64,000 nucleotides of DNA from Streptomyces sp. NBC_01707 (GTDB lineage Bacteria; Actinomycetota; Actinomycetes; Streptomycetales; Streptomycetaceae), in assembly GCF_041438805.1 (NCBI RefSeq), contig NZ_CP109190.1, positions 1,984,001 to 2,048,000 of the forward strand, read 5' to 3'. The position numbers were made by a program, and so were the translations under genes. Within the stretch, counting starts at the first letter, position 1. The number at the start of each line of letters is the position of its first letter. Positions 1 through 64,000 of the stretch are shown one piece after another. The notes beneath the pieces are model-generated. The model was not told the DNA's origin, did not search any database, and saw only the letters and a list, made by a program, of their open reading frames with translations.

Positions 1-258
1 GCTTTCTGACCGCCCGGACCCGCTGATCGTTTCGGAGTGAGGGCACCGCGCCGTCCGAGGGCGCGGCCGACGCCACGCGCCCGGCACCGTGCCGGCCACT
101 CCTGCCGGCGAGGACCCGGACGCGGCCGACGCCTCCCTCCGGGGCACGGCCGGCGAGCTGCTCCTGGCCTTGTACGACCGTGTTCCGGTGGACTCCCCGA
201 AGCTCGACGCGACCGACGCCTCTTCGACCTGCTCCTGGCCTGGGACCCGGACGAGTAG
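1..258 (+). pseudogene. 3' remnant of a maleylpyruvate isomerase-type (MDMPI) gene, frameshifted
   Basis: The 3' end of a gene that enters from outside the window. One frame reads GTAGELLLALYDRVPVDS up to about base 200. The adjacent frame then continues RRLFDLLLAWDPDE and stops at 256-258. Joined, these give the typical C-terminus of mycothiol-dependent maleylpyruvate isomerase-family proteins (helical DinB-like fold, TIGR03083 type). The indel lies near 200-215, where a single base appears to be missing between the codons for LD and DRR. Either the gene is decayed or the assembly has an error here. Only the last third is visible, so the state of the N-terminus is unknown. Confidence 0.5.
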
Positions 259-374
259 GACATGACCATGCGCCACCTCGTGCGCCCCGAGTGCATGCCT
301 TCCGCCGACGGCTGCAGCCGCGCGTCGTAGCGTCCGGGCCGCTGATCGCGATCTCCGGGCCTCGCGGCGAGGGC

Positions 375-1229
375 TCACCCCGTGCGATAGAGCGCCGTGA
401 GCAGTTCGATCGCGGACTGAGTGGCGGGATGCGGGTCGTCCCGCCACCAGGCGAGCCGCACGGCGATCGGCTCGGCGTCGCGCACCGGCCGGTAGACGAC
501 GCCGGGACGCGGATACTGGTTGGCGGTGGATTCCGCCGTCATTCCCACACAGCGGCCCGTGGAGATGATGGTGAGCCAGTCGTCGACATCGTGCGTGTCC
601 TCGGTCGACGGGCGGGAGTCCGGTGGCCACAGCTCCGTGGTGGTGGTGCCGGTCCGCCGGTCGATGAGCAAAGTGCGCCCGCCGATGTCGGAGAGCCTGA
701 CCGAGCGGCGCCTGGCCAAGGGGTCGTCGGCGGCCATGGCGCACAGACGCCGCTCCAGTCCCACGATGGCGGAGTCGAAGCGGCGGTCGTCCAGCGCCCT
801 GCGCACCACGGCGAGATCACAGGCGCCCTCCGCCAGCCCGGCGGTACCGGAGTTGACGCGGACGAGCTGCAGGTCGGTCTCGGGGTGCGCACCGCTCCAG
901 CGTCGCTGGAAGGCAAGCGTGTGGCGACCGAGGGCCGACCAGGCGTATCCGATCCGCACCCGGGCGTGGCCCGACGTGGCCTCCCGGACGAGATCCGCCA
1001 CCTCGCCGAGCACGCGTCGGGCCTGCGCCACCACGCGCAGCCCGGTCGCGGTCGGAGTCACCTCGCGGGAGGTGCGCCGCAGGAGCCTTACTCCCAGGGC
1101 GCGTTCGAGCGAGGCCAGCGTGCGGGACACGGCCGCCTGGGAGACACCGAGCGCAAGGGCGGCATCGGTGAAACTGCCCTCGTCGACGATCGCGACGAGA
1201 CAGCGCAACTGCCGCAGCTCCACATCCAT
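375..1229 (-). CDS. LysR family transcriptional regulator
   Basis: A 284-residue DNA-binding regulator of normal LysR length. The N-terminal winged helix-turn-helix is clear (LRQLRCLVAIVDEGSF, then ALGVSQAAVSRTLASLE at about residues 25-42). The remainder matches the substrate-binding co-inducer domain. The start MDVELRQL places the HTH at the usual distance from the N-terminus. It is transcribed divergently from an EamA-type exporter, with 68 bases between the start codons, the standard arrangement in which a LysR protein controls the neighbouring transporter. The ligand cannot be inferred. Confidence 0.92.
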   Translation of the reverse strand: MDVELRQLRCLVAIVDEGSFTDAALALGVSQAAVSRTLASLERALGVRLLRRTSREVTPTATGLRVVAQARRVLGEVADLVREATSGHARVRIGYAWSALGRHTLAFQRRWSGAHPETDLQLVRVNSGTAGLAEGACDLAVVRRALDDRRFDSAIVGLERRLCAMAADDPLARRRSVRLSDIGGRTLLIDRRTGTTTTELWPPDSRPSTEDTHDVDDWLTIISTGRCVGMTAESTANQYPRPGVVYRPVRDAEPIAVRLAWWRDDPHPATQSAIELLTALYRTG

Positions 1230-1244
1230 GACTCAAGCGTATAG

Positions 1245-1258
1245 ATGGATCGACCCAT
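1245..1258. promoter_or_regulatory. candidate LysR operator in the divergent intergenic region
   Basis: ATGG-N6-CCAT forms an interrupted inverted repeat midway between the LysR start and the exporter start. A TATAGAT hexamer-like stretch overlaps its left edge (1240-1246). The position suits autoregulation and control of the exporter, but short repeats like this occur by chance. Confidence 0.3.
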
Positions 1259-1297
1259 GCATTTTGTGCAAGAGGCGTGTGGTCGCACGATCGGGGC

Positions 1298-2203
1298 ATG
1301 CAAGCAGCTCCCGCAGGCTCAGCAGCACCCGCGCACCACACTGCCGCGGCGCCCCCTTCCCCGGGGCCTGACGGAAAGCGCCTGGCCGGTATGGCCGCCA
1401 TGTTCGGCAGCGGGCTCTCCAACCAGACCGGCGCCGCGATCGGTTCATTGGCCTTCCCCGTCCTCGGACCTGTCGGTGTCGTCGCGGCACGCCAGTACGT
1501 CGCCGCGATCGTCCTGCTGGCCGTCGGCCGGCCCCGTCCGCGGTCCTTCACCTGGCGTCAGTGGTGGCCGGTCCTGCTGCTGGCGCTGGTGTTCGGATCG
1601 ATGAACCTGTCGTTGTACAGCGCCATCGACCGCATCGGTCTCGGGCTGGCGGTGACCCTGGAGTTCCTCGGACCGCTCGGCATCGCCCTGGCCTCCTCAC
1701 GCCGCCGCGTGGACGCGATCTGTGCGGTGATCGCCGCAGCGGGCGTCGTCACCCTGATGCGTCCGCAACCTTCCGCCGACTACGTCGGGATGGGTCTGGG
1801 GCTGCTGGCCGCCGTCTGCTGGGCGTCCTACATCCTGCTCAACCGCACCGTCGGCCGCCGCATCGCCGGAGCGGAGGGATCGGCGGCCGCCGCAGGCCTC
1901 TCCGCCCTGGGGTTCCTGCCGGTCGGACTCGTCATCGTCGTACAGCATCCGCCGACCGTGGGGGCCGCCGCCTGCGCTGTCGCCGCCGGTGTCCTGTCCT
2001 CAGCCGTGCCGTACCTCGCAGACCTGTTCACCCTGCGACACGTGCCTGCGCAGACCTTCGGTCTGTTCATGAGCGTCAACCCCGTCCTGGCGGCCGTGGT
2101 CGGATGGATCGTCCTGGGGCAGAACCTGGGCTGGATCGAGTGGGCCGGCATGGCAACCGTCGTCTGCGCCAACGCGATCAGCATCCTCATACGTCGCACC
2201 TGA
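1298..2203 (+). CDS. EamA/DMT family transporter (probable metabolite exporter)
   Basis: An integral membrane protein of about 301 residues with roughly ten hydrophobic segments in two homologous halves, as in the drug/metabolite transporter superfamily (EamA, RhtA-like). Typical stretches include NLSLYSAIDRIGLGLAVTLEF, at the middle of the first repeat, and the second repeat containing LRHVPAQTFGLFMSVNPVLA. The start at 1298 (MQAAPAGSAA) is preferred over an in-frame ATG seven codons upstream because the N-terminus is already long and disordered. Family members export amino acids, nucleosides or drugs. The divergent LysR gene is the likely regulator. Confidence 0.88.
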   Translation: MQAAPAGSAAPAHHTAAAPPSPGPDGKRLAGMAAMFGSGLSNQTGAAIGSLAFPVLGPVGVVAARQYVAAIVLLAVGRPRPRSFTWRQWWPVLLLALVFGSMNLSLYSAIDRIGLGLAVTLEFLGPLGIALASSRRRVDAICAVIAAAGVVTLMRPQPSADYVGMGLGLLAAVCWASYILLNRTVGRRIAGAEGSAAAAGLSALGFLPVGLVIVVQHPPTVGAAACAVAAGVLSSAVPYLADLFTLRHVPAQTFGLFMSVNPVLAAVVGWIVLGQNLGWIEWAGMATVVCANAISILIRRT

Positions 2204-2715
2204 CGGAACGCCTCGCACATCCGGGTGCAGGAAAACGGCCGCACGTCCGGTCCCCGGCCGTCTCGCCCTGCTCATCGGCCCGCCGGGCATCGGACGTCGG
2301 CCATCCGGCTGCCCTTGACGGTGGTCTTTCCCCGGTCCGGGCCGAAGCGGGTCCGCTCCACCGCACCGGTGACGGACCGGTGGCCGTCGAGTAGCCGTCA
2401 CCGGCGCCCGCCGAGGGGCTCGGCGCACCCGTGCGTGGCGCGGAGAACGGACTCCCACCGTCGGCCTCCATGGTGCGGTGATCGCTTGATGGAGGCCTCG
2501 CGCGGCGACGTACGCATCTGCTCCGGCGCCGTTGTCCCGGTGGCACGCACGCTTCGCGGATCCGGGTCCTGTGCCGACGTCCTGCCTCTCCACCGACCGG
2601 GAATCACCTCCGTCCCATCCCTTGCGCCGACAGCGTGCAGCGATCAGGATGCTGACTGCATGTGACCGCCGGTAACCGCCGCCCATCAGGGCTGGGACGT
2701 GAAGAAGGTCCTGCT
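2204..2715. other. intergenic stretch without a recognisable gene
   Basis: About 510 bases between the exporter and the small secreted protein. Open frames exist on both strands because of the high GC, but none has a convincing start, ribosome binding site or family motif. No strong hairpin was found. Confidence 0.4.
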
Positions 2716-3315
2716 GTGTCCGTACTCCGCCACACGACGAACACCCTCGGCTCCCTGTCGACAGGCGTCCGCCTCACCGTCCTCGGCGCGGTGCTGGCGG
2801 CAGCCGCCGCCCTGCTCCCCGCCGCTTCCGCCGCGGCTGCGGAACCAGGCGTCGGCGGTTACACCGACCCCTCGTACGCCTCCACGTGCGCCTTCCACCG
2901 CTACGGCGAGGGTGAGACGCCGCCGCTCTCCCTGTTCGGCGCCGACCCGCTGTGCGTGGAGTACGCCAAGCGGGACATCACCGTGGCCAACGGCGGCGCG
3001 GCACGCTTTCTGCTGGCCGAGCCCGCGCGCTTCGCGCTCGCCGTACCGGCGTGCCGTTACTGGCAGTTGGACCATTGGAGCGTGCAGGCCACGGCAGGCG
3101 GAACCGAACTGGTCGGCTGGGACGGCAGCTACTGGTTCGACAAGGCGGAGGGCAGCGCCGCGGCGAGGGTACGCAACATCACCGTCGCCGGGCAGCCAGC
3201 GCGGGCCGAGGACGCCGCGGAGGTGATCCGGCCGTACGACGCCCGGCTCGCCGACGCGCTCATACGCGACGCGGCGGGTCTGGCGGTGCGGCTGCCGGTG
3301 AGCGGACTGTGTTGA
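2716..3315 (+). CDS. small secreted cysteine-containing protein, function unknown
   Basis: A 199-residue protein with a classical Sec signal peptide: Arg-containing N-region, hydrophobic Ala/Leu core, cleavage near ASAAAA at about residue 40. The GTG start at 2716 is preferred because GAAGAAGG lies seven bases upstream. An in-frame GTG at 2662 would give a poor N-terminus. The mature part has four cysteines (STCAF, PLCVE, PACRY and the C-terminal LC), so two disulfides are likely. No domain is recognised. The stop overlaps the next gene by 7 bases, so it is the first gene of a tight set with a Tat-type protein and a GMC oxidoreductase. It may be an extracellular partner of that enzyme (inference). 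Confidence 0.75.
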   Translation: MSVLRHTTNTLGSLSTGVRLTVLGAVLAAAAALLPAASAAAAEPGVGGYTDPSYASTCAFHRYGEGETPPLSLFGADPLCVEYAKRDITVANGGAARFLLAEPARFALAVPACRYWQLDHWSVQATAGGTELVGWDGSYWFDKAEGSAAARVRNITVAGQPARAEDAAEVIRPYDARLADALIRDAAGLAVRLPVSGLC

Positions 3316-4031
3316 GCGAACCACCCGCACGTCCCACTCGGCGGCGGCTGCTCGTCGGGCTGACCGCCGCCGTCGCCGCCCTGCGAGCAGGGGAGCTGAC
3401 CGCCGAGGCCACGCCTTCCGCTCGCCCTGTGCCTGATTCGGTCCCGGTGGCCCAGGCCGGGCCGCAGCCCGCTTCCCTTGCGCTGCCCGACCCGACGACC
3501 GCCACGCTGGAGGCGTTTGCGGACACCATGGTCCCGGGCGAGAAGAGGTACGGCGGTGACATGGCGGTCGCCGGGGCGGCCCCCGGTCCCGGCGCCGTAC
3601 AGGCGGGGGCCGTCGAGCTGCTCAACCTTCCCGATCTCGGCATCGGTGTGCTGCTGCCCGAGCTGGCGCTGCTGGTGAACACCCGCGCCCTCGCCTACGC
3701 GGCCACCCACGGCCGGGTCCTGCCGCCCACTCAACCTCCGTTCGTAGCGCTGCGGTTCACCGATCGCACCGCGCTCGCCGGAGAGCTGCTCACACCCGGC
3801 GCCCCGGACCGGCAGCTGTACGTGCTGCTCGCACTCTTCGCCGCCGCGGCCTTCGACACCGCGGCCCACCTGCACACCGCCGTAGCCATCCGGCAACGCC
3901 ACCCGGGCCTGGTCTGGATCGGCTTCCCGGCGCCCGGCGCCGACGGACTGTGGCGCTTCCCCGACTACTCGTACGGCAGAAGGCTCGCCTCCGAACATCC
4001 GCTCACCACCGTCGGAGGGCACCCCGCATGA
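3309..4031 (+). CDS. Tat-signal partner protein of the adjacent GMC oxidoreductase (DUF5987-like)
   Basis: About 240 residues. The N-terminus carries TRRRLLVGLTAAVAAL, a twin-arginine signal. The body (LEAFADTMVPGEKRYGGD, then helices with Ala/Leu and DTAAHLHTAVAIR) resembles small proteins found beside GMC enzymes in actinomycetes, recalled as DUF5987, and analogous in position to gluconate 2-dehydrogenase subunit 3. The family call is from memory. The start is GTG 3309, or TTG 3312 giving a 4-base overlap. The stop overlaps the next ATG (ATGA). Tat export would deliver it folded, possibly together with the FAD enzyme, which has no export signal of its own (hitch-hiking is inference). Confidence 0.7.
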   Translation: MLSEPPARPTRRRLLVGLTAAVAALRAGELTAEATPSARPVPDSVPVAQAGPQPASLALPDPTTATLEAFADTMVPGEKRYGGDMAVAGAAPGPGAVQAGAVELLNLPDLGIGVLLPELALLVNTRALAYAATHGRVLPPTQPPFVALRFTDRTALAGELLTPGAPDRQLYVLLALFAAAAFDTAAHLHTAVAIRQRHPGLVWIGFPAPGADGLWRFPDYSYGRRLASEHPLTTVGGHPA

Positions 4032-5623
4032 GCGTCACCGAACGCACCGACGTGCTGGTCATCGGCAGCGGCTTCGGGGGCGCCATCCCCGCCTACCATC
4101 TGGCCGCGGGCGGCGCCGAGGTGGTGATCCTGGAACGCGGACCGCACCTCACCGCCCCCGACTTCACCCATGACCTGCGTCTGGGCGGCTACACCCGGAT
4201 CGTCGACCTCGTGCAGGGCGACGGCATCACCGTCGTCGCCGGCAACTGCGTCGGCGGGTCCAGCGTGGTCTACTTCGCCGCTTCGCTGCGGGCCCCTGGC
4301 TTCGTCTTCGACCGCCGCGGCAGTCTGGGCCACCGCCTGTGGCCTTCGACCCTGACGCGTGCGGCACTCGACCCGTGGTACGACCGGGTCGAGGAGGCCC
4401 TGCCCGTGGCCGAGCAGAGCTGGGACCAAGTGCCCTACCCCGGCGGCCTGTTCGCGGCAGCGTGCGATCGTGCGGGCCGCACCTGCAACCCTGTGCCCGT
4501 CGCCGTCGACCTGGCCCGCTGCACCAACTGCAACTGGATGCTGAACGGCTGCCACTTCGACGCCAAGCGCTCCATGCTGCTGAACTACCTCCCCGCCGCG
4601 ACCGCGCACGGCGCCGAGATCCGCCCACTCCACGAGGTGCAGACGATCGCGCCTGCCACCACACCCGGTTACCGCTACCGCGTCTCGTACACGCGGCTCG
4701 ACGCCGGCGACTACCGGCTGCCGGTCGGTGCAGGGGCGATCGAGGCCAAGACCGTGGTGCTGGCCGCGGGCGCTCTGGCCACCCCCGTGCTGCTGCAGCG
4801 CTCGGCTCCTCTGCTCGGCGGCGTCCCGCAGGCCGTCGGGCGCTACTTCTCGGGCAACGGCGACCGCGTGTCCATCGCCGACGTCGACGAAGGCAAGGTG
4901 CGCGACCTGCTCGGTCTCGAGCGCGCACCGGGCATCCCGTACCAGGGCTTCCCCATCGGGAAGCCCATTGGTTCCATGTCGTACGACCGGCTCGACCCGG
5001 CAACGGCGGAGTTCACCCGTTTCTCCCTTCAGCAGATCTACTTCCCCGGCATCACCGACCTGCTGGCCCAGGCCACTGACGCCCCGGCGACGAGCTGGTT
5101 CGGCGTCCGCAAGAAGGAGCTGCGGGCACGCTGGCCGTCGTGGCTCTCCGTGCTCGCCATGACCGAGGACGACAACGAGGGCGTCTTCGGCCCGCCGCCA
5201 CCCACCGGTAGCTCGACGCGCGTGGCCACATCGCTCTGCCTGTCCACGCTCTCGTACCGGCCGACGGCGAACACCCTGCGCGGCTGGGCCGCCGCGGACG
5301 CCGAGGCCCGCGCGGTGCTGGAACGCGACGGTCTTGCGCGGGTGCGGCCCTGGAGCGAGAACGCCGCCGGGTCCGTGAGCGCACACCCTCTCGCCTCCTG
5401 CCGGATGGGTGACGACCCCGCCACCTCGGCGCTCGACGAACGCGGCGAACTACGAGGCCACCCGGGTCTGTTCGTCACCGACGGTTCGGCGGTACCGACC
5501 TCGCTCTGCGTGAACCCCTCACTGACGATCGCGGCGCTGGCCGAACGGGCGTGTCCCGGCATCGTGGAGAGCACCGCCGAGGAAGGCGTGCGCGCACGGT
5601 ACGGGGCCCCGGTGCCCCGGTGA
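4028..5623 (+). CDS. GMC-type FAD-dependent oxidoreductase (cholesterol-oxidase-like)
   Basis: A 531-residue flavoprotein. The Rossmann FAD motif VLVIGSGFGGA is at about residues 10-20, followed by VVILERGP. NCVGGSSVVYFAA is the second FAD-contacting block. The C-terminal GMC block contains SVSAHPLASCRMGDD (the His region), then GHPGLFVTDGSAVPTSLCVNPSLTIAALAERA. A CTNCNW...GCHFDAK segment in the middle is also seen in cholesterol-oxidase-type GMC proteins. The family oxidises alcohols or sterols with FAD and O2 or another acceptor; the substrate is not defined here. ATG 4028 overlaps the preceding stop and has GGAGGG eight bases upstream. There is no signal peptide. Confidence 0.9.
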   Translation: MSVTERTDVLVIGSGFGGAIPAYHLAAGGAEVVILERGPHLTAPDFTHDLRLGGYTRIVDLVQGDGITVVAGNCVGGSSVVYFAASLRAPGFVFDRRGSLGHRLWPSTLTRAALDPWYDRVEEALPVAEQSWDQVPYPGGLFAAACDRAGRTCNPVPVAVDLARCTNCNWMLNGCHFDAKRSMLLNYLPAATAHGAEIRPLHEVQTIAPATTPGYRYRVSYTRLDAGDYRLPVGAGAIEAKTVVLAAGALATPVLLQRSAPLLGGVPQAVGRYFSGNGDRVSIADVDEGKVRDLLGLERAPGIPYQGFPIGKPIGSMSYDRLDPATAEFTRFSLQQIYFPGITDLLAQATDAPATSWFGVRKKELRARWPSWLSVLAMTEDDNEGVFGPPPPTGSSTRVATSLCLSTLSYRPTANTLRGWAAADAEARAVLERDGLARVRPWSENAAGSVSAHPLASCRMGDDPATSALDERGELRGHPGLFVTDGSAVPTSLCVNPSLTIAALAERACPGIVESTAEEGVRARYGAPVPR

Positions 5624-5635
5624 AAGGAATCCCTC

Positions 5636-6574
5636 GTGAACTCGCTCTACCCGCCGCGGATGACCGGTCGTCCAGGGCGGCTCGAAGTCTGGTACGCGAC
5701 GTTGACCGATCCGCGTACCGGGACCGGCGTGTGGATCCACCACGAAGTGGTGGCACCCCAGCACGACGGCCCGGTCCGGGCACACGGCTGGATATCCGTC
5801 TTCCCGCCGGACGGACCGCCGGTCACCGAGCGGTTCGGGGGCCGGGACGCTCCGCCGCCCCAGGGCGAGGCGTACTTCGAGGTGCCGGGGGTGCGGGCAA
5901 CGCCCAGCCTGCTGGAGGGCACCGCGGGCGCGATCACCTGGCGTCTGACGGTCACCGGGGGCGGAGAGCCCCTCTACACCTTTCCGCGCTGGTCCTGGCA
6001 GCGTGAACTGCTCCCCGCCGCCCAGATCGTGCCTGCCCCCGACGCCGTTTTCGAGGGGGAACTCGTCTTCGGGGAAAGACGGTTCACCCTCTCCGACGCC
6101 GTGGGAGGCGTCGCCCGGATCGCCGGTCACGGCAATGCCCAGCGATGGGCGTGGCTCCATGCGGGCCTCGGTGGCGGGGACGTACTGGAAGTGGTGGCCG
6201 CCGTCGCCCGCCGTCCCACGATGCGGTGGCTGCCACCGCTGCCCATGCTTCAGCTGCGGATCGGTGGCACCGACTGGCCGCGCGACCCGTTGCTGACCGC
6301 GCCACTGCTGCGCGCACGGATCGGGCTGCCGGACTGGTCGGTCGCAGGCGGCGGCGCGCGGCGCAGGGTACGGATCGATGTGACCCAGGACCCGGTCGAC
6401 TGTGTCTCGCTCTCCTACACCGACCCCGACGGAGCGACCGCCACATGCACCAACACCGAACGTGCGACCGTCGACGTGGTCGTCGAACGCCGCACCGGGC
6501 TGCGCCGCTTCGAGGTGGAACACCGCTGGCATCTGGATCGCACCGGTCACGCGGAGGTGGGGACCCGGCCGTGA
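5636..6574 (+). CDS. AttH/CrtC-like lipocalin-fold protein, function unknown
   Basis: A 312-residue cytoplasmic protein with a GTG start and AAAGGA upstream, 12 bases after the GMC gene. Beta-rich sequence with WIHHEVVAP, FPRWSWQREL, and GHGNAQRWAWLHAGLG in the middle recalls the double-lipocalin fold of AttH, tocopherol-cyclase-like and hydroxyneurosporene-synthase (CrtC) proteins, which handle hydrophobic substrates such as terpenoids. The assignment rests on these motifs only. As last gene of the four-gene set, it may bind or transform a lipid or terpenoid product of the GMC enzyme (inference). Confidence 0.6.
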   Translation: MNSLYPPRMTGRPGRLEVWYATLTDPRTGTGVWIHHEVVAPQHDGPVRAHGWISVFPPDGPPVTERFGGRDAPPPQGEAYFEVPGVRATPSLLEGTAGAITWRLTVTGGGEPLYTFPRWSWQRELLPAAQIVPAPDAVFEGELVFGERRFTLSDAVGGVARIAGHGNAQRWAWLHAGLGGGDVLEVVAAVARRPTMRWLPPLPMLQLRIGGTDWPRDPLLTAPLLRARIGLPDWSVAGGGARRRVRIDVTQDPVDCVSLSYTDPDGATATCTNTERATVDVVVERRTGLRRFEVEHRWHLDRTGHAEVGTRP

Positions 6575-6697
6575 GAACGGTGCGCCGCCCTCGTGACGCG
6601 GACCGCGTATCCACGCCCCGGAGGAACCCACCGAGTCGTCTGCCACGCAGACCTCGGTACAGGTGTTCGCAGGGACCGGGTTAGTCTGACCGTCGTA

Positions 6698-6777
6698 CCG
6701 GACACGGGGTGCCCTACCCGAGGGCTGAGATCACACCCGTCGAACCTGAACCAGTTCGCACTGGCGGAGGGATGTCT
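6698..6777 (+). promoter_or_regulatory. TPP (thi-box) riboswitch
   Basis: The conserved thi-box elements occur in order: GGGGTGC at 6707-6713, GGCTGAGA at 6723-6730, ACCC then GAACCTGA at 6741-6748, and CAG...CTGGCGGAGGG ending at 6771. Thiamine pyrophosphate binding normally represses. Here GGAGGG also serves as the ribosome binding site of the following ATG at 6781, so control is probably at translation initiation. A TAGTCT hexamer at 6682-6687 could be the -10 box, but no good -35 is visible. It controls cytX-thiM-thiE. Confidence 0.93.
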
Positions 6778-6780
6778 TTC

Positions 6781-8187
6781 ATGCCTTTGACGCATGTTTC
6801 CGGCGGGCTGCCCGCCGACGGCCGGCAGACCGTCTTCGACGGACGGATGCCGGTGGCGGCCGGCGACCTCCGGGTCGAGACGCACGGCATCGAGCCGGTC
6901 CCCGAGAGCAATCGCTACGGCGGTCCCGGGCGCCTGTTCAGCGTGTGGTTCGCTCCCAATCTGACCATGACCGGTGTATTCACCGGCACCGTCGGCATCG
7001 CCCTCGGCCTGGACTTCGCCACCGCGCTCGCCGCCGTCGTGCTGGGCACGGTGCTCGGCGCGGTGCCCACCGCCTACCTGGGGACCTGGGGGAGCCAGAC
7101 CGGTGCCGGACAGCTGCCGCTGGCCCGGCTCGCCTTCGGCCGGGCCGTGACGGTGCCCGGCATCCTGCAGTGGCTGTCCTCGGTCGCCTGGGACGCGCTG
7201 ATCGGGCTGTTCGGCGGGGACGCGCTCGCGCGGCTCTGCGGCTGGCCGTTCTGGCTCGGCGTGCTGGCCATGATGTTGGCCCAGGGCGCCCTCGGCGTGC
7301 TGGGCTACGAGGCCATCCACCGGCTCCAGATCGTCATGACCTTCGTACTCGCCGGCGCGTTCGCCCTGATCGCCTGGCGGCTGCTCGACGGTGTCCATCC
7401 GGTCGGAGCCGGCACCGCCCACGGCGCCGACCGGGCCGGCGCGTTCGTCCTGACCAGCACCATCGCGCTGAGTCTGGCCCTGTCCTGGGCCCCGTACGCC
7501 AGCGACTTCAGCCGCTATCTGCCACGCACCACCTCGCGCCCGCGCATGTTCTGGTTCACGCTGCTCGGCCTGGTGGTGTCCTTCGTGGCCGTCCAGGCCC
7601 TCGGGTTGCTGGGCGCGTCCGTACTGACCGACCAGACCGCCGCAGGGGTGGACAAGCTGCTGGGCGGTGGGGTGCTGGGCGCGTTCGGACTGCTCGCCGT
7701 GGCGCTGGCCGCCCTCTGCAGCAACGCCATGAACGACTACAGCGGTTCCTTGGCCCTGCAGACCGTCGGCGTGCGCATTCCCCGCCCGGCGGCCGCCGCC
7801 CTCGCCGCCGCGCTCGGCTTCCCTCTGGTGCTGTGGATGCACGCTGCCGACACCACTGCCCGCTTCCAGAACGTGCTGCTGTTCGTCGGCTACTGGATCC
7901 CCGGATTCGTGGCGATCGTCATCGTCGACTGGATCGCACGGGCCCGGACACGGGACGGTGCGGCGATCGATCTCGCCGCCGAGACCGCTCGGCCGAACTC
8001 CGGGTGGCCCCCGTTGCTGGCGTTCGCCGTCGCCTTCGCCGCGGCGGTGCCGTTCATGGACACCAGTCTGTACGTGGGACCGGTGGCCGCCGCCCTGCAC
8101 AGCGCCGACCTCTCGTACTACGTGGCGTTCCTCGTGGCTCTCACCGTCTACGCGCCGCTGCGGCTACGCCGTCGCCCGCAGGACTGA
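6781..8187 (+). CDS. cytX: CytX-type NCS1 permease, probable thiamine-precursor (hydroxymethylpyrimidine) transporter
   Basis: A 468-residue NCS1 (cytosine/purine/thiamine permease) protein with about twelve membrane segments. Typical features are RYGGPGRLFSVWFAPNLTMTG at the first helix, SVAWDALIGLFGGDA, and SLALSWAPYASDFSRYLPRTT in the middle. NCS1 permeases placed under thi-boxes and next to thiM/thiE are called CytX and are predicted HMP importers. The ATG at 6781 lies nine bases after the riboswitch GGAGGG. An in-frame ATG at 6772 is too close to it. Import of HMP would feed salvage together with ThiM and ThiE. Confidence 0.87.
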   Translation: MPLTHVSGGLPADGRQTVFDGRMPVAAGDLRVETHGIEPVPESNRYGGPGRLFSVWFAPNLTMTGVFTGTVGIALGLDFATALAAVVLGTVLGAVPTAYLGTWGSQTGAGQLPLARLAFGRAVTVPGILQWLSSVAWDALIGLFGGDALARLCGWPFWLGVLAMMLAQGALGVLGYEAIHRLQIVMTFVLAGAFALIAWRLLDGVHPVGAGTAHGADRAGAFVLTSTIALSLALSWAPYASDFSRYLPRTTSRPRMFWFTLLGLVVSFVAVQALGLLGASVLTDQTAAGVDKLLGGGVLGAFGLLAVALAALCSNAMNDYSGSLALQTVGVRIPRPAAAALAAALGFPLVLWMHAADTTARFQNVLLFVGYWIPGFVAIVIVDWIARARTRDGAAIDLAAETARPNSGWPPLLAFAVAFAAAVPFMDTSLYVGPVAAALHSADLSYYVAFLVALTVYAPLRLRRRPQD

Positions 8188-8244
8188 CCTGCCGCCGGCC
8201 GACGGACCCCGAACGACATCCCCTCCCCCACGGAGCGAAATCCC

Positions 8245-9054
8245 ATGCCCGTTACATCCACCGATCACACCGCTTTCGTCCCGCAGGCCCTCGCACGCGT
8301 GCGGGCGGACTCCCCTCTGGTCCAGTGCCTGACCAACTCGGTGGTCACGGGCTTCACCGCCAACGTCCTGCTGGCGCTCGGCGCCTCGCCGGCCATGGTC
8401 GACATTCCGGAGGAGGCCGGCCCGTTCGCCCGGGTCGCCTCCGGGGTCCTGATCAATCTCGGTACCCCGCACGCGGAGCAGCGCTCCGCCATGGTCGAGG
8501 CCGCGCGGGCGGCGGGTTCGGCCGGCACCCCGTGGGTCCTCGACCCGGTGGCGGTCGGCGCGCTGCCGGTGCGCACCGCTCTGGCGCGAGAACTCCTGCG
8601 GCTGCGACCGACTGTGATCCGGGGCAACGCGTCCGAGATCATCGCGCTCGCGGGCGCGGGCGACGGCGGCCGCGGCGTGGACTCCTCCGACGGCGTCGGG
8701 GCCGCCGAGGATTCGGCCCGCGAGCTGGCGCGTGCAGCAGGCTGTGTGGTCGCCGTCTCCGGGCCTGTCGACTTCGTCACCGACGGGGTGCGCAGCGCCC
8801 GGATCGCCAACGGTGACGCCCTGTTGACCCGGGTGACAGGTGGCGGCTGCGCACTGGGTGCGGTGATGGCCGCCTTCGCGGCGGTCGACGAGGACCGCTT
8901 CGCCGCGGTCGTGGCCGCCGTCACCACGTACACGGTCGCCGCCGAACTGGCCGCGAAGGAGTCCTCCGGGCCCGGCAGCTTCGCCGTCGCCTTCCTGGAC
9001 GCGCTCGCCGCACTGCAGGAAGCGGACCTCGGCGAGCGGGCGGCCCTCTCGTGA
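8245..9054 (+). CDS. thiM: hydroxyethylthiazole kinase ThiM
   Basis: A 269-residue ribokinase-fold kinase that phosphorylates 4-methyl-5-(2-hydroxyethyl)thiazole for thiamine salvage. Hallmarks are [28 protein letters not shown] at the N-terminus, [21 protein letters not shown], and the anion-hole/catalytic block [15 protein letters not shown] near residue 195, where the Cys is characteristic of ThiM. Length fits the family. GGAG is upstream of the ATG. It follows cytX by 57 bases, and its stop overlaps the GTG start of thiE (GTGA). Confidence 0.95.
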
Positions 9055-9935
9055 CCGCGGCACCGGTGGATCTGTCGGTCTACCTGGTGACGGACACGGC
9101 CCAGTGCGCGGCCCGCGGCCGGAGCGTGGCCGAGACCGTCGCCCTGGCAGTGGCCGGGGGCGTGACCGCCGTGCAGATCCGGGAGAAGCACGCCACCGGG
9201 AGGGAGTTCCTGCACACGGTTCTGGAGGTGGCCGCCGTCCTTCCCGAACGAGTGACGCTGATCGTCAACGACCGGGTGGACGTGTTCCTGGCGGCCCGAG
9301 CCGCCGGCGCCCGCGTGACAGGTGTTCACGTCGGCCAGTCGGATCTGCCGCCGGCGGCCGTACGCGAACTGATCGGGGAGGACGCGGTTCTGGGCCTGAG
9401 TGCAGCCACCCCCGAGCAACTGCGGGCCGCCGCCGAGGATCCGGCGCGCGTCCACCACGTCGGCATCGGCGCGTTGCACGCGACCAGGACCAAGGCGGAC
9501 GCCCCGGCCCCGCTCGGCCATGCCGGCTTCGCCCGCCTCGCCCGGCTCAGCGATCTGCCCGCCGTGGCCATCGGCGGCATCACCCCGGCCGACCTGCCGC
9601 GCCTGCGAGACGCCGGGGCGGTGGGAGCCGCCGCCGTCTCCGGCATCTGCGCCGCCGTGGACCCTCGTGCGTCGGCACGCGCGTACGCCCGGGCATGGCC
9701 CCGTGCCCGGCCGGAGAACCTCGCACGACCGCGCCGCGCGCGTGCTGACGATCGGCGGATCCGACTGCGGCGACGACCCGGAAGTCCACCCGCCCCGAAG
9801 GCGATGCCGATGCCGGGCGCCCACGGTAGGAGCATGCTCACGGCTGTCACGGGACAGCACTCTGGCGCGTGGCGCATCCCTCGCGACGTTCCGGGTGACG
9901 GCCTTCAGCGCGTCCCCGTGGAGGACCTCCGGTGA
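9051..9935 (+). CDS. thiE: thiamine phosphate synthase ThiE with a read-through thiD-derived tail
   Basis: Residues 1 to about 220 are a complete ThiE TIM barrel: [51 protein letters not shown] and [10 protein letters not shown]. It joins HMP-PP and thiazole phosphate to give thiamine phosphate. ThiE normally ends near residue 215. This frame continues another roughly 75 residues, and the tail contains [19 protein letters not shown], clearly derived from ThiD (HMP-P kinase) rather than ThiE. The start of thiD lies in a different frame, so the tail is a product of gene decay, not a functional fusion. Third gene of the TPP-controlled operon. Confidence 0.88.
9724..9935 (+). pseudogene. thiD: truncated, frameshifted thiD remnant
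   Basis: One frame gives [15 protein letters not shown], the N-terminus of HMP/HMP-P kinase (normally VLTIAGSDSGGGAG). After a shift, the thiE frame gives [19 protein letters not shown] and GAWRIPRDV, matching the next ThiD segment (KTMLALGAHGMSVLTAVT). The normal ATP/substrate residues, and about 200 residues of the kinase, are absent before the stop at 9933-9935. The original order was thus thiM-thiE-thiD, with thiD lost by internal deletion and frameshift. Confidence 0.75.
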
Positions 9936-9986
9936 CTGACCGTACCCGGGCTGTGCTCCGAGTTGTGAAAGTCTGTTCATACATGA

Positions 9987-10003
9987 GCGGGTTTCCCACC
10001 CGC
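9987..10003 (+). terminator. short hairpin after the thi operon
   Basis: GCGGGT and ACCCGC pair around a five-base loop, 52 bases after the end of thiE and before the YceI gene. No T-run follows, so this is a weak candidate. Confidence 0.3.
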
Positions 10004-10044
10004 GACTTGCGCGTGCGAGGTACCCCCGAGTAACAACATGTCCC

Positions 10045-10686
10045 ATGAACTTTTTCAGCCGCGGCACCACGCTCCGACGCCCGGCGGCGCCCGCCGCTCC
10101 GACAACCCCCGCTGCTGCCGTGATGCCGGATCCCGCCCTGGCAGCTCTCACCGGAGAGTGGATGATCGACCCCGCCCACAGCAGGATCGGTTTCTCGGTG
10201 CGGCACGCGATGGTGACGACGGTGCGCGGATCCTTCGGTTCGTACGACAGTCGCCTCTACTTCGACGGCCGGAACCCGGCACGCTCTCGCGCGGACATCG
10301 TGCTGCACACCTCGAGCGTCGACACGGGGGTGGAGCAGCGTGACGCCCACCTGGTCGGGCGTGACTTCCTGGACGCCGCGACGTATCCGCGGATGACCTT
10401 CACCAGTACCGCCGTTCACCTCGCGGGCAAGGACGTCTACCGCATGACCGGCGACCTCACCATCAGGGGCATCACCCACCCCGTGGAACTGGACCTCACC
10501 TACATCGGCCATGTCACCGACCCGTTCGGCTACGAACGGGTCGGCTTCGACGGCACGACCACCATCAACCGATCGGACTGGGGCCTGACCTACAACGCCC
10601 GGCTGGCGGAGGGCGGGGCAATGGTCAGCGAGCGGCTCCGCCTCCAGTTCGACATCGCGGCGATCCGTTCCACCTCGAAGCACTGA
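10045..10686 (+). CDS. YceI family lipocalin-like protein
   Basis: 213 residues. The YceI barrel spans about 38-210: GEWMIDPAHSRIGFSVRHAMVTTVRGSF at its start, SVDTGVEQRDAHLVGRDFLDAATYPRMTF in the centre and GDLTIRGITHPVELD toward the end, all family signatures. YceI proteins bind isoprenoid-type lipids in a hydrophobic tube. The N-terminal 35 residues are Pro/Ala-rich without a clear signal peptide, so a cytoplasmic location is likely. It stands alone, on the same strand as the thi operon but 109 bases downstream. Confidence 0.93.
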   Translation: MNFFSRGTTLRRPAAPAAPTTPAAAVMPDPALAALTGEWMIDPAHSRIGFSVRHAMVTTVRGSFGSYDSRLYFDGRNPARSRADIVLHTSSVDTGVEQRDAHLVGRDFLDAATYPRMTFTSTAVHLAGKDVYRMTGDLTIRGITHPVELDLTYIGHVTDPFGYERVGFDGTTTINRSDWGLTYNARLAEGGAMVSERLRLQFDIAAIRSTSKH

Positions 10687-10843
10687 CCCCGCCCGTACGG
10701 GAGGTGTCAGTGGCATCTGCCGTCACCGGATCGACACGGCCACCCTGCCCCCGCCGTCGTGGGTCGACCACCCCAAGTGCCGTGCTACACACACCGGTTC
10801 ACCGACGGGTCGACCGGTCCCGGCGCCGCGTCGGTGTCGGGGC

Positions 10844-11806
10844 TCACCACGCCAGCCCCTTCAGCCGGGTGGCCACCTGCTCGCGGTCCCAGGCGCCGTC
10901 GGCGACCACCACGCGATACCGGTACGCGAAGGACTCGCCGGCGTCCAGCGCGAACTCCTCGAAGAACGCCCAGGAGAACGCGACGGTCGGGATCGGCGCC
11001 GCGCGCACGAACCAGTGCGAGGCGTGAATCGCGTCCGCGTTCCCTGGCGCGTGCGCGAACATCAGCGTCGAGTGGCCGTCGACGTCGTCGTGCTCGCCGG
11101 TGAACGCCAGCCACGGGCCCTGCGTGCCCATCAACTCACCCTCGGTGCCGGGGCCGAAGACTCGGCCTCCGGTGAAGTCGCGCGGTCCGCGCCACTGCAG
11201 ACCGGTGTACCCGGCCATCTCGCGGCCCGCCGTGGTCGGTGAGCCGAAGCGCAGAGCCTCGCCGTCCTCGCGGACGTTGGTCAGCCGGATCGACCAGTCC
11301 ACGGCGTACGAGCCGGTCTCCGGGTCCACCGCGTGCACCCGTACCCCGCGCCGCTCCCGCGCCCACTGGGCGCCTCCGTTCTCCACCCAGGTCAGCCGCT
11401 CGGTGAAGGACAGTTCGTCGGCGCACACGTCGATGGCATCGAAGCCGTCGTGCCGCATCGAGCCGATCAGCTCGTGGAGGCCCAGATAGCCCTTGCCGTG
11501 GATGTAGGAGTGGCCGCCCCAGAAGTTCTGCCCGGACAGATGACTCGCCGTCATCTGCAGTCCCTTGTGCCAGCGGTGGTCACTGGGCCGGTAGCCGGAG
11601 ACAAGGCGGCCGGACAGGGTGCGCAGCGGGTGGACATACGGTTTACGGGCCTCGAACGCGACCGGGTCGGGCCGGTACACGTACGAGAACAGCTCCACGC
11701 CGGTCGCGGCGGCGCGCACGGTGATCCGCTCGCCGTGGACGTGCGTGACCTCGACGGCGGCCGCGCTCTTGGGGGTCGTACCGCCGCTCACGGCCTCGCC
11801 GCTCAA
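10844..11806 (-). CDS. PmoA family (DUF6807) protein
   Basis: About 320 residues. Motifs RKPYVHPLRTLSG, DHRWHKGLQM, NFWGGHSY and PTVAFSWAFFEEFALDAGESFAYRYRV are typical of the 'methane oxygenase PmoA' family, now DUF6807. Despite the name, these are soluble proteins found beside sugar oxidoreductases, not methane monooxygenase subunits. A TTG start at 11806 gives a 4-base overlap with the preceding stop and has GGAG nine bases upstream. TTG 11821 and GTG 11791 are alternatives. It is the second gene of the operon with the Gfo/Idh/MocA oxidoreductase, so it probably acts on the same keto-sugar or sugar-acid chemistry (inference). Confidence 0.85.
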   Translation of the reverse strand: MSGEAVSGGTTPKSAAAVEVTHVHGERITVRAAATGVELFSYVYRPDPVAFEARKPYVHPLRTLSGRLVSGYRPSDHRWHKGLQMTASHLSGQNFWGGHSYIHGKGYLGLHELIGSMRHDGFDAIDVCADELSFTERLTWVENGGAQWARERRGVRVHAVDPETGSYAVDWSIRLTNVREDGEALRFGSPTTAGREMAGYTGLQWRGPRDFTGGRVFGPGTEGELMGTQGPWLAFTGEHDDVDGHSTLMFAHAPGNADAIHASHWFVRAAPIPTVAFSWAFFEEFALDAGESFAYRYRVVVADGAWDREQVATRLKGLAW

Positions 11807-12918
11807 CGCTTCGGGCTCCAATCCGGGTGGTCGCCGTGCATCGTGGCGTAGAACGGGTCGCCTGGGCCGAGCTCACCGGCCTTTACGGCGGCGCCGGTGA
11901 ACGCCGATTTGTACAGCGCGGCCGCGAACTCCAGGGTGCTGCGGGCGTCGCGGCCGCTGCCGGGCGGTCGGGTACCCGCGTCGTGCGCGTCGAGCAGCGC
12001 GGTCAGTTGCGCGGTGTGCGAGCTGGGTACGTCAGCCGCGGGCGCGGGCGGCTGTGGGGCGCCGGGTGCCGAGGTGTACCGCCAGTCGTCGTTCGAGTGC
12101 CCGTACAGATGAGTCAGTTCGACGGTGGCCCGCTCGCAGTCGATGCGGATGCGGCTGGTCTCGTCGGGCGAGAGAACCGAGTTGACGACGGTGGCCAGGG
12201 CGCCGCCCGCGAACCGTACAAGCGCGGTGGACACGTCCTCGCTCTCCGTGTCGTGCACCAGGCGGGCGGCCATCGCGCGCACCTCGGTCCACTCGCCGAG
12301 CAGGTGCAGGAGCAGGTCGTACTGGTGGATGCCGTGGCCCATGGTGGGGCCGCCGCCCTCGCCGGCCCAACGGCCGCGCCAGGGCGCCGCGTAGTACGCG
12401 GCGTCGCGGTACCAGGTGGTCTGGCAGTGCGCGACGAGCGGGCGGCCGAGCGTGCCGTCGGCGAGCAGGGAGCGGGCGTGCACGGCGCCGGAGCCGTAAC
12501 GGTGCTGGAAGACGACGGACGCGTACCCGCCACTGGCGTCCTCGGCGGCGGCGATCTCGTCGTACTCGGCGAGCGACAGTGTCAGCGGCTTCTCGCACAG
12601 CACCCAGGCACCGGACTTCAGGGCGGCGACGGTCTGCTCGCGGTGGAACGCCGGTGGCGTGCCGATGAGCACCAGGTCCGGTCGGTCCGCCGTGAGCATC
12701 GCGGCGAGATCGGTGTGCCCGGCGACGTCCGCGAAACCGGCCTCGGCGGCCTGGGCTCCGAACGCGTCGAGCCGGGCGGGATCCACGTCGACGGCTGCGA
12801 CCAGTTCGGCGCGGTCGCGCAGGGCGGCGAGGGCGGGCAGATGGCTTCCGGTGACGATCGCGCCGGTGCCGACGACGGCGGCACGCAGAGGAGATGCCGG
12901 ACGAGAGGGGGATGACAT
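11803..12918 (-). CDS. Gfo/Idh/MocA family NAD(P)-dependent oxidoreductase
   Basis: 371 residues. An N-terminal Rossmann domain (AAVVGTGAIVTGSHLPALAAL, then VAAVDVDPAR) is followed by the family motif CEKPL near residue 105. The C-terminal alpha/beta domain contains GHGIHQYDLLLHLLGE, which holds the catalytic His/Asp region. Members oxidise or reduce sugars and inositols. It is the first gene of an operon with the PmoA-like protein. Its promoter carries a perfect GAAAGCGCTTTC palindrome, so it is probably under LacI-type control shared with the ThuA gene and the ABC importer of this window. Confidence 0.92.
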   Translation of the reverse strand: MSSPSRPASPLRAAVVGTGAIVTGSHLPALAALRDRAELVAAVDVDPARLDAFGAQAAEAGFADVAGHTDLAAMLTADRPDLVLIGTPPAFHREQTVAALKSGAWVLCEKPLTLSLAEYDEIAAAEDASGGYASVVFQHRYGSGAVHARSLLADGTLGRPLVAHCQTTWYRDAAYYAAPWRGRWAGEGGGPTMGHGIHQYDLLLHLLGEWTEVRAMAARLVHDTESEDVSTALVRFAGGALATVVNSVLSPDETSRIRIDCERATVELTHLYGHSNDDWRYTSAPGAPQPPAPAADVPSSHTAQLTALLDAHDAGTRPPGSGRDARSTLEFAAALYKSAFTGAAVKAGELGPGDPFYATMHGDHPDWSPKR

Positions 12919-13272
12919 GCGGGTTCCTCGGAGAGCAGGTGAGGGGAAAGCGCTTTCCGTACACAGGACCCTAACCGCGATCGAAGGACGCGGACAAGGC
13001 CCGCGCCCGGTTCATGGCCCGCAGCGAAGGTGCCTCGAGGCAATACCTGACCGGTTCCCGGCGAACGGCAGTCACGGGGCCCTGATGGTCACTTGCACAC
13101 GCCGCGGTTGCTCCCCCGCCCAAGAAATCTTTCGATGCGCAATGCAGGGACTCCGAGTGAATATCGGAACAATCGGTGGAACAGTAGTAGATTCCGCTGG
13201 CGGCGGCATCGCCCCCGCCGGCCTCTTGCGGACCCGACCCTTCATCATCAACAGCCCATCGAAAGGCGGCCC
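12919..13272. other. divergent intergenic region
   Basis: Apart from the operator and promoter at 12945-12997, this stretch holds the upstream region of the PLD-like gene. No RNA or protein gene is recognised. A GC-rich inverted segment near 13199-13221 may be structured. Confidence 0.35.
12945..12997 (-). promoter_or_regulatory. promoter with LacI-type operator for the oxidoreductase operon
   Basis: On the minus strand, TTGTCC (12992-12997) and TAGGGT (12968-12973) form -35 and -10 boxes 18 bases apart. Nine bases downstream of the -10 lies the perfect 14-base palindrome GGAAAGCGCTTTCC (12945-12958), a typical LacI/CcpA-family operator. It would block transcription near the start site. Confidence 0.72.
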
Positions 13273-14577
13273 ATGAAGCGTACGTTCACGTTGATCACCG
13301 CGCTGGTCTTCACCGTGCTGTCGCTGACGACGGCGCACGCCGCGGTCAAGAAGGCCAAGACCCCGCTGAGTTGCGAGTCCCGGACGTTCGTCTCCAGCCC
13401 GGGGCCGCGTTTCAACGACCCGGAGGACCCCGCCGCCCAGATGAAGATCATGGGCCCGATCATCGAATCGATCAACAGCGCCAGCTGCGGGCAGACCGTA
13501 CGCGTCGCCATGTACTCGATCAGCATCGCGCAACCGGGCCCGGATTTCGCCAACGCCCTGATCGCCGCGCACCAGCGCGGCGTCATCGTGAAGGCGCTGA
13601 TGGACGCTCACAGCGACAACAAGATCTGGCAGTCGATGGTCACCGAGTTGGGCAACGACCCGCGAGCCTCCAGCTTCGCCGCGCTGTGCCCGGGCGGCTG
13701 CCTGTCCCACTTCGGCGGCTCCGCCCTGCACGCGAAGTACTACATGCTCAGCGGTGGGCTCGATGCGAACAGGACTGTGACCGTCAGCAGCGCCAACCCC
13801 ACCTCCGCCCAAGCCGGCACCGCATGGAACAGCAGCGCCACCGTCAAGGGCAACGTCGACCTGTACAACTCCTACGTCCGCTACTTCACCGCCATGGCCA
13901 AGGGGGCGATCAACGGCCCGGGCCCGCTGGCACCCGACTACTACAACTCCACCAGCGCCACGGCCGCCAGGAAACTGTCCCCGCCCTCCTACCAGTGGCC
14001 CAAGGCTCGCTCCAGAAGTGACACCTGGGTCGACTTCCTGGGCAACATCAAGGCGCCGGCCACGATCAACATCGCCATGTTCCAGTGGACCTCTCACGGA
14101 CAGCCGGGCGACCGGAACTATCTGGAGCTGCCGAAGAAGCTGGTGAGTCTGGCAGGAACCGGCGTCAAGATCCATATTCTTATCACCGCCGGCCAGGTCG
14201 ATGACAGCGTGCAGAGCTACCTGAAGAACCGGCCGAACATCGACGTGCACGACACCACCCACGGCACCGACGCGAACGGCAACGCTCTGCACTACACGCA
14301 CGACAAGTACATGATGGTCAGCGGCAGTTACGCGGGTGCGGCCGACTCCAGGATCGTGTTCATCGGGTCCTCGAACTGGACGAGCAACGGCGTCTGGCAC
14401 AACGACGAGTCGAACCTGAAGCTGACCGGTCGGTCCAACTACGACATGTTCATGACGGACTGGCAGAACCAGTACGACCGCTGCTGCGGGACCGTGACGC
14501 GACAGTTGAGTGCCGAGCAGCGCGGCGAGAATACGGCACGAGAGATTCCGATCGATCCGAGGCAGGTCGTGGAATAG
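13273..14577 (+). CDS. secreted phospholipase D-like protein
   Basis: 434 residues with a Sec signal (MKRTFTLITALVFTVLS...AHA, cleavage near residue 24). Two PLD-type repeats are visible: HAKYYMLSG around residue 155 followed by VSSANPT, and HDKYMMVSG around 345 followed by IGSSNWTSNG. In both repeats the Asp of the classical HxKxxxxD motif is replaced by Ser. The His and Lys that form and stabilise the phospho-enzyme are kept. Related actinobacterial exported proteins are annotated only as PLD-like; the substrate could be phospholipid, nucleic acid or another phosphodiester. It is a single gene with the ATG close to its predicted RBS. Confidence 0.85.
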   Translation: MKRTFTLITALVFTVLSLTTAHAAVKKAKTPLSCESRTFVSSPGPRFNDPEDPAAQMKIMGPIIESINSASCGQTVRVAMYSISIAQPGPDFANALIAAHQRGVIVKALMDAHSDNKIWQSMVTELGNDPRASSFAALCPGGCLSHFGGSALHAKYYMLSGGLDANRTVTVSSANPTSAQAGTAWNSSATVKGNVDLYNSYVRYFTAMAKGAINGPGPLAPDYYNSTSATAARKLSPPSYQWPKARSRSDTWVDFLGNIKAPATINIAMFQWTSHGQPGDRNYLELPKKLVSLAGTGVKIHILITAGQVDDSVQSYLKNRPNIDVHDTTHGTDANGNALHYTHDKYMMVSGSYAGAADSRIVFIGSSNWTSNGVWHNDESNLKLTGRSNYDMFMTDWQNQYDRCCGTVTRQLSAEQRGENTAREIPIDPRQVVE

Positions 14578-15290
14578 GCGTTCTCGGTCCGACGAACAGT
14601 GCCGGTGAGCTCCAACCTTGCAGACCTGGCGAACAGTTGCGGCGAATGGCGTCGGACGTGGAGATGCTTCCGACGGACGACGTCACGACCGAGATCGCCT
14701 GTCCACCAGGAGCTTCCGCGCGCTTGTCCGTCCAGCCGGCGTCGATCGTCCAGCTCGGCTCTGCACTTCCTCGCCTGCGAGCTCGCCGCACGTTCGCCGG
14801 GAGCAGGGGCGCGCTGGGCGTCGGCTGTCCACCGGACGGCCGGCACTGCCAGGGCAGGGTTCGTGGCGCCGCTCGCAACGCCGAACACCCGGCTCTTCAC
14901 CATGCCGGCCGACGACGACAGCCTGAACACGTACGCGCTCGACTCGACGAACGACTCGTTCCCAGTGCGTCCACCTGACGGCGACGGGTGGACGATCATC
15001 GGACATGTGCCCAAGATTTCGCATGGCCCCATATCGTCGGCCCTGGTCATGGGGACGCCGCTCCCAGCCCCGCTCCCACCAGGGGCGAGCGCGACCTGCA
15101 CCGAGAAGCGCCGGCCCATACCCATAAGCCCCCGAACGACGGGGGCCGACGGTCACAAAACGGACACGAACGTGAACGCGCGGGCAGGAAATCGAATATA
15201 AGGACAGCGATCCGAGTGGGAGCAATTCGTCAAGGGCACCGAGAGCGAACACGCCCCCTCTCATCGCTCCCTGGGAGCGAGCCGGGGAAC
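14578..15290. other. region without a confident gene
   Basis: About 700 bases between the PLD-like gene and tRNA-Pro. An open frame at 14599-15201 on the plus strand reads NTYALDSTNDSFPVRPPDGD and GWTIIGHVPK in its second half, which looks more protein-like than its first half. It has no plausible start or known motif and could be a decayed gene. Nothing else is identified. Confidence 0.3.
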
Positions 15291-15292
15291 AG

Positions 15293-15320
15293 AAAAAGGG
15301 CCGTTATGAAAACGGCCCTT
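15293..15320 (-). terminator. rho-independent terminator of tRNA-Pro
   Basis: AAGGGCCGTT (15296-15305) and AACGGCCCTT (15311-15320) form a perfect 10-base stem with a 5-base loop, followed on the minus strand by a T-run (A-run at 15293-15297 on the plus strand). A second inverted repeat, GTTCGAA-ACG-TTCGAAC (15331-15347), lies between it and the tRNA 3' end and may assist trailer processing. Confidence 0.85.
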
Positions 15321-15349
15321 CACCTGCGACGTTCGAAACGTTCGAACTG

Positions 15350-15423
<74 letters not shown>

Positions 15424-15599
15424 TTGCTCGCCTGACCTGGGCTTTTCCCCTGGCTGAACGCGCATGAGAACAATACCGCACTTGGGCCGGTGCTCACGAA
15501 CGCCTTTCGGTACTTCACCTCGACCGAACTTGAGGTCGAACGCTGGGACGCATGACGATCAAGACCGGCGCTCCCGTGCCGCGACCCCAGCCGCCAGAT

Positions 15600-16225
15600 G
15601 AGCCTGACGACGGGCGACGAGAAACACGGGTCCGCGGCCACCTCGAATCGCGACGCACTCCGGGTGCCGTACCACCGCGTGCCGCGCGTCACACCGGCCA
15701 CGGTGGATGATCCGGAGCCCGACAGGTTCCTGCTCTCGAAGGGGCACGGGGCGATGTCGCACTACGGCGGTCCTCGCCACAGACGGCTTCTGCGACGAGG
15801 CTCCACTGTCCGGTTTCGGCGGGTACGACCCGCCGCTGGGACACCACTCGGACCGACTGCTCGTCCCGGGCACCGAAATCGGCAGCGGATCACCGCGACA
15901 CGGACTGCCGCCGGCCGTAGGCAGCGTGCTCGGCCTGCGGGCGCGGGGGCTCACCGTTCCGCAGGCCCGGATCCTGGTCGGGGACGCCGATCTGGACAGG
16001 GCAGCAATCGCGAGGCGATCGCTCATGCCGGTCCGGCCGGTCTCGACCAGTTGCACACCCTGGTGATCGACAACGCCTCGGCGGCATCGTTTCCCGGTTC
16101 GAAGCGGCCGGCTGGTCGGTCCCGACCGTGGACGGGCGCGAGCACGAGGCGCTGTACGCGGCCTGCACCGCACCCCACCCCGGCCTCCTCACGCAGTGAT
16201 CACCCACGTCGCCCCCAAGAGCTGA
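15600..16225 (+). pseudogene. decayed transketolase N-terminal subunit
   Basis: Fragments of a two-subunit-type transketolase N-terminal half appear in order but in different frames. RFLLSKGHGAMSHY lies near 15736. FGGYDPPLGHHSDRLLVPG and EIGSGSPRHGLPPAVGSVLGL (TPP-binding region, normally GSLGHGL) follow in the next frame to about 15970. GSNREAIAHAG and TLVIDNASA lie near 16010-16085. SRFEAAGWSVPTVDGREHEAL runs to about 16199. At least three frameshifts separate them, so no active enzyme can be made. The spacing and order are still those of a real gene, so decay is recent. Confidence 0.78.
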
Positions 16226-16283
16226 CGCCCGTACCGCGGCACACCAGCGCATCCCCTCACCGGAACGAGGAGCACCTCCTCTC

Positions 16284-16630
16284 ATGGACACCATGCGTGA
16301 ACGTTTCATCACCACCGCGACGCGGCTCCTGGACGACGACCCGGGGCCGACCGTCGTGCCGGCCGAGATCAGCCGCGCCGGCTTCGACCGGGCGCCGCGC
16401 GCCCTCATCCGGACCGGGTGATCGATGTCGGCATCCGGGAGCAGCCGCTGATCGCCGCCGGGGCCGAACCGGCGCTGACCGGGATGCGGCCGATCACCCA
16501 TACGTTCATCCCCTTCCTGATGGAGCGGCCGTTCGAGCAGGTGAAGCTCGACTTCGGGCATCAGGGGCATGTCCGGGGGGAATGTCAGCGCCGGCGGTTC
16601 GTACGACTGGCAGGCCGCGGGCATCGAACC
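16284..16630 (+). pseudogene. decayed transketolase C-terminal subunit
   Basis: An intact RBS (GAGGAG) and ATG begin [20 protein letters not shown], a typical start of the transketolase C-terminal subunit. This frame stops after about 45 residues. The next frame supplies [27 protein letters not shown] and [14 protein letters not shown] third supplies VSAGGSYDW to about 16605. The rest of the pyrimidine-binding and C-terminal domains is missing. It is the partner of the decayed subunit just upstream, so the whole enzyme has been lost. Confidence 0.78.
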
Positions 16631-16858
16631 GACGCGCACGTCCTGGATCCGCGCGAGGTACGGGAGCCGATCAGCGGTTTCCTGACCAGCGGAGACCGAG
16701 CGGGGGGACACCGGGCCGCCCCTCACCGGGATGCGGCCGGCCGAGGCGGACAGTCGGCCCCTCAGTAACCGGGCGACCGGACGACGGGGGCCCAGGCCGC
16801 CCGCACCCAGCCCCGCACTCCCCGTCACAGCGAAGTCACAGAGAGCCCTTCCGACCCA

Positions 16859-16916
16859 TTGACCCCGTGGATGGCGTGAACCTAGTCTGAACGGCGCACT
16901 CCAGAAAGCGCTTTCT
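16859..16916 (+). promoter_or_regulatory. promoter with LacI-type operator for the ThuA/sugar dehydrogenase gene
   Basis: TTGACC (16859-16864) and TAGTCT (16883-16888) are 18 bases apart. The perfect palindrome AGAAAGCGCTTTCT follows at 16903-16916, ahead of the ATG at 16955, which has AGGGAG upstream. The layout matches the promoters of the Gfo/Idh/MocA operon and the ABC importer operon in this window. Confidence 0.75.
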
Positions 16917-16954
16917 ACATCCCGCAGTCGGCATCTACCGCACAGGGAGCGCCC

Positions 16955-19900
16955 ATGAGTCACCATCCGCCCCGCAGAAATCCGCTGAGCAGACACCTGC
17001 TGAGCAGGCACCCCTCGCGAGGATTACCTTCCCCTCTCCTCGCTCTCACCGCACTCCTGGCCCTGGTCCTCGGCCTTCTGGTGGCGTCGCCACCCCGCGC
17101 CCATGCTGCCCCCTTCCGGGTCCTGGTCTATTCCGAGGTCACCAACTTCAGGCACGACTCGATCCCCGCAGGGGTCGACGCGATCAAGAAGCTCGGCGCG
17201 GAGAACGGCTTCGACGTGGAGGCCACCGACGATTCGGCGGTCTTCAACGACACCGATCTCGCCCGTTTCCAGGCCATCGTCTTCAACAACACCAACTCCA
17301 CCCCGGAGACAGGTGACTTGCTGGGTGCCGACGAGCGGGCCGCCCTGCAGAAGTTCATACGCGGGGGCGGCGGGTGGGTCGGGCTGCATGCCGCGTCCGC
17401 CAGCGAGCGCGACTGGGACTGGTACGAGGGACTGGTCGGCGCGATCTTCGACCAGCATCCCGCCGTGCAGACCGGCCGGATCAAGGTCCTCGACCATGCG
17501 CACCCGTCCACCAAGGGCCTTCCGGACCTCTGGGAGCGCACCGAGGAGTGGTACAACTGGCGCACCAATCCGACGTCCAAGGTGCACACGCTCGCGCAGA
17601 TCAAGGTGCGCGACGGCATCACCGGCCTGGACGAGGGCGTGGACCATCCATGGTCCTGGTGCCAGAACTACGACGGCGGACGCTCCTGGTTCACCGCGGG
17701 CGGCCATGCGGCGTCGGCCTTCCAGGAGGAGGGCTTCGTCAAGCATCTGCTGGGCGGCATCGAATGGGCCGCGGGTGCCAAGTCGGGTGACTGCACGGCG
17801 ACCCGTACCGGTTCGTTCCAGCGCACCGCACTGGCCACCGGCGATCTCGCCGACCCGTTCGAGCTGGCCGTCGCCCCCGACCGCCGGGTGTTCTTCGCTC
17901 AGCGCACCGGGAAGCTGAAGGTCATCGACCAGCAGACCATGAAGGTCACGACGGCACTGGACTTCGCGTACACGCCGGAGATGACCAGCCAGTCCGACGG
18001 GCTGCTCGGCCTCGCGCTCGATCCCGGCTTCGCCACGAACAACTGGCTCTATCTCCTGCACTCCGACAAGACCGAGAAGCAGCTCGACCTCTCCCGCTTC
18101 ACCGTCACCGGGAACACGGTCGACCCGGCTTCGGAGAAGCGGCTGCTGACCATTCCGACCTGGCGGGGCGAGGGCCGGGCCAACTCCCATATGGCAGGTT
18201 CGCTCGCCTTCGACAAGGGCGGCAATCTGTACGCGGCGACGGGCGACAACACCGACCCGTTCGCCTCGGACGGCTTCAACCCGATCGACGAGAGCGAGGG
18301 CCGGCGCGCCTGGGACGCCCAGGGCACGGCGGGCAACACGAACGATCTGCGCGGCAAGGTCCTGCGCATCACGCCGGAGGACGACGGCACGTACACCGTC
18401 CCGGAGGGCAATCTCTTCGCGCCCGGTACGGAGAAGACCCGTCCCGAGATCTACGCGATGGGGATGCGCAACCCGTTCCGGATCACCACGGATCCGCTGA
18501 GCGGCGCACTGATGGTCGCCGACTACGGTCCGGACGCCAAGGCCGCGGTCGCCGACCGCGGACCCGAGGGCACGGTCGAGTACACCCGTATCACCAAGGC
18601 GGGGAACTTCGGCTGGCCCTACTGCGTCGGCAACAACACGCCGTTCAACGACTACGACTTCGCGGCGAAGAAGTCGGGCCCGAAGTTCGACTGTGCCGCG
18701 CTCGTCAACGATTCGCCGAACAACACGGGGCTGCGGGAGCTGCCGCCGGCCCAGCCGGCCACGGTCTGGTACGCCTACTCCGCGTCCACCGAATTCCCGG
18801 AGCTCGGCACCGGCGGCGGTGGCCCGATGAGCGGTCCGGTCTACGACTACGACCCCGACAACACGTACCGCACCAAGTTCCCCGAGTACTTCGAGGGGAA
18901 GTGGCTCACCTATGAGCTGACCCGCCAGTGGTTCAAGACGTTCTCGTTCCAGCAGAAGGACCAGACGTTCACCGATCCACGGTTCGCTCCGGTCAAGGCC
19001 GGTGATCTCCAGTCGATCAACGGCGTCTTCGCGGACATGAAATGGAACCAGCCGTTCGATGCCGACTTCGGTCCCGACGGTGCGCTGTACGTCATCGACT
19101 TCGGGCTCGGCAGCGGCACCGGACGCGGCGGCAGCAACGAGGGGGCGGGCATCTACCGGATCGACTACGTCGGTGACGGACGGCTGCCCGACGCGAAGAT
19201 CACCGCGAGCCGAGACAGCGGTCCCGCACCGCTCACCGTCGACTTCTCCAGCGCGGGATCCGGGCTGCCGGAGGGCCAACCGGTCACCTACGCCTGGGAC
19301 TTCGACGGCAACGGCACCACCGACTCGACGGAGCAGAACCCCTCGTACACCTACCGCACCAAGGGGCTCATCACGGCACGCCTGACCGTCACCGGGCCCG
19401 GTGGTCTGACCGCGCAGGCCGTGCAGGACATCACCGTCGGCAACAGCAGGCCCGAGGTGACGATCAAGCAGCCGCCGAACGGGGGGATGTTCAGCTTCGG
19501 CGACACCATTCCGTTCACGGTCAAGGTGAAGGACAAGGAGGACGGGCGGAACGGGGCGCCGATCGACTGCTCCCGGGTGGTCGTACAGTCGCAGCTCGGC
19601 CATGACACCCATCTGCACCCGCTCGACAACTACACCGGCTGCACCGGGGAGATCGTCACGGACGCCGGGGACAGCCACGGCCCGGGACAGAACCTGTACT
19701 ACGGGATCACCGCCCAGTACGAGGACAAGGGCGCCCCGGACGCCCCCGCGCTCACCGGCTCGACCTCGCTGACGCTGCGCACCACGTTCCGTGAGGCGGA
19801 GCACTTCACGGCGACCGGCGGGGCCCACGACGGGGTGGTGGTCGCGAGCAGGACCGACGCCTCCGGCGGGAAGCGGCTGACGGAGATCGAGGACGGTGAC

Positions 19901-20473
19901 TGGATCAGCTTCGATCCGGTGCATCTGAAGAACGTCGACTCGGTGACGGTCGGCGCGGCGTCCGGCGGGATCGGCGGCACGGTGGAGTTCCGGTCCGGCT
20001 CCCCGACGGGTCCCCTGCTCGGCAAGGTGACCGTTCCGAACACCGGTGACTGGGGCAAGGTCGTCTCGCCGACGACGGCCCTGCAGAACCCGGGAAGCAG
20101 CGTGAAGCTTTACGCGGTGTTCAGTAATCCGGAGTGGTCGAGCGACAAGGCCGATCTGTTCGCGGTGGACTGGCTGCACTTCAACGGGTCCGGCGTCGAG
20201 AAGAAGCCCGGTACGAAGGTCAAGGTGAAGGCGGCCCCGGCCACGGGAACCTCGCCGCTCGCCGTCGCGCTGGGCGGCGTGGTCGAGCCGGCCGCCGGAC
20301 GCACCATCACCTCGTACCACTGGGACTTCGGCGACAACGTCAAGCCCACGGGCACGGAAGGCGCGACCGCGACACACACCTACGACCGCAAGGGTGCGTA
20401 CACCGCACATCTGACCGTCACCGACGACATGGGCGACACGAGCACCGGCTCCGTCCGCATCGACGTCAGCTGA
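16955..20473 (+). CDS. secreted ThuA - PQQ-type sugar dehydrogenase - PKD - CBM6 protein
   Basis: 1172 residues. Signal peptide ends at PRAHA (about residue 51). ThuA-like glutamine-amidotransferase fold spans about 54-270 (FRVLVYSEVTNFRHDSI, GGGGWVGLHAA, WFTAGGHA). A glucose/sorbosone dehydrogenase beta-propeller spans about 290-745 (LADPFELAVAPDRRVFFAQRTGKL, GLLGLALDPGF, GNFGWPYCVG, FDADFGPDGALYVIDFG). Then come a PKD domain (about 755-835), a beta domain, a CBM6-like domain (about 945-1065, from FREAEHFTATGG) and a second PKD (about 1075-1172). It acts outside the cell on sugars or glycans. It is 28 bases ahead of the exported isomerase gene, and its promoter has a GAAAGCGCTTTC operator. 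Confidence 0.9.
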   Translation: MSHHPPRRNPLSRHLLSRHPSRGLPSPLLALTALLALVLGLLVASPPRAHAAPFRVLVYSEVTNFRHDSIPAGVDAIKKLGAENGFDVEATDDSAVFNDTDLARFQAIVFNNTNSTPETGDLLGADERAALQKFIRGGGGWVGLHAASASERDWDWYEGLVGAIFDQHPAVQTGRIKVLDHAHPSTKGLPDLWERTEEWYNWRTNPTSKVHTLAQIKVRDGITGLDEGVDHPWSWCQNYDGGRSWFTAGGHAASAFQEEGFVKHLLGGIEWAAGAKSGDCTATRTGSFQRTALATGDLADPFELAVAPDRRVFFAQRTGKLKVIDQQTMKVTTALDFAYTPEMTSQSDGLLGLALDPGFATNNWLYLLHSDKTEKQLDLSRFTVTGNTVDPASEKRLLTIPTWRGEGRANSHMAGSLAFDKGGNLYAATGDNTDPFASDGFNPIDESEGRRAWDAQGTAGNTNDLRGKVLRITPEDDGTYTVPEGNLFAPGTEKTRPEIYAMGMRNPFRITTDPLSGALMVADYGPDAKAAVADRGPEGTVEYTRITKAGNFGWPYCVGNNTPFNDYDFAAKKSGPKFDCAALVNDSPNNTGLRELPPAQPATVWYAYSASTEFPELGTGGGGPMSGPVYDYDPDNTYRTKFPEYFEGKWLTYELTRQWFKTFSFQQKDQTFTDPRFAPVKAGDLQSINGVFADMKWNQPFDADFGPDGALYVIDFGLGSGTGRGGSNEGAGIYRIDYVGDGRLPDAKITASRDSGPAPLTVDFSSAGSGLPEGQPVTYAWDFDGNGTTDSTEQNPSYTYRTKGLITARLTVTGPGGLTAQAVQDITVGNSRPEVTIKQPPNGGMFSFGDTIPFTVKVKDKEDGRNGAPIDCSRVVVQSQLGHDTHLHPLDNYTGCTGEIVTDAGDSHGPGQNLYYGITAQYEDKGAPDAPALTGSTSLTLRTTFREAEHFTATGGAHDGVVVASRTDASGGKRLTEIEDGDWISFDPVHLKNVDSVTVGAASGGIGGTVEFRSGSPTGPLLGKVTVPNTGDWGKVVSPTTALQNPGSSVKLYAVFSNPEWSSDKADLFAVDWLHFNGSGVEKKPGTKVKVKAAPATGTSPLAVALGGVVEPAAGRTITSYHWDFGDNVKPTGTEGATATHTYDRKGAYTAHLTVTDDMGDTSTGSVRIDVS

Positions 20474-20501
20474 GCGCGCGTCGGCTGAGAGGAGAGACAA
20501 C

Positions 20502-21359
20502 ATGAACAGCACACGACGTGCCTTTCTCGGTACGGCTCTGGGTGCCGCCGCGGTGGCCGGTCTCGGTACGGTCCCGGCGTCCGCCGCCGCGGCCGGCCGC
20601 TGCCGCCGCATCCCGCCGTCCGCGATCGGCATGCACCTGTACACCATGCGCACGCCGCTCGCGACGGACTTCCGGGGCACGCTGGAACGGCTCGCGGAGA
20701 TCGGGTACGCGACGGTCGGAGTGAGCGGCCGGCACGGCAACAGCGCCGCCGACATCCGGCGCATGCTCGACGGGACACGGCTCAAGGCGGTCCTCGAGCA
20801 TGTCGCGTACGACATCGTGAGGGGCGCCGGGCTGCCGCAGGCACTGGAGGACATCCACACGCTGGGCGGCAAGTGGATCGTCGTACCCAGTCTGCCGGGA
20901 TCGCTGCACAGTCCAGCCGGATACCGGGAGGTGGCCCGGGAGTTCAACAAGGCGGGGCTGGCGGCCCGCGAGTCCGGGCTGAAGCTGCTCTACCACAATC
21001 ACGGCACGGACCATCAGGTGGTGGACGGCGTCAGCCTGTACGACATCCTGCTCGCCGAGACCGATCCGGAACTCGTCGGCTTCGAGCTGGATCTGTACTG
21101 GGCGGCGAACGGGGGCGCCTCGGCGCCCGGCGAGCTGTTCGTACGCCATCCCCGGCGCTTCCCGGCGCTGCATGTGAAGGACATGGCACCGGACGGGGAC
21201 TTCGCCGATGTCGGGTCCGGGGTGCTGGACTTCCCGGCGATGTTCGACACGGCGCGGCGGGGCGGGGTGAAGCAGTGGCTGGTGGAGCACGACTCGCCGG
21301 CTGATCCGTTCGCTTCGGCGCTCGCCAGCTACACGTATCTGTCGCGGCTGCGGTACTGA
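20502..21359 (+). CDS. Tat-exported sugar phosphate isomerase/epimerase-like TIM barrel
   Basis: 285 residues. The Tat signal STRRAFLGTALGAAAVAGL is at the N-terminus with cleavage near ASAAA. The TIM-barrel family (xylose isomerase-like, PF01261) is shown by IGMHLYTMR, KLLYHNHGTDHQ, VGFELDLYWAANGG (metal ligands) and FPALHVKDMAPDGDF. Usual cytoplasmic relatives isomerise sugars using a divalent metal. Export and the position directly after the ThuA/dehydrogenase gene suggest processing of an oxidised sugar outside the membrane (inference). It is probably cotranscribed from the operator-controlled promoter upstream. Confidence 0.88.
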   Translation: MNSTRRAFLGTALGAAAVAGLGTVPASAAAAGRCRRIPPSAIGMHLYTMRTPLATDFRGTLERLAEIGYATVGVSGRHGNSAADIRRMLDGTRLKAVLEHVAYDIVRGAGLPQALEDIHTLGGKWIVVPSLPGSLHSPAGYREVAREFNKAGLAARESGLKLLYHNHGTDHQVVDGVSLYDILLAETDPELVGFELDLYWAANGGASAPGELFVRHPRRFPALHVKDMAPDGDFADVGSGVLDFPAMFDTARRGGVKQWLVEHDSPADPFASALASYTYLSRLRY

Positions 21360-21377
21360 GCGGTCCGGCACGCGGTA

Positions 21378-21413
21378 CGGCCCCGGAGAGCGTTGTTCGA
21401 TTCTCCGGGGCCG
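21378..21413. terminator. bidirectional hairpin between convergent genes
   Basis: CGGCCCCGGAGA (21378-21389) and TCTCCGGGGCCG (21402-21413) form a perfect 12-base stem with a 12-base loop. It lies between the isomerase gene and the converging epimerase gene. Confidence 0.82.
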
Positions 21414-21422
21414 CTGCGGTGC

Positions 21423-22370
21423 TCAGTGGGCGGCGAGCAACTGCTCGTACCAGGCGAGGGTCTCGTCCAAGGTGGCCGGGAGCGGGTTCGGAGTGAGGCC
21501 ATAGGCCTTCTCGATGGCCGACGAGTCGACGATCTGCGGCTCGGTGTGCTGGTAGAACATCTCGGCGTACTCCGTCATGAAGACCTCGTCGAACGGCCCG
21601 AACGGACGCGGCTCGTCGACCACGGTGATGTCGAGCGGGCGGCCGGTGCGCTGCTCGATCATCGTGAGGATCTGCCGGGTGCTCAGGGCGGGTGCGGTGG
21701 GCAGGTGCCAGACGCGGCCGTCGCTGTCCGGGTGCGCGCCGAGCGTGGCGAGTCCGGCGGCGACATCGCCGATGTACGTGTAGCTGTGCGGCAGGTCGAT
21801 GTCGCCGAGGGCCGGCACCGCTCCCCCGGTCAGTGCCGCCGGGAAGACGGCGCCACCGAGGGTGGAGTTGAGCACGCCGGGTCCGACGAAGTCGGCCGAC
21901 CGGCCGAGGACGACACGGAGCCGCCCCTCGGAGTGCGCCGCGAGATAGCGGGCGTCGAGTTCGGCGCGCATCCGGCCCTTGCGGGTCGTCGCGTTCCACG
22001 GTGAGTCCTCGGTCATCACGGCGCCGTGCGTCTCGCCGTACGGGTAGAGCGTGTCGAGTACGACGAGCCGTGCGCCGACCGCCTCCGCAGCGGCGAGGAC
22101 GGCCTCCTGGATCCGCGGCATGACGTCGACCTGGAGGTGGTAGCCGACGTTGACGCAGTGGTAGACGACCGCGGCGCCCTCGACCGCGGCCCGGGCGCCG
22201 TCCGCGGTGGCCACATCGGCGGCGAACCGCTCGACACCTTCGATCGCCGGCCCGCTCCCTGCCCGGTCGACGAGCCGGACCGGGTGGCCGCGGCCGACGA
22301 GTTCACGGGCGAGCGCGGTGCCGGCCGGGCCTGCGCCGAGAACTACCTGGAGATGACGTACTGCGGTCAT
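21423..22370 (-). CDS. NAD(P)-dependent epimerase/dehydratase (extended SDR)
   Basis: 315 residues. The Rossmann motif LQVVLGAGPAGTALARELVGRG is at the N-terminus with VRLVDR following. The substrate domain includes DTLYPYGETHG, in which the YxxxK region is atypical (no clear YxxxK is seen). SYTYIGDVAAGLATLG is a common motif of extended and atypical SDRs. Possible roles are nucleotide-sugar epimerase, dehydratase or NAD-binding sensor. It is divergent from a TetR gene whose predicted operators lie in the shared promoter region, so it is the probable target of that regulator. Confidence 0.85.
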   Translation of the reverse strand: MTAVRHLQVVLGAGPAGTALARELVGRGHPVRLVDRAGSGPAIEGVERFAADVATADGARAAVEGAAVVYHCVNVGYHLQVDVMPRIQEAVLAAAEAVGARLVVLDTLYPYGETHGAVMTEDSPWNATTRKGRMRAELDARYLAAHSEGRLRVVLGRSADFVGPGVLNSTLGGAVFPAALTGGAVPALGDIDLPHSYTYIGDVAAGLATLGAHPDSDGRVWHLPTAPALSTRQILTMIEQRTGRPLDITVVDEPRPFGPFDEVFMTEYAEMFYQHTEPQIVDSSAIEKAYGLTPNPLPATLDETLAWYEQLLAAH

Positions 22371-22406
22371 GGCGTACCCCTCTACATCGCTGATTGCTCG
22401 TTGCAG

Positions 22407-22469
22407 CTGTTATGGACAGTAACCTTTGTTATGCCTCATAGCAAGCGGCGCTGTTAGACTGCGTAACAG
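22407..22469. promoter_or_regulatory. two TetR-type operators in the divergent promoter
   Basis: CTGTTA-N7-TAAC at 22407-22423 and CTGTTA-N7-TAACAG at 22451-22469. Both have the half-site GTTA, seven spacer bases and TAAC, with their starts 44 bases (about four helical turns) apart. The second is a perfect 6+6 inverted repeat. They lie between the epimerase start (22370) and the TetR start (22501). Confidence 0.68.
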
Positions 22470-22500
22470 AAGTGAGCTTGACTAGCGAAAGGGGCCGGTA

Positions 22501-23226
22501 ATGGTCCAAGCCCAGCAGGGGCCGCGCGCCCGATACCGGGAGCAGACTCGGTCGGAGATCAAGGAAGCCGCCCTCCGGCAACTCGCCGAGGGGGGTGTCG
22601 CGGCGCTCGCGCTGACCCGCATCGCCAAGGACATGGGGCTCTCGGGCCCGGCGCTCTACCGCTACTTCGCCAGCCGTGACGATCTGCTGAACGCACTGAT
22701 CAGAGACGCTTACGACGAGGCCGCTGCGGCCATGGCAGCAGCGGCCGACCGCTCCACGGCCGCCTCACAGGGCCCGCGCGCCCACCTGCACGCACTCGCA
22801 GAGGCCTACCGGGCCTGGGCGGTCGCCGAGCCGCACCGCTACCTGCTGATCCAGGGCGCCCCGGTGCCGGGCTATGTCGCACCGGCCGACACGCTGGACC
22901 GGGCCCGGGCGGTGCTCGGGCCGTTCCTGCCGGTCTTCGCCAACGGGTCCCCGGGACCCGAGGTGGCCGACGTGGTGGAACAGATGACGGCGTGGGCCGG
23001 GTCGGACTCGGCTGTGGCCGGATGGGTGGCCGAGTATGTGCCGGCCGCCGACGGCGACACCGGGATGACGGGGCAGGCTCTGGCCGGCGCCGTGCTCGCC
23101 TGGGCGCAGCTGCACGGCTCGGTCGGGCTCGAGGCGGCCGGCCATTTCACGGGCATGGGACACGGCGGCGACACGCTGCTGGCCGCGCAGACCGAGATGC
23201 TGGCGAACGCGTTCACGCTGGCATGA
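22501..23226 (+). CDS. TetR/AcrR family regulator (TetR C-terminal WHG-type)
   Basis: 241 residues. The N-terminal HTH is clear: IKEAALRQLAEGGVAALALTR, then GLSGPALYRYFASRDDLLNALI at about residues 47-68. The C-terminal ligand domain contains PRAHLHALAEAYRAWAVAEPHRYLLIQG and AWAQLHGSVGLEAAGHF, a common pattern in the WHG subgroup. Start ATG with GAAAGGGG about six bases upstream. It probably represses itself and the divergent epimerase gene through the paired GTTA-N7-TAAC sites. Confidence 0.9.
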   Translation: MVQAQQGPRARYREQTRSEIKEAALRQLAEGGVAALALTRIAKDMGLSGPALYRYFASRDDLLNALIRDAYDEAAAAMAAAADRSTAASQGPRAHLHALAEAYRAWAVAEPHRYLLIQGAPVPGYVAPADTLDRARAVLGPFLPVFANGSPGPEVADVVEQMTAWAGSDSAVAGWVAEYVPAADGDTGMTGQALAGAVLAWAQLHGSVGLEAAGHFTGMGHGGDTLLAAQTEMLANAFTLA

Positions 23227-23381
23227 CGCCAGGTCCCGCGGGACGGGGACGGTCGCCTGCGCACGTACCCGGGGCGCAGGGCGCTGCCTACAAGGTCATG
23301 GCGGCTGCGCCTGCGTACCTGGGCATCAGCACAACCGCACGCGGACCTGGGCGTCGACGCCTGGACACGCGGACCGAGGCC

Positions 23382-23463
23382 AAGGCGCACTCGCACGAAG
23401 GCCGAGGCAAAGGCGCCGTCGCACAAGGTCCCGGGTGAAGGCGCCCTCACACGAAGGCCGGGG
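23382..23463 (+). repeat. three imperfect 28-base direct repeats
   Basis: Units begin with AAGGCGC at 23382, 23410 and 23438. Each runs as AAGGCGC-(C/A)-N-TC-N-CAC...AAGG-N-C-N-GG with spacing of exactly 28 bases. They lie downstream of the TetR gene. There is no spacer diversity between identical repeats, so this is not CRISPR. Function unknown. Confidence 0.55.
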
Positions 23464-23479
23464 CGTCGACGCCCCGGCC
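23456..23479. terminator. 24-base perfect palindrome between convergent genes
   Basis: GGCCGGGGCGTC followed directly by GACGCCCCGGCC. It can form a hairpin or cruciform. It sits between the TetR gene and the converging ABC ATPase gene and probably terminates both. Confidence 0.75.
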
Positions 23480-23488
23480 CGTCCCTGG

Positions 23489-24331
23489 TCAGTCGTGCGC
23501 GGACGCCGCCCCGAGGAGATCTCGGATATGGGCGGCCGCGTCCCGGAACTCCCGGCGGCCGAGCGTCTCGCCGTACTCCCGTTCCGCGTCCAGCCCCACC
23601 TCGATGATCTCGGTGATGGTGCCCGGCCGTGGGCTCATCACCACCACCCGGTCGGCCAGATAGACCGCCTCCGATATCGAGTGGGTGACCAGCAGCACTG
23701 TGGTGCCGGTCTCCCGCCAGATGCGGTTGAGCTCCATGTTCATCTGTTCGCGGGTGAGGGCGTCGAGCGCGCCGAACGGCTCGTCCATCAGCAGGACGGG
23801 CGGCTCGTGCAACAAGGCCCGGCACAGCGCCACGCGTTGCTGCATACCACCGGACAACTCGTGCGGATAGGCGTCCTCGAAGCCGTCGAGTCCGGTCATG
23901 CGGATCAGTGCGTCGACCCGTTCGCGCGCCCGGGCCGCGGGCATCTTCCGGATCTCCGCCTGGAGCAGGATGTTGCGGCGCGCGGAACGCCACTCGAGGA
24001 GGGCGGCGCGCTGGAAGACGTAACCGATGTCGTGCCGTGGGCCCTTGACCTGTTCACCGCCGAGCCGGACCTCACCCGTGGACGGCTTCAGCAGCCCGGC
24101 GACCAGCTTGAGCAGGGTCGACTTGCCGCATCCGGACGGACCGACCAGGGCCACGAACTCGCCCGGCGCCACATCGAGCGAAACCTCGCGCAGGGCGGTG
24201 ACATCGCGGTTCTTGCCGCGGAACCGCACCGAGACGTCCGACACTCCTACGGCCGGAGTGACGGCGCCGCGGCCGCCCGAGGACAGCGGGTCCCGCTCCA
24301 GGGGCTTCGCCTCCTGCTTGGGCATCGTCAT
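23489..24331 (-). CDS. ABC transporter ATP-binding protein (SsuB/TauB/ThiZ type)
   Basis: 280 residues. Walker A GPSGCGKST is near residue 63. Other motifs are the Q-loop YVFQRAALLEWRS, the signature LSGGMQQR, Walker B VLLMDEPFGALDALT and the switch His TH in LLVTHSISEA. ATG 24331 overlaps the stop of the binding-protein gene by four bases. It energises import by the permease and lipoprotein encoded upstream in the same operon. The subfamily serves sulfonates, nitrate, or pyrimidine/riboflavin precursors; the substrate is not resolved by this subunit. Confidence 0.93.
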   Translation of the reverse strand: MTMPKQEAKPLERDPLSSGGRGAVTPAVGVSDVSVRFRGKNRDVTALREVSLDVAPGEFVALVGPSGCGKSTLLKLVAGLLKPSTGEVRLGGEQVKGPRHDIGYVFQRAALLEWRSARRNILLQAEIRKMPAARARERVDALIRMTGLDGFEDAYPHELSGGMQQRVALCRALLHEPPVLLMDEPFGALDALTREQMNMELNRIWRETGTTVLLVTHSISEAVYLADRVVVMSPRPGTITEIIEVGLDAEREYGETLGRREFRDAAAHIRDLLGAASAHD

Positions 24332-25347
24332 CCCTTCGGCGCTGTCTTCGCGTCCCAGTACTCCCCGACGGCCTTCGGTTGGGCGACCATGCCGGCCTCG
24401 GCGAAGACATCGATGGTCTGCTGCCAGTCCGCCTCGTTGTTGACCCCGGGCGCCTTGCCCTCGGTCGACGAGGTGTGCAGCAGCGTGAGCGTCGTCTTGA
24501 ACTGCTCCGCCAGCACGTTCTTCGGCGGCAGCTGCTCCGACGCTCCGTCCATCGCGGCAACCGCGGGGCCGGGCGCCTTCTCCGCGGCGGCCCACGCCTC
24601 GCTGACCGCCTGCGTCATGCGCCCAGCGAGCTCCGACTTCGAGGCGAGGAGCTTCTGCCCGGCGAGCAGGCCGTTCGAGTAGAAGTTCAGCCCGTTCTCG
24701 GAGAAGCGGAGGTACGAGACGGGCTTCTTGGCCTTGTCCTGCATGGTGGGGCCCTGGTCGCTGGCGTATCCGAGCAGTCCGTCGGTCTTCCCCGAGATCA
24801 CTGCGGCGATCTTGCCCGCCGGGTCGGTGTTCTGGACCTTCACGTCCGACTCGTCGATGTTGTTCTTCTTGAGGAAGATCGGGAACGTCTTGGAGAGTGC
24901 GTCCCCGGCCGTCCCCGCGATCGTCTTCCCCTTGAGATCGGCGGGTGACCCGATGCCCTTGGCGTCGAAGGACTGCACGGACGCGGGCGTGGTCTGGAGG
25001 AAGACGCCGAGGCTCTTGACCCGCACCCCCTGGTCGACCGCGGCCAGCAGCGCCGGGGTGTCGGCCCAGCCGAAGTCGGTCTGCCCCGCGGCGGTCGCCT
25101 GCACCGTCTTCTGCGAGCCCTGGCCCGCCTGAATCGTCAGATCGATGCCGTGCTTCTCGAAGATCTTCTGCTGCTTGCCGTAGTAGAACGGCGCGTGTTC
25201 GCCGTACGGATACCAGTTGAGCGTCAGCGTGACCTTGTCCAGCTTCTTGCCCGAGTCACTGGTGGTGGTCGACGCGTCGTTCCCGCCGCAGGCCGTGGCC
25301 AGCAGAACGAGAGGTACGACACCGATCAGGAGTCTGCGCGGGTGCAT
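24328..25347 (-). CDS. ABC substrate-binding lipoprotein, NMT1/THI5-like (ThiY/RibY/SsuA group)
   Basis: 339 residues. The lipoprotein signal has lipobox LATAC with Cys at about residue 20. Mature start KVTLTLNWYPYGEHAPFYYG and ...DLTIQAGQGSQKTVQATAAGQTDFGWAD are typical of NMT1/THI5-like binding proteins that carry pyrimidines, riboflavin or sulfonates. The NWYP-EHAPFYYG form resembles ThiY and RibY more than nitrate binders (from memory). Encoded between the permease and the ATPase. The operon is preceded by a GAAAGCGCTTTC operator shared with sugar genes, which is unusual for this transporter class. Confidence 0.88.
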   Translation of the reverse strand: MHPRRLLIGVVPLVLLATACGGNDASTTTSDSGKKLDKVTLTLNWYPYGEHAPFYYGKQQKIFEKHGIDLTIQAGQGSQKTVQATAAGQTDFGWADTPALLAAVDQGVRVKSLGVFLQTTPASVQSFDAKGIGSPADLKGKTIAGTAGDALSKTFPIFLKKNNIDESDVKVQNTDPAGKIAAVISGKTDGLLGYASDQGPTMQDKAKKPVSYLRFSENGLNFYSNGLLAGQKLLASKSELAGRMTQAVSEAWAAAEKAPGPAVAAMDGASEQLPPKNVLAEQFKTTLTLLHTSSTEGKAPGVNNEADWQQTIDVFAEAGMVAQPKAVGEYWDAKTAPKG

Positions 25348-25398
25348 GGGCTGGCCCTTCTCGCGACGGGGTCCGTGACAGCAGTCAGTGGGTGGCGT

Positions 25399-26262
25399 TC
25401 AGTACGAGGTGGTGGCGGGTGCGTCCCGGCGGCTGGCGTGCCAGGGCAGCAGGAGCTTCTCGGCGATCTCGACAGCGACGAACAGGACGACACCGATCAG
25501 GGACATCACGAGCAGCCCGGCGAAGAGCATCGGGGTGTCGAGGTTGCCGTTGGCCTGGAGGATCACGTAGCCCAGCCCCTCGTTGGCACCGACGAACTCG
25601 CCGACGACCGCCCCTGTCACAGCCAGCGTGACCGCGACCTTGAGGCCGGAGAAGAGATGTGGGAGGGAGGCCGGGAAGCGGATCTTGAGGAAGGTCTGCC
25701 AGGGCTTGGCGCCCATCGTCGCCGACAGCTGGAGCATCTCCGGGTCGACCGCCTTGAGGCCGGTGACCATGGAGATCACCACGGGGAAGAAGGCGATCAG
25801 GACGGCGATGAGGATCTTCGGTGCGATGCCGAAGCCGAGCCAGACCACGAACAGCGGTGCGATGGCGATCTTCGGTACGACCTGGGCGAACAGCAGAATC
25901 GGGTAGAGCGTGCGCTCGACGGTCGAGGAGTACACCATGATCACTGCGGCCACCACGCCGACGGCCACCGCGATCACGAAGCCGAGCAGCGTCTCGTACG
26001 TGGTCACCCAGCTGTGCTGCCAGAGATAACTCGTCTTGCCCGTGAGGACATCGAGAGTCGCCCCCGGTGACGGTACGAGGTAGGACTCCACCAGCTCGGC
26101 CGCCGAGATCACCCACCAGGCGACGAAGCATGCCAGCAGCAGCGCGACCGGACGCCAGCTCTGCTCGACCGCCCGCGCGAACCGCTCGGCTGCCGACGGC
26201 GCGGACCGCCGGGCAACCCCCGCCACTTCGGCGGGACTTTTGGCCAACGCGCTCTGGCTCAC
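25399..26262 (-). CDS. ABC transporter permease (SsuC/TauC/ThiX type)
   Basis: 287 residues with about six membrane helices. The binding-protein-dependent transport signature is at about 185-240: SATMGAKPWQTFLKIRFPASLPHLFSGLKVA, then the EAA-like loop and VGAVVGEFVGANEGLGYVILQA. The N-terminal 30 residues are cytoplasmic. It is the first gene of the operon permease - binding protein - ATPase and begins 71 bases from the nearest edge of the LacI-type operator. Confidence 0.92.
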   Translation of the reverse strand: MSQSALAKSPAEVAGVARRSAPSAAERFARAVEQSWRPVALLLACFVAWWVISAAELVESYLVPSPGATLDVLTGKTSYLWQHSWVTTYETLLGFVIAVAVGVVAAVIMVYSSTVERTLYPILLFAQVVPKIAIAPLFVVWLGFGIAPKILIAVLIAFFPVVISMVTGLKAVDPEMLQLSATMGAKPWQTFLKIRFPASLPHLFSGLKVAVTLAVTGAVVGEFVGANEGLGYVILQANGNLDTPMLFAGLLVMSLIGVVLFVAVEIAEKLLLPWHASRRDAPATTSY

Positions 26263-26320
26263 TTGAACTCCCTGTGCTTCGGCGGCAGTTACGGAGAGCT
26301 GTGCGATCTCGCGATGACGG

Positions 26321-26391
26321 AGAAGGCGCTTTCAGAAAGCGCTTTCTGATAAGGTGCCGCCACGCTAATGACTGCCTGCACGCATGGTCAA
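26321..26391 (-). promoter_or_regulatory. promoter with double LacI-type operator for the ABC importer operon
   Basis: On the minus strand, TTGACC (26386-26391) and TAGCGT (26362-26367) are spaced 18 bases. Thirteen bases on lies the 16-base perfect palindrome CAGAAAGCGCTTTCTG (26333-26348). An imperfect copy, AGAAGGCGCTTTC (26321-26333), abuts it and may give cooperative binding. Confidence 0.75.
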
Positions 26392-26397
26392 TAGGTC

Positions 26398-26415
26398 GTC
26401 CCGAAGTTTCGGGAC
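26398..26415. promoter_or_regulatory. inverted repeat ahead of the LacI gene
   Basis: GTCCCGAA-GT-TTCGGGAC is a perfect 8+8 inverted repeat 30 bases before the LacI start codon. It could be an autoregulatory site or a transcript hairpin. Confidence 0.4.
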
Positions 26416-26445
26416 CCTGCCGCCACCGCGCCCTTAGGAGTCGAG

Positions 26446-27558
26446 TTGAGTCAACCGGTGACGCGGGCGACGCCGGACCCTCCGGGGTCCCGGCGCGACG
26501 TCGGGACGGCGACCCATGTGACGCTCGACGCCGTCGCCCGGGAAGCCGGGGTCTCACCGGCGACCGCCTCACGGGCACTGAACGGCACGGCCCGGGTCCG
26601 CGACGATCTGCGGCAGCGGGTGCGCGCGGCGGCCGACCGGCTCGGCTACATCCCCAACGCCCACGCGCAGGCACTGGCCGGCGCCGCCAACAACCGTACG
26701 GTGGGCGTGATCTGTCATGACGTCAGTGACCCGTACTTCGCCGCGATCTCCAGTGGGGTGATGCGGGCCGCGGCGGAACAGGGGCTGCTCGTGATGCTGG
26801 CCTCGACGTTCCGTGAACCGGCCCGGGAGATCAGCTACGTCTCCATGCTGCGGGCCCAGCACGCCCGGGCGATCCTGCTGATCGGCTCGGGCTTCCAGGA
26901 CCGCGCCTGGGAGCGTGCGATGGATGCCGAACTGGAGCCGTACGTCCGGGTCGGCGGCCGGGTGGCGGTCATCAGCCGGCACCGCAGCCTGCGGGTGGAC
27001 ACCGTGCAGCCGGAGAACCGGGCGGGGGCCGCGGCGCTCGCCCGGGCGCTGGTCGACCTGGGGCATCGGACGTTCGCGGTGCTCACCGGGCCGGCCGCGC
27101 TGACCACGGTCTCCGACCGGCTGGCAGGGTTCCGGGCAGGGCTCGCCGAGGCGGGCATCGGGCTCGGGCAGGTGGTGGAGGGGGCGTTCACCCGTGACGG
27201 CGGGTACGAGGCGGCCCGGCGGCTGCTGCTCGATGCGGGGCGGGCGCCGTCCCGGTCACGGCCGACGTGCGTGTTCGCGGTGACCGACGTGATGGCGGTC
27301 GGCGCGTTGGCGGCTCTGCGCGAGGCGGGGTTGCGGGTGCCGGAGGATGTGTCGCTGGCCGGGTTCGACGACATTCCGCTGGTACGGGAGCTGTCGCCGC
27401 CGCTCACCACCGTGGCGCTGCCGCTGACATCGATGGGCGAGAGCGTGATGGCACTGGCGTTGCGGGACACGAGGGCGGTGCGCAGGGCGCGGGTGGTGCG
27501 GGTGGAGGGGGAAGTGGTGCTGCGGGGCAGTACGGGGGTGCCGGGGGGAGTGCGGTGA
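26446..27558 (+). CDS. LacI family transcriptional regulator
   Basis: 370 residues. HTH: VTLDAVAREAGVSPATASRALNG at about 25-47, with the hinge helix AHAQALAGA. The periplasmic-binding-like domain has the usual blocks GVICHDVSDPYFAAI, GHRTFAVLTGP and EDVSLAGFDDIPLVRELSPPLTTV. The start is TTG 26446 with AGGAG five bases upstream. The HTH recognition helix (SPATASRAL) is of the type that binds palindromes with central CG, compatible with the GAAAGCGCTTTC sites upstream of the divergent importer, the ThuA gene and the Gfo/Idh/MocA operon. The inducer is probably a sugar. Confidence 0.93.
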   Translation: MSQPVTRATPDPPGSRRDVGTATHVTLDAVAREAGVSPATASRALNGTARVRDDLRQRVRAAADRLGYIPNAHAQALAGAANNRTVGVICHDVSDPYFAAISSGVMRAAAEQGLLVMLASTFREPAREISYVSMLRAQHARAILLIGSGFQDRAWERAMDAELEPYVRVGGRVAVISRHRSLRVDTVQPENRAGAAALARALVDLGHRTFAVLTGPAALTTVSDRLAGFRAGLAEAGIGLGQVVEGAFTRDGGYEAARRLLLDAGRAPSRSRPTCVFAVTDVMAVGALAALREAGLRVPEDVSLAGFDDIPLVRELSPPLTTVALPLTSMGESVMALALRDTRAVRRARVVRVEGEVVLRGSTGVPGGVR

Positions 27559-27578
27559 CCGATGGCACCCGGAGCGCG

Positions 27579-27664
27579 CTGCGTCCTCAATCACCCCCAT
27601 AGCCTTGAGGGCATGGGAAGGGCCGCATCGACGGCCTTGACTGTGCCGGCGATTGAGGACGCAG
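27579..27664. repeat. long-stem inverted repeat between convergent genes
   Basis: CTGCGTCCTCAATC (27579-27592) and GATTGAGGACGCAG (27651-27664) are perfect 14-base complements enclosing 58 bases, which contain a smaller GGCCG/CGGCC hairpin. The sequence around GCCGGCGATTGAGGAC resembles a dispersed intergenic element often seen in Streptomyces (from memory, not checked). Likely a terminator or a mobile extragenic palindrome. Confidence 0.6.
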
Positions 27665-27695
27665 CCGTCCACCACGATCGCGTCAGGACGTAGTC

Positions 27696-29906
27696 CTACG
27701 GGTGGATCAGGACCTGGGACAGGGCGACCCGCCCCGTTCCCGGCACCGCGATCCTCACCGTGCGGGTCCGGCTGTCCAGGTCGAGGACCGTCGGGCGCAG
27801 TGCCTTGCCGCTCACGTGGACCGTGCCGTCGTCGGTGATGACGTCGAAGTCGGCGGTCGTCGTCGACGAGTTGTTCCAGATCTCGATCTGGCGGATGTGC
27901 TTCGTCGCGCCCAGGTCGACCTGCCACCAGGCACCCGCCTCGGACAGCGTGCGGGTGTCCGTGTTGGTGTCGGCGTCGAGGGCGAGCCCGGCGCCCGCCG
28001 TGCCCTCGGTGGAGGACTGGGTGGCGGTGCCCGTGCGGGCGAGGTCGGTGCGCAGCTGCTCCACCGGGCCGCCGTGGGCGCCGGCCCGTGCGGCGACGGC
28101 GAGGGCTTCGGCCGGCAGCCTGTCCAGGCCCGTGCAGTTGTCCGTCATGACGGATCCCGTCCCGGCGAGGGCGGGCGCGGCGGTGTCGGTCCAGTTGGCG
28201 CGGGCGGTGTTCTGGATGCCGTAGTCCGCCCAGTTGGAGACCCACTTGTAGCCGATACGGGTGATCACGTTGTTCTGGACGGTGATGTGCGAGGACTGCT
28301 CGTCGAGGTAGATCCCGTTGCCGTCGCGCTCGGTGTTGCCGAAGGCTGAGCGGTTGATGTAGTTGCCGGACAGGACCGTGCCGGGCTGGGCGCCCTGGGT
28401 GTAGATCGCGCCGCCGTCGTGCTGTTGCTGTGCGACCTCCATGACGTTCGTGATCCGGTTGTCGGTCACCTTGTTGTCGCGCAGTACGGACTGCTGAGCC
28501 TCGGGCTGGTTCCAGCCCCAGCCGACCGAGATGCCGGAGTACGGGAGGTGGTCGATGCTGTTGTGGTCGACGGTCAGCTCGGCCTCGTATCCGGCCCAGA
28601 TTCCCACCGAGTCGGTGTACTCGACACCGGAGCGGGTGATCGTGTTGTACGCGATCGTGTTCCGCTCCCCCGCGAGCGAGGCGTCGGGCTTCGGCTCGGT
28701 GTCGCCCACGTAGACCGCCCCCGACGACAGGTCGGTGAATGCGGAGCGGGTCAGGGAGCTGTCCTTCGTGCCTGCCTCGAGTATCGCGCCCGCTCCGCCG
28801 AGGTGGCTGAACCGGGCGTTCTCGATGGAGATGTGCTGTCCGCCGCGGACGGTGACCGCGGCGGACGGCTTGGTGTAGAAGCGGCCCGCATGGTCCACGG
28901 GTCCGGTGGCTCCGGTCAGGGTGAGACCGGCCTGCATACCCGCGTAGCCCTCTTCGGTGTCGGGCCGGCGGTACGCCGCATACGCGAAGCCGATCCCGTT
29001 GACGACGACGTCGTGGGCTCCGTCGACGACGAGCAGCTGTTCGGTGTGCGGAGTGAGGGCCTGCGCGCGGTTCATGTTCTCGCCCTTGCGCGGCAGGTAG
29101 GTGACGGTGCGTTCCTCGGAGTCCCAGACGAACTCCCCCGGCTGGTCGCGCAGTTCGGGGGCGTTCTCGAAGAAGGCGACGCCGCTGTAGCGGGTGGAGT
29201 CGACCGTTGTGGTGTCCCAGGCGGGTCCGGTGCGGTTGGTGCCGCTCGCGGAGTTGGTCCAGCAGGGCTGGTCGAAGGTGAGCAGGTCGCCGCTGACGCC
29301 GGCGATCCGGCAGTGGTAGTTGCGCCAGCGGACCCGGATGACGGCTTCGGCGTCGGTGGGCCGCTGCCAGTCGGCGATGCCGGTGGCCTTCGCCCCGGTC
29401 ATACCGGTCCTGGTGGCGTCGCAGACGCTCGCCGCGCACGCCTGGCCACGGGCACGGACGGCGCGCCTGCCGTCGACGAAGAGCTGACGCGGGGTGACTC
29501 CGGCGGCGACACCGGCGGTCCACGTGCCGTCGGTGTTCTGCTTCCAGCCGGCTATGGCCCGGCCGCCGGACAGGACGGGCCGGGCCCCGGGTGCGGCGGT
29601 CCAGGTGACGGTGTGTCCGTCCGTCCCGGAGTCCTCGGCGCCGAGCCGCAGGGGTGCGTCGAGGTGGTACGTACCGTCTTCGAGCAGGACGCGGATGTCA
29701 CGGCCGGTCTCGGTGCGGGCGCGGTCGCGGGCGCCTTCCAGGGAGCACGGGCGCACGACCGTACAGGTGGTGCCGTGGCCGTCGGGTATCGCGTACAGGG
29801 TGCGGGCGCCGGATGCCGCCGCGGTCGGGGCTGCGACGAGGGCGGCCAGGGCCGCGGCGGTGACGGCGGCGGCGGTTCTCCGTATGACGTTCATCCGACG
29901 GTTCAT
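27696..29906 (-). CDS. secreted right-handed beta-helix polysaccharide enzyme with discoidin-like C-terminus
   Basis: 736 residues. Sec signal after MNRRMNVIRR, cleaved near AAA-SG. The N-terminal part GHGTTCTVVRPCSLEGARDRART is typical of parallel beta-helix 'pectate lyase-like' proteins. The helix rungs lie at about 300-580 (HISIENARFSHLGGAGAIL, DSVGIWAGYEAELTVDHNSI, HDGGAIYTQGAQPG). The final 140 residues read as an F5/8-type carbohydrate-binding domain (WWQVDLGATKHIRQIEIWNNS). A glycan lyase or hydrolase role is likely; the substrate is unknown. ATG 29906 overlaps the preceding peptidase stop by four bases. Last gene of the LplB-LplC-binding protein operon. Confidence 0.85.
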   Translation of the reverse strand: MNRRMNVIRRTAAAVTAAALAALVAAPTAAASGARTLYAIPDGHGTTCTVVRPCSLEGARDRARTETGRDIRVLLEDGTYHLDAPLRLGAEDSGTDGHTVTWTAAPGARPVLSGGRAIAGWKQNTDGTWTAGVAAGVTPRQLFVDGRRAVRARGQACAASVCDATRTGMTGAKATGIADWQRPTDAEAVIRVRWRNYHCRIAGVSGDLLTFDQPCWTNSASGTNRTGPAWDTTTVDSTRYSGVAFFENAPELRDQPGEFVWDSEERTVTYLPRKGENMNRAQALTPHTEQLLVVDGAHDVVVNGIGFAYAAYRRPDTEEGYAGMQAGLTLTGATGPVDHAGRFYTKPSAAVTVRGGQHISIENARFSHLGGAGAILEAGTKDSSLTRSAFTDLSSGAVYVGDTEPKPDASLAGERNTIAYNTITRSGVEYTDSVGIWAGYEAELTVDHNSIDHLPYSGISVGWGWNQPEAQQSVLRDNKVTDNRITNVMEVAQQQHDGGAIYTQGAQPGTVLSGNYINRSAFGNTERDGNGIYLDEQSSHITVQNNVITRIGYKWVSNWADYGIQNTARANWTDTAAPALAGTGSVMTDNCTGLDRLPAEALAVAARAGAHGGPVEQLRTDLARTGTATQSSTEGTAGAGLALDADTNTDTRTLSEAGAWWQVDLGATKHIRQIEIWNNSSTTTADFDVITDDGTVHVSGKALRPTVLDLDSRTRTVRIAVPGTGRVALSQVLIHP

Positions 29907-31378
29907 GCGGCGGCCTTCCAGTCGGGGTGGCCCGGCATGGGCGGGTTCAGCGCTCCGAAGAGCCAGTCGCGCAGGAACGCGTCGAGGGACGGATCGCCGG
30001 TGACCTCGACGGTGTGGGCGATGAACTCCTCGCTGGTGTAGGTGGAGTCCTTGAAGCGCTTCACCCACTCCCGCATGACCTTGTCGAACGTCCGCCGACC
30101 GATCTGCCGACTCAGGGCGTACAGGACGAGCGCGCCGCCGTCGTAGATGTTGGTTCCGCCGAGCGCCTTGGGCAGTCCGGGCGGGCCGTCCGCGGCTCGG
30201 ATCGCGTCGAGCTTCTCGTACGTGGCCTTCATCTTGTCCGCGAAGACCGACCAGCCGCGCTCCTCGCCGTACAGCCCGGCGTAGTAGACGGCGGGGCCCT
30301 CGTTGAGCCAGGCCTGCTGCCAGTTGTCGGGGGTGACCGAGTCGCCGAACCACTGGTGGGTCAGCTCGTGGACCATGGTCGTCTCGTAGCCCGGTTGGCC
30401 GTTGGCGTTGAGCTTGAACCAGTTGGTGGAGAAGAGGGAAAGGGTCTGGTTCTCCAGGGCGTCGGTGTATCCGTCGTAGATGTGGAGGCCGTACACGGAG
30501 AACGGGTAGCGGCCGAACTTCGCCTCCAGCCAGGCCAGATGGTCGGCGGTACGGGCGACGATCGGGCCGTACTTGTCCTCCTGACCCTGCGGGACGATGT
30601 GTCGCAGCGGCAGTCCGCGGTGGCTGGTGCCGTACAGGTAGGTGCCCTTGACGACGGCGATGCCGATGAGTTCGGTCGCCATCCGCTCGCGCAGGGCGAA
30701 GTGCCAGACGGTGGAGCCGTCGGCTCGCGGGGTCCTGTCGAGCAGTTCGCCGTTGGCCGTGGCGACGTAGCCCTGCGGCGCGCTGACGTGGAAGGTCCAG
30801 GTGGCCTTGTCGGACGGGGTGTCGTTGCAGGGCAGGAAGGTGTCGGCGCGGGAGGACTGGGCGGCCGAGGCGAAGCCGCCGTCGGTGCCGAACTTCCAGC
30901 CGGTGAGGCCGAGTCGGGGTGCCTTTCCGTTGCCGTGGTAACGGATCTCGACGGTGAACGCCTGCCCGCGGTGCAGCGGTCGGCCGGGGGTGACGGTGAG
31001 TTCCTGGCCGCTCTTGCCCGCCGACAACGCCCATTCCGCGGTGCGGCCCCCGACGTCGACGGAGTCGATGGTGTGGCCGTCGGTGTCCAGGTTGAAGGCG
31101 GACAGATCCTGGGTCGCCTTCGCGTCGATCTTCACCACGGCGGTGAAGTCGTAGGTCACCGGGGTGAAGTCGAAGGTCAGGTCGTAGTGGACGACCTGGT
31201 AGCCGCCGTTGCCGAGGGTCGGGAAGAGCGGGTCGCCGACGCCGTCGGAGCCGGGGGCCGGGTCGAAGCCGTGGCTTCGGGCACTGGCCGGCGAGCCGAG
31301 GACGGGTACGGCGACGGCCGCCGCCACAGCCGCGGCGCCGAGCCGGAGTGCGGATCGTCTGCTGGTGGAAGCGGTCAT
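29903..31378 (-). CDS. Tat-exported M1 family metallopeptidase
   Basis: 491 residues. Tat signal TSRRSALRLGAAAVAAAVAVPVLG at the N-terminus. The zinc motif HELTHQWFGD lies near residue 337 (HExxH), followed by LNEGPAVYY, whose Glu is the third ligand. DALENQT replaces the usual GAMEN exopeptidase motif, with the acidic residue kept. The N-terminal beta domain (VVHYDLTFDFTPVTYDF, TFLPCNDTPSDKATW) is as in M1 aminopeptidases. The C-terminal helical domain is short. It starts one base into the binding protein's stop codon, so it is translationally coupled to a sugar importer, an odd partner. Confidence 0.9.
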   Translation of the reverse strand: MTASTSRRSALRLGAAAVAAAVAVPVLGSPASARSHGFDPAPGSDGVGDPLFPTLGNGGYQVVHYDLTFDFTPVTYDFTAVVKIDAKATQDLSAFNLDTDGHTIDSVDVGGRTAEWALSAGKSGQELTVTPGRPLHRGQAFTVEIRYHGNGKAPRLGLTGWKFGTDGGFASAAQSSRADTFLPCNDTPSDKATWTFHVSAPQGYVATANGELLDRTPRADGSTVWHFALRERMATELIGIAVVKGTYLYGTSHRGLPLRHIVPQGQEDKYGPIVARTADHLAWLEAKFGRYPFSVYGLHIYDGYTDALENQTLSLFSTNWFKLNANGQPGYETTMVHELTHQWFGDSVTPDNWQQAWLNEGPAVYYAGLYGEERGWSVFADKMKATYEKLDAIRAADGPPGLPKALGGTNIYDGGALVLYALSRQIGRRTFDKVMREWVKRFKDSTYTSEEFIAHTVEVTGDPSLDAFLRDWLFGALNPPMPGHPDWKAAA

Positions 31379-33051
31379 CACTTCTTGCCCTTCTGGACGG
31401 CCTCTTCGAATTCGCCACGGGCCTGCTCGCCGCCCTTGGCCAGGTAGTCCTTGACCAGCTGGTCGTAGGCGGACAGGGGCTTGCGGCCGGCGATGATGTC
31501 CTTCAGCCCGTCCTGCTTCAGCGTGTAGAGGCTGCCGGACCCCTTCGAGTCCCAGGTGGGCGAGGAGTACTGAAGGGTCGGGTCCGGCACCATCATCGGG
31601 ATCATCTTGGTGAACGCGTCGTGGACGTGGCGCACGCCTTCCTCGGAGTCGGCACTGAAGATCGCGGGGACGGCCGAGGCCGCGAACTTCCACGGCACGG
31701 TGACGTCCTGGGTGCCCTGCTTGGTGAGGGCCGGGTTCCCCTTGTCGTCGCGGGTGAAGTCGGCCCCCTCGACGCCGTAGTTGATCAGCGTGTACTCCTC
31801 GCTGCCGAACGGCGAGGCGGCGAAGTCGGCAAGTGCGAGGATCTGCTCGACGCGGTCGTCGGAGGCCTTCTTGATGTGCGTGTTCTGCAGGGCGATGTTG
31901 TCCATCCAGGCGATGGCGTCCTTGCCGACCGGGACGAAGGGGCGCGGGTCGTACTTCTTGTCGATCGCCTTCATTGCGGCGACATAGCCGACGCCGGGCG
32001 CGAGGTAGCTCGGCATTCCGTCGTAGACGTACGCGCCCTTGCCGTTCTTGAACATGTCCGTGTACTGGGCCTTCTGCGCCCCGGACATCTGGAGGGTGCC
32101 GGGGTAGAAGCAGCCCGCCTTGTACAGCTCGCGGGCGGTCTCCACGGCCTTGCGGAACTCCGGCGTCTCCAGATCGGAGATGAACTTGCCGGTCGTGGCG
32201 TCCAGCCGCCAGGAGAACGGGGCGCCCGCCGACATCGCGAGCACGCTCGTGATGCCTGCGATGATCGCGTACTGGTCCTTCTTCGGGCGGGTCAGCTCCT
32301 TGCACAGCTCGACGAACCTGTCGAGGTCGGTGATCTGGTCGAGGTTGCTGACACCGATCTCCTCGAACAGGTCGTGACGGTAGAAGCCCGCGCCGCCGGT
32401 GCCTGTGCGGGCGATCGGCAGACCGTACAGCTTCCCGCCGAAGACGGCGGCCTGCCAGGCGCCCTTCGGGATCGCGGCCAGGTTCGGGTAGTCCTTGACT
32501 TTGTCCCCGGCGAGGAACGGTGTCAGGTCGGCGCACTTGGCCTGGAGGAAGGCTGCCTTGTTGTCGACACCTCCGGACTCCGGGTACATGAAGAGATCCG
32601 GCAGGCTGTCGCTGGCGACCATGGTGGAGAACTTGGTGCCGTAGTCGTCGGCCGGGACGGCGGTGATGTCCACCTGGCCGCCGAGGAGTTTCTCGATCTG
32701 CTGCCAGGCGGCGTTCTTCCCGCGCGCGGGCGGCGGCGGGGAGAACGTCTCCATCGTCGCGCTGATCGGCTTCGCGCCCGCCAGTGGAGTGCCCTTGGTG
32801 GCCCGCAGTGGCTTGGCCGGGTAGCTGAAGAAGCCCTGCGGGACTCCGGCGGCGGTGCCCTGGAGGTCGGCCTCGAGACCGATGTTGCGCACCGCGGTGT
32901 TCGGCAGCAGTGAGGCGCTCTTGGCCTCCGCCTTGGCGGTCGTGCCGCCGTCGCCGCAGGCGGCGAGCAGCGGGGCGGCGGCCAGACCGAGGCCGATGCC
33001 CGCACCCATGCGGAACAGCGATCTGCGGTTGATGGGGGTGGAGCTCGACAC
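31378..33051 (-). CDS. extracellular solute-binding lipoprotein (LplA type)
   Basis: 557 residues, long for a sugar-binding protein, as in the LplA/YtcQ group that binds oligosaccharides. RRSLFRMGAGIGLGLAAAPLLAAC gives both an RR signal and a lipobox with Cys at about residue 32. Typical segments are FMYPESGG, YGLPIARTG, FYRHDLFEEIG and APFSWRL. It is third in an operon after the LplB- and LplC-type permeases. No ATPase gene is present nearby, so a shared MsiK-type ATPase elsewhere is expected (known for Streptomyces sugar importers). Confidence 0.92.
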   Translation of the reverse strand: MSSSTPINRRSLFRMGAGIGLGLAAAPLLAACGDGGTTAKAEAKSASLLPNTAVRNIGLEADLQGTAAGVPQGFFSYPAKPLRATKGTPLAGAKPISATMETFSPPPPARGKNAAWQQIEKLLGGQVDITAVPADDYGTKFSTMVASDSLPDLFMYPESGGVDNKAAFLQAKCADLTPFLAGDKVKDYPNLAAIPKGAWQAAVFGGKLYGLPIARTGTGGAGFYRHDLFEEIGVSNLDQITDLDRFVELCKELTRPKKDQYAIIAGITSVLAMSAGAPFSWRLDATTGKFISDLETPEFRKAVETARELYKAGCFYPGTLQMSGAQKAQYTDMFKNGKGAYVYDGMPSYLAPGVGYVAAMKAIDKKYDPRPFVPVGKDAIAWMDNIALQNTHIKKASDDRVEQILALADFAASPFGSEEYTLINYGVEGADFTRDDKGNPALTKQGTQDVTVPWKFAASAVPAIFSADSEEGVRHVHDAFTKMIPMMVPDPTLQYSSPTWDSKGSGSLYTLKQDGLKDIIAGRKPLSAYDQLVKDYLAKGGEQARGEFEEAVQKGKK

Positions 33052-33105
33052 CTGGAATCTCCTTGCGAGAGAGGGACGGAGGACCGGGGGGTGGCGGGGT
33101 GACGG

Positions 33106-34074
33106 TCAGCCCTTGATGGCGCCGGTGAGCACGCCCTTGGTGAAGTAGCGCTGGAGGAACGGGTAGACGCAGAGGATCGGTACGACGGCGATCACCAGGA
33201 CGGCCATCTGTACGGCCTGCTGCGGGGCGAGCACCTCACCGGCCGATGCGGCGTTCAGGCTCTGCCCCTGGAGGACGTAGGTGCGGAGCACCATGGGCAG
33301 CGGCCACTTGTCGGAGTCGTTGAGGTACAGCAGTGAGTTGAAGAAGGCGTTCCAGTACGTCACCGCGTAGAAGAGGCTGATGACGGCGAGGACGGCCTTG
33401 GAGAGCGGCAGGACGATCCGTACGAGGATGCGGAAGTCGCCGGCGCCGTCGACCTTGGCCGCGTCGTACAGCTCCTCGGGCAGGTTCATGAAGAACGACC
33501 GCAGTACGACCAGGTTGAACGCGCTGACCAGGGTGGGCATGACGAGCGCCGCGTAGGTGTCGTACAGACCGAGGCCCTTGACCAGCAGGAAGTTGGGGAT
33601 GATGCCCGCGTTGAACAGCATGGTGAACAGCGCGGTCATCAGGATGAAGCGGGATCCTGTGACATCTCGGCGGGAGAGACCGTACGCCATGCCGACGGTG
33701 ACGAGCAGGCTGGCGAGCGTGCCGAACACCGTGATGCCGAGGCTGACGACGAGCGCCCGGGTGACGACTCCGCCGGTGAAGATGGTGCGGTAGGCGTCGG
33801 TGGTGGGGTGGTCGGGCCACAGGACAAGCCCGGAGCTTCGGATGATGTCGGACTGCGAGGCGAAGCTGGTGCCGATGACTCCGAGCAGTGGATAGGCGAC
33901 GGCGGCGACCACCACGACGACCGCGAGGGCCTTGGCGGCCTGGCCGATGCGGGTCGGCTTCTCCATCCACGGCGGCCGGCCGTCGGACTGCTTCCTGGAG
34001 CGGGGAGTACGGGGGGCCCTCTTCGCCGGTGCCGTGGATACGGATGTGGCGGGCGGTTTCTCAACGGTTAGCAC
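33106..34074 (-). CDS. carbohydrate ABC permease (LplC type)
   Basis: 322 residues with six membrane helices following a basic/Pro-rich N-terminus. The EAA-like loop AAKVDGAGDFRILVRIVLPLSKAVLAV lies near residues 205-230. The end RYFTKGVLTGAIKG is characteristic of LplC/YtcP permeases. GTG 34074 is preferred. It overlaps the LplB stop by 14 bases and has AAGGGG upstream, giving translational coupling. Second gene of the operon. Confidence 0.9.
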   Translation of the reverse strand: MLTVEKPPATSVSTAPAKRAPRTPRSRKQSDGRPPWMEKPTRIGQAAKALAVVVVVAAVAYPLLGVIGTSFASQSDIIRSSGLVLWPDHPTTDAYRTIFTGGVVTRALVVSLGITVFGTLASLLVTVGMAYGLSRRDVTGSRFILMTALFTMLFNAGIIPNFLLVKGLGLYDTYAALVMPTLVSAFNLVVLRSFFMNLPEELYDAAKVDGAGDFRILVRIVLPLSKAVLAVISLFYAVTYWNAFFNSLLYLNDSDKWPLPMVLRTYVLQGQSLNAASAGEVLAPQQAVQMAVLVIAVVPILCVYPFLQRYFTKGVLTGAIKG

Positions 34075-35083
34075 CGCGGTACACCCCTTCGTGGCCGAGG
34101 CGGTGGGCGAACTTGTTCGCGCCCAGGACGAGTGCGGTGCCGATGACCGCCTTGACGAGCCCGACGGCGGCGGCGACTCCCCAGTCGTTGTCCTTGATGC
34201 CGTGGTAGTAGACGTAGGTGTCCAGGACCTCACCGGCGTCCGGGCCGACCGCGTCGCGCTGGAGCAGGATCTGCTCGAAGCCGACGGAGAGGATCTGCCC
34301 GAGGTTGAGGATCAGCAGCAGGATCAGGACCGGTGCGATGCCGGGCAGGGTGACGTGCCAGAGGCGGCGTCGGGGTCCCGCGCCGTCGATCGCGGCGGCC
34401 TCGTACTGGCCCTTGTCGATGCCGAGCAGCGCCGCAAGGATGATGATCGTTCCCCAGCCGGCGTCCTTCCAGGCCACTTGGAGGGTCAGCAGCCAGGGGA
34501 AGGCGTCGGGGTCGCTCATCATGTCGTAGCGCGGCAGTCCCATCCCGCCCAGGACGTCGGGCAGCAGCCCGGCGCCTCCCAGGATCTGCTGGAAGATCGA
34601 GACGATGATGACCCAGCCGATGAAGTGCGGCAGATAGACGACGCTCTGCACGAAGCGCCGTATCCGGTCGCTGGCGATGCTGTTCAGCAGCAGGGCCAGG
34701 GCGACCGGTACGGGGAAGAAGAACACCAGCTGGATGAGGGCGATCTCCAGGGTGTTGAAGGTCGCGGACCAGAAGGCGGGCTCACCGAAGGCCGTGGTGA
34801 AGTTGGCGAACCCCACCCAGACGCTGTGCATGTAGCCGAGGTACGGCTGGTAGTCCTGGAACGCCACGACATAGCCGAGCAGCGGTACGTAGTGGAAGAC
34901 GATGAAGTACAGCAGGCCCGGCAGGGTCAGCAGCAGCATCACCCGGTCCCGCTTGATCCGCTGCCGGAGGGTCAGCCTGTTCTGCACGAGAACGGCCGGG
35001 GTCGGGGACGGCGAAGACGTCTCGGCCTTCCGGTGCCGTCTCGACCGCTTCTCCCGGGGCAGCGGGGGTGCTGTTTCAGCCAT
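34061..35083 (-). CDS. carbohydrate ABC permease (LplB type)
   Basis: 340 residues. Helices begin at RVMLLLTLPGLLYFIVFHYVPLLGYVVAFQDY, the standard LplB/YteP start. The EAA loop AAAIDGAGPRRRLWHVTLPGIAPVLILLLILNLGQIL is at about 235-270. The ATG is 49 bases downstream of a promoter with an AACCGCTTAC operator in its spacer. First gene of the five-gene import and degradation operon. Confidence 0.92.
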   Translation of the reverse strand: MAETAPPLPREKRSRRHRKAETSSPSPTPAVLVQNRLTLRQRIKRDRVMLLLTLPGLLYFIVFHYVPLLGYVVAFQDYQPYLGYMHSVWVGFANFTTAFGEPAFWSATFNTLEIALIQLVFFFPVPVALALLLNSIASDRIRRFVQSVVYLPHFIGWVIIVSIFQQILGGAGLLPDVLGGMGLPRYDMMSDPDAFPWLLTLQVAWKDAGWGTIIILAALLGIDKGQYEAAAIDGAGPRRRLWHVTLPGIAPVLILLLILNLGQILSVGFEQILLQRDAVGPDAGEVLDTYVYYHGIKDNDWGVAAAVGLVKAVIGTALVLGANKFAHRLGHEGVYRGANR

Positions 35084-35131
35084 GGTGCGTCCTGTTCGGC
35101 CGGGTGGCGCGTGGTGAGCTTCTGCGGCGGC

Positions 35132-35161
35132 AAGTTAGTAAGCGGTTAACCCAAGCGTCAA
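35132..35161 (-). promoter_or_regulatory. promoter of the LplB operon with operator inside the spacer
   Basis: On the minus strand TTGACG (35156-35161) and TAACTT (35132-35137) are 18 bases apart. The spacer contains GGTTAACCGCTTAC (35138-35151). The AACCGCTTAC core recurs at 37644-37653 ahead of the M60-like peptidase gene. A repressor here would exclude RNA polymerase. Confidence 0.75.
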
Positions 35162-35267
35162 GGGATCTGAAGAAACGGCTGAGTTATGCGGAGGCTCACT
35201 CACTCAAATCCAAGGGGATGAATCCGCAAATTAGCGAGTAAACAGGCTACTTGAGTAGTCGTCATGC

Positions 35268-35297
35268 TTGACGGTCGGGCATCGGGCTCCTTAGCGT
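35268..35297 (+). promoter_or_regulatory. promoter of the hydroxyacid dehydrogenase/LacI genes
   Basis: TTGACG (35268-35273) and TAGCGT (35292-35297), spacing 18. The start site would fall near 35304, which rules out an upstream ATG at 35264 and supports the GTG start at 35339. Confidence 0.65.
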
Positions 35298-35338
35298 GCC
35301 GGTCATTCCACAGAACACGCTTACTGTCCGGAGGCAGG

Positions 35339-36409
35339 GTGCGAACCACCGAAGAGGCACCGGCTCATTCCGGTTCCGACACTGCGGAAACGCCCCCGAG
35401 GCGGCCGCGCACGGTCCTGGTCATGAGCCCCGGACTGGTCGACGACGTCTTCCCGCCGGCCGTACGGGCCCGGCTGGAGGAGTCCGCCGACCTCCTCACC
35501 CCGTCCGCGCTCGGCGAGTTCGCCTCACCGGAGGCCGCCGAGGCGCTCGCCTCGGCCGAGGTCCTGCTCACCGGCTGGGGCTGCCCCCCGGTCGACGCGG
35601 CGCTGCTGGACCGTGCTCCCGGACTGCGCGCCGTGATCCATGCGGCCGGCACGGTGAAGACGTTTCTGTCGCCCGTCGCGTTCGACCGCGGAATCGTCGT
35701 CTCCTCCGCGGCGGCGGCCAACGCCGTACCGGTGGCGGAGTACACCCTGGCCGCGATCATCATGGGCGCGAAGCGGGTGTTCCCGCTGGCCGGGCTGTTC
35801 CGCACCCGGCGGACCCACCGCACCGGCGCCGACCTCGACCGCCAGCACTGGCTCGGCACGCACGGACTGACCATCGGCGTGGTCGGCGCCTCCCGGATCG
35901 GCCGCCGGGTCATCGAACTCCTCCGGATCCTCGACGCCGACGTGCTGCTCCACGATCCGTACGTCGGCGCCGCCGAGGCGGCACGGCTCGGCGTCACCCC
36001 GACCGATCTGGACACCCTCGTGGCGACCAGCGACGTCGTCACCGTGCACGCACCGGACACACCCGAGACCCGCGGGTTGATCGACGCACGCAGGATCGGC
36101 CTGATGCGTCCCGGCACCCTGCTCGTCAACACCGCGCGAGGTCCCCTCGTGGACACCGAGGCGCTGACCGAGCACCTGGTCAGCGGGCGGCTGGACGCGG
36201 TCCTCGACGTGACGTCGCCCGAGCCGCTGCCGGACGGGCACCCCCTGTGGGACCTGCCGAACGTCTTCCTCACCCCGCACCTGGCGGGCGCCCAGGGAAA
36301 CGAGGTGGGGCGGCTCGGGGCGCTCGCCGTCGACGAGCTGGTGCGGTACGCGCAGGGCGCCCCCCTCGCCCACCCGGTCCACCGGGCCGACCTGGGGAGG
36401 ATTGCATGA
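35339..36409 (+). CDS. D-isomer-specific 2-hydroxyacid dehydrogenase family protein
   Basis: About 356 residues. The NAD-binding motif is LTIGVVGASRIGRRVIELLR near the middle, with the usual GxGxxG changed to GASRIG. The family signature region is GLIDARRIGLMRPGTLLVNTARGPLVDTEAL, with the catalytic Glu and His regions in PEPLPDGHPLWDLPNVFLTPHLAG. It reduces or oxidises 2-keto/2-hydroxy acids. GTG 35339 has GGAGG just upstream and lies after the mapped promoter. The stop overlaps the LacI ATG. It may process an acid product of glycan degradation (inference). Confidence 0.9.
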   Translation: MRTTEEAPAHSGSDTAETPPRRPRTVLVMSPGLVDDVFPPAVRARLEESADLLTPSALGEFASPEAAEALASAEVLLTGWGCPPVDAALLDRAPGLRAVIHAAGTVKTFLSPVAFDRGIVVSSAAAANAVPVAEYTLAAIIMGAKRVFPLAGLFRTRRTHRTGADLDRQHWLGTHGLTIGVVGASRIGRRVIELLRILDADVLLHDPYVGAAEAARLGVTPTDLDTLVATSDVVTVHAPDTPETRGLIDARRIGLMRPGTLLVNTARGPLVDTEALTEHLVSGRLDAVLDVTSPEPLPDGHPLWDLPNVFLTPHLAGAQGNEVGRLGALAVDELVRYAQGAPLAHPVHRADLGRIA

Positions 36410-37566
36410 ACCCCACCCGTTCGCAGGCTCTAGGCTCGACGTCACACAACAGTCCCCAGGGGGTGAGCCGGATGCGCCGGCAGAGCACGGCCACGGACGG
36501 GCAGCGCCGAGCCACCGTCACCGATGTGGCCCGGCAGGCAGGCGTCTCGACGGCGACGGTCTCGCGTGTCATGAACCGCAACTACCCGGTCGCGGAAGCC
36601 ACCCGGGCGCGGGTCGAGGCCGCCATGCGCGACCTCGGGTACGTCGTGAACGCGCATGCCCGCGCCCTCGCCGGGGCCTCCGGCCGCACCGTCGGCATCA
36701 TCGTCAGCGAGCTCATCGACCCGTTCTACGCGTACATCGCCCGGGGCGTGGAACGGGAAGCCGCGCTCGGCGGGCGGCTCTGCCTGGTCTGCTGCGCCCA
36801 GGGAGACCCTCAGCGCGAGCTGGCCTTCGTCGAGCTGATGCATGAGCGCCGGGCGGATGCGGTGATCGTGGTCGGTGGCAGCGTCGCCGACCGCGGCTAC
36901 ACCTCGGAGCTGGCCCGCCGCGCCCGTGAGCTGGACGCAGGCGGATCGAAACTCGTACTGTGCGGCAGGCCGCCGCTGGGCGAGCAGGCACCGACGGCCG
37001 CGGTCGAGTACGACAACGAGGGCGGTGCCTTCGCCATCACCGACCATCTGCTGATGCAGGGGCACGAGCGGATCCTCTATCTGGGCGGGCCGCCCAAGCT
37101 CTCCACCACGCGCGACCGGCTGGCCGGACACCGGCGGGCCCTGGAGCTGCGCGGGGTGACACCGGACCCGGAGCTGACGCAGACCGGTACCTTCAGCCGG
37201 AACTTCGGTTACCGGCGGATGGCCGAACTACTGCAGGACGGGCCGGAGTTCACCGCAGTCTTCGCTGCCAACGACATCGTGGCGGCAGGCGCGGCCCAGG
37301 CGCTGGAGGAGGCCGGGGTGCGGGTGCCCGAGGACATCTCCCTGGTGGGGTACGACGACATCCCGGTCGCCCAGGAGCTGCGCCCGCGGCTGACCACCGT
37401 CCATGTACCGCTGGAGGAGATGGGGCGGCAGGCCGTGCGGCTGGCCGTCGGTGGCGGGGACGAGGACGACTGGCGCGAGCCGACCGCGGGCGCGCTGCGG
37501 CTCGGCACGCACATCGTGGTACGCGATTCTGTCGCGCCGCGATCCGGGCGGACCGCCCGTATGTGA
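36406..37566 (+). CDS. LacI family transcriptional regulator
   Basis: 386 residues. ATG 36406 has GGGGAGG five bases upstream and overlaps the previous stop. A second ATG at 36472 is possible. HTH: ATVTDVARQAGVSTATVSRVMNRNYPV at about 36-62, hinge ARALAGASG. The ligand domain has TVGIIVSELIDPFYAYI, GHERILYLGGP and EDISLVGYDDIPVAQELRPRLTTV. It lies between the importer operon and the M60/PL8/DUF2264 genes. It probably binds the AACCGCTTAC sites at 35138-35151 and 37644-37653, linking import to degradation. Confidence 0.93.
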   Translation: MNPTRSQALGSTSHNSPQGVSRMRRQSTATDGQRRATVTDVARQAGVSTATVSRVMNRNYPVAEATRARVEAAMRDLGYVVNAHARALAGASGRTVGIIVSELIDPFYAYIARGVEREAALGGRLCLVCCAQGDPQRELAFVELMHERRADAVIVVGGSVADRGYTSELARRARELDAGGSKLVLCGRPPLGEQAPTAAVEYDNEGGAFAITDHLLMQGHERILYLGGPPKLSTTRDRLAGHRRALELRGVTPDPELTQTGTFSRNFGYRRMAELLQDGPEFTAVFAANDIVAAGAAQALEEAGVRVPEDISLVGYDDIPVAQELRPRLTTVHVPLEEMGRQAVRLAVGGGDEDDWREPTAGALRLGTHIVVRDSVAPRSGRTARM

Positions 37567-37628
37567 CCGGTTACTGCGTCACTGACCGTAGTTGGCCATA
37601 GTAAAGAGCAGTAACTTCCCCACCCCTC

Positions 37629-37656
37629 TTGCGGCTCGATAGCAACCGCTTACATG
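37629..37656 (+). promoter_or_regulatory. candidate promoter and operator for the M60/PL8/DUF2264 genes
   Basis: AACCGCTTAC (37644-37653) repeats in inverted orientation the motif found in the LplB promoter. TTGCGG (37629-37634) and TACATG (37651-37656) could be -35 and -10 boxes spaced 16, a weak match. GTGACCGGTTAC at 37564-37575 is a related imperfect palindrome nearer the LacI stop. Confidence 0.5.
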
Positions 37657-37723
37657 CTGACGGCGAGCTACATCCGTTCCGCACGCTTCCGCCCTTCATT
37701 TGTTTCTGCAGGGAGAGTTCCGC

Positions 37724-39115
37724 ATGCGTAAGCCCCCTTTCTCCGCCGTCAGCTCCTCGATCCCGACGTCGAGCTCCTCCTCCGTCGGCCGCCGGTCGGT
37801 TCTCGCCGCGGCCGCCGGCGTCGGAGCCGCTGCCGCGCTCGGCGCCACCGCACAGTCCGCCCCGGCCGCGACACGAAGCGCCGCCGGATCCGCCCGCCCC
37901 GTGAAGGTGACCGTGACCGCCCGGCCCGCCGCCGAGGCGGAGCGGCTGCGGCTCGGACAGGCCCTTCGCGGCTCCGAGTTCCAGCCCACCGGCCTGTACG
38001 TCCCGGCCGGAGCCGCGCTCTCCTTCACCGTCCAGCCCCACGACGGCCTGTTGCCCACCCTCCGGATCGGCACCTGGGACTACTACGGCGAGGTCACCGA
38101 GCCCCGCAGCTACCCGCTGACCGCGGGCGCGAACACCGTGACCGACCCGCACGGCGGTCCCGTGTACCTGACCCTGGCGGGGAGCGGCGAGCGGGCCGGC
38201 GTGGTCTTCCGGTCCGGTGCCGTACCGATGCCGGTCTTCACACTGGGCCGCACCTCCGAGGCCGACTACCAGCACCAACTCGACACGCTGACCAGCTCGC
38301 CGTACGTCGAACTCCACGCCCCGCACACGATCATGACGCTCACCCGCGACGGCGCGCTCCTGTACCGCGGCGAGGACCATGCCGCGCTTCTCGAACTGGT
38401 CGAGACGATCATCGACTCGCACGCCCGGATCAGCGGCCTCGACGGTACGAGGCCGGTGCACCGGCGCAAGGCGGGGCCGTACCACTTCACCGAGGTCAGC
38501 AAGGTGCCGACCGGTGTCGGCGCCTACGCCACGCACGGCTACAACGGCTTCCCCCGCGCCTATCTCGACCGGGCCACCACAGTGGAAGGGCTGCGCACTC
38601 GCGGCTGGGGGCTGTACCACGAACTCGGCCACCTCCACCAGCAGATGGCGTACAAGCCGGGCGGTCTGACCGAGGTCACGGTCAACATCTATTCGCTGGC
38701 CGCACAGCGCACCCTGCGGCAGCCGTCCAACCTGCTCACGGTCGACGCGACGACCGGGCTCACCTATTTCCGGTCCGCGCAACACAAGTTCGGCACGGCG
38801 GGGCTCACGTACGAGAAGTCCTTCGGCGCCTACGAGAAGCTCGTCCCACTGCGCCAGCTGGAGCTCGCCTTCGGGGACGACTTCTGGCCTCGCCTGCACA
38901 AGCTGGTGCGCGAGGAGAACCCGCAGTCGGACTACACGGAGACCGACAAGCGCTACCGGGCACTCGCCACCTACTCCAGCCGTGTCGCCGGATACGACCT
39001 CACGGACTTCTACGTGAACACCTGGGCGTTCCCGATCGACGCCACGGGCAAGGCGGAACTGGCGGCGCTCCGCCTGCCGAAGCCGCCCGTCGACCCGAGC
39101 ACGCTGACCGACTGA
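37724..39115 (+). CDS. Tat-exported M60-like (enhancin/mucinase-type) metallopeptidase
   Basis: 463 residues. Signal VGRRSVLAAAAGVGAAAALG (RR, Tat-like). Two regions follow: a beta domain (TGLYVPAGAALSFTV, typical of M60) and the catalytic domain with GLYHELGHLHQQ near residue 305, giving HExxH and a downstream Glu in GGLTEVTVN. Residues QMAYKPGG and NIYSLAAQ fit the peptidase M60 family, whose members cut O-glycosylated mucin-type proteins. The C-terminus ends KPPVDPSTLTD. First gene of the enzymes controlled by the AACCGCTTAC site; the PL8 gene follows by 21 bases. Confidence 0.87.
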   Translation: MRKPPFSAVSSSIPTSSSSSVGRRSVLAAAAGVGAAAALGATAQSAPAATRSAAGSARPVKVTVTARPAAEAERLRLGQALRGSEFQPTGLYVPAGAALSFTVQPHDGLLPTLRIGTWDYYGEVTEPRSYPLTAGANTVTDPHGGPVYLTLAGSGERAGVVFRSGAVPMPVFTLGRTSEADYQHQLDTLTSSPYVELHAPHTIMTLTRDGALLYRGEDHAALLELVETIIDSHARISGLDGTRPVHRRKAGPYHFTEVSKVPTGVGAYATHGYNGFPRAYLDRATTVEGLRTRGWGLYHELGHLHQQMAYKPGGLTEVTVNIYSLAAQRTLRQPSNLLTVDATTGLTYFRSAQHKFGTAGLTYEKSFGAYEKLVPLRQLELAFGDDFWPRLHKLVREENPQSDYTETDKRYRALATYSSRVAGYDLTDFYVNTWAFPIDATGKAELAALRLPKPPVDPSTLTD

Positions 39116-39136
39116 CCGCAGGCGCAAGGAGTCACC

Positions 39137-41572
39137 ATGAATGTCAGCAGACGAACCCTTCTCGCCGCGACAGGCGCCACTGCGGCCATATCCGCCACGA
39201 CACTTGCCACGTCGGCCGGTGCCGCGCGCGCGCAGTCCGGCGACACGGCCGACGAACCCGTCGAGACGGTCGGTACCGTCGGTTTCGACGCGCTTCTGCA
39301 GCGTGCCGAAACTCTCCTGACCGGCGGCGCGTTCGACCCCTCGGACGCCGATTTCGCAGCCGCGGTCGCGGCCCTGGACGCCACGGCGAAGGGGCTCTGG
39401 GAGACCCTGGACCGCAGTGCCGGACGGACCGCCCTCTGGCCGGACCTCTCGCCCGCTACCGACCCGGGCAACTTCGGCCAGAGCTACACCCGGCTGCGTA
39501 CGCTCGCCACCGCCTGGGCCACCCCCGGTACCTCACTCGCCGGCAGTGCGGAGGCGGCGGACACCCTCGTCGCCGCGCTGCGCTTCGCCCACGACACCGC
39601 GTACAACCCGGCCAAGCGCGAGACGGGCAACTGGTGGTTCTGGGAGATCGGCGCCCCGCGCGCGCTGATGGACTGCTCCGTCCTGCTGCGCGACCGTCTT
39701 CCGGCCGCCGATCTGGCGGCCTATCTGGCGGTCGTCGACCGCTTCTGCCCTGACGCGGACCGTCGCACCAACTCCCCCACGCTCGCCGAGACGGGCGCCA
39801 ACCGCACGGACAAGGCCGTCATCGTCGCGCTGCGCGGGCTGCTGGGACAGGACGCGGCCAAACTGGCATCGGCCCGTGACGCCCTCTCCGACGTACGTGA
39901 CTCGGGACGCAACAGCCTGTTCCGGTATACGAGTTCGGGTGACGGTTTCTACCGGGACGGGTCGTTCGTCCAGCACGATGTGGTCGCGTACACCGGTACG
40001 TACGGCGCGGTGCTGCTCGGCGGCGCCGCGTGGCTGCTGTCCCTGCTCGCGGACTCCGAGTGGGCGATCGCCGACCCGAGCGTCTCCGTGATGTACGAGG
40101 CCGTCGAGCGTTCCTTCGCGCCGGTGGTCTTCGACGGGCTGATGATGGACGCGGTGCGTGGCCGAGCGATTTCCCGGGAGCGCGCCGGTGACCACCGTGA
40201 CGGTGCGGCGGCCGTCGCCGCGATCCTGCTCCTGGCGACGGGCGCACCCGCCGCGTACGCCGACCGCTGGCGCGAGCTGGTCAAGGGCTGGCTGACCCGC
40301 AACCGCACCACCCCGTTCGCTTCGCTCGCCACGCTCCCCCAGCTCGCCCTCGCCAAAGCGGTGCTGAACGACCGGACCATTCACCCCGGACCGCGCACAA
40401 CGGGCCACTTCGTCTTCGCGGACATGGACCGGGTGGTGCACCGCCAGGCGCGATGGGGCTGCACCCTGTCGCTCTCCTCGAAACGCATCTCGGCATACGA
40501 GGCGGGCAACGGCGAGAATCTGCACGGCTGGTACACCGGCGACGGCATGACCTATCTGTACGACGGCGACGACCTCGGCCAGTTCGACGACGGCTTCTGG
40601 CCGACCGTCGACCCGTACCGCCTGCCCGGCACCACGGTCGACACCCGTGAGCGAACCGATCTCGGCACCGGCACCGGCACCTCCACCTACCGGCCGACGA
40701 ACGCGGTCGCGGGCGGAGCGGTGCTCCACGACCGGTACGGTGCTGCCGCGATGGAGCTCATCGGCCCCGCAGGCACCTCCCTGCGGACCAAGAAGTCGTG
40801 GTTCCTGCTGGACAACGCGGTGATCGCGCTGGGCGCGGGCATCTCGTCGGGCGACGGCCGCACGGTCGAGACGATCGTCGAGAACCGCAACCTCGGCCGG
40901 AACGGCACACAGCGGCTGCTGGTCGACGGCGTCCGGCAGCCCGCCCAGCAGGGCTGGACGCAGAAGTTCGGCCATGCCCGGTGGGCCCATGTCGACGGCG
41001 TCGGCGGCTATGTCTTCGCCGACCCCACTGATCTGCGCGCGCTGCGCGAGGAGCGGACCGGGACCTGGCGGGCGATCAACACCGGGGCGGACACCGGCGG
41101 CAGCACCGATCCGGTCACCCGCCGCTACCTCACGCTCTGGGTCGACCACGGTGTCTCGCCCGCCGGTGCGGGCTACTCCTATGTGCTGCTGCCCGGTGCC
41201 TCCGCGGCCGCGACCGCGGTCTGGTCGCATTCGCGGCCGGTCCGGATCGTCGCCAACGACACCACCGCACAGGCCGTCGAGGCCCGCAGGCAGGGGCTGA
41301 CGGCAGTGAACTTCTGGGGTGCCGGCACCGCCGCCGGGATCACCGCATCCGGTCCGGCCTCGGTCCTGGTCCAGCGCCGGGGCCGGGAGCTCAACGTCGC
41401 CGTCGCCGACCCGAGCCGCACCCTGACGTCGCTCACCGTCGAACTTCCCTTCCCCGCCGGCCGGGTGGTCGCCGCGGACGACACCGTGTCCCTCGCGCCG
41501 GGCCGACACCCCGTGCTCACGGTGGCGGTCGGTGGATCACGCGGCCACACGCACACCGCCACCCTCTCCTGA
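39137..41572 (+). CDS. Tat-exported polysaccharide lyase family 8 enzyme (hyaluronate/chondroitin/xanthan lyase type)
   Basis: 811 residues. The signal begins NVSRRTLLAATGA. An alpha-toroid catalytic domain spans about 40-370 with TGANRTDKA (Asn near 222), FVQHDVVAYTGTYG (His near 280, Tyr near 289) and DGLMMDAVRGRAISRE (Arg), the PL8 catalytic set. The beta-sandwich domain follows: TTGHFVFADMDRVVHR, GNGENLHGWYTGDGMTYLY, and WFLLDNAVIALGAGI. It cleaves uronic-acid polymers by beta-elimination. Which polymer cannot be told from sequence. Grouped with an M60 peptidase and DUF2264 gene. Confidence 0.93.
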   Translation: MNVSRRTLLAATGATAAISATTLATSAGAARAQSGDTADEPVETVGTVGFDALLQRAETLLTGGAFDPSDADFAAAVAALDATAKGLWETLDRSAGRTALWPDLSPATDPGNFGQSYTRLRTLATAWATPGTSLAGSAEAADTLVAALRFAHDTAYNPAKRETGNWWFWEIGAPRALMDCSVLLRDRLPAADLAAYLAVVDRFCPDADRRTNSPTLAETGANRTDKAVIVALRGLLGQDAAKLASARDALSDVRDSGRNSLFRYTSSGDGFYRDGSFVQHDVVAYTGTYGAVLLGGAAWLLSLLADSEWAIADPSVSVMYEAVERSFAPVVFDGLMMDAVRGRAISRERAGDHRDGAAAVAAILLLATGAPAAYADRWRELVKGWLTRNRTTPFASLATLPQLALAKAVLNDRTIHPGPRTTGHFVFADMDRVVHRQARWGCTLSLSSKRISAYEAGNGENLHGWYTGDGMTYLYDGDDLGQFDDGFWPTVDPYRLPGTTVDTRERTDLGTGTGTSTYRPTNAVAGGAVLHDRYGAAAMELIGPAGTSLRTKKSWFLLDNAVIALGAGISSGDGRTVETIVENRNLGRNGTQRLLVDGVRQPAQQGWTQKFGHARWAHVDGVGGYVFADPTDLRALREERTGTWRAINTGADTGGSTDPVTRRYLTLWVDHGVSPAGAGYSYVLLPGASAAATAVWSHSRPVRIVANDTTAQAVEARRQGLTAVNFWGAGTAAGITASGPASVLVQRRGRELNVAVADPSRTLTSLTVELPFPAGRVVAADDTVSLAPGRHPVLTVAVGGSRGHTHTATLS

Positions 41573-41629
41573 CCGGGCACCGGCGGCCGGCCCGTGAGCA
41601 CCGGCCGCCGGTCCGCCGGTCCCCCGTTC

Positions 41630-41768
41630 CTCCTCGAGCTCACTGGCTACGATCTCACCGGCTTCCACGCCGACAAGTGGGAGTAGCCGATCGACACGGA
41701 CGAAGGCCGTCCTCGCCGCGCTCAGCCTGCCCACACCGCCCGTAGACCCGTCGTCCCTGACGGACTGA
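41630..41768 (+). pseudogene. C-terminal relic of a second M60-like peptidase
   Basis: Between the PL8 and DUF2264 genes lies a fragment reading GYDLTGFHADKWE, a stop, then PIDTDE, and after a shift KAVLAALSLPTPPVDPSSLTD with a stop. This parallels the end of the intact M60-like gene (GYDLTDFYVNTWAFPID, LAALRLPKPPVDPSTLTD). The rest of the copy is gone. It marks a former paralogue deleted down to about 45 codons. Confidence 0.75.
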
Positions 41769-41782
41769 GGAGCACCGCCCGC

Positions 41783-43786
41783 ATGACCGCGCCCTTCCTG
41801 CACCTCCCGCCGACCGACCGACTGCTGTCCTCACGGACCGGCTGGACGCGCGCCCACTGGGAGGTCACGGCCGACCGCATGCTCGACGCTCTCGTCCCGT
41901 ACGCGACCTCGGGCTTCGCCCAGTACCGGCTGCCCGGCCGGGCCAGTTGGTCGGGCGTGGTGTCGGACGGGCTCGAGGGGTACGCACGCTCCTTCCTGAT
42001 GGCGGCCTTCCGGATCGCCGGAGCCCAGGGCGACGTCGACCCGAAACTGATCGAGCGCTACGCGCAGGGTCTGGCGACCGGCACCGACCCGGGGTCGGCC
42101 GAGGCCTGGCCCGCACTCACCGACTGCTCACAGCAGATGGTCGAAGCGGCCTCGATCGCCGTGGCGCTGCACGAGACCCGCCCCTGGATCTGGGACAAGC
42201 TGGACACCCGCGTCCAGGAGCGGGTCGTCGACTGGTTCTCGGGATTTGTCGGCGGCCGCACCTGGGACAACAACTGGCGCCTCTTCCAGGTGGTGTCCGA
42301 GCAGTTCCTCGCCTCGGTGGGCGCCCCGTACAACCGCTCCGACATCGAGAGCAACCTGGACAGGATCGAGGACTGGTACGTCGGGGACGGCTGGTACACG
42401 GACGGGGACGGCCGGAACTTCGACTACTACATCGGCTGGGCGATGCATCTGTATCCGCTGCTCTGGTCGCGCATGGTGGGCCCGGGCGACGACGGGGGCA
42501 GGACCGAGGTCTACCGGCAGCGGCTCTCCCGGTTCCTGGAGGACTATCCGCAGTTCTTCGGCTCCGACGGTGCGCCGGTGCACCAGGGGCGTTCCCTGAC
42601 CTACCGATTCGCGGCCCTCGCACCGGTCTGGATGGGGGCGCTGGCCGACTGCACGCCGCTCGCGCCGGGGCTGACGCGTCGGCTCGCCTCGGGCACCCTG
42701 CGGCACTTCGTGGAGCGCGGCATCCCCGACGAGCGGGGGCTCCTGACCCTCGGCTGGTACGACACGTTCCTGCCCAGCACCCAGCCGTACTCCGGTCCCG
42801 CCTCCCCGTACTGGGCGAGCAAGGGGTTCCTCGGGCTGCTGCTCCCGGCGGACCACCCGGTGTGGACGGAGCGCGAACTCCCGCTTCCGGTGGAGGAGTC
42901 CGACCGGTACACCGCGCTGCCAGCACCGGGGTGGCTACTGCACGGCACCCGGCACGACGGTATCGTCCGGCTGATCAACCACGGCAGTGACCACAACCCC
43001 CCGGCCGCGACCGACGACGCACCGCAGGCGGGCGAGGAGGATCCGCACTACGCGAGACTCTGCTACTCGACGGCGACGGCCCCCGAGTCCGCTCCGCACG
43101 CCGTGGCACGTTCCGTCGACGGCCATCTGGCCCTGCTCGCACCGGACGGCACCCCGTCCCGGCGGCGCAGGATTCATCCGTTGCGCTGCGAGGACCGGAT
43201 CGCCTCGTCCTGGTACGCGGCCGAACTGCCCGGTGACGAGCGTACGTACCGGATCGAGACGACGAGTGTGCTGCACGGCCCGTGGGAGATCCGGGTGCAC
43301 CGGGTCGATGCGCCGGAGGGTGCGATCGTGCGGGAGGGCGGTCATTCCGTGGCGCACGAGGAGCGGCCGCGCGTCTCGTCGGGCCCCGGCTGGGCGACGG
43401 CGCGCACAGCCGACGGTCTGACCAGTGCCGTTGTCGCACTGTACGGCTGGGACACCGAGGAGGACGCGGAAGCCGACGGCGGCGCGGCGGTCGAGGAAAC
43501 CCCGGAGGCTGTGCAGAGCGCGCGGGCCGGCATGACCGCAGGCGGCCTGGAGACGCACGGGTCCGGTGTCGCGCGGGACGTGCAGTCCAATGCGTTCGGA
43601 CCGCACTCCGCGATCCCGTATCTGTGTGCCGCCCATCGTCCGGGCGGGCGGAGCATCCACGTCTCGCTGATCGCGCTGTCCCGCGACACCGTGCATCCAC
43701 GGGCGTTGCGTACGTCGGTGGTGGTGCGGGCGGACGCGGATTCGGTGGTGCTGACCTTCCTGGACGGCACCACGGTCGAGGTGTGA
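41783..43786 (+). CDS. DUF2264 domain-containing protein
   Basis: 667 residues, cytoplasmic (no signal). The DUF2264 domain spans the first 370 or so: SWSGVVSDGLEGYARSFLMAAFRIAG, ALTDCSQQMVEAASIAVAL, WDNNWRLFQVVSEQFLASVG and GWYTDGDGRNFDYYIGWAMHLYPLLW, an (alpha/alpha)6-barrel pattern seen in unsaturated-uronyl hydrolase-like proteins. The rest forms a beta-rich C-terminal domain. It could cleave unsaturated oligosaccharides made by the PL8 enzyme (inference). ATG follows AGGAG and the M60 relic. Confidence 0.88.
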   Translation: MTAPFLHLPPTDRLLSSRTGWTRAHWEVTADRMLDALVPYATSGFAQYRLPGRASWSGVVSDGLEGYARSFLMAAFRIAGAQGDVDPKLIERYAQGLATGTDPGSAEAWPALTDCSQQMVEAASIAVALHETRPWIWDKLDTRVQERVVDWFSGFVGGRTWDNNWRLFQVVSEQFLASVGAPYNRSDIESNLDRIEDWYVGDGWYTDGDGRNFDYYIGWAMHLYPLLWSRMVGPGDDGGRTEVYRQRLSRFLEDYPQFFGSDGAPVHQGRSLTYRFAALAPVWMGALADCTPLAPGLTRRLASGTLRHFVERGIPDERGLLTLGWYDTFLPSTQPYSGPASPYWASKGFLGLLLPADHPVWTERELPLPVEESDRYTALPAPGWLLHGTRHDGIVRLINHGSDHNPPAATDDAPQAGEEDPHYARLCYSTATAPESAPHAVARSVDGHLALLAPDGTPSRRRRIHPLRCEDRIASSWYAAELPGDERTYRIETTSVLHGPWEIRVHRVDAPEGAIVREGGHSVAHEERPRVSSGPGWATARTADGLTSAVVALYGWDTEEDAEADGGAAVEETPEAVQSARAGMTAGGLETHGSGVARDVQSNAFGPHSAIPYLCAAHRPGGRSIHVSLIALSRDTVHPRALRTSVVVRADADSVVLTFLDGTTVEV

Positions 43787-43805
43787 GCGCGGGAGGCGGG
43801 GCGGA

Positions 43806-44402
43806 TCAGGGCTTGATGCTCCTGAACCGGTTGTCCTCCCGTCGCTGGATGTGGCCGATGAGTTCCTGCGCCAGGGACTTGATCGTGTCGAGGCCGGCCC
43901 GCCCCCAGGGGCGGGGCACGGTGTCGACGGCGCAGACGGCGCCCAGTGCGACGCCCGTGCGGTCGATGAGCGGCGCCCCCAGATAGGAACGGATGCCTAT
44001 CTCGTCGACGACCGCGTTGCCGGCGAATCGCGGGTAGTCGCAGACGTCCTCCAGGACCAGTGCCTTGCGCCGTGCGACGACATGCGGGCAGTAGCCGTGG
44101 TCGAGCGCCATGTACCGTCCGCCATGGCCGCTGCCCGCGGCCGTGGCACCCAGATCGGAACCGGTGCGGGTGCCGGCAGGGGTGTGCAGACCGGCGAAGA
44201 ACTGCCGGTTCCCGTCAATGAAGTTGACCATCGAATACGGCACATCCGTCACTTCGGCCACCTTGTCCGCGAACGCGTCGAAGCTGCGGAACGAGGTGTC
44301 GCCGCGCTCCCCGAGCCCGAGCATCCGCAGTCGTCGGGTGCGGACGGAGGCATCGCGGTCGACGGGGGTCAGCAGCGGCCGACCGGTCGCGTGTCGGCTC
44401 AC
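43806..44402 (-). CDS. GAF domain protein appended to the conservon
   Basis: 198 residues. A single GAF domain runs from about 30 to 190: FDAFADKVAEVTDVPYSMVNFIDGNRQFFAGL, then DHGYCPHVVARRKALVLEDV, FAGNAVVDEIGIRSYLGAPL and GVALGAVCAVDTVPRPW. Conserved DHGYC supplies a Cys and His that could hold a cofactor, as in redox- or ligand-sensing GAFs (inference). ATG 44402 overlaps the cvnD stop by four bases, so it is cotranscribed with cvnABCD and may be the input or output sensor. Cvn operons often end in a cytochrome P450 instead. Confidence 0.88.
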   Translation of the reverse strand: MSRHATGRPLLTPVDRDASVRTRRLRMLGLGERGDTSFRSFDAFADKVAEVTDVPYSMVNFIDGNRQFFAGLHTPAGTRTGSDLGATAAGSGHGGRYMALDHGYCPHVVARRKALVLEDVCDYPRFAGNAVVDEIGIRSYLGAPLIDRTGVALGAVCAVDTVPRPWGRAGLDTIKSLAQELIGHIQRREDNRFRSIKP

Positions 44403-45049
44403 GGACGGGCTCCGTAGCCGGAGAGCGGGGCCGGTGAGGAGGTGGCGTTGATCAGGTGCTGCACCAGCGTGACCAGCGCTCCGGTGCCCGAGCTGGCGAT
44501 CCGGGCGTCACAGAGGATGACGGGCACATCGGGGCCGAGGTCGAGCGCGGCGCGCACCTCCTCTGGGCCGTAGCGGTAGGAGCCGTCGAACTCGTTCACT
44601 GCGACGATGAATCCGATGCCGCGCCGTTCGAAGAAGTCGACCGCCGGGAAGCACTCCTCGAGTCTGCGGGTGTCCGCCAGCACGACCGCGCCCAGCGCGC
44701 CCTGGGAGAGCTCGTCCCACATGAACCAGAAGCGCTCCTGGCCCGGGGTACCGAACAGATAGAGCACATGCTGCTCGTCGAGGGTGATGCGGCCGAAGTC
44801 CATGGCGACCGTGGTCGCGGTCTTGGACTCGATCCCCTCGAGGCTGTCGGTCGCGGCGCTGACCTGAGTGAGCAGCTCTTCCGTGCTCAGCGGTGCGATC
44901 TCGCTGACCGCGCCCACGAACGTCGTCTTGCCGACGCCGAAGCCGCCCGCCACGAGGACCTTGAGTGCGACGGGGAAGTATTCGGTGTCCCCGGTGCCGT
45001 CACCCCCGGCCGAGCCGCCGAAGCCGTCAGAGCTGTCGTCGTAAGCCAT
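44399..45049 (-). CDS. cvnD: CvnD-type GTP-binding protein of the conservon
   Basis: 216 residues. A Ras-like small GTPase: P-loop VLVAGGFGVGKTTFVGAVSE near 30-49, switch II LYLFGTPGQERFWFMWD, and NEFD corresponding to NKxD. Start MAYDDSSDG at 45049 overlaps the cvnC end by 23 bases. In conservons the GTPase interacts with the sensor CvnA, CvnB and CvnC at the membrane and modulates development (known from CvnA9-D9). Confidence 0.93.
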   Translation of the reverse strand: MAYDDSSDGFGGSAGGDGTGDTEYFPVALKVLVAGGFGVGKTTFVGAVSEIAPLSTEELLTQVSAATDSLEGIESKTATTVAMDFGRITLDEQHVLYLFGTPGQERFWFMWDELSQGALGAVVLADTRRLEECFPAVDFFERRGIGFIVAVNEFDGSYRYGPEEVRAALDLGPDVPVILCDARIASSGTGALVTLVQHLINATSSPAPLSGYGARP

Positions 45050-45404
45050 CGAGCACTGCCTCCAGCAGGGATCGGTCGGTGGGCATGTCATGAAAGGCCG
45101 GCGGATGCGCGGTGACTGCGCCGCAGTCCACCAGATCGGAGACGAGCACCTTGGTGACGACCGCGGGCAGCCGCAGATGCGCGGCGATCTCGGCGACCGA
45201 GGTGGGACCGCCGCACAGTCCCAGCGCCACGCAGTGCTCGGGGCCGAGATGGGTCTGCGGATCGCTGCCCGTGGCCATCACCAGGGAGAGCAGGTCGAGC
45301 ACGGTCGTCGGACGGGTACGGCCGTCGCTGACGGTGTACGGACGGATGAGCCGGCCGGCCGCGTCGTCGAGCAACGGCCCGTCCTGCTTGGCCGACACCC
45401 TCAC
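45027..45404 (-). CDS. cvnC: CvnC-type DUF742 protein
   Basis: 125 residues, winged-helix-like DUF742: GRLIRPYTVSDGRTRPT, HLGPEHCVALGLCGGPTSVAEIAAHLRLP and VVTKVLVSDLVDCGAV. Start GTG 45404 overlaps the cvnB stop (GTGA). Small cytoplasmic component of the G-protein-like conservon. Confidence 0.92.
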   Translation of the reverse strand: MRVSAKQDGPLLDDAAGRLIRPYTVSDGRTRPTTVLDLLSLVMATGSDPQTHLGPEHCVALGLCGGPTSVAEIAAHLRLPAVVTKVLVSDLVDCGAVTAHPPAFHDMPTDRSLLEAVLDGLRRQL

Positions 45405-45835
45405 AGTCCCGTGGCGCTCGGTGCCCCGGCCGCTTGTCTGGCCGGGGTCATCAGATACGGCCGGACGCTCTTGACCAGCATGGTCATCTCGTATCCGAGC
45501 ACCGCGGCATCCGCTTCGCGTCCGGCGAGGACGGCGAGACAGGTGCCGGAACCGGCGGTGGAGACGAACAGCAGCGTCGAGTCGAGCTCCACCACCACCT
45601 GGCGGACCTCCCCGTTGTCGCCGAAGCGCGCCCCGGCGCTGCGCCCGAGGGAGTACAGGCCGGCGGCGAGCGCCGCCATGTGGTCGGCGCTGTCGGCATC
45701 CATGCCGTGGAGGGACTTCACCAGCCCGTCGGCGGAGAGCAGGACCGCGCTGCGCGTGTACGGCACACGCTGTACCAGCCCGCTCAGCAACCAGTCGAGG
45801 TCCGAGACCTGACCGGACGGCATATCGGTCGCCAT
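45401..45835 (-). CDS. cvnB: CvnB-type roadblock/LC7 protein
   Basis: 144 residues. Roadblock/LC7 fold: LDWLLSGLVQRVPYTRSAVLLSADGLVKSLHGM at the N-terminus, ...AALAAGLYSLGRSAG and VVVELDSTLLFVSTAGSGTCLAVLAG. It follows cvnA by seven bases, with AAGGAG upstream. Probable GTPase regulator or scaffold for CvnD (family knowledge). Confidence 0.93.
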   Translation of the reverse strand: MATDMPSGQVSDLDWLLSGLVQRVPYTRSAVLLSADGLVKSLHGMDADSADHMAALAAGLYSLGRSAGARFGDNGEVRQVVVELDSTLLFVSTAGSGTCLAVLAGREADAAVLGYEMTMLVKSVRPYLMTPARQAAGAPSATGL

Positions 45836-45842
45836 GGTGCAT

Positions 45843-47732
45843 CTACTCCTTGAAGGTGTTCGTCTCGAGGGGGTCCGGGGCGGGCTGCGACGGCTCGGCG
45901 GGCGCGGTGAGTCCCCGGACCGGCAGCGGTTCGAGTGGGGCCGGCGGTCGCCAGGCCTGCGGTGCGGGCGCGTCGAGGACGCCGTCCGGGGCCTGAGCGG
46001 TGTCGGCCTCCGAGACGCTGCGCGCCTCGGCGAGTTCGATGCCCCGGCGGAAGGACGCCATCAGGCCCGGGTCGTGCAGGACGGGTTGTTCGTCCTCGGC
46101 GCGCGGCACGGGAGCCTCCCTGAGCTGCGGGACCAGGTGTTCCTGGTTGGCGCGCCTGGGGAGTTGGGGCCGGCCCATGGTGCCGCGCACGACTCCGGGG
46201 TCGGGCTGGAGCGCCGCGATCGCGTCGTCCGGGCGCTGGACACCGGGGCGGGCATCGGCGGGGGTGCACCGGTTGACGCTCTCGGCACGCGACGGCAGCG
46301 GTGGGGCTTCGCCCTGCCTTCGCAACTGCTGCGGTGGTTGATGCAGCCGCAGTGGCCGACTGGGCATCTGCGGCTGCCGGTCCGGGGCCGGGGCGGGGCT
46401 CAGGTTCCGCTGGTGGGCGGTGTCGTCCTGGGCCGGTGGCCGGTGTACGGGACCGGGTGGCGGGACCGGGGCGGCGTCCGCCGTCGGGGGCGTGTCCCCT
46501 TCGACCCCGAGCAGGGACTGCGGCAGCACCAGCACGGCCTGTGTGCCGCCGTAGATGTTGCTCTGCAGCCGGACCGCGATGCCGTGCCTGCGGGCCAGTG
46601 ACGCGACGACGAACAGTCCGATCCGGCCGTCCTGCAGCAGATGGGCGACGTTGACCCGGTCGGGGTCGGCGAGCAGCGTGTTCATCCGCTGCTGTTCGTT
46701 GCCCGGCATGCCGAGCCCGCGGTCCTCGACCTCCAGGGCGAGCCCCGCGGTGACGTGCTGGGCACGCAGCAGCACCTGGGTGTGCGGGGCGGAGAACACC
46801 GTGGCGTTCTCGACGAGTTCGGCCAGCAGATGGATCACGTCGGCCACGGCGTGCCCGCGTAGCGTGCCGTCGATCGGCGGCACCAGCTTGACCCGCGGAT
46901 AGTGCTCGACCTCGGCGATCGCCGAACGCAGCACCTCGGTCATGGTGACCGGGTTGCTCCACTGCCGCCGGGAGACGGCGCCGCCGAGGACGGCGAGGTT
47001 CTCCGCATGCCGGCGGATGCGGGTGGCGAGATGGTCGACATGGAACAGGCCCTTGAGCAGATCGGGGTCCTCGACCTCGTTCTCCAGCTCGTCCAGCAGC
47101 TGAATCTCACGGTGTACGAGCGACTGCAGCCGGCGGGCGAGGTTGACGAAGACCTCCACCCGCTGTTCCTCGCCCGATGCGCGGGTGAGCCGGGAGGCCT
47201 GCACGACTGCGGCCACGGCCCCTTCGTGCGAGCGGCCCATTTCCTGCGCGAGCAGGTCGAAGGCGTCGCTCCCGGGTGGGACGGGCTGCGGGGGCCGCCG
47301 CGCGGGCAACGGCTCGCCGTTGCGCAACTGCTCCACCACCCGCTGCAGTTCCGCCTGCCCCTGCGCACTGGAACGGCGCAGGGCCAGACACCGGCCGAGG
47401 ACGGTGGTGGCGACCCGGTTGGCACCGAGGGACGCGGCGACCACGGCGGCGACGGCCAGCGCCGCGGATCCGCCCAGCGCGGCCCAGAGTTGGGTGGTCA
47501 TCGGGGCACTCGTGGAGCGGACGGTGATGACCACTGCTGCGGTGCCGCTCAGTGCCACCGCGACGGCCGGCAGCACGGCCGTGCGCAAGATCTGGGGCCG
47601 TATGCGGGCGTCGGGGGACGGCTGTGCGGCGCGCGGCCTGGCGGCGGCCGAGTGGGCACGGGCCCCCGGCCGGCCGTGCCGCCCGCCTTCTCGGCGTTCC
47701 GGTCGCGCTTCGGGTGCGCGAAGTTGAGACAT
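45843..47732 (-). CDS. cvnA: CvnA-type sensor histidine kinase-like protein
   Basis: 629 residues. Two membrane helices in the first 110 residues (ILRTAVLPAVAVALSGTAAVV, AALGGSAALAVAAVVAASL). A long helical stretch follows, then the HATPase core: LLAELVENATVFSAPHTQV (N box), LEVEDRGLGMPG (G1) and GRIGLFVVASLARRHGIAV (G2). The last 230 residues are Pro/Gln-rich and disordered. Start ATG 47732 has GAGG six bases upstream. A GTG at 47756 is an alternative. No phosphorylatable H-box of the usual type is obvious, as in other CvnA proteins. Confidence 0.92.
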   Translation of the reverse strand: MSQLRAPEARPERREGGRHGRPGARAHSAAARPRAAQPSPDARIRPQILRTAVLPAVAVALSGTAAVVITVRSTSAPMTTQLWAALGGSAALAVAAVVAASLGANRVATTVLGRCLALRRSSAQGQAELQRVVEQLRNGEPLPARRPPQPVPPGSDAFDLLAQEMGRSHEGAVAAVVQASRLTRASGEEQRVEVFVNLARRLQSLVHREIQLLDELENEVEDPDLLKGLFHVDHLATRIRRHAENLAVLGGAVSRRQWSNPVTMTEVLRSAIAEVEHYPRVKLVPPIDGTLRGHAVADVIHLLAELVENATVFSAPHTQVLLRAQHVTAGLALEVEDRGLGMPGNEQQRMNTLLADPDRVNVAHLLQDGRIGLFVVASLARRHGIAVRLQSNIYGGTQAVLVLPQSLLGVEGDTPPTADAAPVPPPGPVHRPPAQDDTAHQRNLSPAPAPDRQPQMPSRPLRLHQPPQQLRRQGEAPPLPSRAESVNRCTPADARPGVQRPDDAIAALQPDPGVVRGTMGRPQLPRRANQEHLVPQLREAPVPRAEDEQPVLHDPGLMASFRRGIELAEARSVSEADTAQAPDGVLDAPAPQAWRPPAPLEPLPVRGLTAPAEPSQPAPDPLETNTFKE

Positions 47733-48345
47733 CAGCGTCCTCGGTACGTGGGGCACCAGGATTCGGCGTTCATTGGTGGCACCTACGGTGGTCGGTCAGG
47801 CTCAGGTCATCGGTCGGGCAGGCCCGGAAGATATGAGCCCACCGTTGATCACCGGCCACACACGGTAGTCGTCGATCGCGTATCCGTGGCGGGCAGTTGT
47901 AGAACTTGCCCGCCATCCGTCCCGCTCTGGTATGAGCTCTCGCACGGACAGCCGAATACGCCTCATTGACACCCGCCCGCGTACACGTAGACCCGGGCAG
48001 CCGGAACACACATGACGGCGCGGCCGGTCCGGCAGACCCGGACGGTCCGAACAGTTCGAGCGCGAATACCCCGGTCGTAGTCATGGAGGAGCTTGCAGGA
48101 GGTGGCTGCGGGATCCGCGAATCCACGAGCACGGTGCGTGCTCAAGTGGGGTGCGATGCACGGTGAGGGTGGGCGGCGTCGTCCGAGGTCGACGCCGTCG
48201 ACCGGCCGACCGGCGCGGAGCCGGGTGAAGCACACACGCCTCGGCCGACAGGCGCGGGAGGGGTTGCCAGGGGTCGACAAGAAGCGGAGCGTGGAAATAC
48301 GGGGGAACAGCAGAACTCGGGGGTCTCCACAGGACGAGGCTCATC
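47733..48345. other. long intergenic region between conservon and small secreted gene
   Basis: About 610 bases holding the promoter of the cvn operon and of the divergent small gene. No gene, tRNA or strong hairpin is recognised. The proximal 250 bases before the small gene are unusually free of structure. Confidence 0.35.
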
Positions 48346-48630
48346 ATGACCAGAACTCTGCGTAGGCGAATCCCGGCGTTCGTGGCTGCATCCGCCTTGG
48401 CCTCAGCGCTCGCCTTTTCCGTAGCTGCACCGACAGCCCAGGCGGCCCCACAGGTTCCGGCGCGGACCACCGCGTCACAGGCCGCACCCGCCAGCTGGTG
48501 CGACTGGCACCCGGGCGACTGCGGATGGCGGCCAGCGCCCACCACCTATCCCGTGTACCCCGTCTACCCCGTGTACCCGGTGTACCCCGTGTATCCCGTT
48601 TACCCCAGCTACCCCATGTACGTCTACTAG
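48346..48630 (+). CDS. small secreted Tyr-Pro-Val repeat protein
   Basis: 94 residues. Sec signal MTRTLRRRIPAFVAASALAS...AQA, cleavage near residue 33. The mature product is about 60 residues. It contains WCDWHPGDCGW with two Cys that could form one disulfide, then TTYPV followed by five YPV units, YPSYPMYVY to the end. The coding repeat is TAYCCCGTN, with synonymous codon variation, so it is kept at the protein level. GAGG is upstream of the ATG. Such Tyr/Pro repeats suggest adhesive, cell-wall or cross-linking roles (inference). Confidence 0.85.
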   Translation: MTRTLRRRIPAFVAASALASALAFSVAAPTAQAAPQVPARTTASQAAPASWCDWHPGDCGWRPAPTTYPVYPVYPVYPVYPVYPVYPSYPMYVY

Positions 48631-48969
48631 TCACGACTTAGGCGATCTGTGGTTCGAAGGGGCGCAGGACGATGGCGCGGGTGACGGGGCGGGCCTCCGG
48701 GTCGTCCGAGCTGCGGGCCCGGCAGAGGCCCCACCCCGCCGTCGAACCGGAGGAGTGGGGCACTCGGTGTCAGGACTTCACACTCCGGGGCCCGACACGG
48801 ATGCGGCACGGGTTTCGCGAAAGCGGCAGCCGGATCTGTTGACGGGCCTTCGGCTCCCGCTCCCCCCGGGGGGAGCGGGAGTCAGTGGCCCGGCTCGCCT
48901 GGCTCTGCTAGGCAGCCGATAGTGCGGCAGCGGCTTCGCCATGTCTCCGAGGCCGCTCTCCGTTCGCTG
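48631..48969. other. intergenic region
   Basis: About 340 bases between the small secreted gene and the converging MBL-fold gene. No gene is supported. It carries one very strong hairpin (48854-48881). Confidence 0.4.
48854..48881. terminator. 28-base perfect GC palindrome
   Basis: CTCCCGCTCCCCCC pairs fully with GGGGGGAGCGGGAG without a loop, between convergent transcription units. It probably acts as a bidirectional terminator. Confidence 0.72.
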
Positions 48970-50175
48970 TCAGATCTCCGCGACGAGGTCGTCATCAGGT
49001 GCCGAGGTGACGACGGCCCCGGTCGGCTCCGGAGGCGGCCACTCGGCCCACCCCTCCAGGGGCGTTGCGGCGCACTGTCGCCACCACGGCTCGACGGCCG
49101 GTCGGTCCGCGGGCTCGAAGGGCTCACCGGGTCGAGGCGCGGCAGTGACCTGGCCGACCGTGTGACCAGCTAGCATCGTCCGCTCGGCAGGCTCGTGCCA
49201 GGGGTGAACGGCGAGGTTGAAGGTGCCCCAGTGGATGGGCAGCATGACACCGTGCGGCTTGCCCCCTTGCAGGTCGAGCTGCGCCTGCATGCCCTCGTCG
49301 GGGGTCATGTGGATGTCGGGCCAGTACTCCGAATACGCACCGATCTGGATCATCGTCGCGTCGAACGGGCCGTGCTCGGCGCCGATGTCCTTGAAACCGG
49401 GGAAGTAGCCGGTGTCCCCGGAGTGGTAGATCCGGTGCTCGGGGCCCGCGACGGCCCAGGACGCCCAGAGCGTGTGCTGCTGGTTGCGCAGGCCACGTCC
49501 GCAGAAGTGCCGGGCCGGAGTCGCGGTGAAGCTGATCCCGGCGATGTTCGTGGTCTCGTTCCAGTCGAGCTCACGCAGCCGGTCGGTCGACACGCCCCAG
49601 CGCTCCAGGTGGGCGCCGACTCCGAGGGGCACCGCGAAGACCGTGTCCGTGCCCGCCAGGGCGCGGATCGTCGGCAGGTCGAGGTGGTCGTAATGGTCGT
49701 GCGAGATCACGACCGCGTGGAGCGGGCCGAGCGTGGCGAGCGGCAACGGCACCGGGTGCAGCCGCTTGGGTCCGGCGAACGCGAAGGGCGAACAGCGCTC
49801 ACCCCATACCGGGTCGAAGAGCACCCGTCGGCCGTCGATCTCGGCGAGCACGCTCGAGTGGCCCATCCAGGTGAGCCGCAACCCCGAGGCCGGCGGCCGG
49901 GCGAGGTCGGCGAGGGTGGTCGCATGGACGGGCATCATGCCGTTCGGCGACCTGCGTACCCGCTCCTCCTTGTGGAAGTAGACCTTCGCGAACTCCAGCG
50001 TCGAGCCGGACGGCCTGGTCCGGGCCCCCACCGGGTTCTGGAAGACCCCGTCGGCGAAATTGGGCGAGTTCCGGATGCGCTCCATGCGCGCGCCCCCCGG
50101 GTCGGCGCCGAATGCGGCGGGTCGCAGCGAACGCAGCCGGGTACGGAGCGAATGCAGGGAGTCAGCGCCGGTCAC
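48970..50175 (-). CDS. MBL-fold metal-dependent hydrolase (NAPE-PLD-like/UlaG group)
   Basis: 401 residues. Start GTG 50175 has GGAG upstream (CAGGAGATGTT). The metallo-beta-lactamase fold is seen in LTWMGHSSVLAEIDGRRVLFDPVW, the zinc motif VVISHDHYDHLDLPTI (HxHxDH), CGRGLRNQQHTLWASWAV, YHSGDTGYFPGF and MLPIHWGTFNLAVHPW. This order is characteristic of the NAPE-hydrolysing phospholipase D-like subset of the beta-lactamase superfamily. The probable substrate is a lipid-like or ester compound. Single gene. Confidence 0.92.
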   Translation of the reverse strand: MTGADSLHSLRTRLRSLRPAAFGADPGGARMERIRNSPNFADGVFQNPVGARTRPSGSTLEFAKVYFHKEERVRRSPNGMMPVHATTLADLARPPASGLRLTWMGHSSVLAEIDGRRVLFDPVWGERCSPFAFAGPKRLHPVPLPLATLGPLHAVVISHDHYDHLDLPTIRALAGTDTVFAVPLGVGAHLERWGVSTDRLRELDWNETTNIAGISFTATPARHFCGRGLRNQQHTLWASWAVAGPEHRIYHSGDTGYFPGFKDIGAEHGPFDATMIQIGAYSEYWPDIHMTPDEGMQAQLDLQGGKPHGVMLPIHWGTFNLAVHPWHEPAERTMLAGHTVGQVTAAPRPGEPFEPADRPAVEPWWRQCAATPLEGWAEWPPPEPTGAVVTSAPDDDLVAEI

Positions 50176-50274
50176 AACATCTCCTGAGGGAGTCGGTGTC
50201 GTTTCATTATGAGCAGGGGGTAGCACAGTGCGAGTACGGGACGGCCAATGGAATGACGGCGGGACCCTGCCGTC

Positions 50275-50715
50275 TCAGCCACGCAACTGCCCGTACGCAT
50301 GTTCGACATGCAGACGCAGCACGATCCGCCGGTCGCGGACCATCGCACTGCGGTAATCGTCCCAGTCGGGGTGCTCGCCCTGCACGTCCCGGTAGAGCGT
50401 GATCAGCTCCTCGACGGTCGCGTCGGACGGATCGGCGGCGACCGGCGACAGTTCGGCCGTGCCGTCTGCGACCGTCCAGGCCCAGCGGTCCTCGCTGGTG
50501 ACGTGGTAGCTCGCCCGCGGATCGCGCCGCAGGTTCCGCGTCTTCGCCCGGTCATCGGTGATCGAGACACGGATGATGCGCTCCGCGGGATAGTAGAAGT
50601 GATTGACATTGGACAGCTGGGGCCGGCCGTCCCGCTTCAGCGTCACGAGCACCCCGCCGCGCTCCTCGGCGACCAGCCGAAGGAGCGCGTCCTGCTGTGC
50701 ATCGATTCCCGTCAT
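50275..50715 (-). CDS. PPOX-class F420/FMN-dependent oxidoreductase
   Basis: 146 residues (start MTGIDAQQD at 50715). Split-barrel pyridoxamine-phosphate-oxidase-like fold: LLRLVAEERGGVLVTLKRDGRPQLSNVNHFYYP, IRVSITDDRAKTRNLRRDPRASYHV and EELITLYRDVQGEHPDWDDYRSAMV, the last common to the PPOX F420-dependent subgroup of actinobacteria. It binds F420 or FMN; the substrate is unknown. Monocistronic. Confidence 0.9.
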   Translation of the reverse strand: MTGIDAQQDALLRLVAEERGGVLVTLKRDGRPQLSNVNHFYYPAERIIRVSITDDRAKTRNLRRDPRASYHVTSEDRWAWTVADGTAELSPVAADPSDATVEELITLYRDVQGEHPDWDDYRSAMVRDRRIVLRLHVEHAYGQLRG

Positions 50716-51235
50716 GACGAATCCAACGTGCACAGCGATCACAGGATTCCGCGTTCCGCCACTGACTCATGTCACATCCGGCGGCCGTCGCCCGGCGCAT
50801 CCGCGACAGCAGCCGGCCGACACCGATGGACACCGGGCAAGGAAACCGGCCATGACCGCCCGCACGTCGCTGGACGTGGCCCCGCACAATCGGGACCGGG
50901 ATCGGCGAGGAGCGGCGGGTCGAGCTGACGACCGCGATCCGCGCCGTGGAGGAGATGCGCTTCCGCACCCGTTCGCACGCGGCCTGACCGGCCAGGGCTT
51001 CACGCGGTGCGATCCGCCGAAGGCCGCCGCCCAGGGCACGGCCGACCCCATCCACTGAACAACGATTCAGCAAGGGTCACATTGACAGGGCCGCCCCCAC
51101 CTCCCGATACTGACCGGCGATTCAGTAAATCGTTGGCTGCGGCGGCCACCCCGGATGGCCGGAGACGCTCGCCCGCGCCCCGGCCCGAACCGCTCCGGGA
51201 CCCACCCCGACCACTGATACCGAGGAGACACCCCG
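50716..51235. other. intergenic region with repeated operator-like elements, no confident gene
   Basis: About 520 bases. A short open stretch near 50890-50987 ends GIGEERRVELTTAIRAVEEM then a stop and may be a gene relic, but it cannot be assigned. The part nearest the amino-acid dehydrogenase has the paired repeats at 51055-51125. Confidence 0.35.
51055..51125 (+). promoter_or_regulatory. paired CTGA-N4-CGATTCAG repeats upstream of the dehydrogenase
   Basis: Two 16-base copies, 51055-51070 and 51110-51125, match at 13 of 16 positions and each contains an inverted CTGA/TCAG pair. They are 55 bases apart. AATCGTTG at 51128-51135 is the complement of CAACGATT inside the first copy. Candidate binding sites of an unknown regulator of the dehydrogenase. 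Confidence 0.4.
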
Positions 51236-52471
51236 ATGACGACACCGACGATTCCGACGGCGCCGGCGGTGTCCTCGGCCGCTCCGCCCGCCCCCCTGAT
51301 CTCGCTGACCTGGACGGACCACGTCACCGGTCGCCAGGGCCATCTGGTCGTCGACCGACTGGTGCGCGGCGTGTCGAGCGGCGGGCTGCGGATGCGGGCG
51401 GGCTGCACGCTCGACGAGGTGGCGGGCCTTGCCCGGGGCATGACGATGAAGGAGGCCCTGCACTTCGATGCCGATGACACACAGGCGCGCTACATACCGC
51501 TCGGCGGCGCCAAGGGCGGCATCGACTGCGACCCGCGCGACCCTGAGGCGTACGGGGTGCTCGTGCGCTATCTGCGGGCGGTGCGTCCGTACATAGAGAA
51601 CGTCTGGACGACCGGCGAGGATCTCGGTCTCACCCAGGACATCGTCGACCGGGCGGCGGCCGAGGCCGGGCTCGTCTCCTCGATCCAGGCGGTCTACCCG
51701 CTCCTCGACGACGAGACGGCGGCGCGGCAGCGGCTCGCCGACGCGTTCGCCGTCGAGGTGGACGGCATCGGGCTCGACGAGCTGGTCGGCGGCTGCGGGG
51801 TGGCCGAGTCGGCGCTCGCCGCGCTGGACCGGGCGGGCGTCGCGTACACGGAGGCCAGGGTCTCCGTACAGGGGCTCGGCACCATGGGCGGCGCCACGGC
51901 GCGGTTCCTCGCCCGGGCCGGACTGAAGGTCGTCGCGATCGCCGACGTCAAGGGGACGATCGCGAACCCGGCGGGCCTCGACGTCGAGACGCTGCTCGCG
52001 GCCCGGGACGCGTACGGAACGGTGGACCGCGGTGCGCTGCGCGACGGAGACCAGGAGCTGCCCGCCGACGCCTGGCTGACGCAGGAGGCGGAGGTACTCG
52101 TGCCGGCGGCGGTCTCGTACGCCGTCGACGCCACGAACCAGGCCCGGATCAGCGCCCGTTGGATCGTCGAGGCGGCGAACATGCCGGTACTGCCGGAGGC
52201 GGAGGCGCTGCTCGCCGAGCGCGGCATCACCGTACTGCCCGACGTGGTCGTCAACTCCGGTACGAACGCGTGGTGGTGGTGGACGCTGTTCGGCGACATC
52301 GGGGCCGATGCCGAGGAGGCGTTCTCGCACACCCGTCGTTCGATGCGGGCGCTGATCGGCCGGATGCTGGCCCGCGCCGAGGCCGACGGCTCCACTCCCC
52401 GGGCGGCGGCCCACGCCCTCGTCGCCGAGCGGCTTCCTGTGATGGCCGAACGGTTCGGCTGGTACCGATGA
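51236..52471 (+). CDS. Glu/Leu/Phe/Val-type amino-acid dehydrogenase
   Basis: 411 residues. N-terminal dimerisation/substrate domain: GGLRMRAG, GMTMKEALHFD, IPLGGAKGGIDCDP (catalytic Lys in the GGxKGG motif near residue 94). C-terminal NAD domain: ARVSVQGLGTMGGATARFLARAGLKVV (GxGxxG) and WIVEAANMP. It oxidatively deaminates an amino acid with NAD(P). The specificity-determining residues differ from canonical GDH (no GTDKDR-type motif seen), so valine- or leucine-like substrate is possible. A 24-base tandem duplication covers the end of the coding region. Confidence 0.92.
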   Translation: MTTPTIPTAPAVSSAAPPAPLISLTWTDHVTGRQGHLVVDRLVRGVSSGGLRMRAGCTLDEVAGLARGMTMKEALHFDADDTQARYIPLGGAKGGIDCDPRDPEAYGVLVRYLRAVRPYIENVWTTGEDLGLTQDIVDRAAAEAGLVSSIQAVYPLLDDETAARQRLADAFAVEVDGIGLDELVGGCGVAESALAALDRAGVAYTEARVSVQGLGTMGGATARFLARAGLKVVAIADVKGTIANPAGLDVETLLAARDAYGTVDRGALRDGDQELPADAWLTQEAEVLVPAAVSYAVDATNQARISARWIVEAANMPVLPEAEALLAERGITVLPDVVVNSGTNAWWWWTLFGDIGADAEEAFSHTRRSMRALIGRMLARAEADGSTPRAAAHALVAERLPVMAERFGWYR

Positions 52472-52498
52472 GCACGGTTCGGCTGGTACCGATGAGCA
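52451..52498 (+). repeat. 24-base tandem duplication across the stop codon
   Basis: CGGTTCGGCTGGTACCGATG plus AGCA occurs at 52451-52474 and again, identical, at 52475-52498. The first copy encodes RFGWYR and the TGA stop. Since 24 is a multiple of three, the second copy repeats the same coding frame and stop immediately downstream. Confidence 0.85.
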
Positions 52499-52685
52499 CG
52501 CCGGGCCGCCGGATCCGCTGAGCCGCCGGACCTGTACGGGCGAACCGGCTCCCGTTTCCCGAGGGGCCGCACGGCGAATAGCTGCCATGGCAGCTTCCCG
52601 CCAGCTCCGACCGCCACTGTTACGTCATGCTCCTGACAGTCTCACCTCACCACCCCCTGAAAACACACGAGTTCACGAGGTGAGA

Positions 52686-55600
52686 ATGAGACGGACCAGA
52701 TGGGCGGCGGCCTGCGCCACAGCGCTCGCCGCCGCCCTTGCCGGTGGATCGCTCCCCGCCACCGCCGACCAGGCACCCGCGTTCGCCGATCCGGCCCCGT
52801 CCCCTGGAGCGGGCGGTGGAACCCGCACCGTCACCCTGCTGACCGGCGACGTGGTGACGTACTCCGGCAGCGGGAACGCCGTGGAGATCAGTTCCATCGT
52901 GCCGGGACCGGGCCGCGAGGGCATGGGCTTCACCCGGTTCCGGGCGGACGGCCACGAGTACGCGGTGCCGATCGACGCCGTCGGGCAGATCTCGCAGGGC
53001 CGGGTGGACCAGCGCCTGTTCGACGTGAGCGAGCTGGTCGCCTCGGGGTACTCGGACCGCAGCACCGACACGCTACGGGTCCTGGTCGGCGGCGCCACGC
53101 CCTCCGCCGGAAGCCCGGACGCGCCGAAGGGCGCCCGCGTTGCCGCGGCCTTCCGGACCGCCGGGACCACGGCTCTGACCGTGTCCAAGAAGTCGGCCGG
53201 CACCGTGTGGAAGCAGCTCGGCACGGCCTCCCGGGCCCGCACCGCAGGCATCGGGAAGGTCTGGCTGGACGGCAGGGTGCGGGCCACGCTCGACACGTCC
53301 GTACCGCAGATCGGTGCGGACAAGGCGCACCGGGCCGGGATCACCGGGAAAGGCACCAAGGTCGCGGTGCTCGACACCGGCTACGACCGTGACCACCCCG
53401 ATCTGAAGGGCGTCGTCACCGCTTCGCAGGACTTCACCGAGGACGGCGACGTCCAGGACCGGCAGGGCCACGGCACCCATGTGTCGTCGATCATCGCCGG
53501 TTCCGGTGCGGCGTCCGAAGGCCGTTACGCGGGCGTCGCGCCGGGCGCCGAGCTCGTCGAGGGCAAGGTCCTCGGCAACGACGGCTACGGCTACGACTCG
53601 TGGATCCTCGCGGGCATGCAGTGGGCTGTCGACCAGGACGCCCGGATCGTCAATATGAGCCTCGGGTCGAACCGGGCCTCCGACGGCACCGACCCGTTGT
53701 CCGCCGCGGTCGACAAGCTCTCCGCCGAGCACGGCACGCTGTTCGTCATCGCCGCGGGCAACAGCGGCGACCGGACGATCAGCGCACCCGGCGCCGCCGA
53801 TGCCGCCCTGACGGTCGGCTCGGTCACCAAGTCCGGTGAGATGTCCGCGTTCTCCTCGCGTGGACCGCGCCAGGGCCGGCCCGCGGTCAAGCCGGAGATC
53901 TCCGCACCGGGCAGCGCCATCGTGGCCGCCCGCGCCGCCGGCACGCTCGACGACGCGGCCGTCACCGAGCAGTACGCCTCACTCTCCGGTACGTCGATGG
54001 CGAGCCCGCATGTCGCGGGCGCCGCCGCCCTGCTGACCCAGCGCCACCCCGACTGGTCGGGCGCGCGCCTGAAGTCCGCGCTCGTCGGCAGCGCCGCCCC
54101 GGTGGCGGGTGCGTCGGCCTCCGACACCGGCGCCGGTCTCACCGACGTGCCGGCGGCGTTGGCGGCGAAGGCGGTGGCCGAACCCGCCACGCTGGCCGCC
54201 CACACCACGTACCCGAACGCCTCCGCCGCCGCGCAGAGCCATGAGGTGACGTGGACGAACACCACGGACAAGCCGGTGAAGCTACGGCTGTCCGCAGGGC
54301 CGGGCCGGGCGATCCGGCTGGGCGCGGAGACCGTGACCGTGCCCGCGCGTTCGTCCGCGGTCACGGACGTCGTCCTCGAGCCGTCGCGGGTCGAGGCGGG
54401 GACGACGTACAGCGGGGCGGTCACCGCGACCTGGCCGGGGGGCGGCCGGGCGACGGTGCCCGTCTCGGTCGAGGCCGATCCTGAGACGTACTCCCTCACC
54501 CTGACCGGTCCCGCACCGCGCGAAGGCGCCGAACGCACCTCGACGGGCGCGGTCCTGCAGAACGAGAGGACCGGCGCGTCCCAGCTGATCGGGCTGGACG
54601 GCACCGAGCCGAGGACGGTGACGCTGCCGCGCGGCAGTTACCGGATCCTCGGGCACACCTGGGAGTACGACACGGTCGGCAACACCGTCGTCGGGACCGC
54701 GGCGATCCACTTCGCCCGGCGGGTCACCGTCAGCGGGGACCGCTCCGTCACACTGGGCACCGAGGGGGCGAAGCCGGTCAGGATCGGCGTGGACGACGGG
54801 TCGGCGCGGGTGTCCCTGCAGTCTGCGACCGGGATCGTGTCACGCGTCGGCCCAGGTACGGGCGCCCAGGACACCGGTCTGGTCGCGCCGAGCTCCGCAG
54901 GCCAGTACCAGGTGGAGGCGGTGCCCACCACCGGTGGGACGCTGGACGGGCTCAGCTTCTTCGGCGGGCTGAGCTGGCAGCAGCGGGAGGTCGACGCGCA
55001 CGAGCCCGGCTCCTCGGCCGACGCGCTGAAGCTGCTGCTCTCGCAGTACAGCATCTACAGCTGGCTGGGGACGGCCACCGGCGAGGTCGTCGACATCGGC
55101 ACCGGGGCGGACACCGACCCGGCCGCCATGGACCTCAAGGGCAGGATCGTCCTGTGGACACCGGCCACCAGCCAGACCTCGTTCAACAACGCGCTCTACC
55201 AGAAGCTCTCGGACGCGGGTACGGCTGCCATCGTGTACGTGGGTTACGGGCTCTCGGTCTACAAGCCGACACCGGTACTCAGGCTGGACACGGCCAGTGT
55301 GCCCGCCCTGCGGGCCCGGCTGGCCGAAGGGCCGCTGACGCTGACGCTCGACGGCATCAACAGCTCGGCGGACGCGTACTTCCTGCATCATTCCGTCGAC
55401 GGCAGGGTCCCGGCCGGGGCCGACTGGTTCGACCGGCGGTCGGAACTGGCCAAGGTGACGACGGTACAGCGTACCCACGGCTACCCGTCCGACCCCAAGG
55501 GCATGTACGCCTGGACGACCTGGCACGGGCTGACGCTCTTCCAGCAGTCCACCCGCTACCGGCCGCCGTCGGAGCAGACGCTCTACTACACCCCGGACGT

Positions 55601-56414
55601 GGCGTGGACGACGGCTACCTTCCATTACCAGTACGACGTCGCCGAACGGGTCTACCCTTTGGGGACGCTGGTCAGCGCGCCGACCGTGTACCGCGCGGGC
55701 GGTGAATACCGGGACGACTGGATGTCCGCGCCCTTCAACCCCGCGCTCGGCAAGCAGGCCGGGTCCGCACAGATCACCCGGGACGGCGACAAGCTCAATG
55801 TGGCGCTCCCGATGTTCTCCGACGCGGCCGGCCATCGCGCCGAGACGGCGCCGGTGGCGGACACCGGCAGCACGGTGCTGGCGGACGACAGCGGGAAGGC
55901 ACTGGCCCGCAACGGCGCACCTGGCCGGGCCACGTTCGACCTGCCGCGCAAGGACAACTGGTATCGGCTGACCGTCGATGCCACCCGCACCTCACCGGAT
56001 CCGGTGACATGGATGCTCGGGGCGCAGGTGACCAGCGAGTGGCGGTTCCGCTCCGGCCACGAGCGGTCCGCTGCCGCGGCCCGGTTGCTGGACCTCGACT
56101 ACCGGCTGCCGCTGACCGGCGAGAACGCGGCGGACGCGGACAAGCCGCTCGACTACACGGTCGGCCTGACCGCACAGGGCGGTCAGCGGGCGCTTCCCAT
56201 CACATCGTTGAAGGTCTGGTACGCGACGGACGGCACCGACTGGAAGCAGGCCACGGCGGCGCGCGGGGCCGACGGCCGGTGGAAGGTCACGGTGCCTGCC
56301 GCGGGCACCGCCAAGGTCGACCTGCGGACAACCGTCACGGACACCACCGGTGCGTCGCTGACGGAGACCCTCATCGACGCGTACAACTCGGGCTGCGCCG
56401 ACATCTGGTGCTGA
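52686..56414 (+). CDS. large secreted S8 family (subtilisin-like) serine protease
   Basis: 1242 residues. ATG 52686 with GAGGTGA upstream. Sec signal MRRTRWAAACATALAAALAGGS. A propeptide to about 200 is followed by the catalytic domain with Asp230 (VAVLDTGYD), His262 (GHGTH) and Ser437 (SGTSMASPHVAGAAAL), the usual D-H-S order. ALPVSSA oxyanion Asn lies in AAGNSGD. Beyond about 500 come beta-sandwich domains, including a PA-like segment (GRIVLWTPATSQTSF...IVYVGYG). The end is CADIWC. It degrades extracellular proteins. Promoter not identified; a terminator follows. Confidence 0.93.
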   Translation: MRRTRWAAACATALAAALAGGSLPATADQAPAFADPAPSPGAGGGTRTVTLLTGDVVTYSGSGNAVEISSIVPGPGREGMGFTRFRADGHEYAVPIDAVGQISQGRVDQRLFDVSELVASGYSDRSTDTLRVLVGGATPSAGSPDAPKGARVAAAFRTAGTTALTVSKKSAGTVWKQLGTASRARTAGIGKVWLDGRVRATLDTSVPQIGADKAHRAGITGKGTKVAVLDTGYDRDHPDLKGVVTASQDFTEDGDVQDRQGHGTHVSSIIAGSGAASEGRYAGVAPGAELVEGKVLGNDGYGYDSWILAGMQWAVDQDARIVNMSLGSNRASDGTDPLSAAVDKLSAEHGTLFVIAAGNSGDRTISAPGAADAALTVGSVTKSGEMSAFSSRGPRQGRPAVKPEISAPGSAIVAARAAGTLDDAAVTEQYASLSGTSMASPHVAGAAALLTQRHPDWSGARLKSALVGSAAPVAGASASDTGAGLTDVPAALAAKAVAEPATLAAHTTYPNASAAAQSHEVTWTNTTDKPVKLRLSAGPGRAIRLGAETVTVPARSSAVTDVVLEPSRVEAGTTYSGAVTATWPGGGRATVPVSVEADPETYSLTLTGPAPREGAERTSTGAVLQNERTGASQLIGLDGTEPRTVTLPRGSYRILGHTWEYDTVGNTVVGTAAIHFARRVTVSGDRSVTLGTEGAKPVRIGVDDGSARVSLQSATGIVSRVGPGTGAQDTGLVAPSSAGQYQVEAVPTTGGTLDGLSFFGGLSWQQREVDAHEPGSSADALKLLLSQYSIYSWLGTATGEVVDIGTGADTDPAAMDLKGRIVLWTPATSQTSFNNALYQKLSDAGTAAIVYVGYGLSVYKPTPVLRLDTASVPALRARLAEGPLTLTLDGINSSADAYFLHHSVDGRVPAGADWFDRRSELAKVTTVQRTHGYPSDPKGMYAWTTWHGLTLFQQSTRYRPPSEQTLYYTPDVAWTTATFHYQYDVAERVYPLGTLVSAPTVYRAGGEYRDDWMSAPFNPALGKQAGSAQITRDGDKLNVALPMFSDAAGHRAETAPVADTGSTVLADDSGKALARNGAPGRATFDLPRKDNWYRLTVDATRTSPDPVTWMLGAQVTSEWRFRSGHERSAAAARLLDLDYRLPLTGENAADADKPLDYTVGLTAQGGQRALPITSLKVWYATDGTDWKQATAARGADGRWKVTVPAAGTAKVDLRTTVTDTTGASLTETLIDAYNSGCADIWC

Positions 56415-56433
56415 CCGAGGCCTGACAGCTGGA

Positions 56434-56472
56434 AGGTCGGGGGCGGGCCGCTTGCGGTCTCGCCCCCGACCT
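56434..56472 (+). terminator. terminator hairpin after the subtilase gene
   Basis: AGGTCGGGGGCG (56434-56445) pairs with CGCCCCCGACCT (56461-56472) over 12 bases with a 15-base loop. GC-rich without T-run, typical for Streptomyces. Confidence 0.78.
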
Positions 56473-56505
56473 GTCGGGAACCCCTGCATTGGTTAGGGTG
56501 ACGCC

Positions 56506-57117
56506 GTGGCAAGAGTGCGGTTGAGCGTGGCGGAACGACGCGAGGAGCTGCTGCGTGCTGCCGTCGAGCAGATCGAGGTGCGAGGCGTCGCCGCGGTACG
56601 GATCGCCGATGTGGCGTCCGTCCTCGGGGTGAGCAACGCACTCGTGCTCTACCACTTCTCGACGAAGGAGAAGCTGGTCGCGGCCGCCTTCGCGCATGCG
56701 GCCGAGGCCGACCTGGCCCATCTGCGCAAGCTGCTCAGCCGCCGCACCAGTGCGGTACGGCGGCTGCGCGCCGCCGTCCGCTGGTACGCGCCGACCGGAC
56801 AGGCCAAGGGGTGGCGGCTGTGGATCGAGGGCTGGGCGGCCTCGTTGCGCGATCCGGCGCTGCGCAATGTGGCCGGCGATCTCGACCAGCAGTGGAAGGC
56901 CGAACTGGCCGAGGTCCTCGAAGAAGGGGCCGCCGCAGGGGAGTTCCACTGCGACGATCCCATGTCCGTGGCCTGGCGGTTGACCGCGCTGCTGGACGGT
57001 CTGGCCGTCCAGATGACGTCCTACGCCGGTCCGCTCTCCCGGACCACGATGCTGGCGTGGACCGACGAGGCGCTCGCCCGCGAGCTGGGCATCGACCAGG
57101 AGGCACTGACGGCCTGA
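56506..57117 (+). CDS. TetR family regulator
   Basis: 203 residues with GTG start. HTH: ELLRAAVEQIEVRGVAAVRIADVASVLGVSNALVLYHFSTKEKLVAAAF at about 13-60. The C-terminal domain ends DPMSVAWRLTALLDGLAVQMTSYAG, as in the BetI-like TetR_C_6 group. Its target is unknown: the downstream genes converge on it, so it may regulate distant genes or itself. Confidence 0.9.
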   Translation: MARVRLSVAERREELLRAAVEQIEVRGVAAVRIADVASVLGVSNALVLYHFSTKEKLVAAAFAHAAEADLAHLRKLLSRRTSAVRRLRAAVRWYAPTGQAKGWRLWIEGWAASLRDPALRNVAGDLDQQWKAELAEVLEEGAAAGEFHCDDPMSVAWRLTALLDGLAVQMTSYAGPLSRTTMLAWTDEALARELGIDQEALTA

Positions 57118-57183
57118 CCCGGCCGGTTCCCCCGCGCTCCCCGTTTCCTCCCGTCTCCCGCCACCTCCCGGCCGGTCGGTCGA

Positions 57184-58185
57184 TCAGGTCTGACGCAGGG
57201 GTGCGTACGCTTCCCGCTGAAGTCCGAACGTCCAGGCCACACCCTCCTTCGCGGTCCTGGTCGTCGGCGGCACCCGCAGCCAGTACGTGCGATGCGTGCC
57301 GTCCGGCTCCGGGGTGGAATTGACCACCTCGACCATCACCACGTCCTCGTCGCCCTGCAGCGCGATCCGCCACAGGATGCCCGTCTCGTCCCGGTGCACC
57401 GGCTCGGCGCCCGACTCGGTGAGGTAGCGGTCGTAGCCGTAGAACTCCAGCATCACGCGGCGCAGTTCCGCGTTCTCCTCGTTGCGTATCCGCTCGGGGG
57501 TCAGGGCCGCCAGCTCCGCCAGGAACTCGGCGGGGACCGGCATGCCGCGCCAGGCGTACAGCGCGAATCCGTCAGGGTACGAGAGGGCTGGGCCGTCCCC
57601 GCGGTCGAGCCGGCCCGCCTCGTCGCGGTGGAGTGCCTCCGGGCGTTCGCTGAGCACCACCGTGCGCTCGTAGGGCCACCACCAGCCGGCGTGCCGGGCC
57701 ACCTCCGCCAGTCCGTCGAGCCGGTCACCACGGCCGTCGAACGCGGCCAGCCACGCCGCGTCGTGCTGGCCGAGCACCGCGTCGAGCAGCACCAGCCGGA
57801 CCGCCGTCTCGTCCTCGGGCCGCTGGGCGAGGGCCGTGACGACACCCGCCCGTATCCGCTCGGCGAGCGCCGCCGTGGTCTCCCAGAGCTGGGCGCCCGT
57901 GGCCGACCAGAGGGCGGACCAGCCGGCCGGTCCCAGCTCGTCGTACATCCGGCGCCGCTCCTGCGCCCACGGGCGGGTGCGCACCTCGTCGCGGACCGAG
58001 CGCCCCGCGTCGACGAGCTTCTCGACGGCCTCGACGGCCGCCTTCGGCGAGTCCGCCCAGACGAACTCCTCCGGCTCCGCCAGTCCCGCGCTGCGGTAGG
58101 CGAGCCGGACGCCGTCCTCGGCCGCGGCCCGGTCCGCCGCGCCGGTCGCCGCTGCCACGCCCCGCCATGAGTCCACATACTGCAT
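57184..58185 (-). CDS. DUF6745 domain-containing protein
   Basis: 333 residues, start MQYVDSWRG at 58185. Helical N-terminal half (FVWADSPKAAVEAVEKLVDAG, ELGPAGWSALWSATGAQLW) and a C-terminal region with PALSYPDGFALYAWRGMPVPAEFL, EFYGYDRYLTESGAEPVHRDETGILWR and EDVVMVEVVNSTPEPDGTHRTYWLRVPP, the hallmark block of DUF6745 (family name from memory). No enzymatic motif. It is 93 bases downstream of the small gene on the same strand and divergent to the STM4015-type genes; in other genomes the two groups are recalled as neighbours. Confidence 0.82.
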   Translation of the reverse strand: MQYVDSWRGVAAATGAADRAAAEDGVRLAYRSAGLAEPEEFVWADSPKAAVEAVEKLVDAGRSVRDEVRTRPWAQERRRMYDELGPAGWSALWSATGAQLWETTAALAERIRAGVVTALAQRPEDETAVRLVLLDAVLGQHDAAWLAAFDGRGDRLDGLAEVARHAGWWWPYERTVVLSERPEALHRDEAGRLDRGDGPALSYPDGFALYAWRGMPVPAEFLAELAALTPERIRNEENAELRRVMLEFYGYDRYLTESGAEPVHRDETGILWRIALQGDEDVVMVEVVNSTPEPDGTHRTYWLRVPPTTRTAKEGVAWTFGLQREAYAPLRQT

Positions 58186-58278
58186 CGGTTGTCCCCGTCC
58201 CCTGTATCGCTGTCCGGTCCTGAATCCCTGCTGTGCCACGTCCTGTCCGGTGCCTCCTGGCCGCTCCGGACGGGCCGG

Positions 58279-58605
58279 TCAGTCCGCGACGATGCGGACC
58301 GCGCCGGGTGCGTACTCCCGCTGGCGCACCACGCGGTACCAGCCCTTCGACAGCGGGATCGCCGCATGCTCCTCGTGCACCACGCGTCCGCCGTCGGGGA
58401 GATGGAGGAGCATCGGGCCGAACGCGCCCGCCTCGCGCATCAGCCGGCCGGGCCCCTGTACCGCATGCGCATGACCGGTGACCTCGCCGAGCGCCAGCAC
58501 CAGTCGCCCCCGGGCGTCCCGCGGCTCCCCCGGCGCGTCCACCAGATGCGCGGGCACCGCCGACTCCTCCAACGACACGATCAGTACATCGCCCTGCCGG
58601 TACAC
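58279..58605 (-). CDS. small protein upstream of the DUF6745 gene
   Basis: 108 residues, start GTG 58605 with GGAGGGGA seven bases upstream. It reads VYRQGDVLIVSLEESAVP, then LALGEVTGHAHAVQGPG, HEEHAAIPLSKGWYRVVRQREY and ends in VRIVAD. Beta-rich with HAHAV and HEEH pairs that might bind metal. It is embedded in a longer antisense open frame opposite the STM4015 genes, but the RBS and composition define the real gene. Such proteins accompany DUF6745; their role is unknown. Confidence 0.78.
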   Translation of the reverse strand: MYRQGDVLIVSLEESAVPAHLVDAPGEPRDARGRLVLALGEVTGHAHAVQGPGRLMREAGAFGPMLLHLPDGGRVVHEEHAAIPLSKGWYRVVRQREYAPGAVRIVAD

Positions 58606-58770
58606 AGACGTCTCCCCTCCACGGCGGCACCCGCTGTGCCGCGGCCGTGGAGAAAACGCTACGAGGAGGGTCTGACAATCGGTCACAACCGGTCCCGCCC
58701 GCCGCGTTGTCAGTGCGGCTTGATAAACCTTGCGGGCATCAGCCGATCCCAGTCTCAGGAGTTCAGGGCC

Positions 58771-59727
58771 ATGTCCGGTGTGGATCACCTGCACGAGTTG
58801 CTCGGCCTTCCGGCCGTCGACTTCCAGCACGCGACGGGCGAGGCCCCGGCGCAGGCCGCGGACGCCGCGGCCTGGCGTATCTCGGTCGACCCGTACGACG
58901 ACGAGTCCGAGATGACCTGGGAGGAGGCGTTCCAGGCGTTCCTCGGGGCGGTCGACCCGGGCGGCGTGCGAGCCCTGATCATCGGGCAGTGGGGGGAGGC
59001 GACCGACGAGACGTCGTCCTACCCGATCGGTCTGGTGATCGCCGCGGCCGACCGGCTGACTTCGCTGGAGGCGATATTCGTCGGCGACATGACGCGCGAG
59101 GAGAACGAGATCTCCTGGATCGAGCAGTGCGAGGTCACCGCGCTGCTGACCGCGTTCCCCGCCCTGCTCGAACTGGGCGTGCGCGGCGGCACGTATCTGA
59201 CGTTCTCCCCGTCGAAGCACGATCGGCTGCGTTCGCTGACCATCGAGACCGGCGGGCTTCCGGTCGAGGTGATCCGCGGCATTCTTGACAGCGAGCTGCC
59301 CGCACTGGAGCGGCTGGATCTCTGGCTGGGCGTCTCCGAGTACGGCGGCGACGCGGATGTCGCGGACCTGGCCCCGCTGCTCTCCGGCTCGCGGTTCCCC
59401 CGGCTCCACCACCTCGGTCTGCGCAACAGCGAGTTGCAGAACGAAATCGCGCGCGCCGTCGCGAGCGCCCCGGTCGTCGCCCAGCTCCGCACCCTCGACC
59501 TGTCGAACGGCACACTGGGCGACGAGGGCGCGGCCGCGCTGCTCGAGGGCCAGCCGCTGACCCATCTCGAACGGCTCGATCTGCACCATCACTTCCTCAC
59601 CGAGCCGGTGGAGCGTCGAATCAAGGCGGCGTTGGAGCCGCACGGCGTGCAGGTCGATCTCTCCGAGCGCGAGGAGCCGTGGGGCGGCCGCGGGATCGAA
59701 GGCCGCTACACCACGGTTGCGGAGTGA
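58771..59727 (+). CDS. STM4015 family leucine-rich repeat protein, copy 1
   Basis: 318 residues, cytoplasmic. ATG 58771 with CAGGAG upstream. Leucine-rich-like repeats from about 165 onward: LERLDLWLGVSEYGGDADVADLAPLL, HHLGLRNSELQNEIARAV, LRTLDLSNGTLGDEGAAALLEG and HLERLDLHHHFL. N-terminal half EEAFQAFLGAVDPGGVRALIIGQWGEA is common to STM4015-family proteins. LRRs usually bind proteins or peptides. First gene of the STM4015-4014-4013-4012 cluster. Confidence 0.88.
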   Translation: MSGVDHLHELLGLPAVDFQHATGEAPAQAADAAAWRISVDPYDDESEMTWEEAFQAFLGAVDPGGVRALIIGQWGEATDETSSYPIGLVIAAADRLTSLEAIFVGDMTREENEISWIEQCEVTALLTAFPALLELGVRGGTYLTFSPSKHDRLRSLTIETGGLPVEVIRGILDSELPALERLDLWLGVSEYGGDADVADLAPLLSGSRFPRLHHLGLRNSELQNEIARAVASAPVVAQLRTLDLSNGTLGDEGAAALLEGQPLTHLERLDLHHHFLTEPVERRIKAALEPHGVQVDLSEREEPWGGRGIEGRYTTVAE

Positions 59728-59733
59728 TGTGCG

Positions 59734-60705
59734 ATGACGGACATCGAACACCCCGATTCCTTCCACGGGTTGCCGGTTCTCACGTTGCCAGGCCCCGACC
59801 GGCCGCGCGCTGATCCCCTCCCGGCGGCGGATGCCGTCGCCTGGCGGCTGGAGAGCGCCTGGCAGAGCGATCTGACGTTCGCGGCACTCTGGCAGTACTT
59901 CCTCGACACGGTGGACACGACCGCGGTACGGGCTCTGGTGATCGGCCCCTGGTGGGAGGAGGAGTACACCCCCTTCGCACCGGTCGTCGAGCTGCTGTGC
60001 GCCGATGCGGACCGCTTCCCGGCCCTGCGAGCGCTCTTCCTCGCCGATGTCGTCAGCGAGGAATGCGAGCTCTCGTGGCTGGAGATGTCCGACATCACCC
60101 CGGTGGTCGAGGCGTTCGGGCAGCTGGAGGAGTTGACCGTACGCGGGTGCGGTGAGCCGGTCGAGGGCACGGAGGTCCTCGGCCTGCAGCCGGTGCGGCA
60201 CAAGGCGCTCAGGTCGCTCCGGTTCGAGTCGGGCGGGCTCCCGGCCGGCGTCGTGCGGGCGATCGGTGCTTCGGATCTGCCCGCGCTGGAGCATCTCGAA
60301 CTCTGGCTGGGCGTCACCGAGTACGGCGGCGACTCGACGGTCGACGACCTCGCCCCGCTGCTCTCCGGTGCCGCGTTCCCGAAGCTGCGCCACCTGGGCC
60401 TGCAGAACAGTGAGATCCAGGACGAGATCGCGGCCGCGGTGGCATCGGCCCCGGTCGTCGCCCACCTGGAATCGCTCTCCCTCGCGATGGGGACCCTGAG
60501 CGACATCGGCGCCGAGGCGCTGCTCGCGGGCCAGCCCCTCACTCATCTGACCTCGCTGGATCTGCACCATCACTACATCAGCGACCCGCTGGTCGACCGG
60601 CTCAGGGGGCTGATCGGACCCGACCGGGTGAACGGCGAACCGCACGAGGTGGAGTACTGGGATCCGGATGAGGACGACGAGCGCTATGTCGCGGTCTCCG
60701 AGTAG
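59734..60705 (+). CDS. STM4015 family leucine-rich repeat protein, copy 2
   Basis: 323 residues, six bases after copy 1. Parallel motifs: ALVIGPWWEEEYTPFAPVV, ELSWLEMSDITPVVEAFGQLEEL, LEHLELWLGVTEYGGDSTVDDLAPLL, HLGLQNSEIQDEIAAAVASAPVVAHL and SLDLHHHYISDPLVDRL. The two copies share the strongest identity at 180-300 and differ at the N-terminus, indicating duplication followed by specialisation. Its end overlaps the next start by 20 bases. Confidence 0.88.
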   Translation: MTDIEHPDSFHGLPVLTLPGPDRPRADPLPAADAVAWRLESAWQSDLTFAALWQYFLDTVDTTAVRALVIGPWWEEEYTPFAPVVELLCADADRFPALRALFLADVVSEECELSWLEMSDITPVVEAFGQLEELTVRGCGEPVEGTEVLGLQPVRHKALRSLRFESGGLPAGVVRAIGASDLPALEHLELWLGVTEYGGDSTVDDLAPLLSGAAFPKLRHLGLQNSEIQDEIAAAVASAPVVAHLESLSLAMGTLSDIGAEALLAGQPLTHLTSLDLHHHYISDPLVDRLRGLIGPDRVNGEPHEVEYWDPDEDDERYVAVSE

Positions 60706-61840
60706 CACGGTAGGTCCGGTGCCACGCTTTGCCGTCGTCGGCGTGCCCGGCAACCGTCGGGTGACGCTGTTCCAGGAGGCGGTACGTGCCGCCGGGCTGC
60801 CGGCCCCACGGGTCGTGCCCTGGCCGGACGTGCTGCGCGGCGAGGTGGCGTTCCGGCCGGGCGAGACCGTACGGATGGACTCGCCCGGTGAGGACGCCGA
60901 GGTGGATCGGCTGCTGCGGGCCGTCGACGATCCGACGAGGGTGGAGGGAACGGCCCGCTGGTACGCCCGCTTCACCGCGGCCGTAAGGGAGGTGGCGCGG
61001 GCGGCAGCTGCCGCCGGCGCGGAGTTGCTGGACGATCCGGGCGATGTGGCGGTGTTGTTCGACAAGCGGCTCTGCCATGGCGTACTGGACGGCGCCGCAG
61101 TCCCCGTGCCTGCATCCGCGACCTCCGGGGCCGGCGCGCCTGTGGTGCGCGGCTGGGCTGACGTGCGCGCGCTGATGGCGGGGCACCGTATGCCGCGGGC
61201 CTTCGTGAAGCTCGCGCACGGCTCGTCCGCCTCGGGCGTACTCGCCGTGGAGACGGCCGGACCGGGCCGCGTGCGGGCGACGACGTCGGTGGAGCGTGAC
61301 TCCGCCGGGCGGCTCTTCAACTCGCTGCGGGTGCGCCGCTGTACGACGGAACGCGAGGTGGCGGCGATCGTCGACGCGCTCGCACCGGACGGGCTGCACA
61401 TCGAGCGCTGGCTGCCCAAGGCATCGCAGCATGGGCGATCGGCCGATCTGCGGGTCGTGGTCGTGGCCGGTCGCGCGACCCATGCCGTCGTACGGACCAG
61501 CCGCTCCCCCATGACCAATCTTCACCTCGGCGGGGAGCGCGGAGATCTCGACGAGGTCCGCGTGGCCGTCCGGGCGGCGGGCGGCAGCTGGGCCGAGGTC
61601 CTCGCCGTGTGCGAGAGGGCCGCCGCCTGCTTCCCGGAGACGCTGTGCGTGGCCGTCGATCTGCTGCCCGCGACGGGCTGGCGGCGGTTCGCCGTCGGCG
61701 AGGTCAACGCGTTCGGCGATCTGCTGCCACGCCTGACCGGCCTGCCGGGCAGTGGCGCCGAGGGCCTGGACACCTATGCGGCGCAGGTCGCCGCCGTACT
61801 GAACAGAGCAAGGAACCACCGTGCAACCACCAGCGCCTGA
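60686..61840 (+). CDS. STM4014 family ATP-grasp-like protein
   Basis: About 384 residues. ATG 60686 (MSRSPSS) lies within the preceding gene; a GTG at 60719 would begin VPRFAVVGVPGN directly. The ATP-grasp-like region includes VLFDKRLCHGVLDGAAVPVPA, MPRAFVKLAHGSSASGVLAVE (lysine and glycine-rich nucleotide loop) and ETLCVAVDLLPATGWRRFAVGEVNAFGD (acid/Asn metal site). ATP-grasp enzymes join carboxylates to amines or thiols. Named after the Salmonella STM4014 gene family; biochemical role unknown. Overlaps the STM4013 gene by 20 bases. Confidence 0.85.
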   Translation: MSRSPSSTVGPVPRFAVVGVPGNRRVTLFQEAVRAAGLPAPRVVPWPDVLRGEVAFRPGETVRMDSPGEDAEVDRLLRAVDDPTRVEGTARWYARFTAAVREVARAAAAAGAELLDDPGDVAVLFDKRLCHGVLDGAAVPVPASATSGAGAPVVRGWADVRALMAGHRMPRAFVKLAHGSSASGVLAVETAGPGRVRATTSVERDSAGRLFNSLRVRRCTTEREVAAIVDALAPDGLHIERWLPKASQHGRSADLRVVVVAGRATHAVVRTSRSPMTNLHLGGERGDLDEVRVAVRAAGGSWAEVLAVCERAAACFPETLCVAVDLLPATGWRRFAVGEVNAFGDLLPRLTGLPGSGAEGLDTYAAQVAAVLNRARNHRATTSA

Positions 61841-62693
61841 TACCGGCCGGTCCCCCACCGACGCCCGGAACCCGGACATGAGCGGGATCGTGGGCAGCCA
61901 CGACCTGTTGCTGATCACGCTCGACACCCTGCGGTACGACGTGGCGGCGGAGCTCGCCGCCGCCGGCCGCATCCCGCATCTGGCCCGCCATCTGCCGGGC
62001 GGGGTCTGGGAGAAGCGGCATGCTCCCGGCAGCTTCACATACGCCTCCCACCAGGCGATCTTCGCGGGCTTCCTGCCGACGCCCGCCGCGCCCGGCCCGC
62101 ATCCGCGGCTGTTCGCGGCGCGCTTCGCGGGCAGTGAGACCACGGCTTCCCGTACTTTTGTCTTCGACACCCCCGATCTGGTGTCCGCTCTCGCCGGGGC
62201 CGGCTACCGCACGGTGTGCATCGGTGGCGTCGGATTCTTCAACCGGCAGGGCCCGCTCGGTTCGGTTCTGCCGGACATGTTCCAGGAGAGCCACTGGGAA
62301 CCGGAGTTCGGGGTTGCGTCACCCACTTCCTTCGAGGCCCAGGTGACCCGGGCCGAGCAGGTCGTCGCCCGGCTTCCGGCCGAACAGCGGCTGTTCCTCT
62401 TCGTCAACGTGGCTGCGCTGCACCAGCCCAACTGGTTCCACCGGCCGGGCGCCACCCCGGAGGCGGGTGACTCCCGCGCCACGCATGCCGCCGCCCTGGA
62501 GTACGTCGACGCGCACATCGGCCGGCTCTTCGCCGCCGCGAGCAGCCGCCGCCGTTGCTTCGCCATCGTCTGCTCCGACCACGGCACGGCGTACGGGGAC
62601 GACGGCTACACCGGTCACCGGCTCGGCCACGAGTCCGTATGGACCGTTCCGTACGCGCACTTCTTCCTCGAACCGGGGGCCACCGCATGCTGA
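61821..62693 (+). CDS. STM4013 family alkaline phosphatase/sulfatase-fold hydrolase
   Basis: 290 residues. GTG 61821 with AAGGA upstream. Core motifs: LLLITLDTLRYD (first metal Asp), GSFTYASHQAIFAGFLPTP (nucleophile Ser/Thr region), FLFVNVAALHQPNWF, and CFAIVCSDHGTAYGDDGYTGHRLGH (DHG metal site and trailing His). It matches the STM4013/SEN3800 hydrolase group of the alkaline phosphatase superfamily. Likely phosphate- or sulfate-ester or phosphonate chemistry. Cotranscribed with STM4014 and STM4012. Confidence 0.88.
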   Translation: MQPPAPDTGRSPTDARNPDMSGIVGSHDLLLITLDTLRYDVAAELAAAGRIPHLARHLPGGVWEKRHAPGSFTYASHQAIFAGFLPTPAAPGPHPRLFAARFAGSETTASRTFVFDTPDLVSALAGAGYRTVCIGGVGFFNRQGPLGSVLPDMFQESHWEPEFGVASPTSFEAQVTRAEQVVARLPAEQRLFLFVNVAALHQPNWFHRPGATPEAGDSRATHAAALEYVDAHIGRLFAAASSRRRCFAIVCSDHGTAYGDDGYTGHRLGHESVWTVPYAHFFLEPGATAC

Positions 62694-64000
62694 CGAGTCA
62701 GCCCACCATCCGCCCGTATCAGAGCTATGTCTACGCCTATCCGCACAAGACTGCGTACGGGAAACTCGACTCACACCCCACCGGGCGGCCCGTGCTGCGC
62801 GAGCTGTGGGCGGCCGAGCGCAAGGACGCGCTGTCGCTCTATCTCCACATACCGTTCTGCGAGGTCCGCTGCGGCTTCTGCAACCTCTTCACCCGGATCG
62901 GCGCTCCCGATGAGCTGACGACCCGCTACCTCGACGCGCTGGAGAGACAGGCCACCGCCGTCCGGGACGCGCTGGGGGACGAGGCGCCGGTACGGTTCGC
63001 CGCCGCGGCGTTCGGCGGCGGCACCCCCACCTTTCTGACCGCCGCCGAACTGGACCGGCTCTGCGACATCGCGGAGCAGCGGATGGGTGCCGACCTGCGC
63101 TCCGTACCGCTGTCGGTCGAGACGTCGCCGTCGACCGCGACGGCCGACCGGCTGGCCGTCCTCGCCGACCGCGGGACGACCAGGATCAGCATCGGCGTAC
63201 AGAGCTTCATCGACGCCGAAGCCCGCGCGGCGGTCCGTCCGCAGCGCCGGGCCGATGTGGAAGCCGCCCTCGGCCGGATCCGTGACGTGCGCATCCCGGT
63301 CCTGAACATCGACCTGATCTACGGCATCGACGGGCAGACGGAGGACAGTTGGCGCACCTCGCTGGACGCCGCGCTCGGCTGGCAGCCGGAGGAGCTCTAC
63401 CTCTATCCGCTGTACGTGCGCCCGCTGACCGGGCTGGGCCGGTACGGCGCCGACGTCGAGGCCGCGGCGGACGCCGCGTGGGACGAGCAGCGGCTGCGGC
63501 TGTACCGGGCGGGCCGGGACCATCTTCTCGCCCACGGCTACGAGCAGGTGTCGATGCGGATGTTCCGCCGCACCGACGCCCCGCAGGAGGGCCCCGCCGA
63601 CTACGCGTGCCAGACGGACGGCATGATCGGTCTGGGCTGTGGCGCCCGTTCGTACACCACACGGCTGCATTACTCGTTCGACTACGCGGTGGAGATGCGT
63701 GAGGTGCGGACGATCATCGACGACTACACCGCCACCGAGGACTTCTCCCGCGCCGAAGTGGGTCGCCACGTCGACGGCGACGAGGCGCGCAGACGCCATC
63801 TCCTGCAGTCGCTGCTCCAGGCCCAGGGGCTGCGACCGGGCGAGTACCACGAACGGTTCGGCACCTTGCCCGGCGACGACTTCCGCGCCGAGCTGGACCG
63901 GTTCGAGGCGCGCGGCTGGCTGGACGGCGCCGCCGGTGCGACCGGGCTGCTGCGGCTGTCGCCCGAAGGCCTCGCGCATTCCGACGCGCTGGGTCCCGAG
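62687..64000 (+). CDS. STM4012 family HemN-like radical SAM protein (3' end outside window)
   Basis: 438 codons are present without stop, so the gene is truncated by the window edge. ATG 62687 overlaps the STM4013 stop by seven bases. Radical SAM cluster motif C58-xxx-C62-xx-C65 (FCEVRCGFCN), then FGGGTPTFLTAAEL, LSVETSP, RISIGVQSF, NIDLIYGIDGQTEDSW. HemN/coproporphyrinogen III oxidase-like (HemW) pattern. RPLTGLGRYG and QVSMRMFRR continue, and the C-terminal winged helix is RRRHLLQSLL. In this family cluster the enzyme is paired with the STM4011 radical SAM protein, expected just beyond the window. Confidence 0.92.
   Translation, partial: MLTSQPTIRPYQSYVYAYPHKTAYGKLDSHPTGRPVLRELWAAERKDALSLYLHIPFCEVRCGFCNLFTRIGAPDELTTRYLDALERQATAVRDALGDEAPVRFAAAAFGGGTPTFLTAAELDRLCDIAEQRMGADLRSVPLSVETSPSTATADRLAVLADRGTTRISIGVQSFIDAEARAAVRPQRRADVEAALGRIRDVRIPVLNIDLIYGIDGQTEDSWRTSLDAALGWQPEELYLYPLYVRPLTGLGRYGADVEAAADAAWDEQRLRLYRAGRDHLLAHGYEQVSMRMFRRTDAPQEGPADYACQTDGMIGLGCGARSYTTRLHYSFDYAVEMREVRTIIDDYTATEDFSRAEVGRHVDGDEARRRHLLQSLLQAQGLRPGEYHERFGTLPGDDFRAELDRFEARGWLDGAAGATGLLRLSPEGLAHSDALGPE

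Follow-up and report, generated by a model that had tools for sequence, protein, structure and literature searches.

A near-invariant C-terminal glutamate of STM4015 proteins as a candidate site of action for the STM4011–STM4015 operon

On what do the enzymes of the STM4011–STM4015 operon act? The question arises from a window of 64,000 nucleotides of Streptomyces sp. NBC_01707, the whole stretch of DNA analyzed here, which carries all but the end of this operon. An earlier note on the window described a coherent but uncharacterized toolset of ligase, hydrolase and radical SAM enzyme, saw no substrate gene, and took two leucine-rich repeat copies as a hint of two recognized partners. The toolset was borne out and every gene named is present, and the literature searched holds no publication on the STM4011–STM4015 system, no assigned function and no established pathway, as the claim of novelty had presumed. 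The view of the substrate, by contrast, has to change. The evidence points to the leucine-rich proteins themselves carrying the modified or recognized site, in the form of a C-terminal motif, and the role of "missing substrate" probably falls to the C-terminus of STM4015. Such a candidate site turns a problem of unknown enzymes and an unknown substrate into a question about a known tail peptide.

Within the window, the genes of the operon lie on the forward strand in the order STM4015-STM4015-STM4014-STM4013-STM4012, and STM4011 comes next, just beyond its end. The leucine-rich repeat protein STM4015 is encoded as copy a (318 aa; positions 58771 to 59727; NF038076, 386.6 bits) and copy b (323 aa; 59734 to 60705; 368.9 bits), followed by the ligase STM4014 (60719 to 61840; NF038074, 462.3 bits), which most likely starts at the GTG at 60719 in an open frame running from 60668. 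The alkaline-phosphatase-superfamily hydrolase STM4013 (61878 to 62693; NF038075, 425.1 bits) and the HemN-like radical SAM enzyme STM4012 (454 aa; NF006067, 635.9 bits) complete the window; the latter runs from 62687 to 64000 and ends at window-equivalent position 64051, 51 bases beyond. Extension past 64000, as the earlier note had advised, recovered STM4011 at window-equivalent positions 64048–64977 (NF038073, 407.4 bits). All six proteins, counting STM4015 twice, exceed the curated NCBIfam cut-offs (275 bits for STM4015, 175 for STM4014, 250 for STM4013, 380 for STM4012 and 200 for STM4011). Neighboring genes overlap or are separated by at most 37 bases, the next long open frame follows STM4011 after 58 bases, and the largest free stretch at the locus is a divergent region of 165 bases (58606–58770). 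Because these gaps leave little space, a separate precursor peptide at the operon, such as a RiPP or graspetide cluster has beside its ligase, appears unlikely. Elsewhere, STM4014 and STM4013 are fused in a single open frame in an Embleya, and the number of STM4015 copies per operon varies from one to four, which does not favor the idea of two recognized partners.

STM4014 was found in 190 of 392 Streptomyces genomes, about half of the sampled species, and all 190 also encode STM4015; only five of the 392 have STM4015 without STM4014. The five-gene core is intact in 78 of 80 loci, and the remaining two end at contig ends. Two genomes with STM4014 have no STM4011 at E <=1e-30, one decaying (G505) and one assembled in 1510 contigs (G528). 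The core also occurs in Deinococcus, Paenibacillus, Methylobacterium and Salmonella, and in partial form in Bacteroides. In a phylum sample of 198, weak STM4014 matches (E <=0.001) numbered 41, with just five above the cut-off, all of the same genus. The families occur together far beyond close relatives, so the test that the earlier note had set for its own idea, a restriction to close relatives, left that idea standing. Presence in E. coli was rejected: a match was returned for 94 of 5,426 genomes and none of the 94 covers 80% of the query, and the five matches listed cover 3% each and carry the annotation Cof-type HAD hydrolase. Among 50,697 phage records, two match STM4011, both labelled Salmonella. 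A scan of eight proteins against PADLOC-DB gave one partial match, for STM4012 (E 1.6e-6), and none for the other seven; this single match is the only support for an anti-phage defense system.

Alongside the genes and their co-occurrence, what is directly observed is a tail on STM4015. Copy a ends in RYTTVAE (59704 to 59724, forward strand) and copy b in RYVAVSE (60682 to 60702, forward strand), both closing on a near-invariant Glu. Among distinct operon-linked tails, 160 of 161 end exactly in Glu, mostly as R-Y-x-x-V-x-E, with Y, F or W at position -6 in 159 and R at -7 in 157; one operon copy (L058) ends in Ala. Positions -8 to -30 are variable, and the segment preceding the tail is about 40% Asp and Glu versus 15% in the rest of the protein. 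Set aside in this count were 17 loci (duplicates, short ones or decayed ones), 11 loci with paralogues only, and copies below 280 bits; a wider count gives 165 of 166 and includes a decayed cluster (L142) that is E-terminal by chance. The final Glu is kept in operon copies of five phyla and is the sole tail feature common to all phyla compared, as the Salmonella protein has no R-Y part (YMNAMYTE) and the motif is altered in Bacteroides and Methylobacterium. The pattern is also specific: in 61 genomes, 29 of 31 stop-terminated matches fall in STM4015 and two in short doubtful frames, and a reversed control pattern gave three matches. The terminal Glu is not a ribosome-binding-site artefact, because the last codon is GAG in 130 cases and GAA in 32; the seven-residue motif and its persistence in paralogues outside the operon likewise exclude that explanation.

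Those paralogues link the tail to the operon within Streptomyces. Where a genome carries the operon, 24 of 30 STM4015 copies encoded elsewhere in it retain the tail and six do not; where the operon is missing, none of five does (Fisher p 0.0014, a value that overstates independence because the genomes are relatives of one another and the copies without a tail come from three lineages). Excluding three tail-bearing copies that sit no more than about 10 kb from the operon leaves 21 of 27 (p 0.0023). Left out were two copies in fragmented assemblies that both keep the tail (L151 and L175), one in a decaying cluster with the tail RSVAISE (L174), and broken copies in G309, G529 and G557. A Calothrix plasmid also encodes an STM4015 that keeps the tail, with no STM4014 or STM4011 on the plasmid record, to which the search was confined.

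The ligase gives the terminal Glu a possible meaning. By profile and fold comparisons, STM4014 is a RimK/LysX-type ATP-grasp ligase, so its earlier description as "ATP-grasp-like" was correct despite the lack of any Pfam match at E 0.01 for the window protein. The best solved relatives of the family profile are LysX structures (E 9.3e-5 over the whole chain, where two individually weak stretches add up), and among 45 members the NCBIfam models rimK_fam and LysX_arch touch 43 and 34, respectively. The top of the fold ranking includes RimK and LysX/ArgX solved with LysW, and also ATP-grasps that act on small molecules: DcsG, which ranks first, Ddl and PPIP5K. STM4014 is a relative of LysX rather than a LysX, since the window protein scores 14.5 bits against a LysX cut-off of 275.6; no NCBIfam ligase model besides that of its own family reaches its cut-off on this protein.

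Known carrier systems offer the closest comparison. LysX is described as working on the C-terminal Glu of its carrier (PMC10433800, PMC9303977), and the motifs given are EDWGE for the carrier LysW and GSWGR for LysX (PMC10433800); the corresponding loop in STM4014 is GSSASG. An obligatory final Glu on the carrier, a RimK-type ATP-grasp ligase and the acidic stretch of STM4015 are the features in common with the amino-group carrier protein systems, namely LysW with LysX/ArgX and the vazabitide-type AmCP of Streptomyces (cited in PMC9303977). The LysW carrier, however, is a small zinc protein, whereas STM4015 is large and leucine-rich, and LysW systems employ a kinase, reductase, aminotransferase and hydrolase where the operon has radical SAM enzymes plus an NPP-like hydrolase. 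Pearlins, as presented in PMC9303977, resemble the operon in that a C-terminal unit (3-thiaglutamate or 3-thiahomoleucine) is built on a ribosomally made carrier, the route to 3-thiahomoleucine including a radical SAM step. They differ in using a PEARL ligase, which is absent from the NCBIfam and Pfam matches of the operon proteins and in whose place the operon has an ATP-grasp enzyme, and in that STM4015 would be a large folded carrier.

We propose that the operon modifies the STM4015 tail in a carrier-type, protein-tethered system, similar to LysW/LysX with a leucine-rich carrier, and assign this reading a probability of roughly 0.5. Counting against it are the motif differences from LysW and LysX (no EDWGE in the tail, no GSWGR in the ligase), the missing or altered R-Y part in Salmonella, Bacteroides and Methylobacterium, the operon copy ending in Ala, the six tail-less paralogues of operon-bearing genomes, the Calothrix plasmid copy, the weak or sub-threshold ligase matches of STM4014 and the small-molecule enzymes among its nearest folds. 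The covalent modification of the tail, the order of the enzymes and the nature of the product are inferred. STM4015 would be the carrier or substrate, with the repeat domain as docking platform and the Glu-ending last residues as the site worked on. STM4014 would activate the C-terminal Glu carboxylate, at an ATP-grasp active site beside R256 and N264, and join to it the amine of an amino acid or small metabolite; the SPASM-like STM4011 and HemN-like STM4012 might then alter the attached unit or the aromatic residue of the tail. STM4013, with its NPP-like phosphodiesterase/phosphatase fold, could strip off a phospho or nucleotidyl group, or set the product free, and a HAD phosphatase could fill the same role in some bacteria. 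More tentatively, in what would be a new kind of carrier-protein biosynthesis, the radical SAM enzymes and phosphoesterase may build a cofactor or metabolite on the Glu loaded by the LysX-like ligase, with diverged carriers, some of them distant, sharing the enzymes. If tail modification is borne out, C-terminal carrier chemistry would extend to leucine-rich proteins, and one operon would serve paralogous carriers in trans.

In profile comparison, STM4011 comes closest, if weakly, to radical SAM enzymes that modify peptides, the SPASM maturases: SkfB is its best-scoring solved relative (E 5.2e-4), followed at a weak score by the anaerobic sulfatase-maturating enzyme anSME (E 0.07). Eight cysteines, forming CX3CX2C plus five more, are invariant in nine of nine sequences, and the Pfam SPASM match is weak (five of nine members at E <=0.1, best 0.0018). 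No short precursor peptide of the kind the SPASM maturases use is seen at the operon. The best-scoring solved relatives of STM4013 are nucleotide pyrophosphatase/phosphodiesterases. Its nucleophile is probably Thr54, in an F-T-[YW] site conserved in nine of nine sequences that we take to be the nucleophile position. The formylglycine motif of sulfatases is C/S-x-P-x-R, and since an alignment of these nine STM4013 sequences lacks it, maturation of a sulfatase by STM4011, as by anSME, was rejected.

Three other explanations of the tail were weighed. It could be a docking peptide, with STM4015 as an adaptor whose C-terminal motif is bound by the operon enzymes while they modify a client of the repeat domain or a small molecule. 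This somewhat unlikely alternative explains why the tail exists and goes with the operon, and why there are several paralogues whose repeat domains have diverged (48% identity between copies a and b), yet an exact C-terminal Glu beside a ligase closest to C-terminal-Glu ligases would then be a coincidence. It also fits the AlphaFold model of STM4015 (pLDDT 93; closest solved structure 2ra8, whose construct carries eight residues, presumably a tag, beyond the last native ones), in which the tail is confidently placed, its last two blocks having pLDDT 92 and 88. That placement counts against a floppy arm in the proposed carrier, and the tail may instead lie against the repeat domain, serving folding or binding. 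The same confidence and the existence of the solved homologue 2ra8 would suit a tail that caps the leucine-rich fold structurally, the operon then making a small cofactor or metabolite without any covalent intermediate on STM4015. We consider this improbable: all five paralogues of operon-less genomes retain most of the repeat domain and yet are tail-less, and all 24 tail-bearing paralogues examined come from operon genomes.

Least probable, in our assessment, is that STM4014 extends the STM4015 tail in a regulatory manner as a RimK-like polyglutamylase or peptide ligase while the radical SAM enzymes use another substrate. RimK and MptN/CofF-type glutamate ligases are indeed among its closest families and folds, and in RimK this ATP-grasp subtype targets a protein C-terminus, yet this would leave both radical SAM enzymes and the phosphoesterase with no part to play in a core that is almost always complete. 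We also know of no radical SAM partner of RimK. Its target differs from that of the operon, being ribosomal protein S6 (PMC8939145).

Finally, two genes diverge from the operon on the reverse strand: a DUF6745 protein of 351 aa (57184 to 58239; Pfam PF20530, E 5.5e-120) and a 108-aa protein (58279 to 58605, with a GTG start at 58605 and stop at 58279) with the conserved motifs G-E-[VL]-T-G-H-x-H and H-[ED]-E-H. Of 101 genomes, 35 encode the high-scoring form of DUF6745 (E below 1e-100), every one with STM4014, and the same 35 encode the 108-aa protein, a strict partner among the genomes examined. The pair thus tracks the operon, in agreement with the suggestion that these proteins are accessory, and would serve as such in many hosts but not all. 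Their C-terminal ends are conserved as well, but there the whole end domain is conserved.

The operon lies at the right end of the window (1984001-2048000 of a 9.58-Mb contig in a 9.9-Mb genome). Six tightly packed plus-strand genes, read through the stretch running beyond the window (L004), encode STM4015a, STM4015b, STM4014, STM4013, STM4012 and STM4011; a DUF6745 gene and a 108-aa gene are located upstream and divergent. All six operon proteins surpass their NCBIfam cut-offs. The earlier note's description of this cluster holds, and the extension it suggested beyond position 64000 recovered STM4011 at window-equivalent 64048-64977 on the plus strand.

Comparison across genomes indicates that the operon is a real unit. 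STM4014 (E <= 1e-30) occurs in 190/392 Streptomyces genomes and STM4015 in 195/392, including all 190 with STM4014; the five genomes with STM4015 but not STM4014 (G222, G263, G287, G492 and G547) had no STM4011 at E <= 1e-30. In a 101-genome set, STM4014 (E <= 1e-20) and STM4011 (over cut-off) are each present in 43, the two sets differing by one genome each way (G262, with a decayed cluster, and G212, with STM4011 only); because genomes of the same genus share ancestry, such counts cannot be treated as independent. The best 80 of 441 STM4014 relatives that were named all belong to Streptomyces, save one entered as [Kitasatospora], and the five-gene core is intact in 78/80 named loci, with the other two truncated by contig ends. 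A search of 72,556 plasmid records bears out the expectation of co-occurrence beyond close relatives: the same 13 records match both STM4014 and STM4011, and they belong to genera of several phyla (Streptomyces, Embleya, Nonomuraea, Deinococcus, Paenibacillus, Methylobacterium, Salmonella and Bacteroides), the cross-phylum records being few but far less related than same-genus genomes. All 13 regions were inspected, and the order 4015-4014-4013-4012-4011 is conserved in 12.

The remaining region, from a Bacteroides finegoldii plasmid (L114), encodes STM4011 with a hydrolase extension and only a fragment of STM4013, and STM4012 was not found there; this pared-down version may reveal the minimal gene set. 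The extra C-terminal part of Bacteroides STM4011 features a DxDGT motif, which we take to be HAD-like. In Salmonella, a Cof-type HAD hydrolase follows STM4011. A single open frame in Embleya sp. NBC_00888 (L211) holds STM4014 and STM4013 with no stop between them, probably a natural ligase-hydrolase fusion. One operon (L176, G346) harbors four tandem STM4015 copies, all with the Glu tail, and two clusters (L142 in G262; L174 in G505) are decayed, with several core genes broken together. The high-scoring form of DUF6745 and the small protein occur in an identical 35 of the 101 genomes, all among the 43 with STM4014. This pair adjoins the operon in three Deinococcus and in Methylobacterium; it is not beside it in Paenibacillus, Salmonella, Bacteroides or Embleya NBC_00896.

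STM4015 proteins share a distinctive C-terminus. Fourteen sequences from 10 clusters align to a common end point with Glu last in all. Among 161 distinct operon-linked tails, mostly from Streptomyces, the final residue is Glu in 160, position -6 is Y, F or W in 159 and position -7 is R in 157, and residues -8 to -30 vary with an entropy of 1.6 to 3.2 bits. The stretch preceding the tail is acidic (mean of 7.1 D+E per 18 residues in 149 copies, versus 15% elsewhere in the protein). C-terminal ends are variable in STM4014, STM4013 and STM4011; those of STM4012, DUF6745 and the small protein are conserved, within conserved end domains. Outside Actinomycetota, STM4015 ends in WRYVALGE or WRFVALGE (Deinococcus), WRYPSLTE (Paenibacillus), YRSIAVSE (Methylobacterium), YMNAMYTE (Salmonella) and WYYPMITE (Bacteroides); thus, Glu is universal there, unlike the R-Y part. 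When 56 chosen sequences from five phyla are aligned, 18 columns are invariant, among them the final Glu. Searching 61 genomes for the tail pattern gave 36 matches, five of which end in TGG rather than a stop; of the 31 stop-terminated matches, 29 fall in STM4015 and two in apparently non-coding frames of 71 and 67 aa. The control search, with the pattern reversed, returned three.

STM4015 adopts a leucine-rich fold, and its nearest solved structure is 2ra8 (TM 0.80, 30% identity), a Bacteroides fragilis homologue in which YPMITE is followed by 8 more construct residues. The window STM4014 matches no Pfam family at E 0.01. At E <= 0.1, however, members of its family match rimK_fam (43/45) and LysX_arch (34/45), and among solved structures the STM4014 profile scores best against those of LysX (E 9.3e-5 over the whole chain, from two stretches each weak alone), in an alignment that runs through the DLRVVV...R...TNLHLGG block. 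The STM4014 model (pLDDT 88.9) matches DcsG first, followed by LysX/ArgX solved with LysW, the graspetide ligase PsnB and RimK, at TM 0.5-0.56 by query length. STM4011, with eight cysteines invariant in nine sequences, is closest to SkfB among solved structures (E 5.2e-4) and then to an anaerobic sulfatase-maturating enzyme (E 0.07); STM4012 is HemN/HutW-like. The best solved relatives of STM4013 are nucleotide pyrophosphatase/phosphodiesterases, with sulfatases next; its nucleophile position is Thr, and the sulfatase motif is absent from its alignment.

Unbroken Streptomyces STM4015 copies located outside the operon provide a natural test of the tail. It is kept in 24/30 such paralogues from operon genomes versus 0/5 from operon-less genomes (Fisher p 0.0014), or 21/27 (p 0.0023) when the three of the 24 situated about 10 kb or less from the operon are excluded, although common ancestry of the genomes weakens these statistics. 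Put differently, all 24 tail-bearing paralogues are in operon genomes, and the operon is present in 190/392 genomes overall. This pattern fits a tail that is useful only with the enzymes present. Tail-less copies occupy three places in the tree: a clade of eight, a clade of two, and a single G263 copy beside a tail-bearing clade of nine. G287 retains a short STM4011-like fragment that contains a stop, and its tail-less copy may therefore reflect operon loss. Tail-less paralogues (L132, L133, L135, L155, L159, L163 and L172; also L141 and L173) have their own conserved ends: one group shows [IS]xVGP[LV][ST]Y and another FVADGRDF, as though adapted to a new partner. A possible exception to the tail-operon link is a cyanobacterial STM4015 that has a lengthy N-terminal addition and ends in RYCSVAE (L208:2014-3288, Calothrix sp. 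PCC 7716 plasmid); the plasmid record contains neither STM4014 nor STM4011, and no operon lies beside the gene.

According to PMC10433800, LysW ends in EDWGE, and LysX links the amino group of its substrate to this C-terminal Glu through the side-chain carboxyl. Carrier-tethered routes of the LysW/LysX type are covered in PMC9303977, as are the related pearlins, which involve a radical SAM step. The operon encodes corresponding components: a LysX-like ligase, a protein whose acidic stretch precedes a C-terminal Glu, two radical SAM enzymes, one of them of the peptide type, and a phosphoesterase. We therefore favor a model, at a probability of roughly one half, in which STM4015 would be loaded at its C-terminus, with radical chemistry then performed on the tethered unit. 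The system does not belong to the LysW family, since the carrier is folded differently and neither recognition motif matches.

Alternatively, the tail may serve a docking or capping role, the main rival to C-terminal loading. The AlphaFold model puts the STM4015 tail in place with high confidence, as docking or capping would predict, and this modeled placement is what chiefly argues against a flexible carrier arm. A purely structural role is harder to reconcile with the paralogues, whose tails follow the presence of the operon.

The STM4011-STM4015 families are named yet lack a function in the libraries used, and nothing recognisable as this system appeared in the openly licensed papers searched. 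This neighbourhood might be treated in the amidoligase survey that Iyer and colleagues published in 2009, so the cluster may have been noticed earlier in print. PMC3844500 and PMC2784778 each name a single locus in a table. Finally, a TPP riboswitch unrelated to the operon is located at window positions 6695-6789 (69.1 bits).
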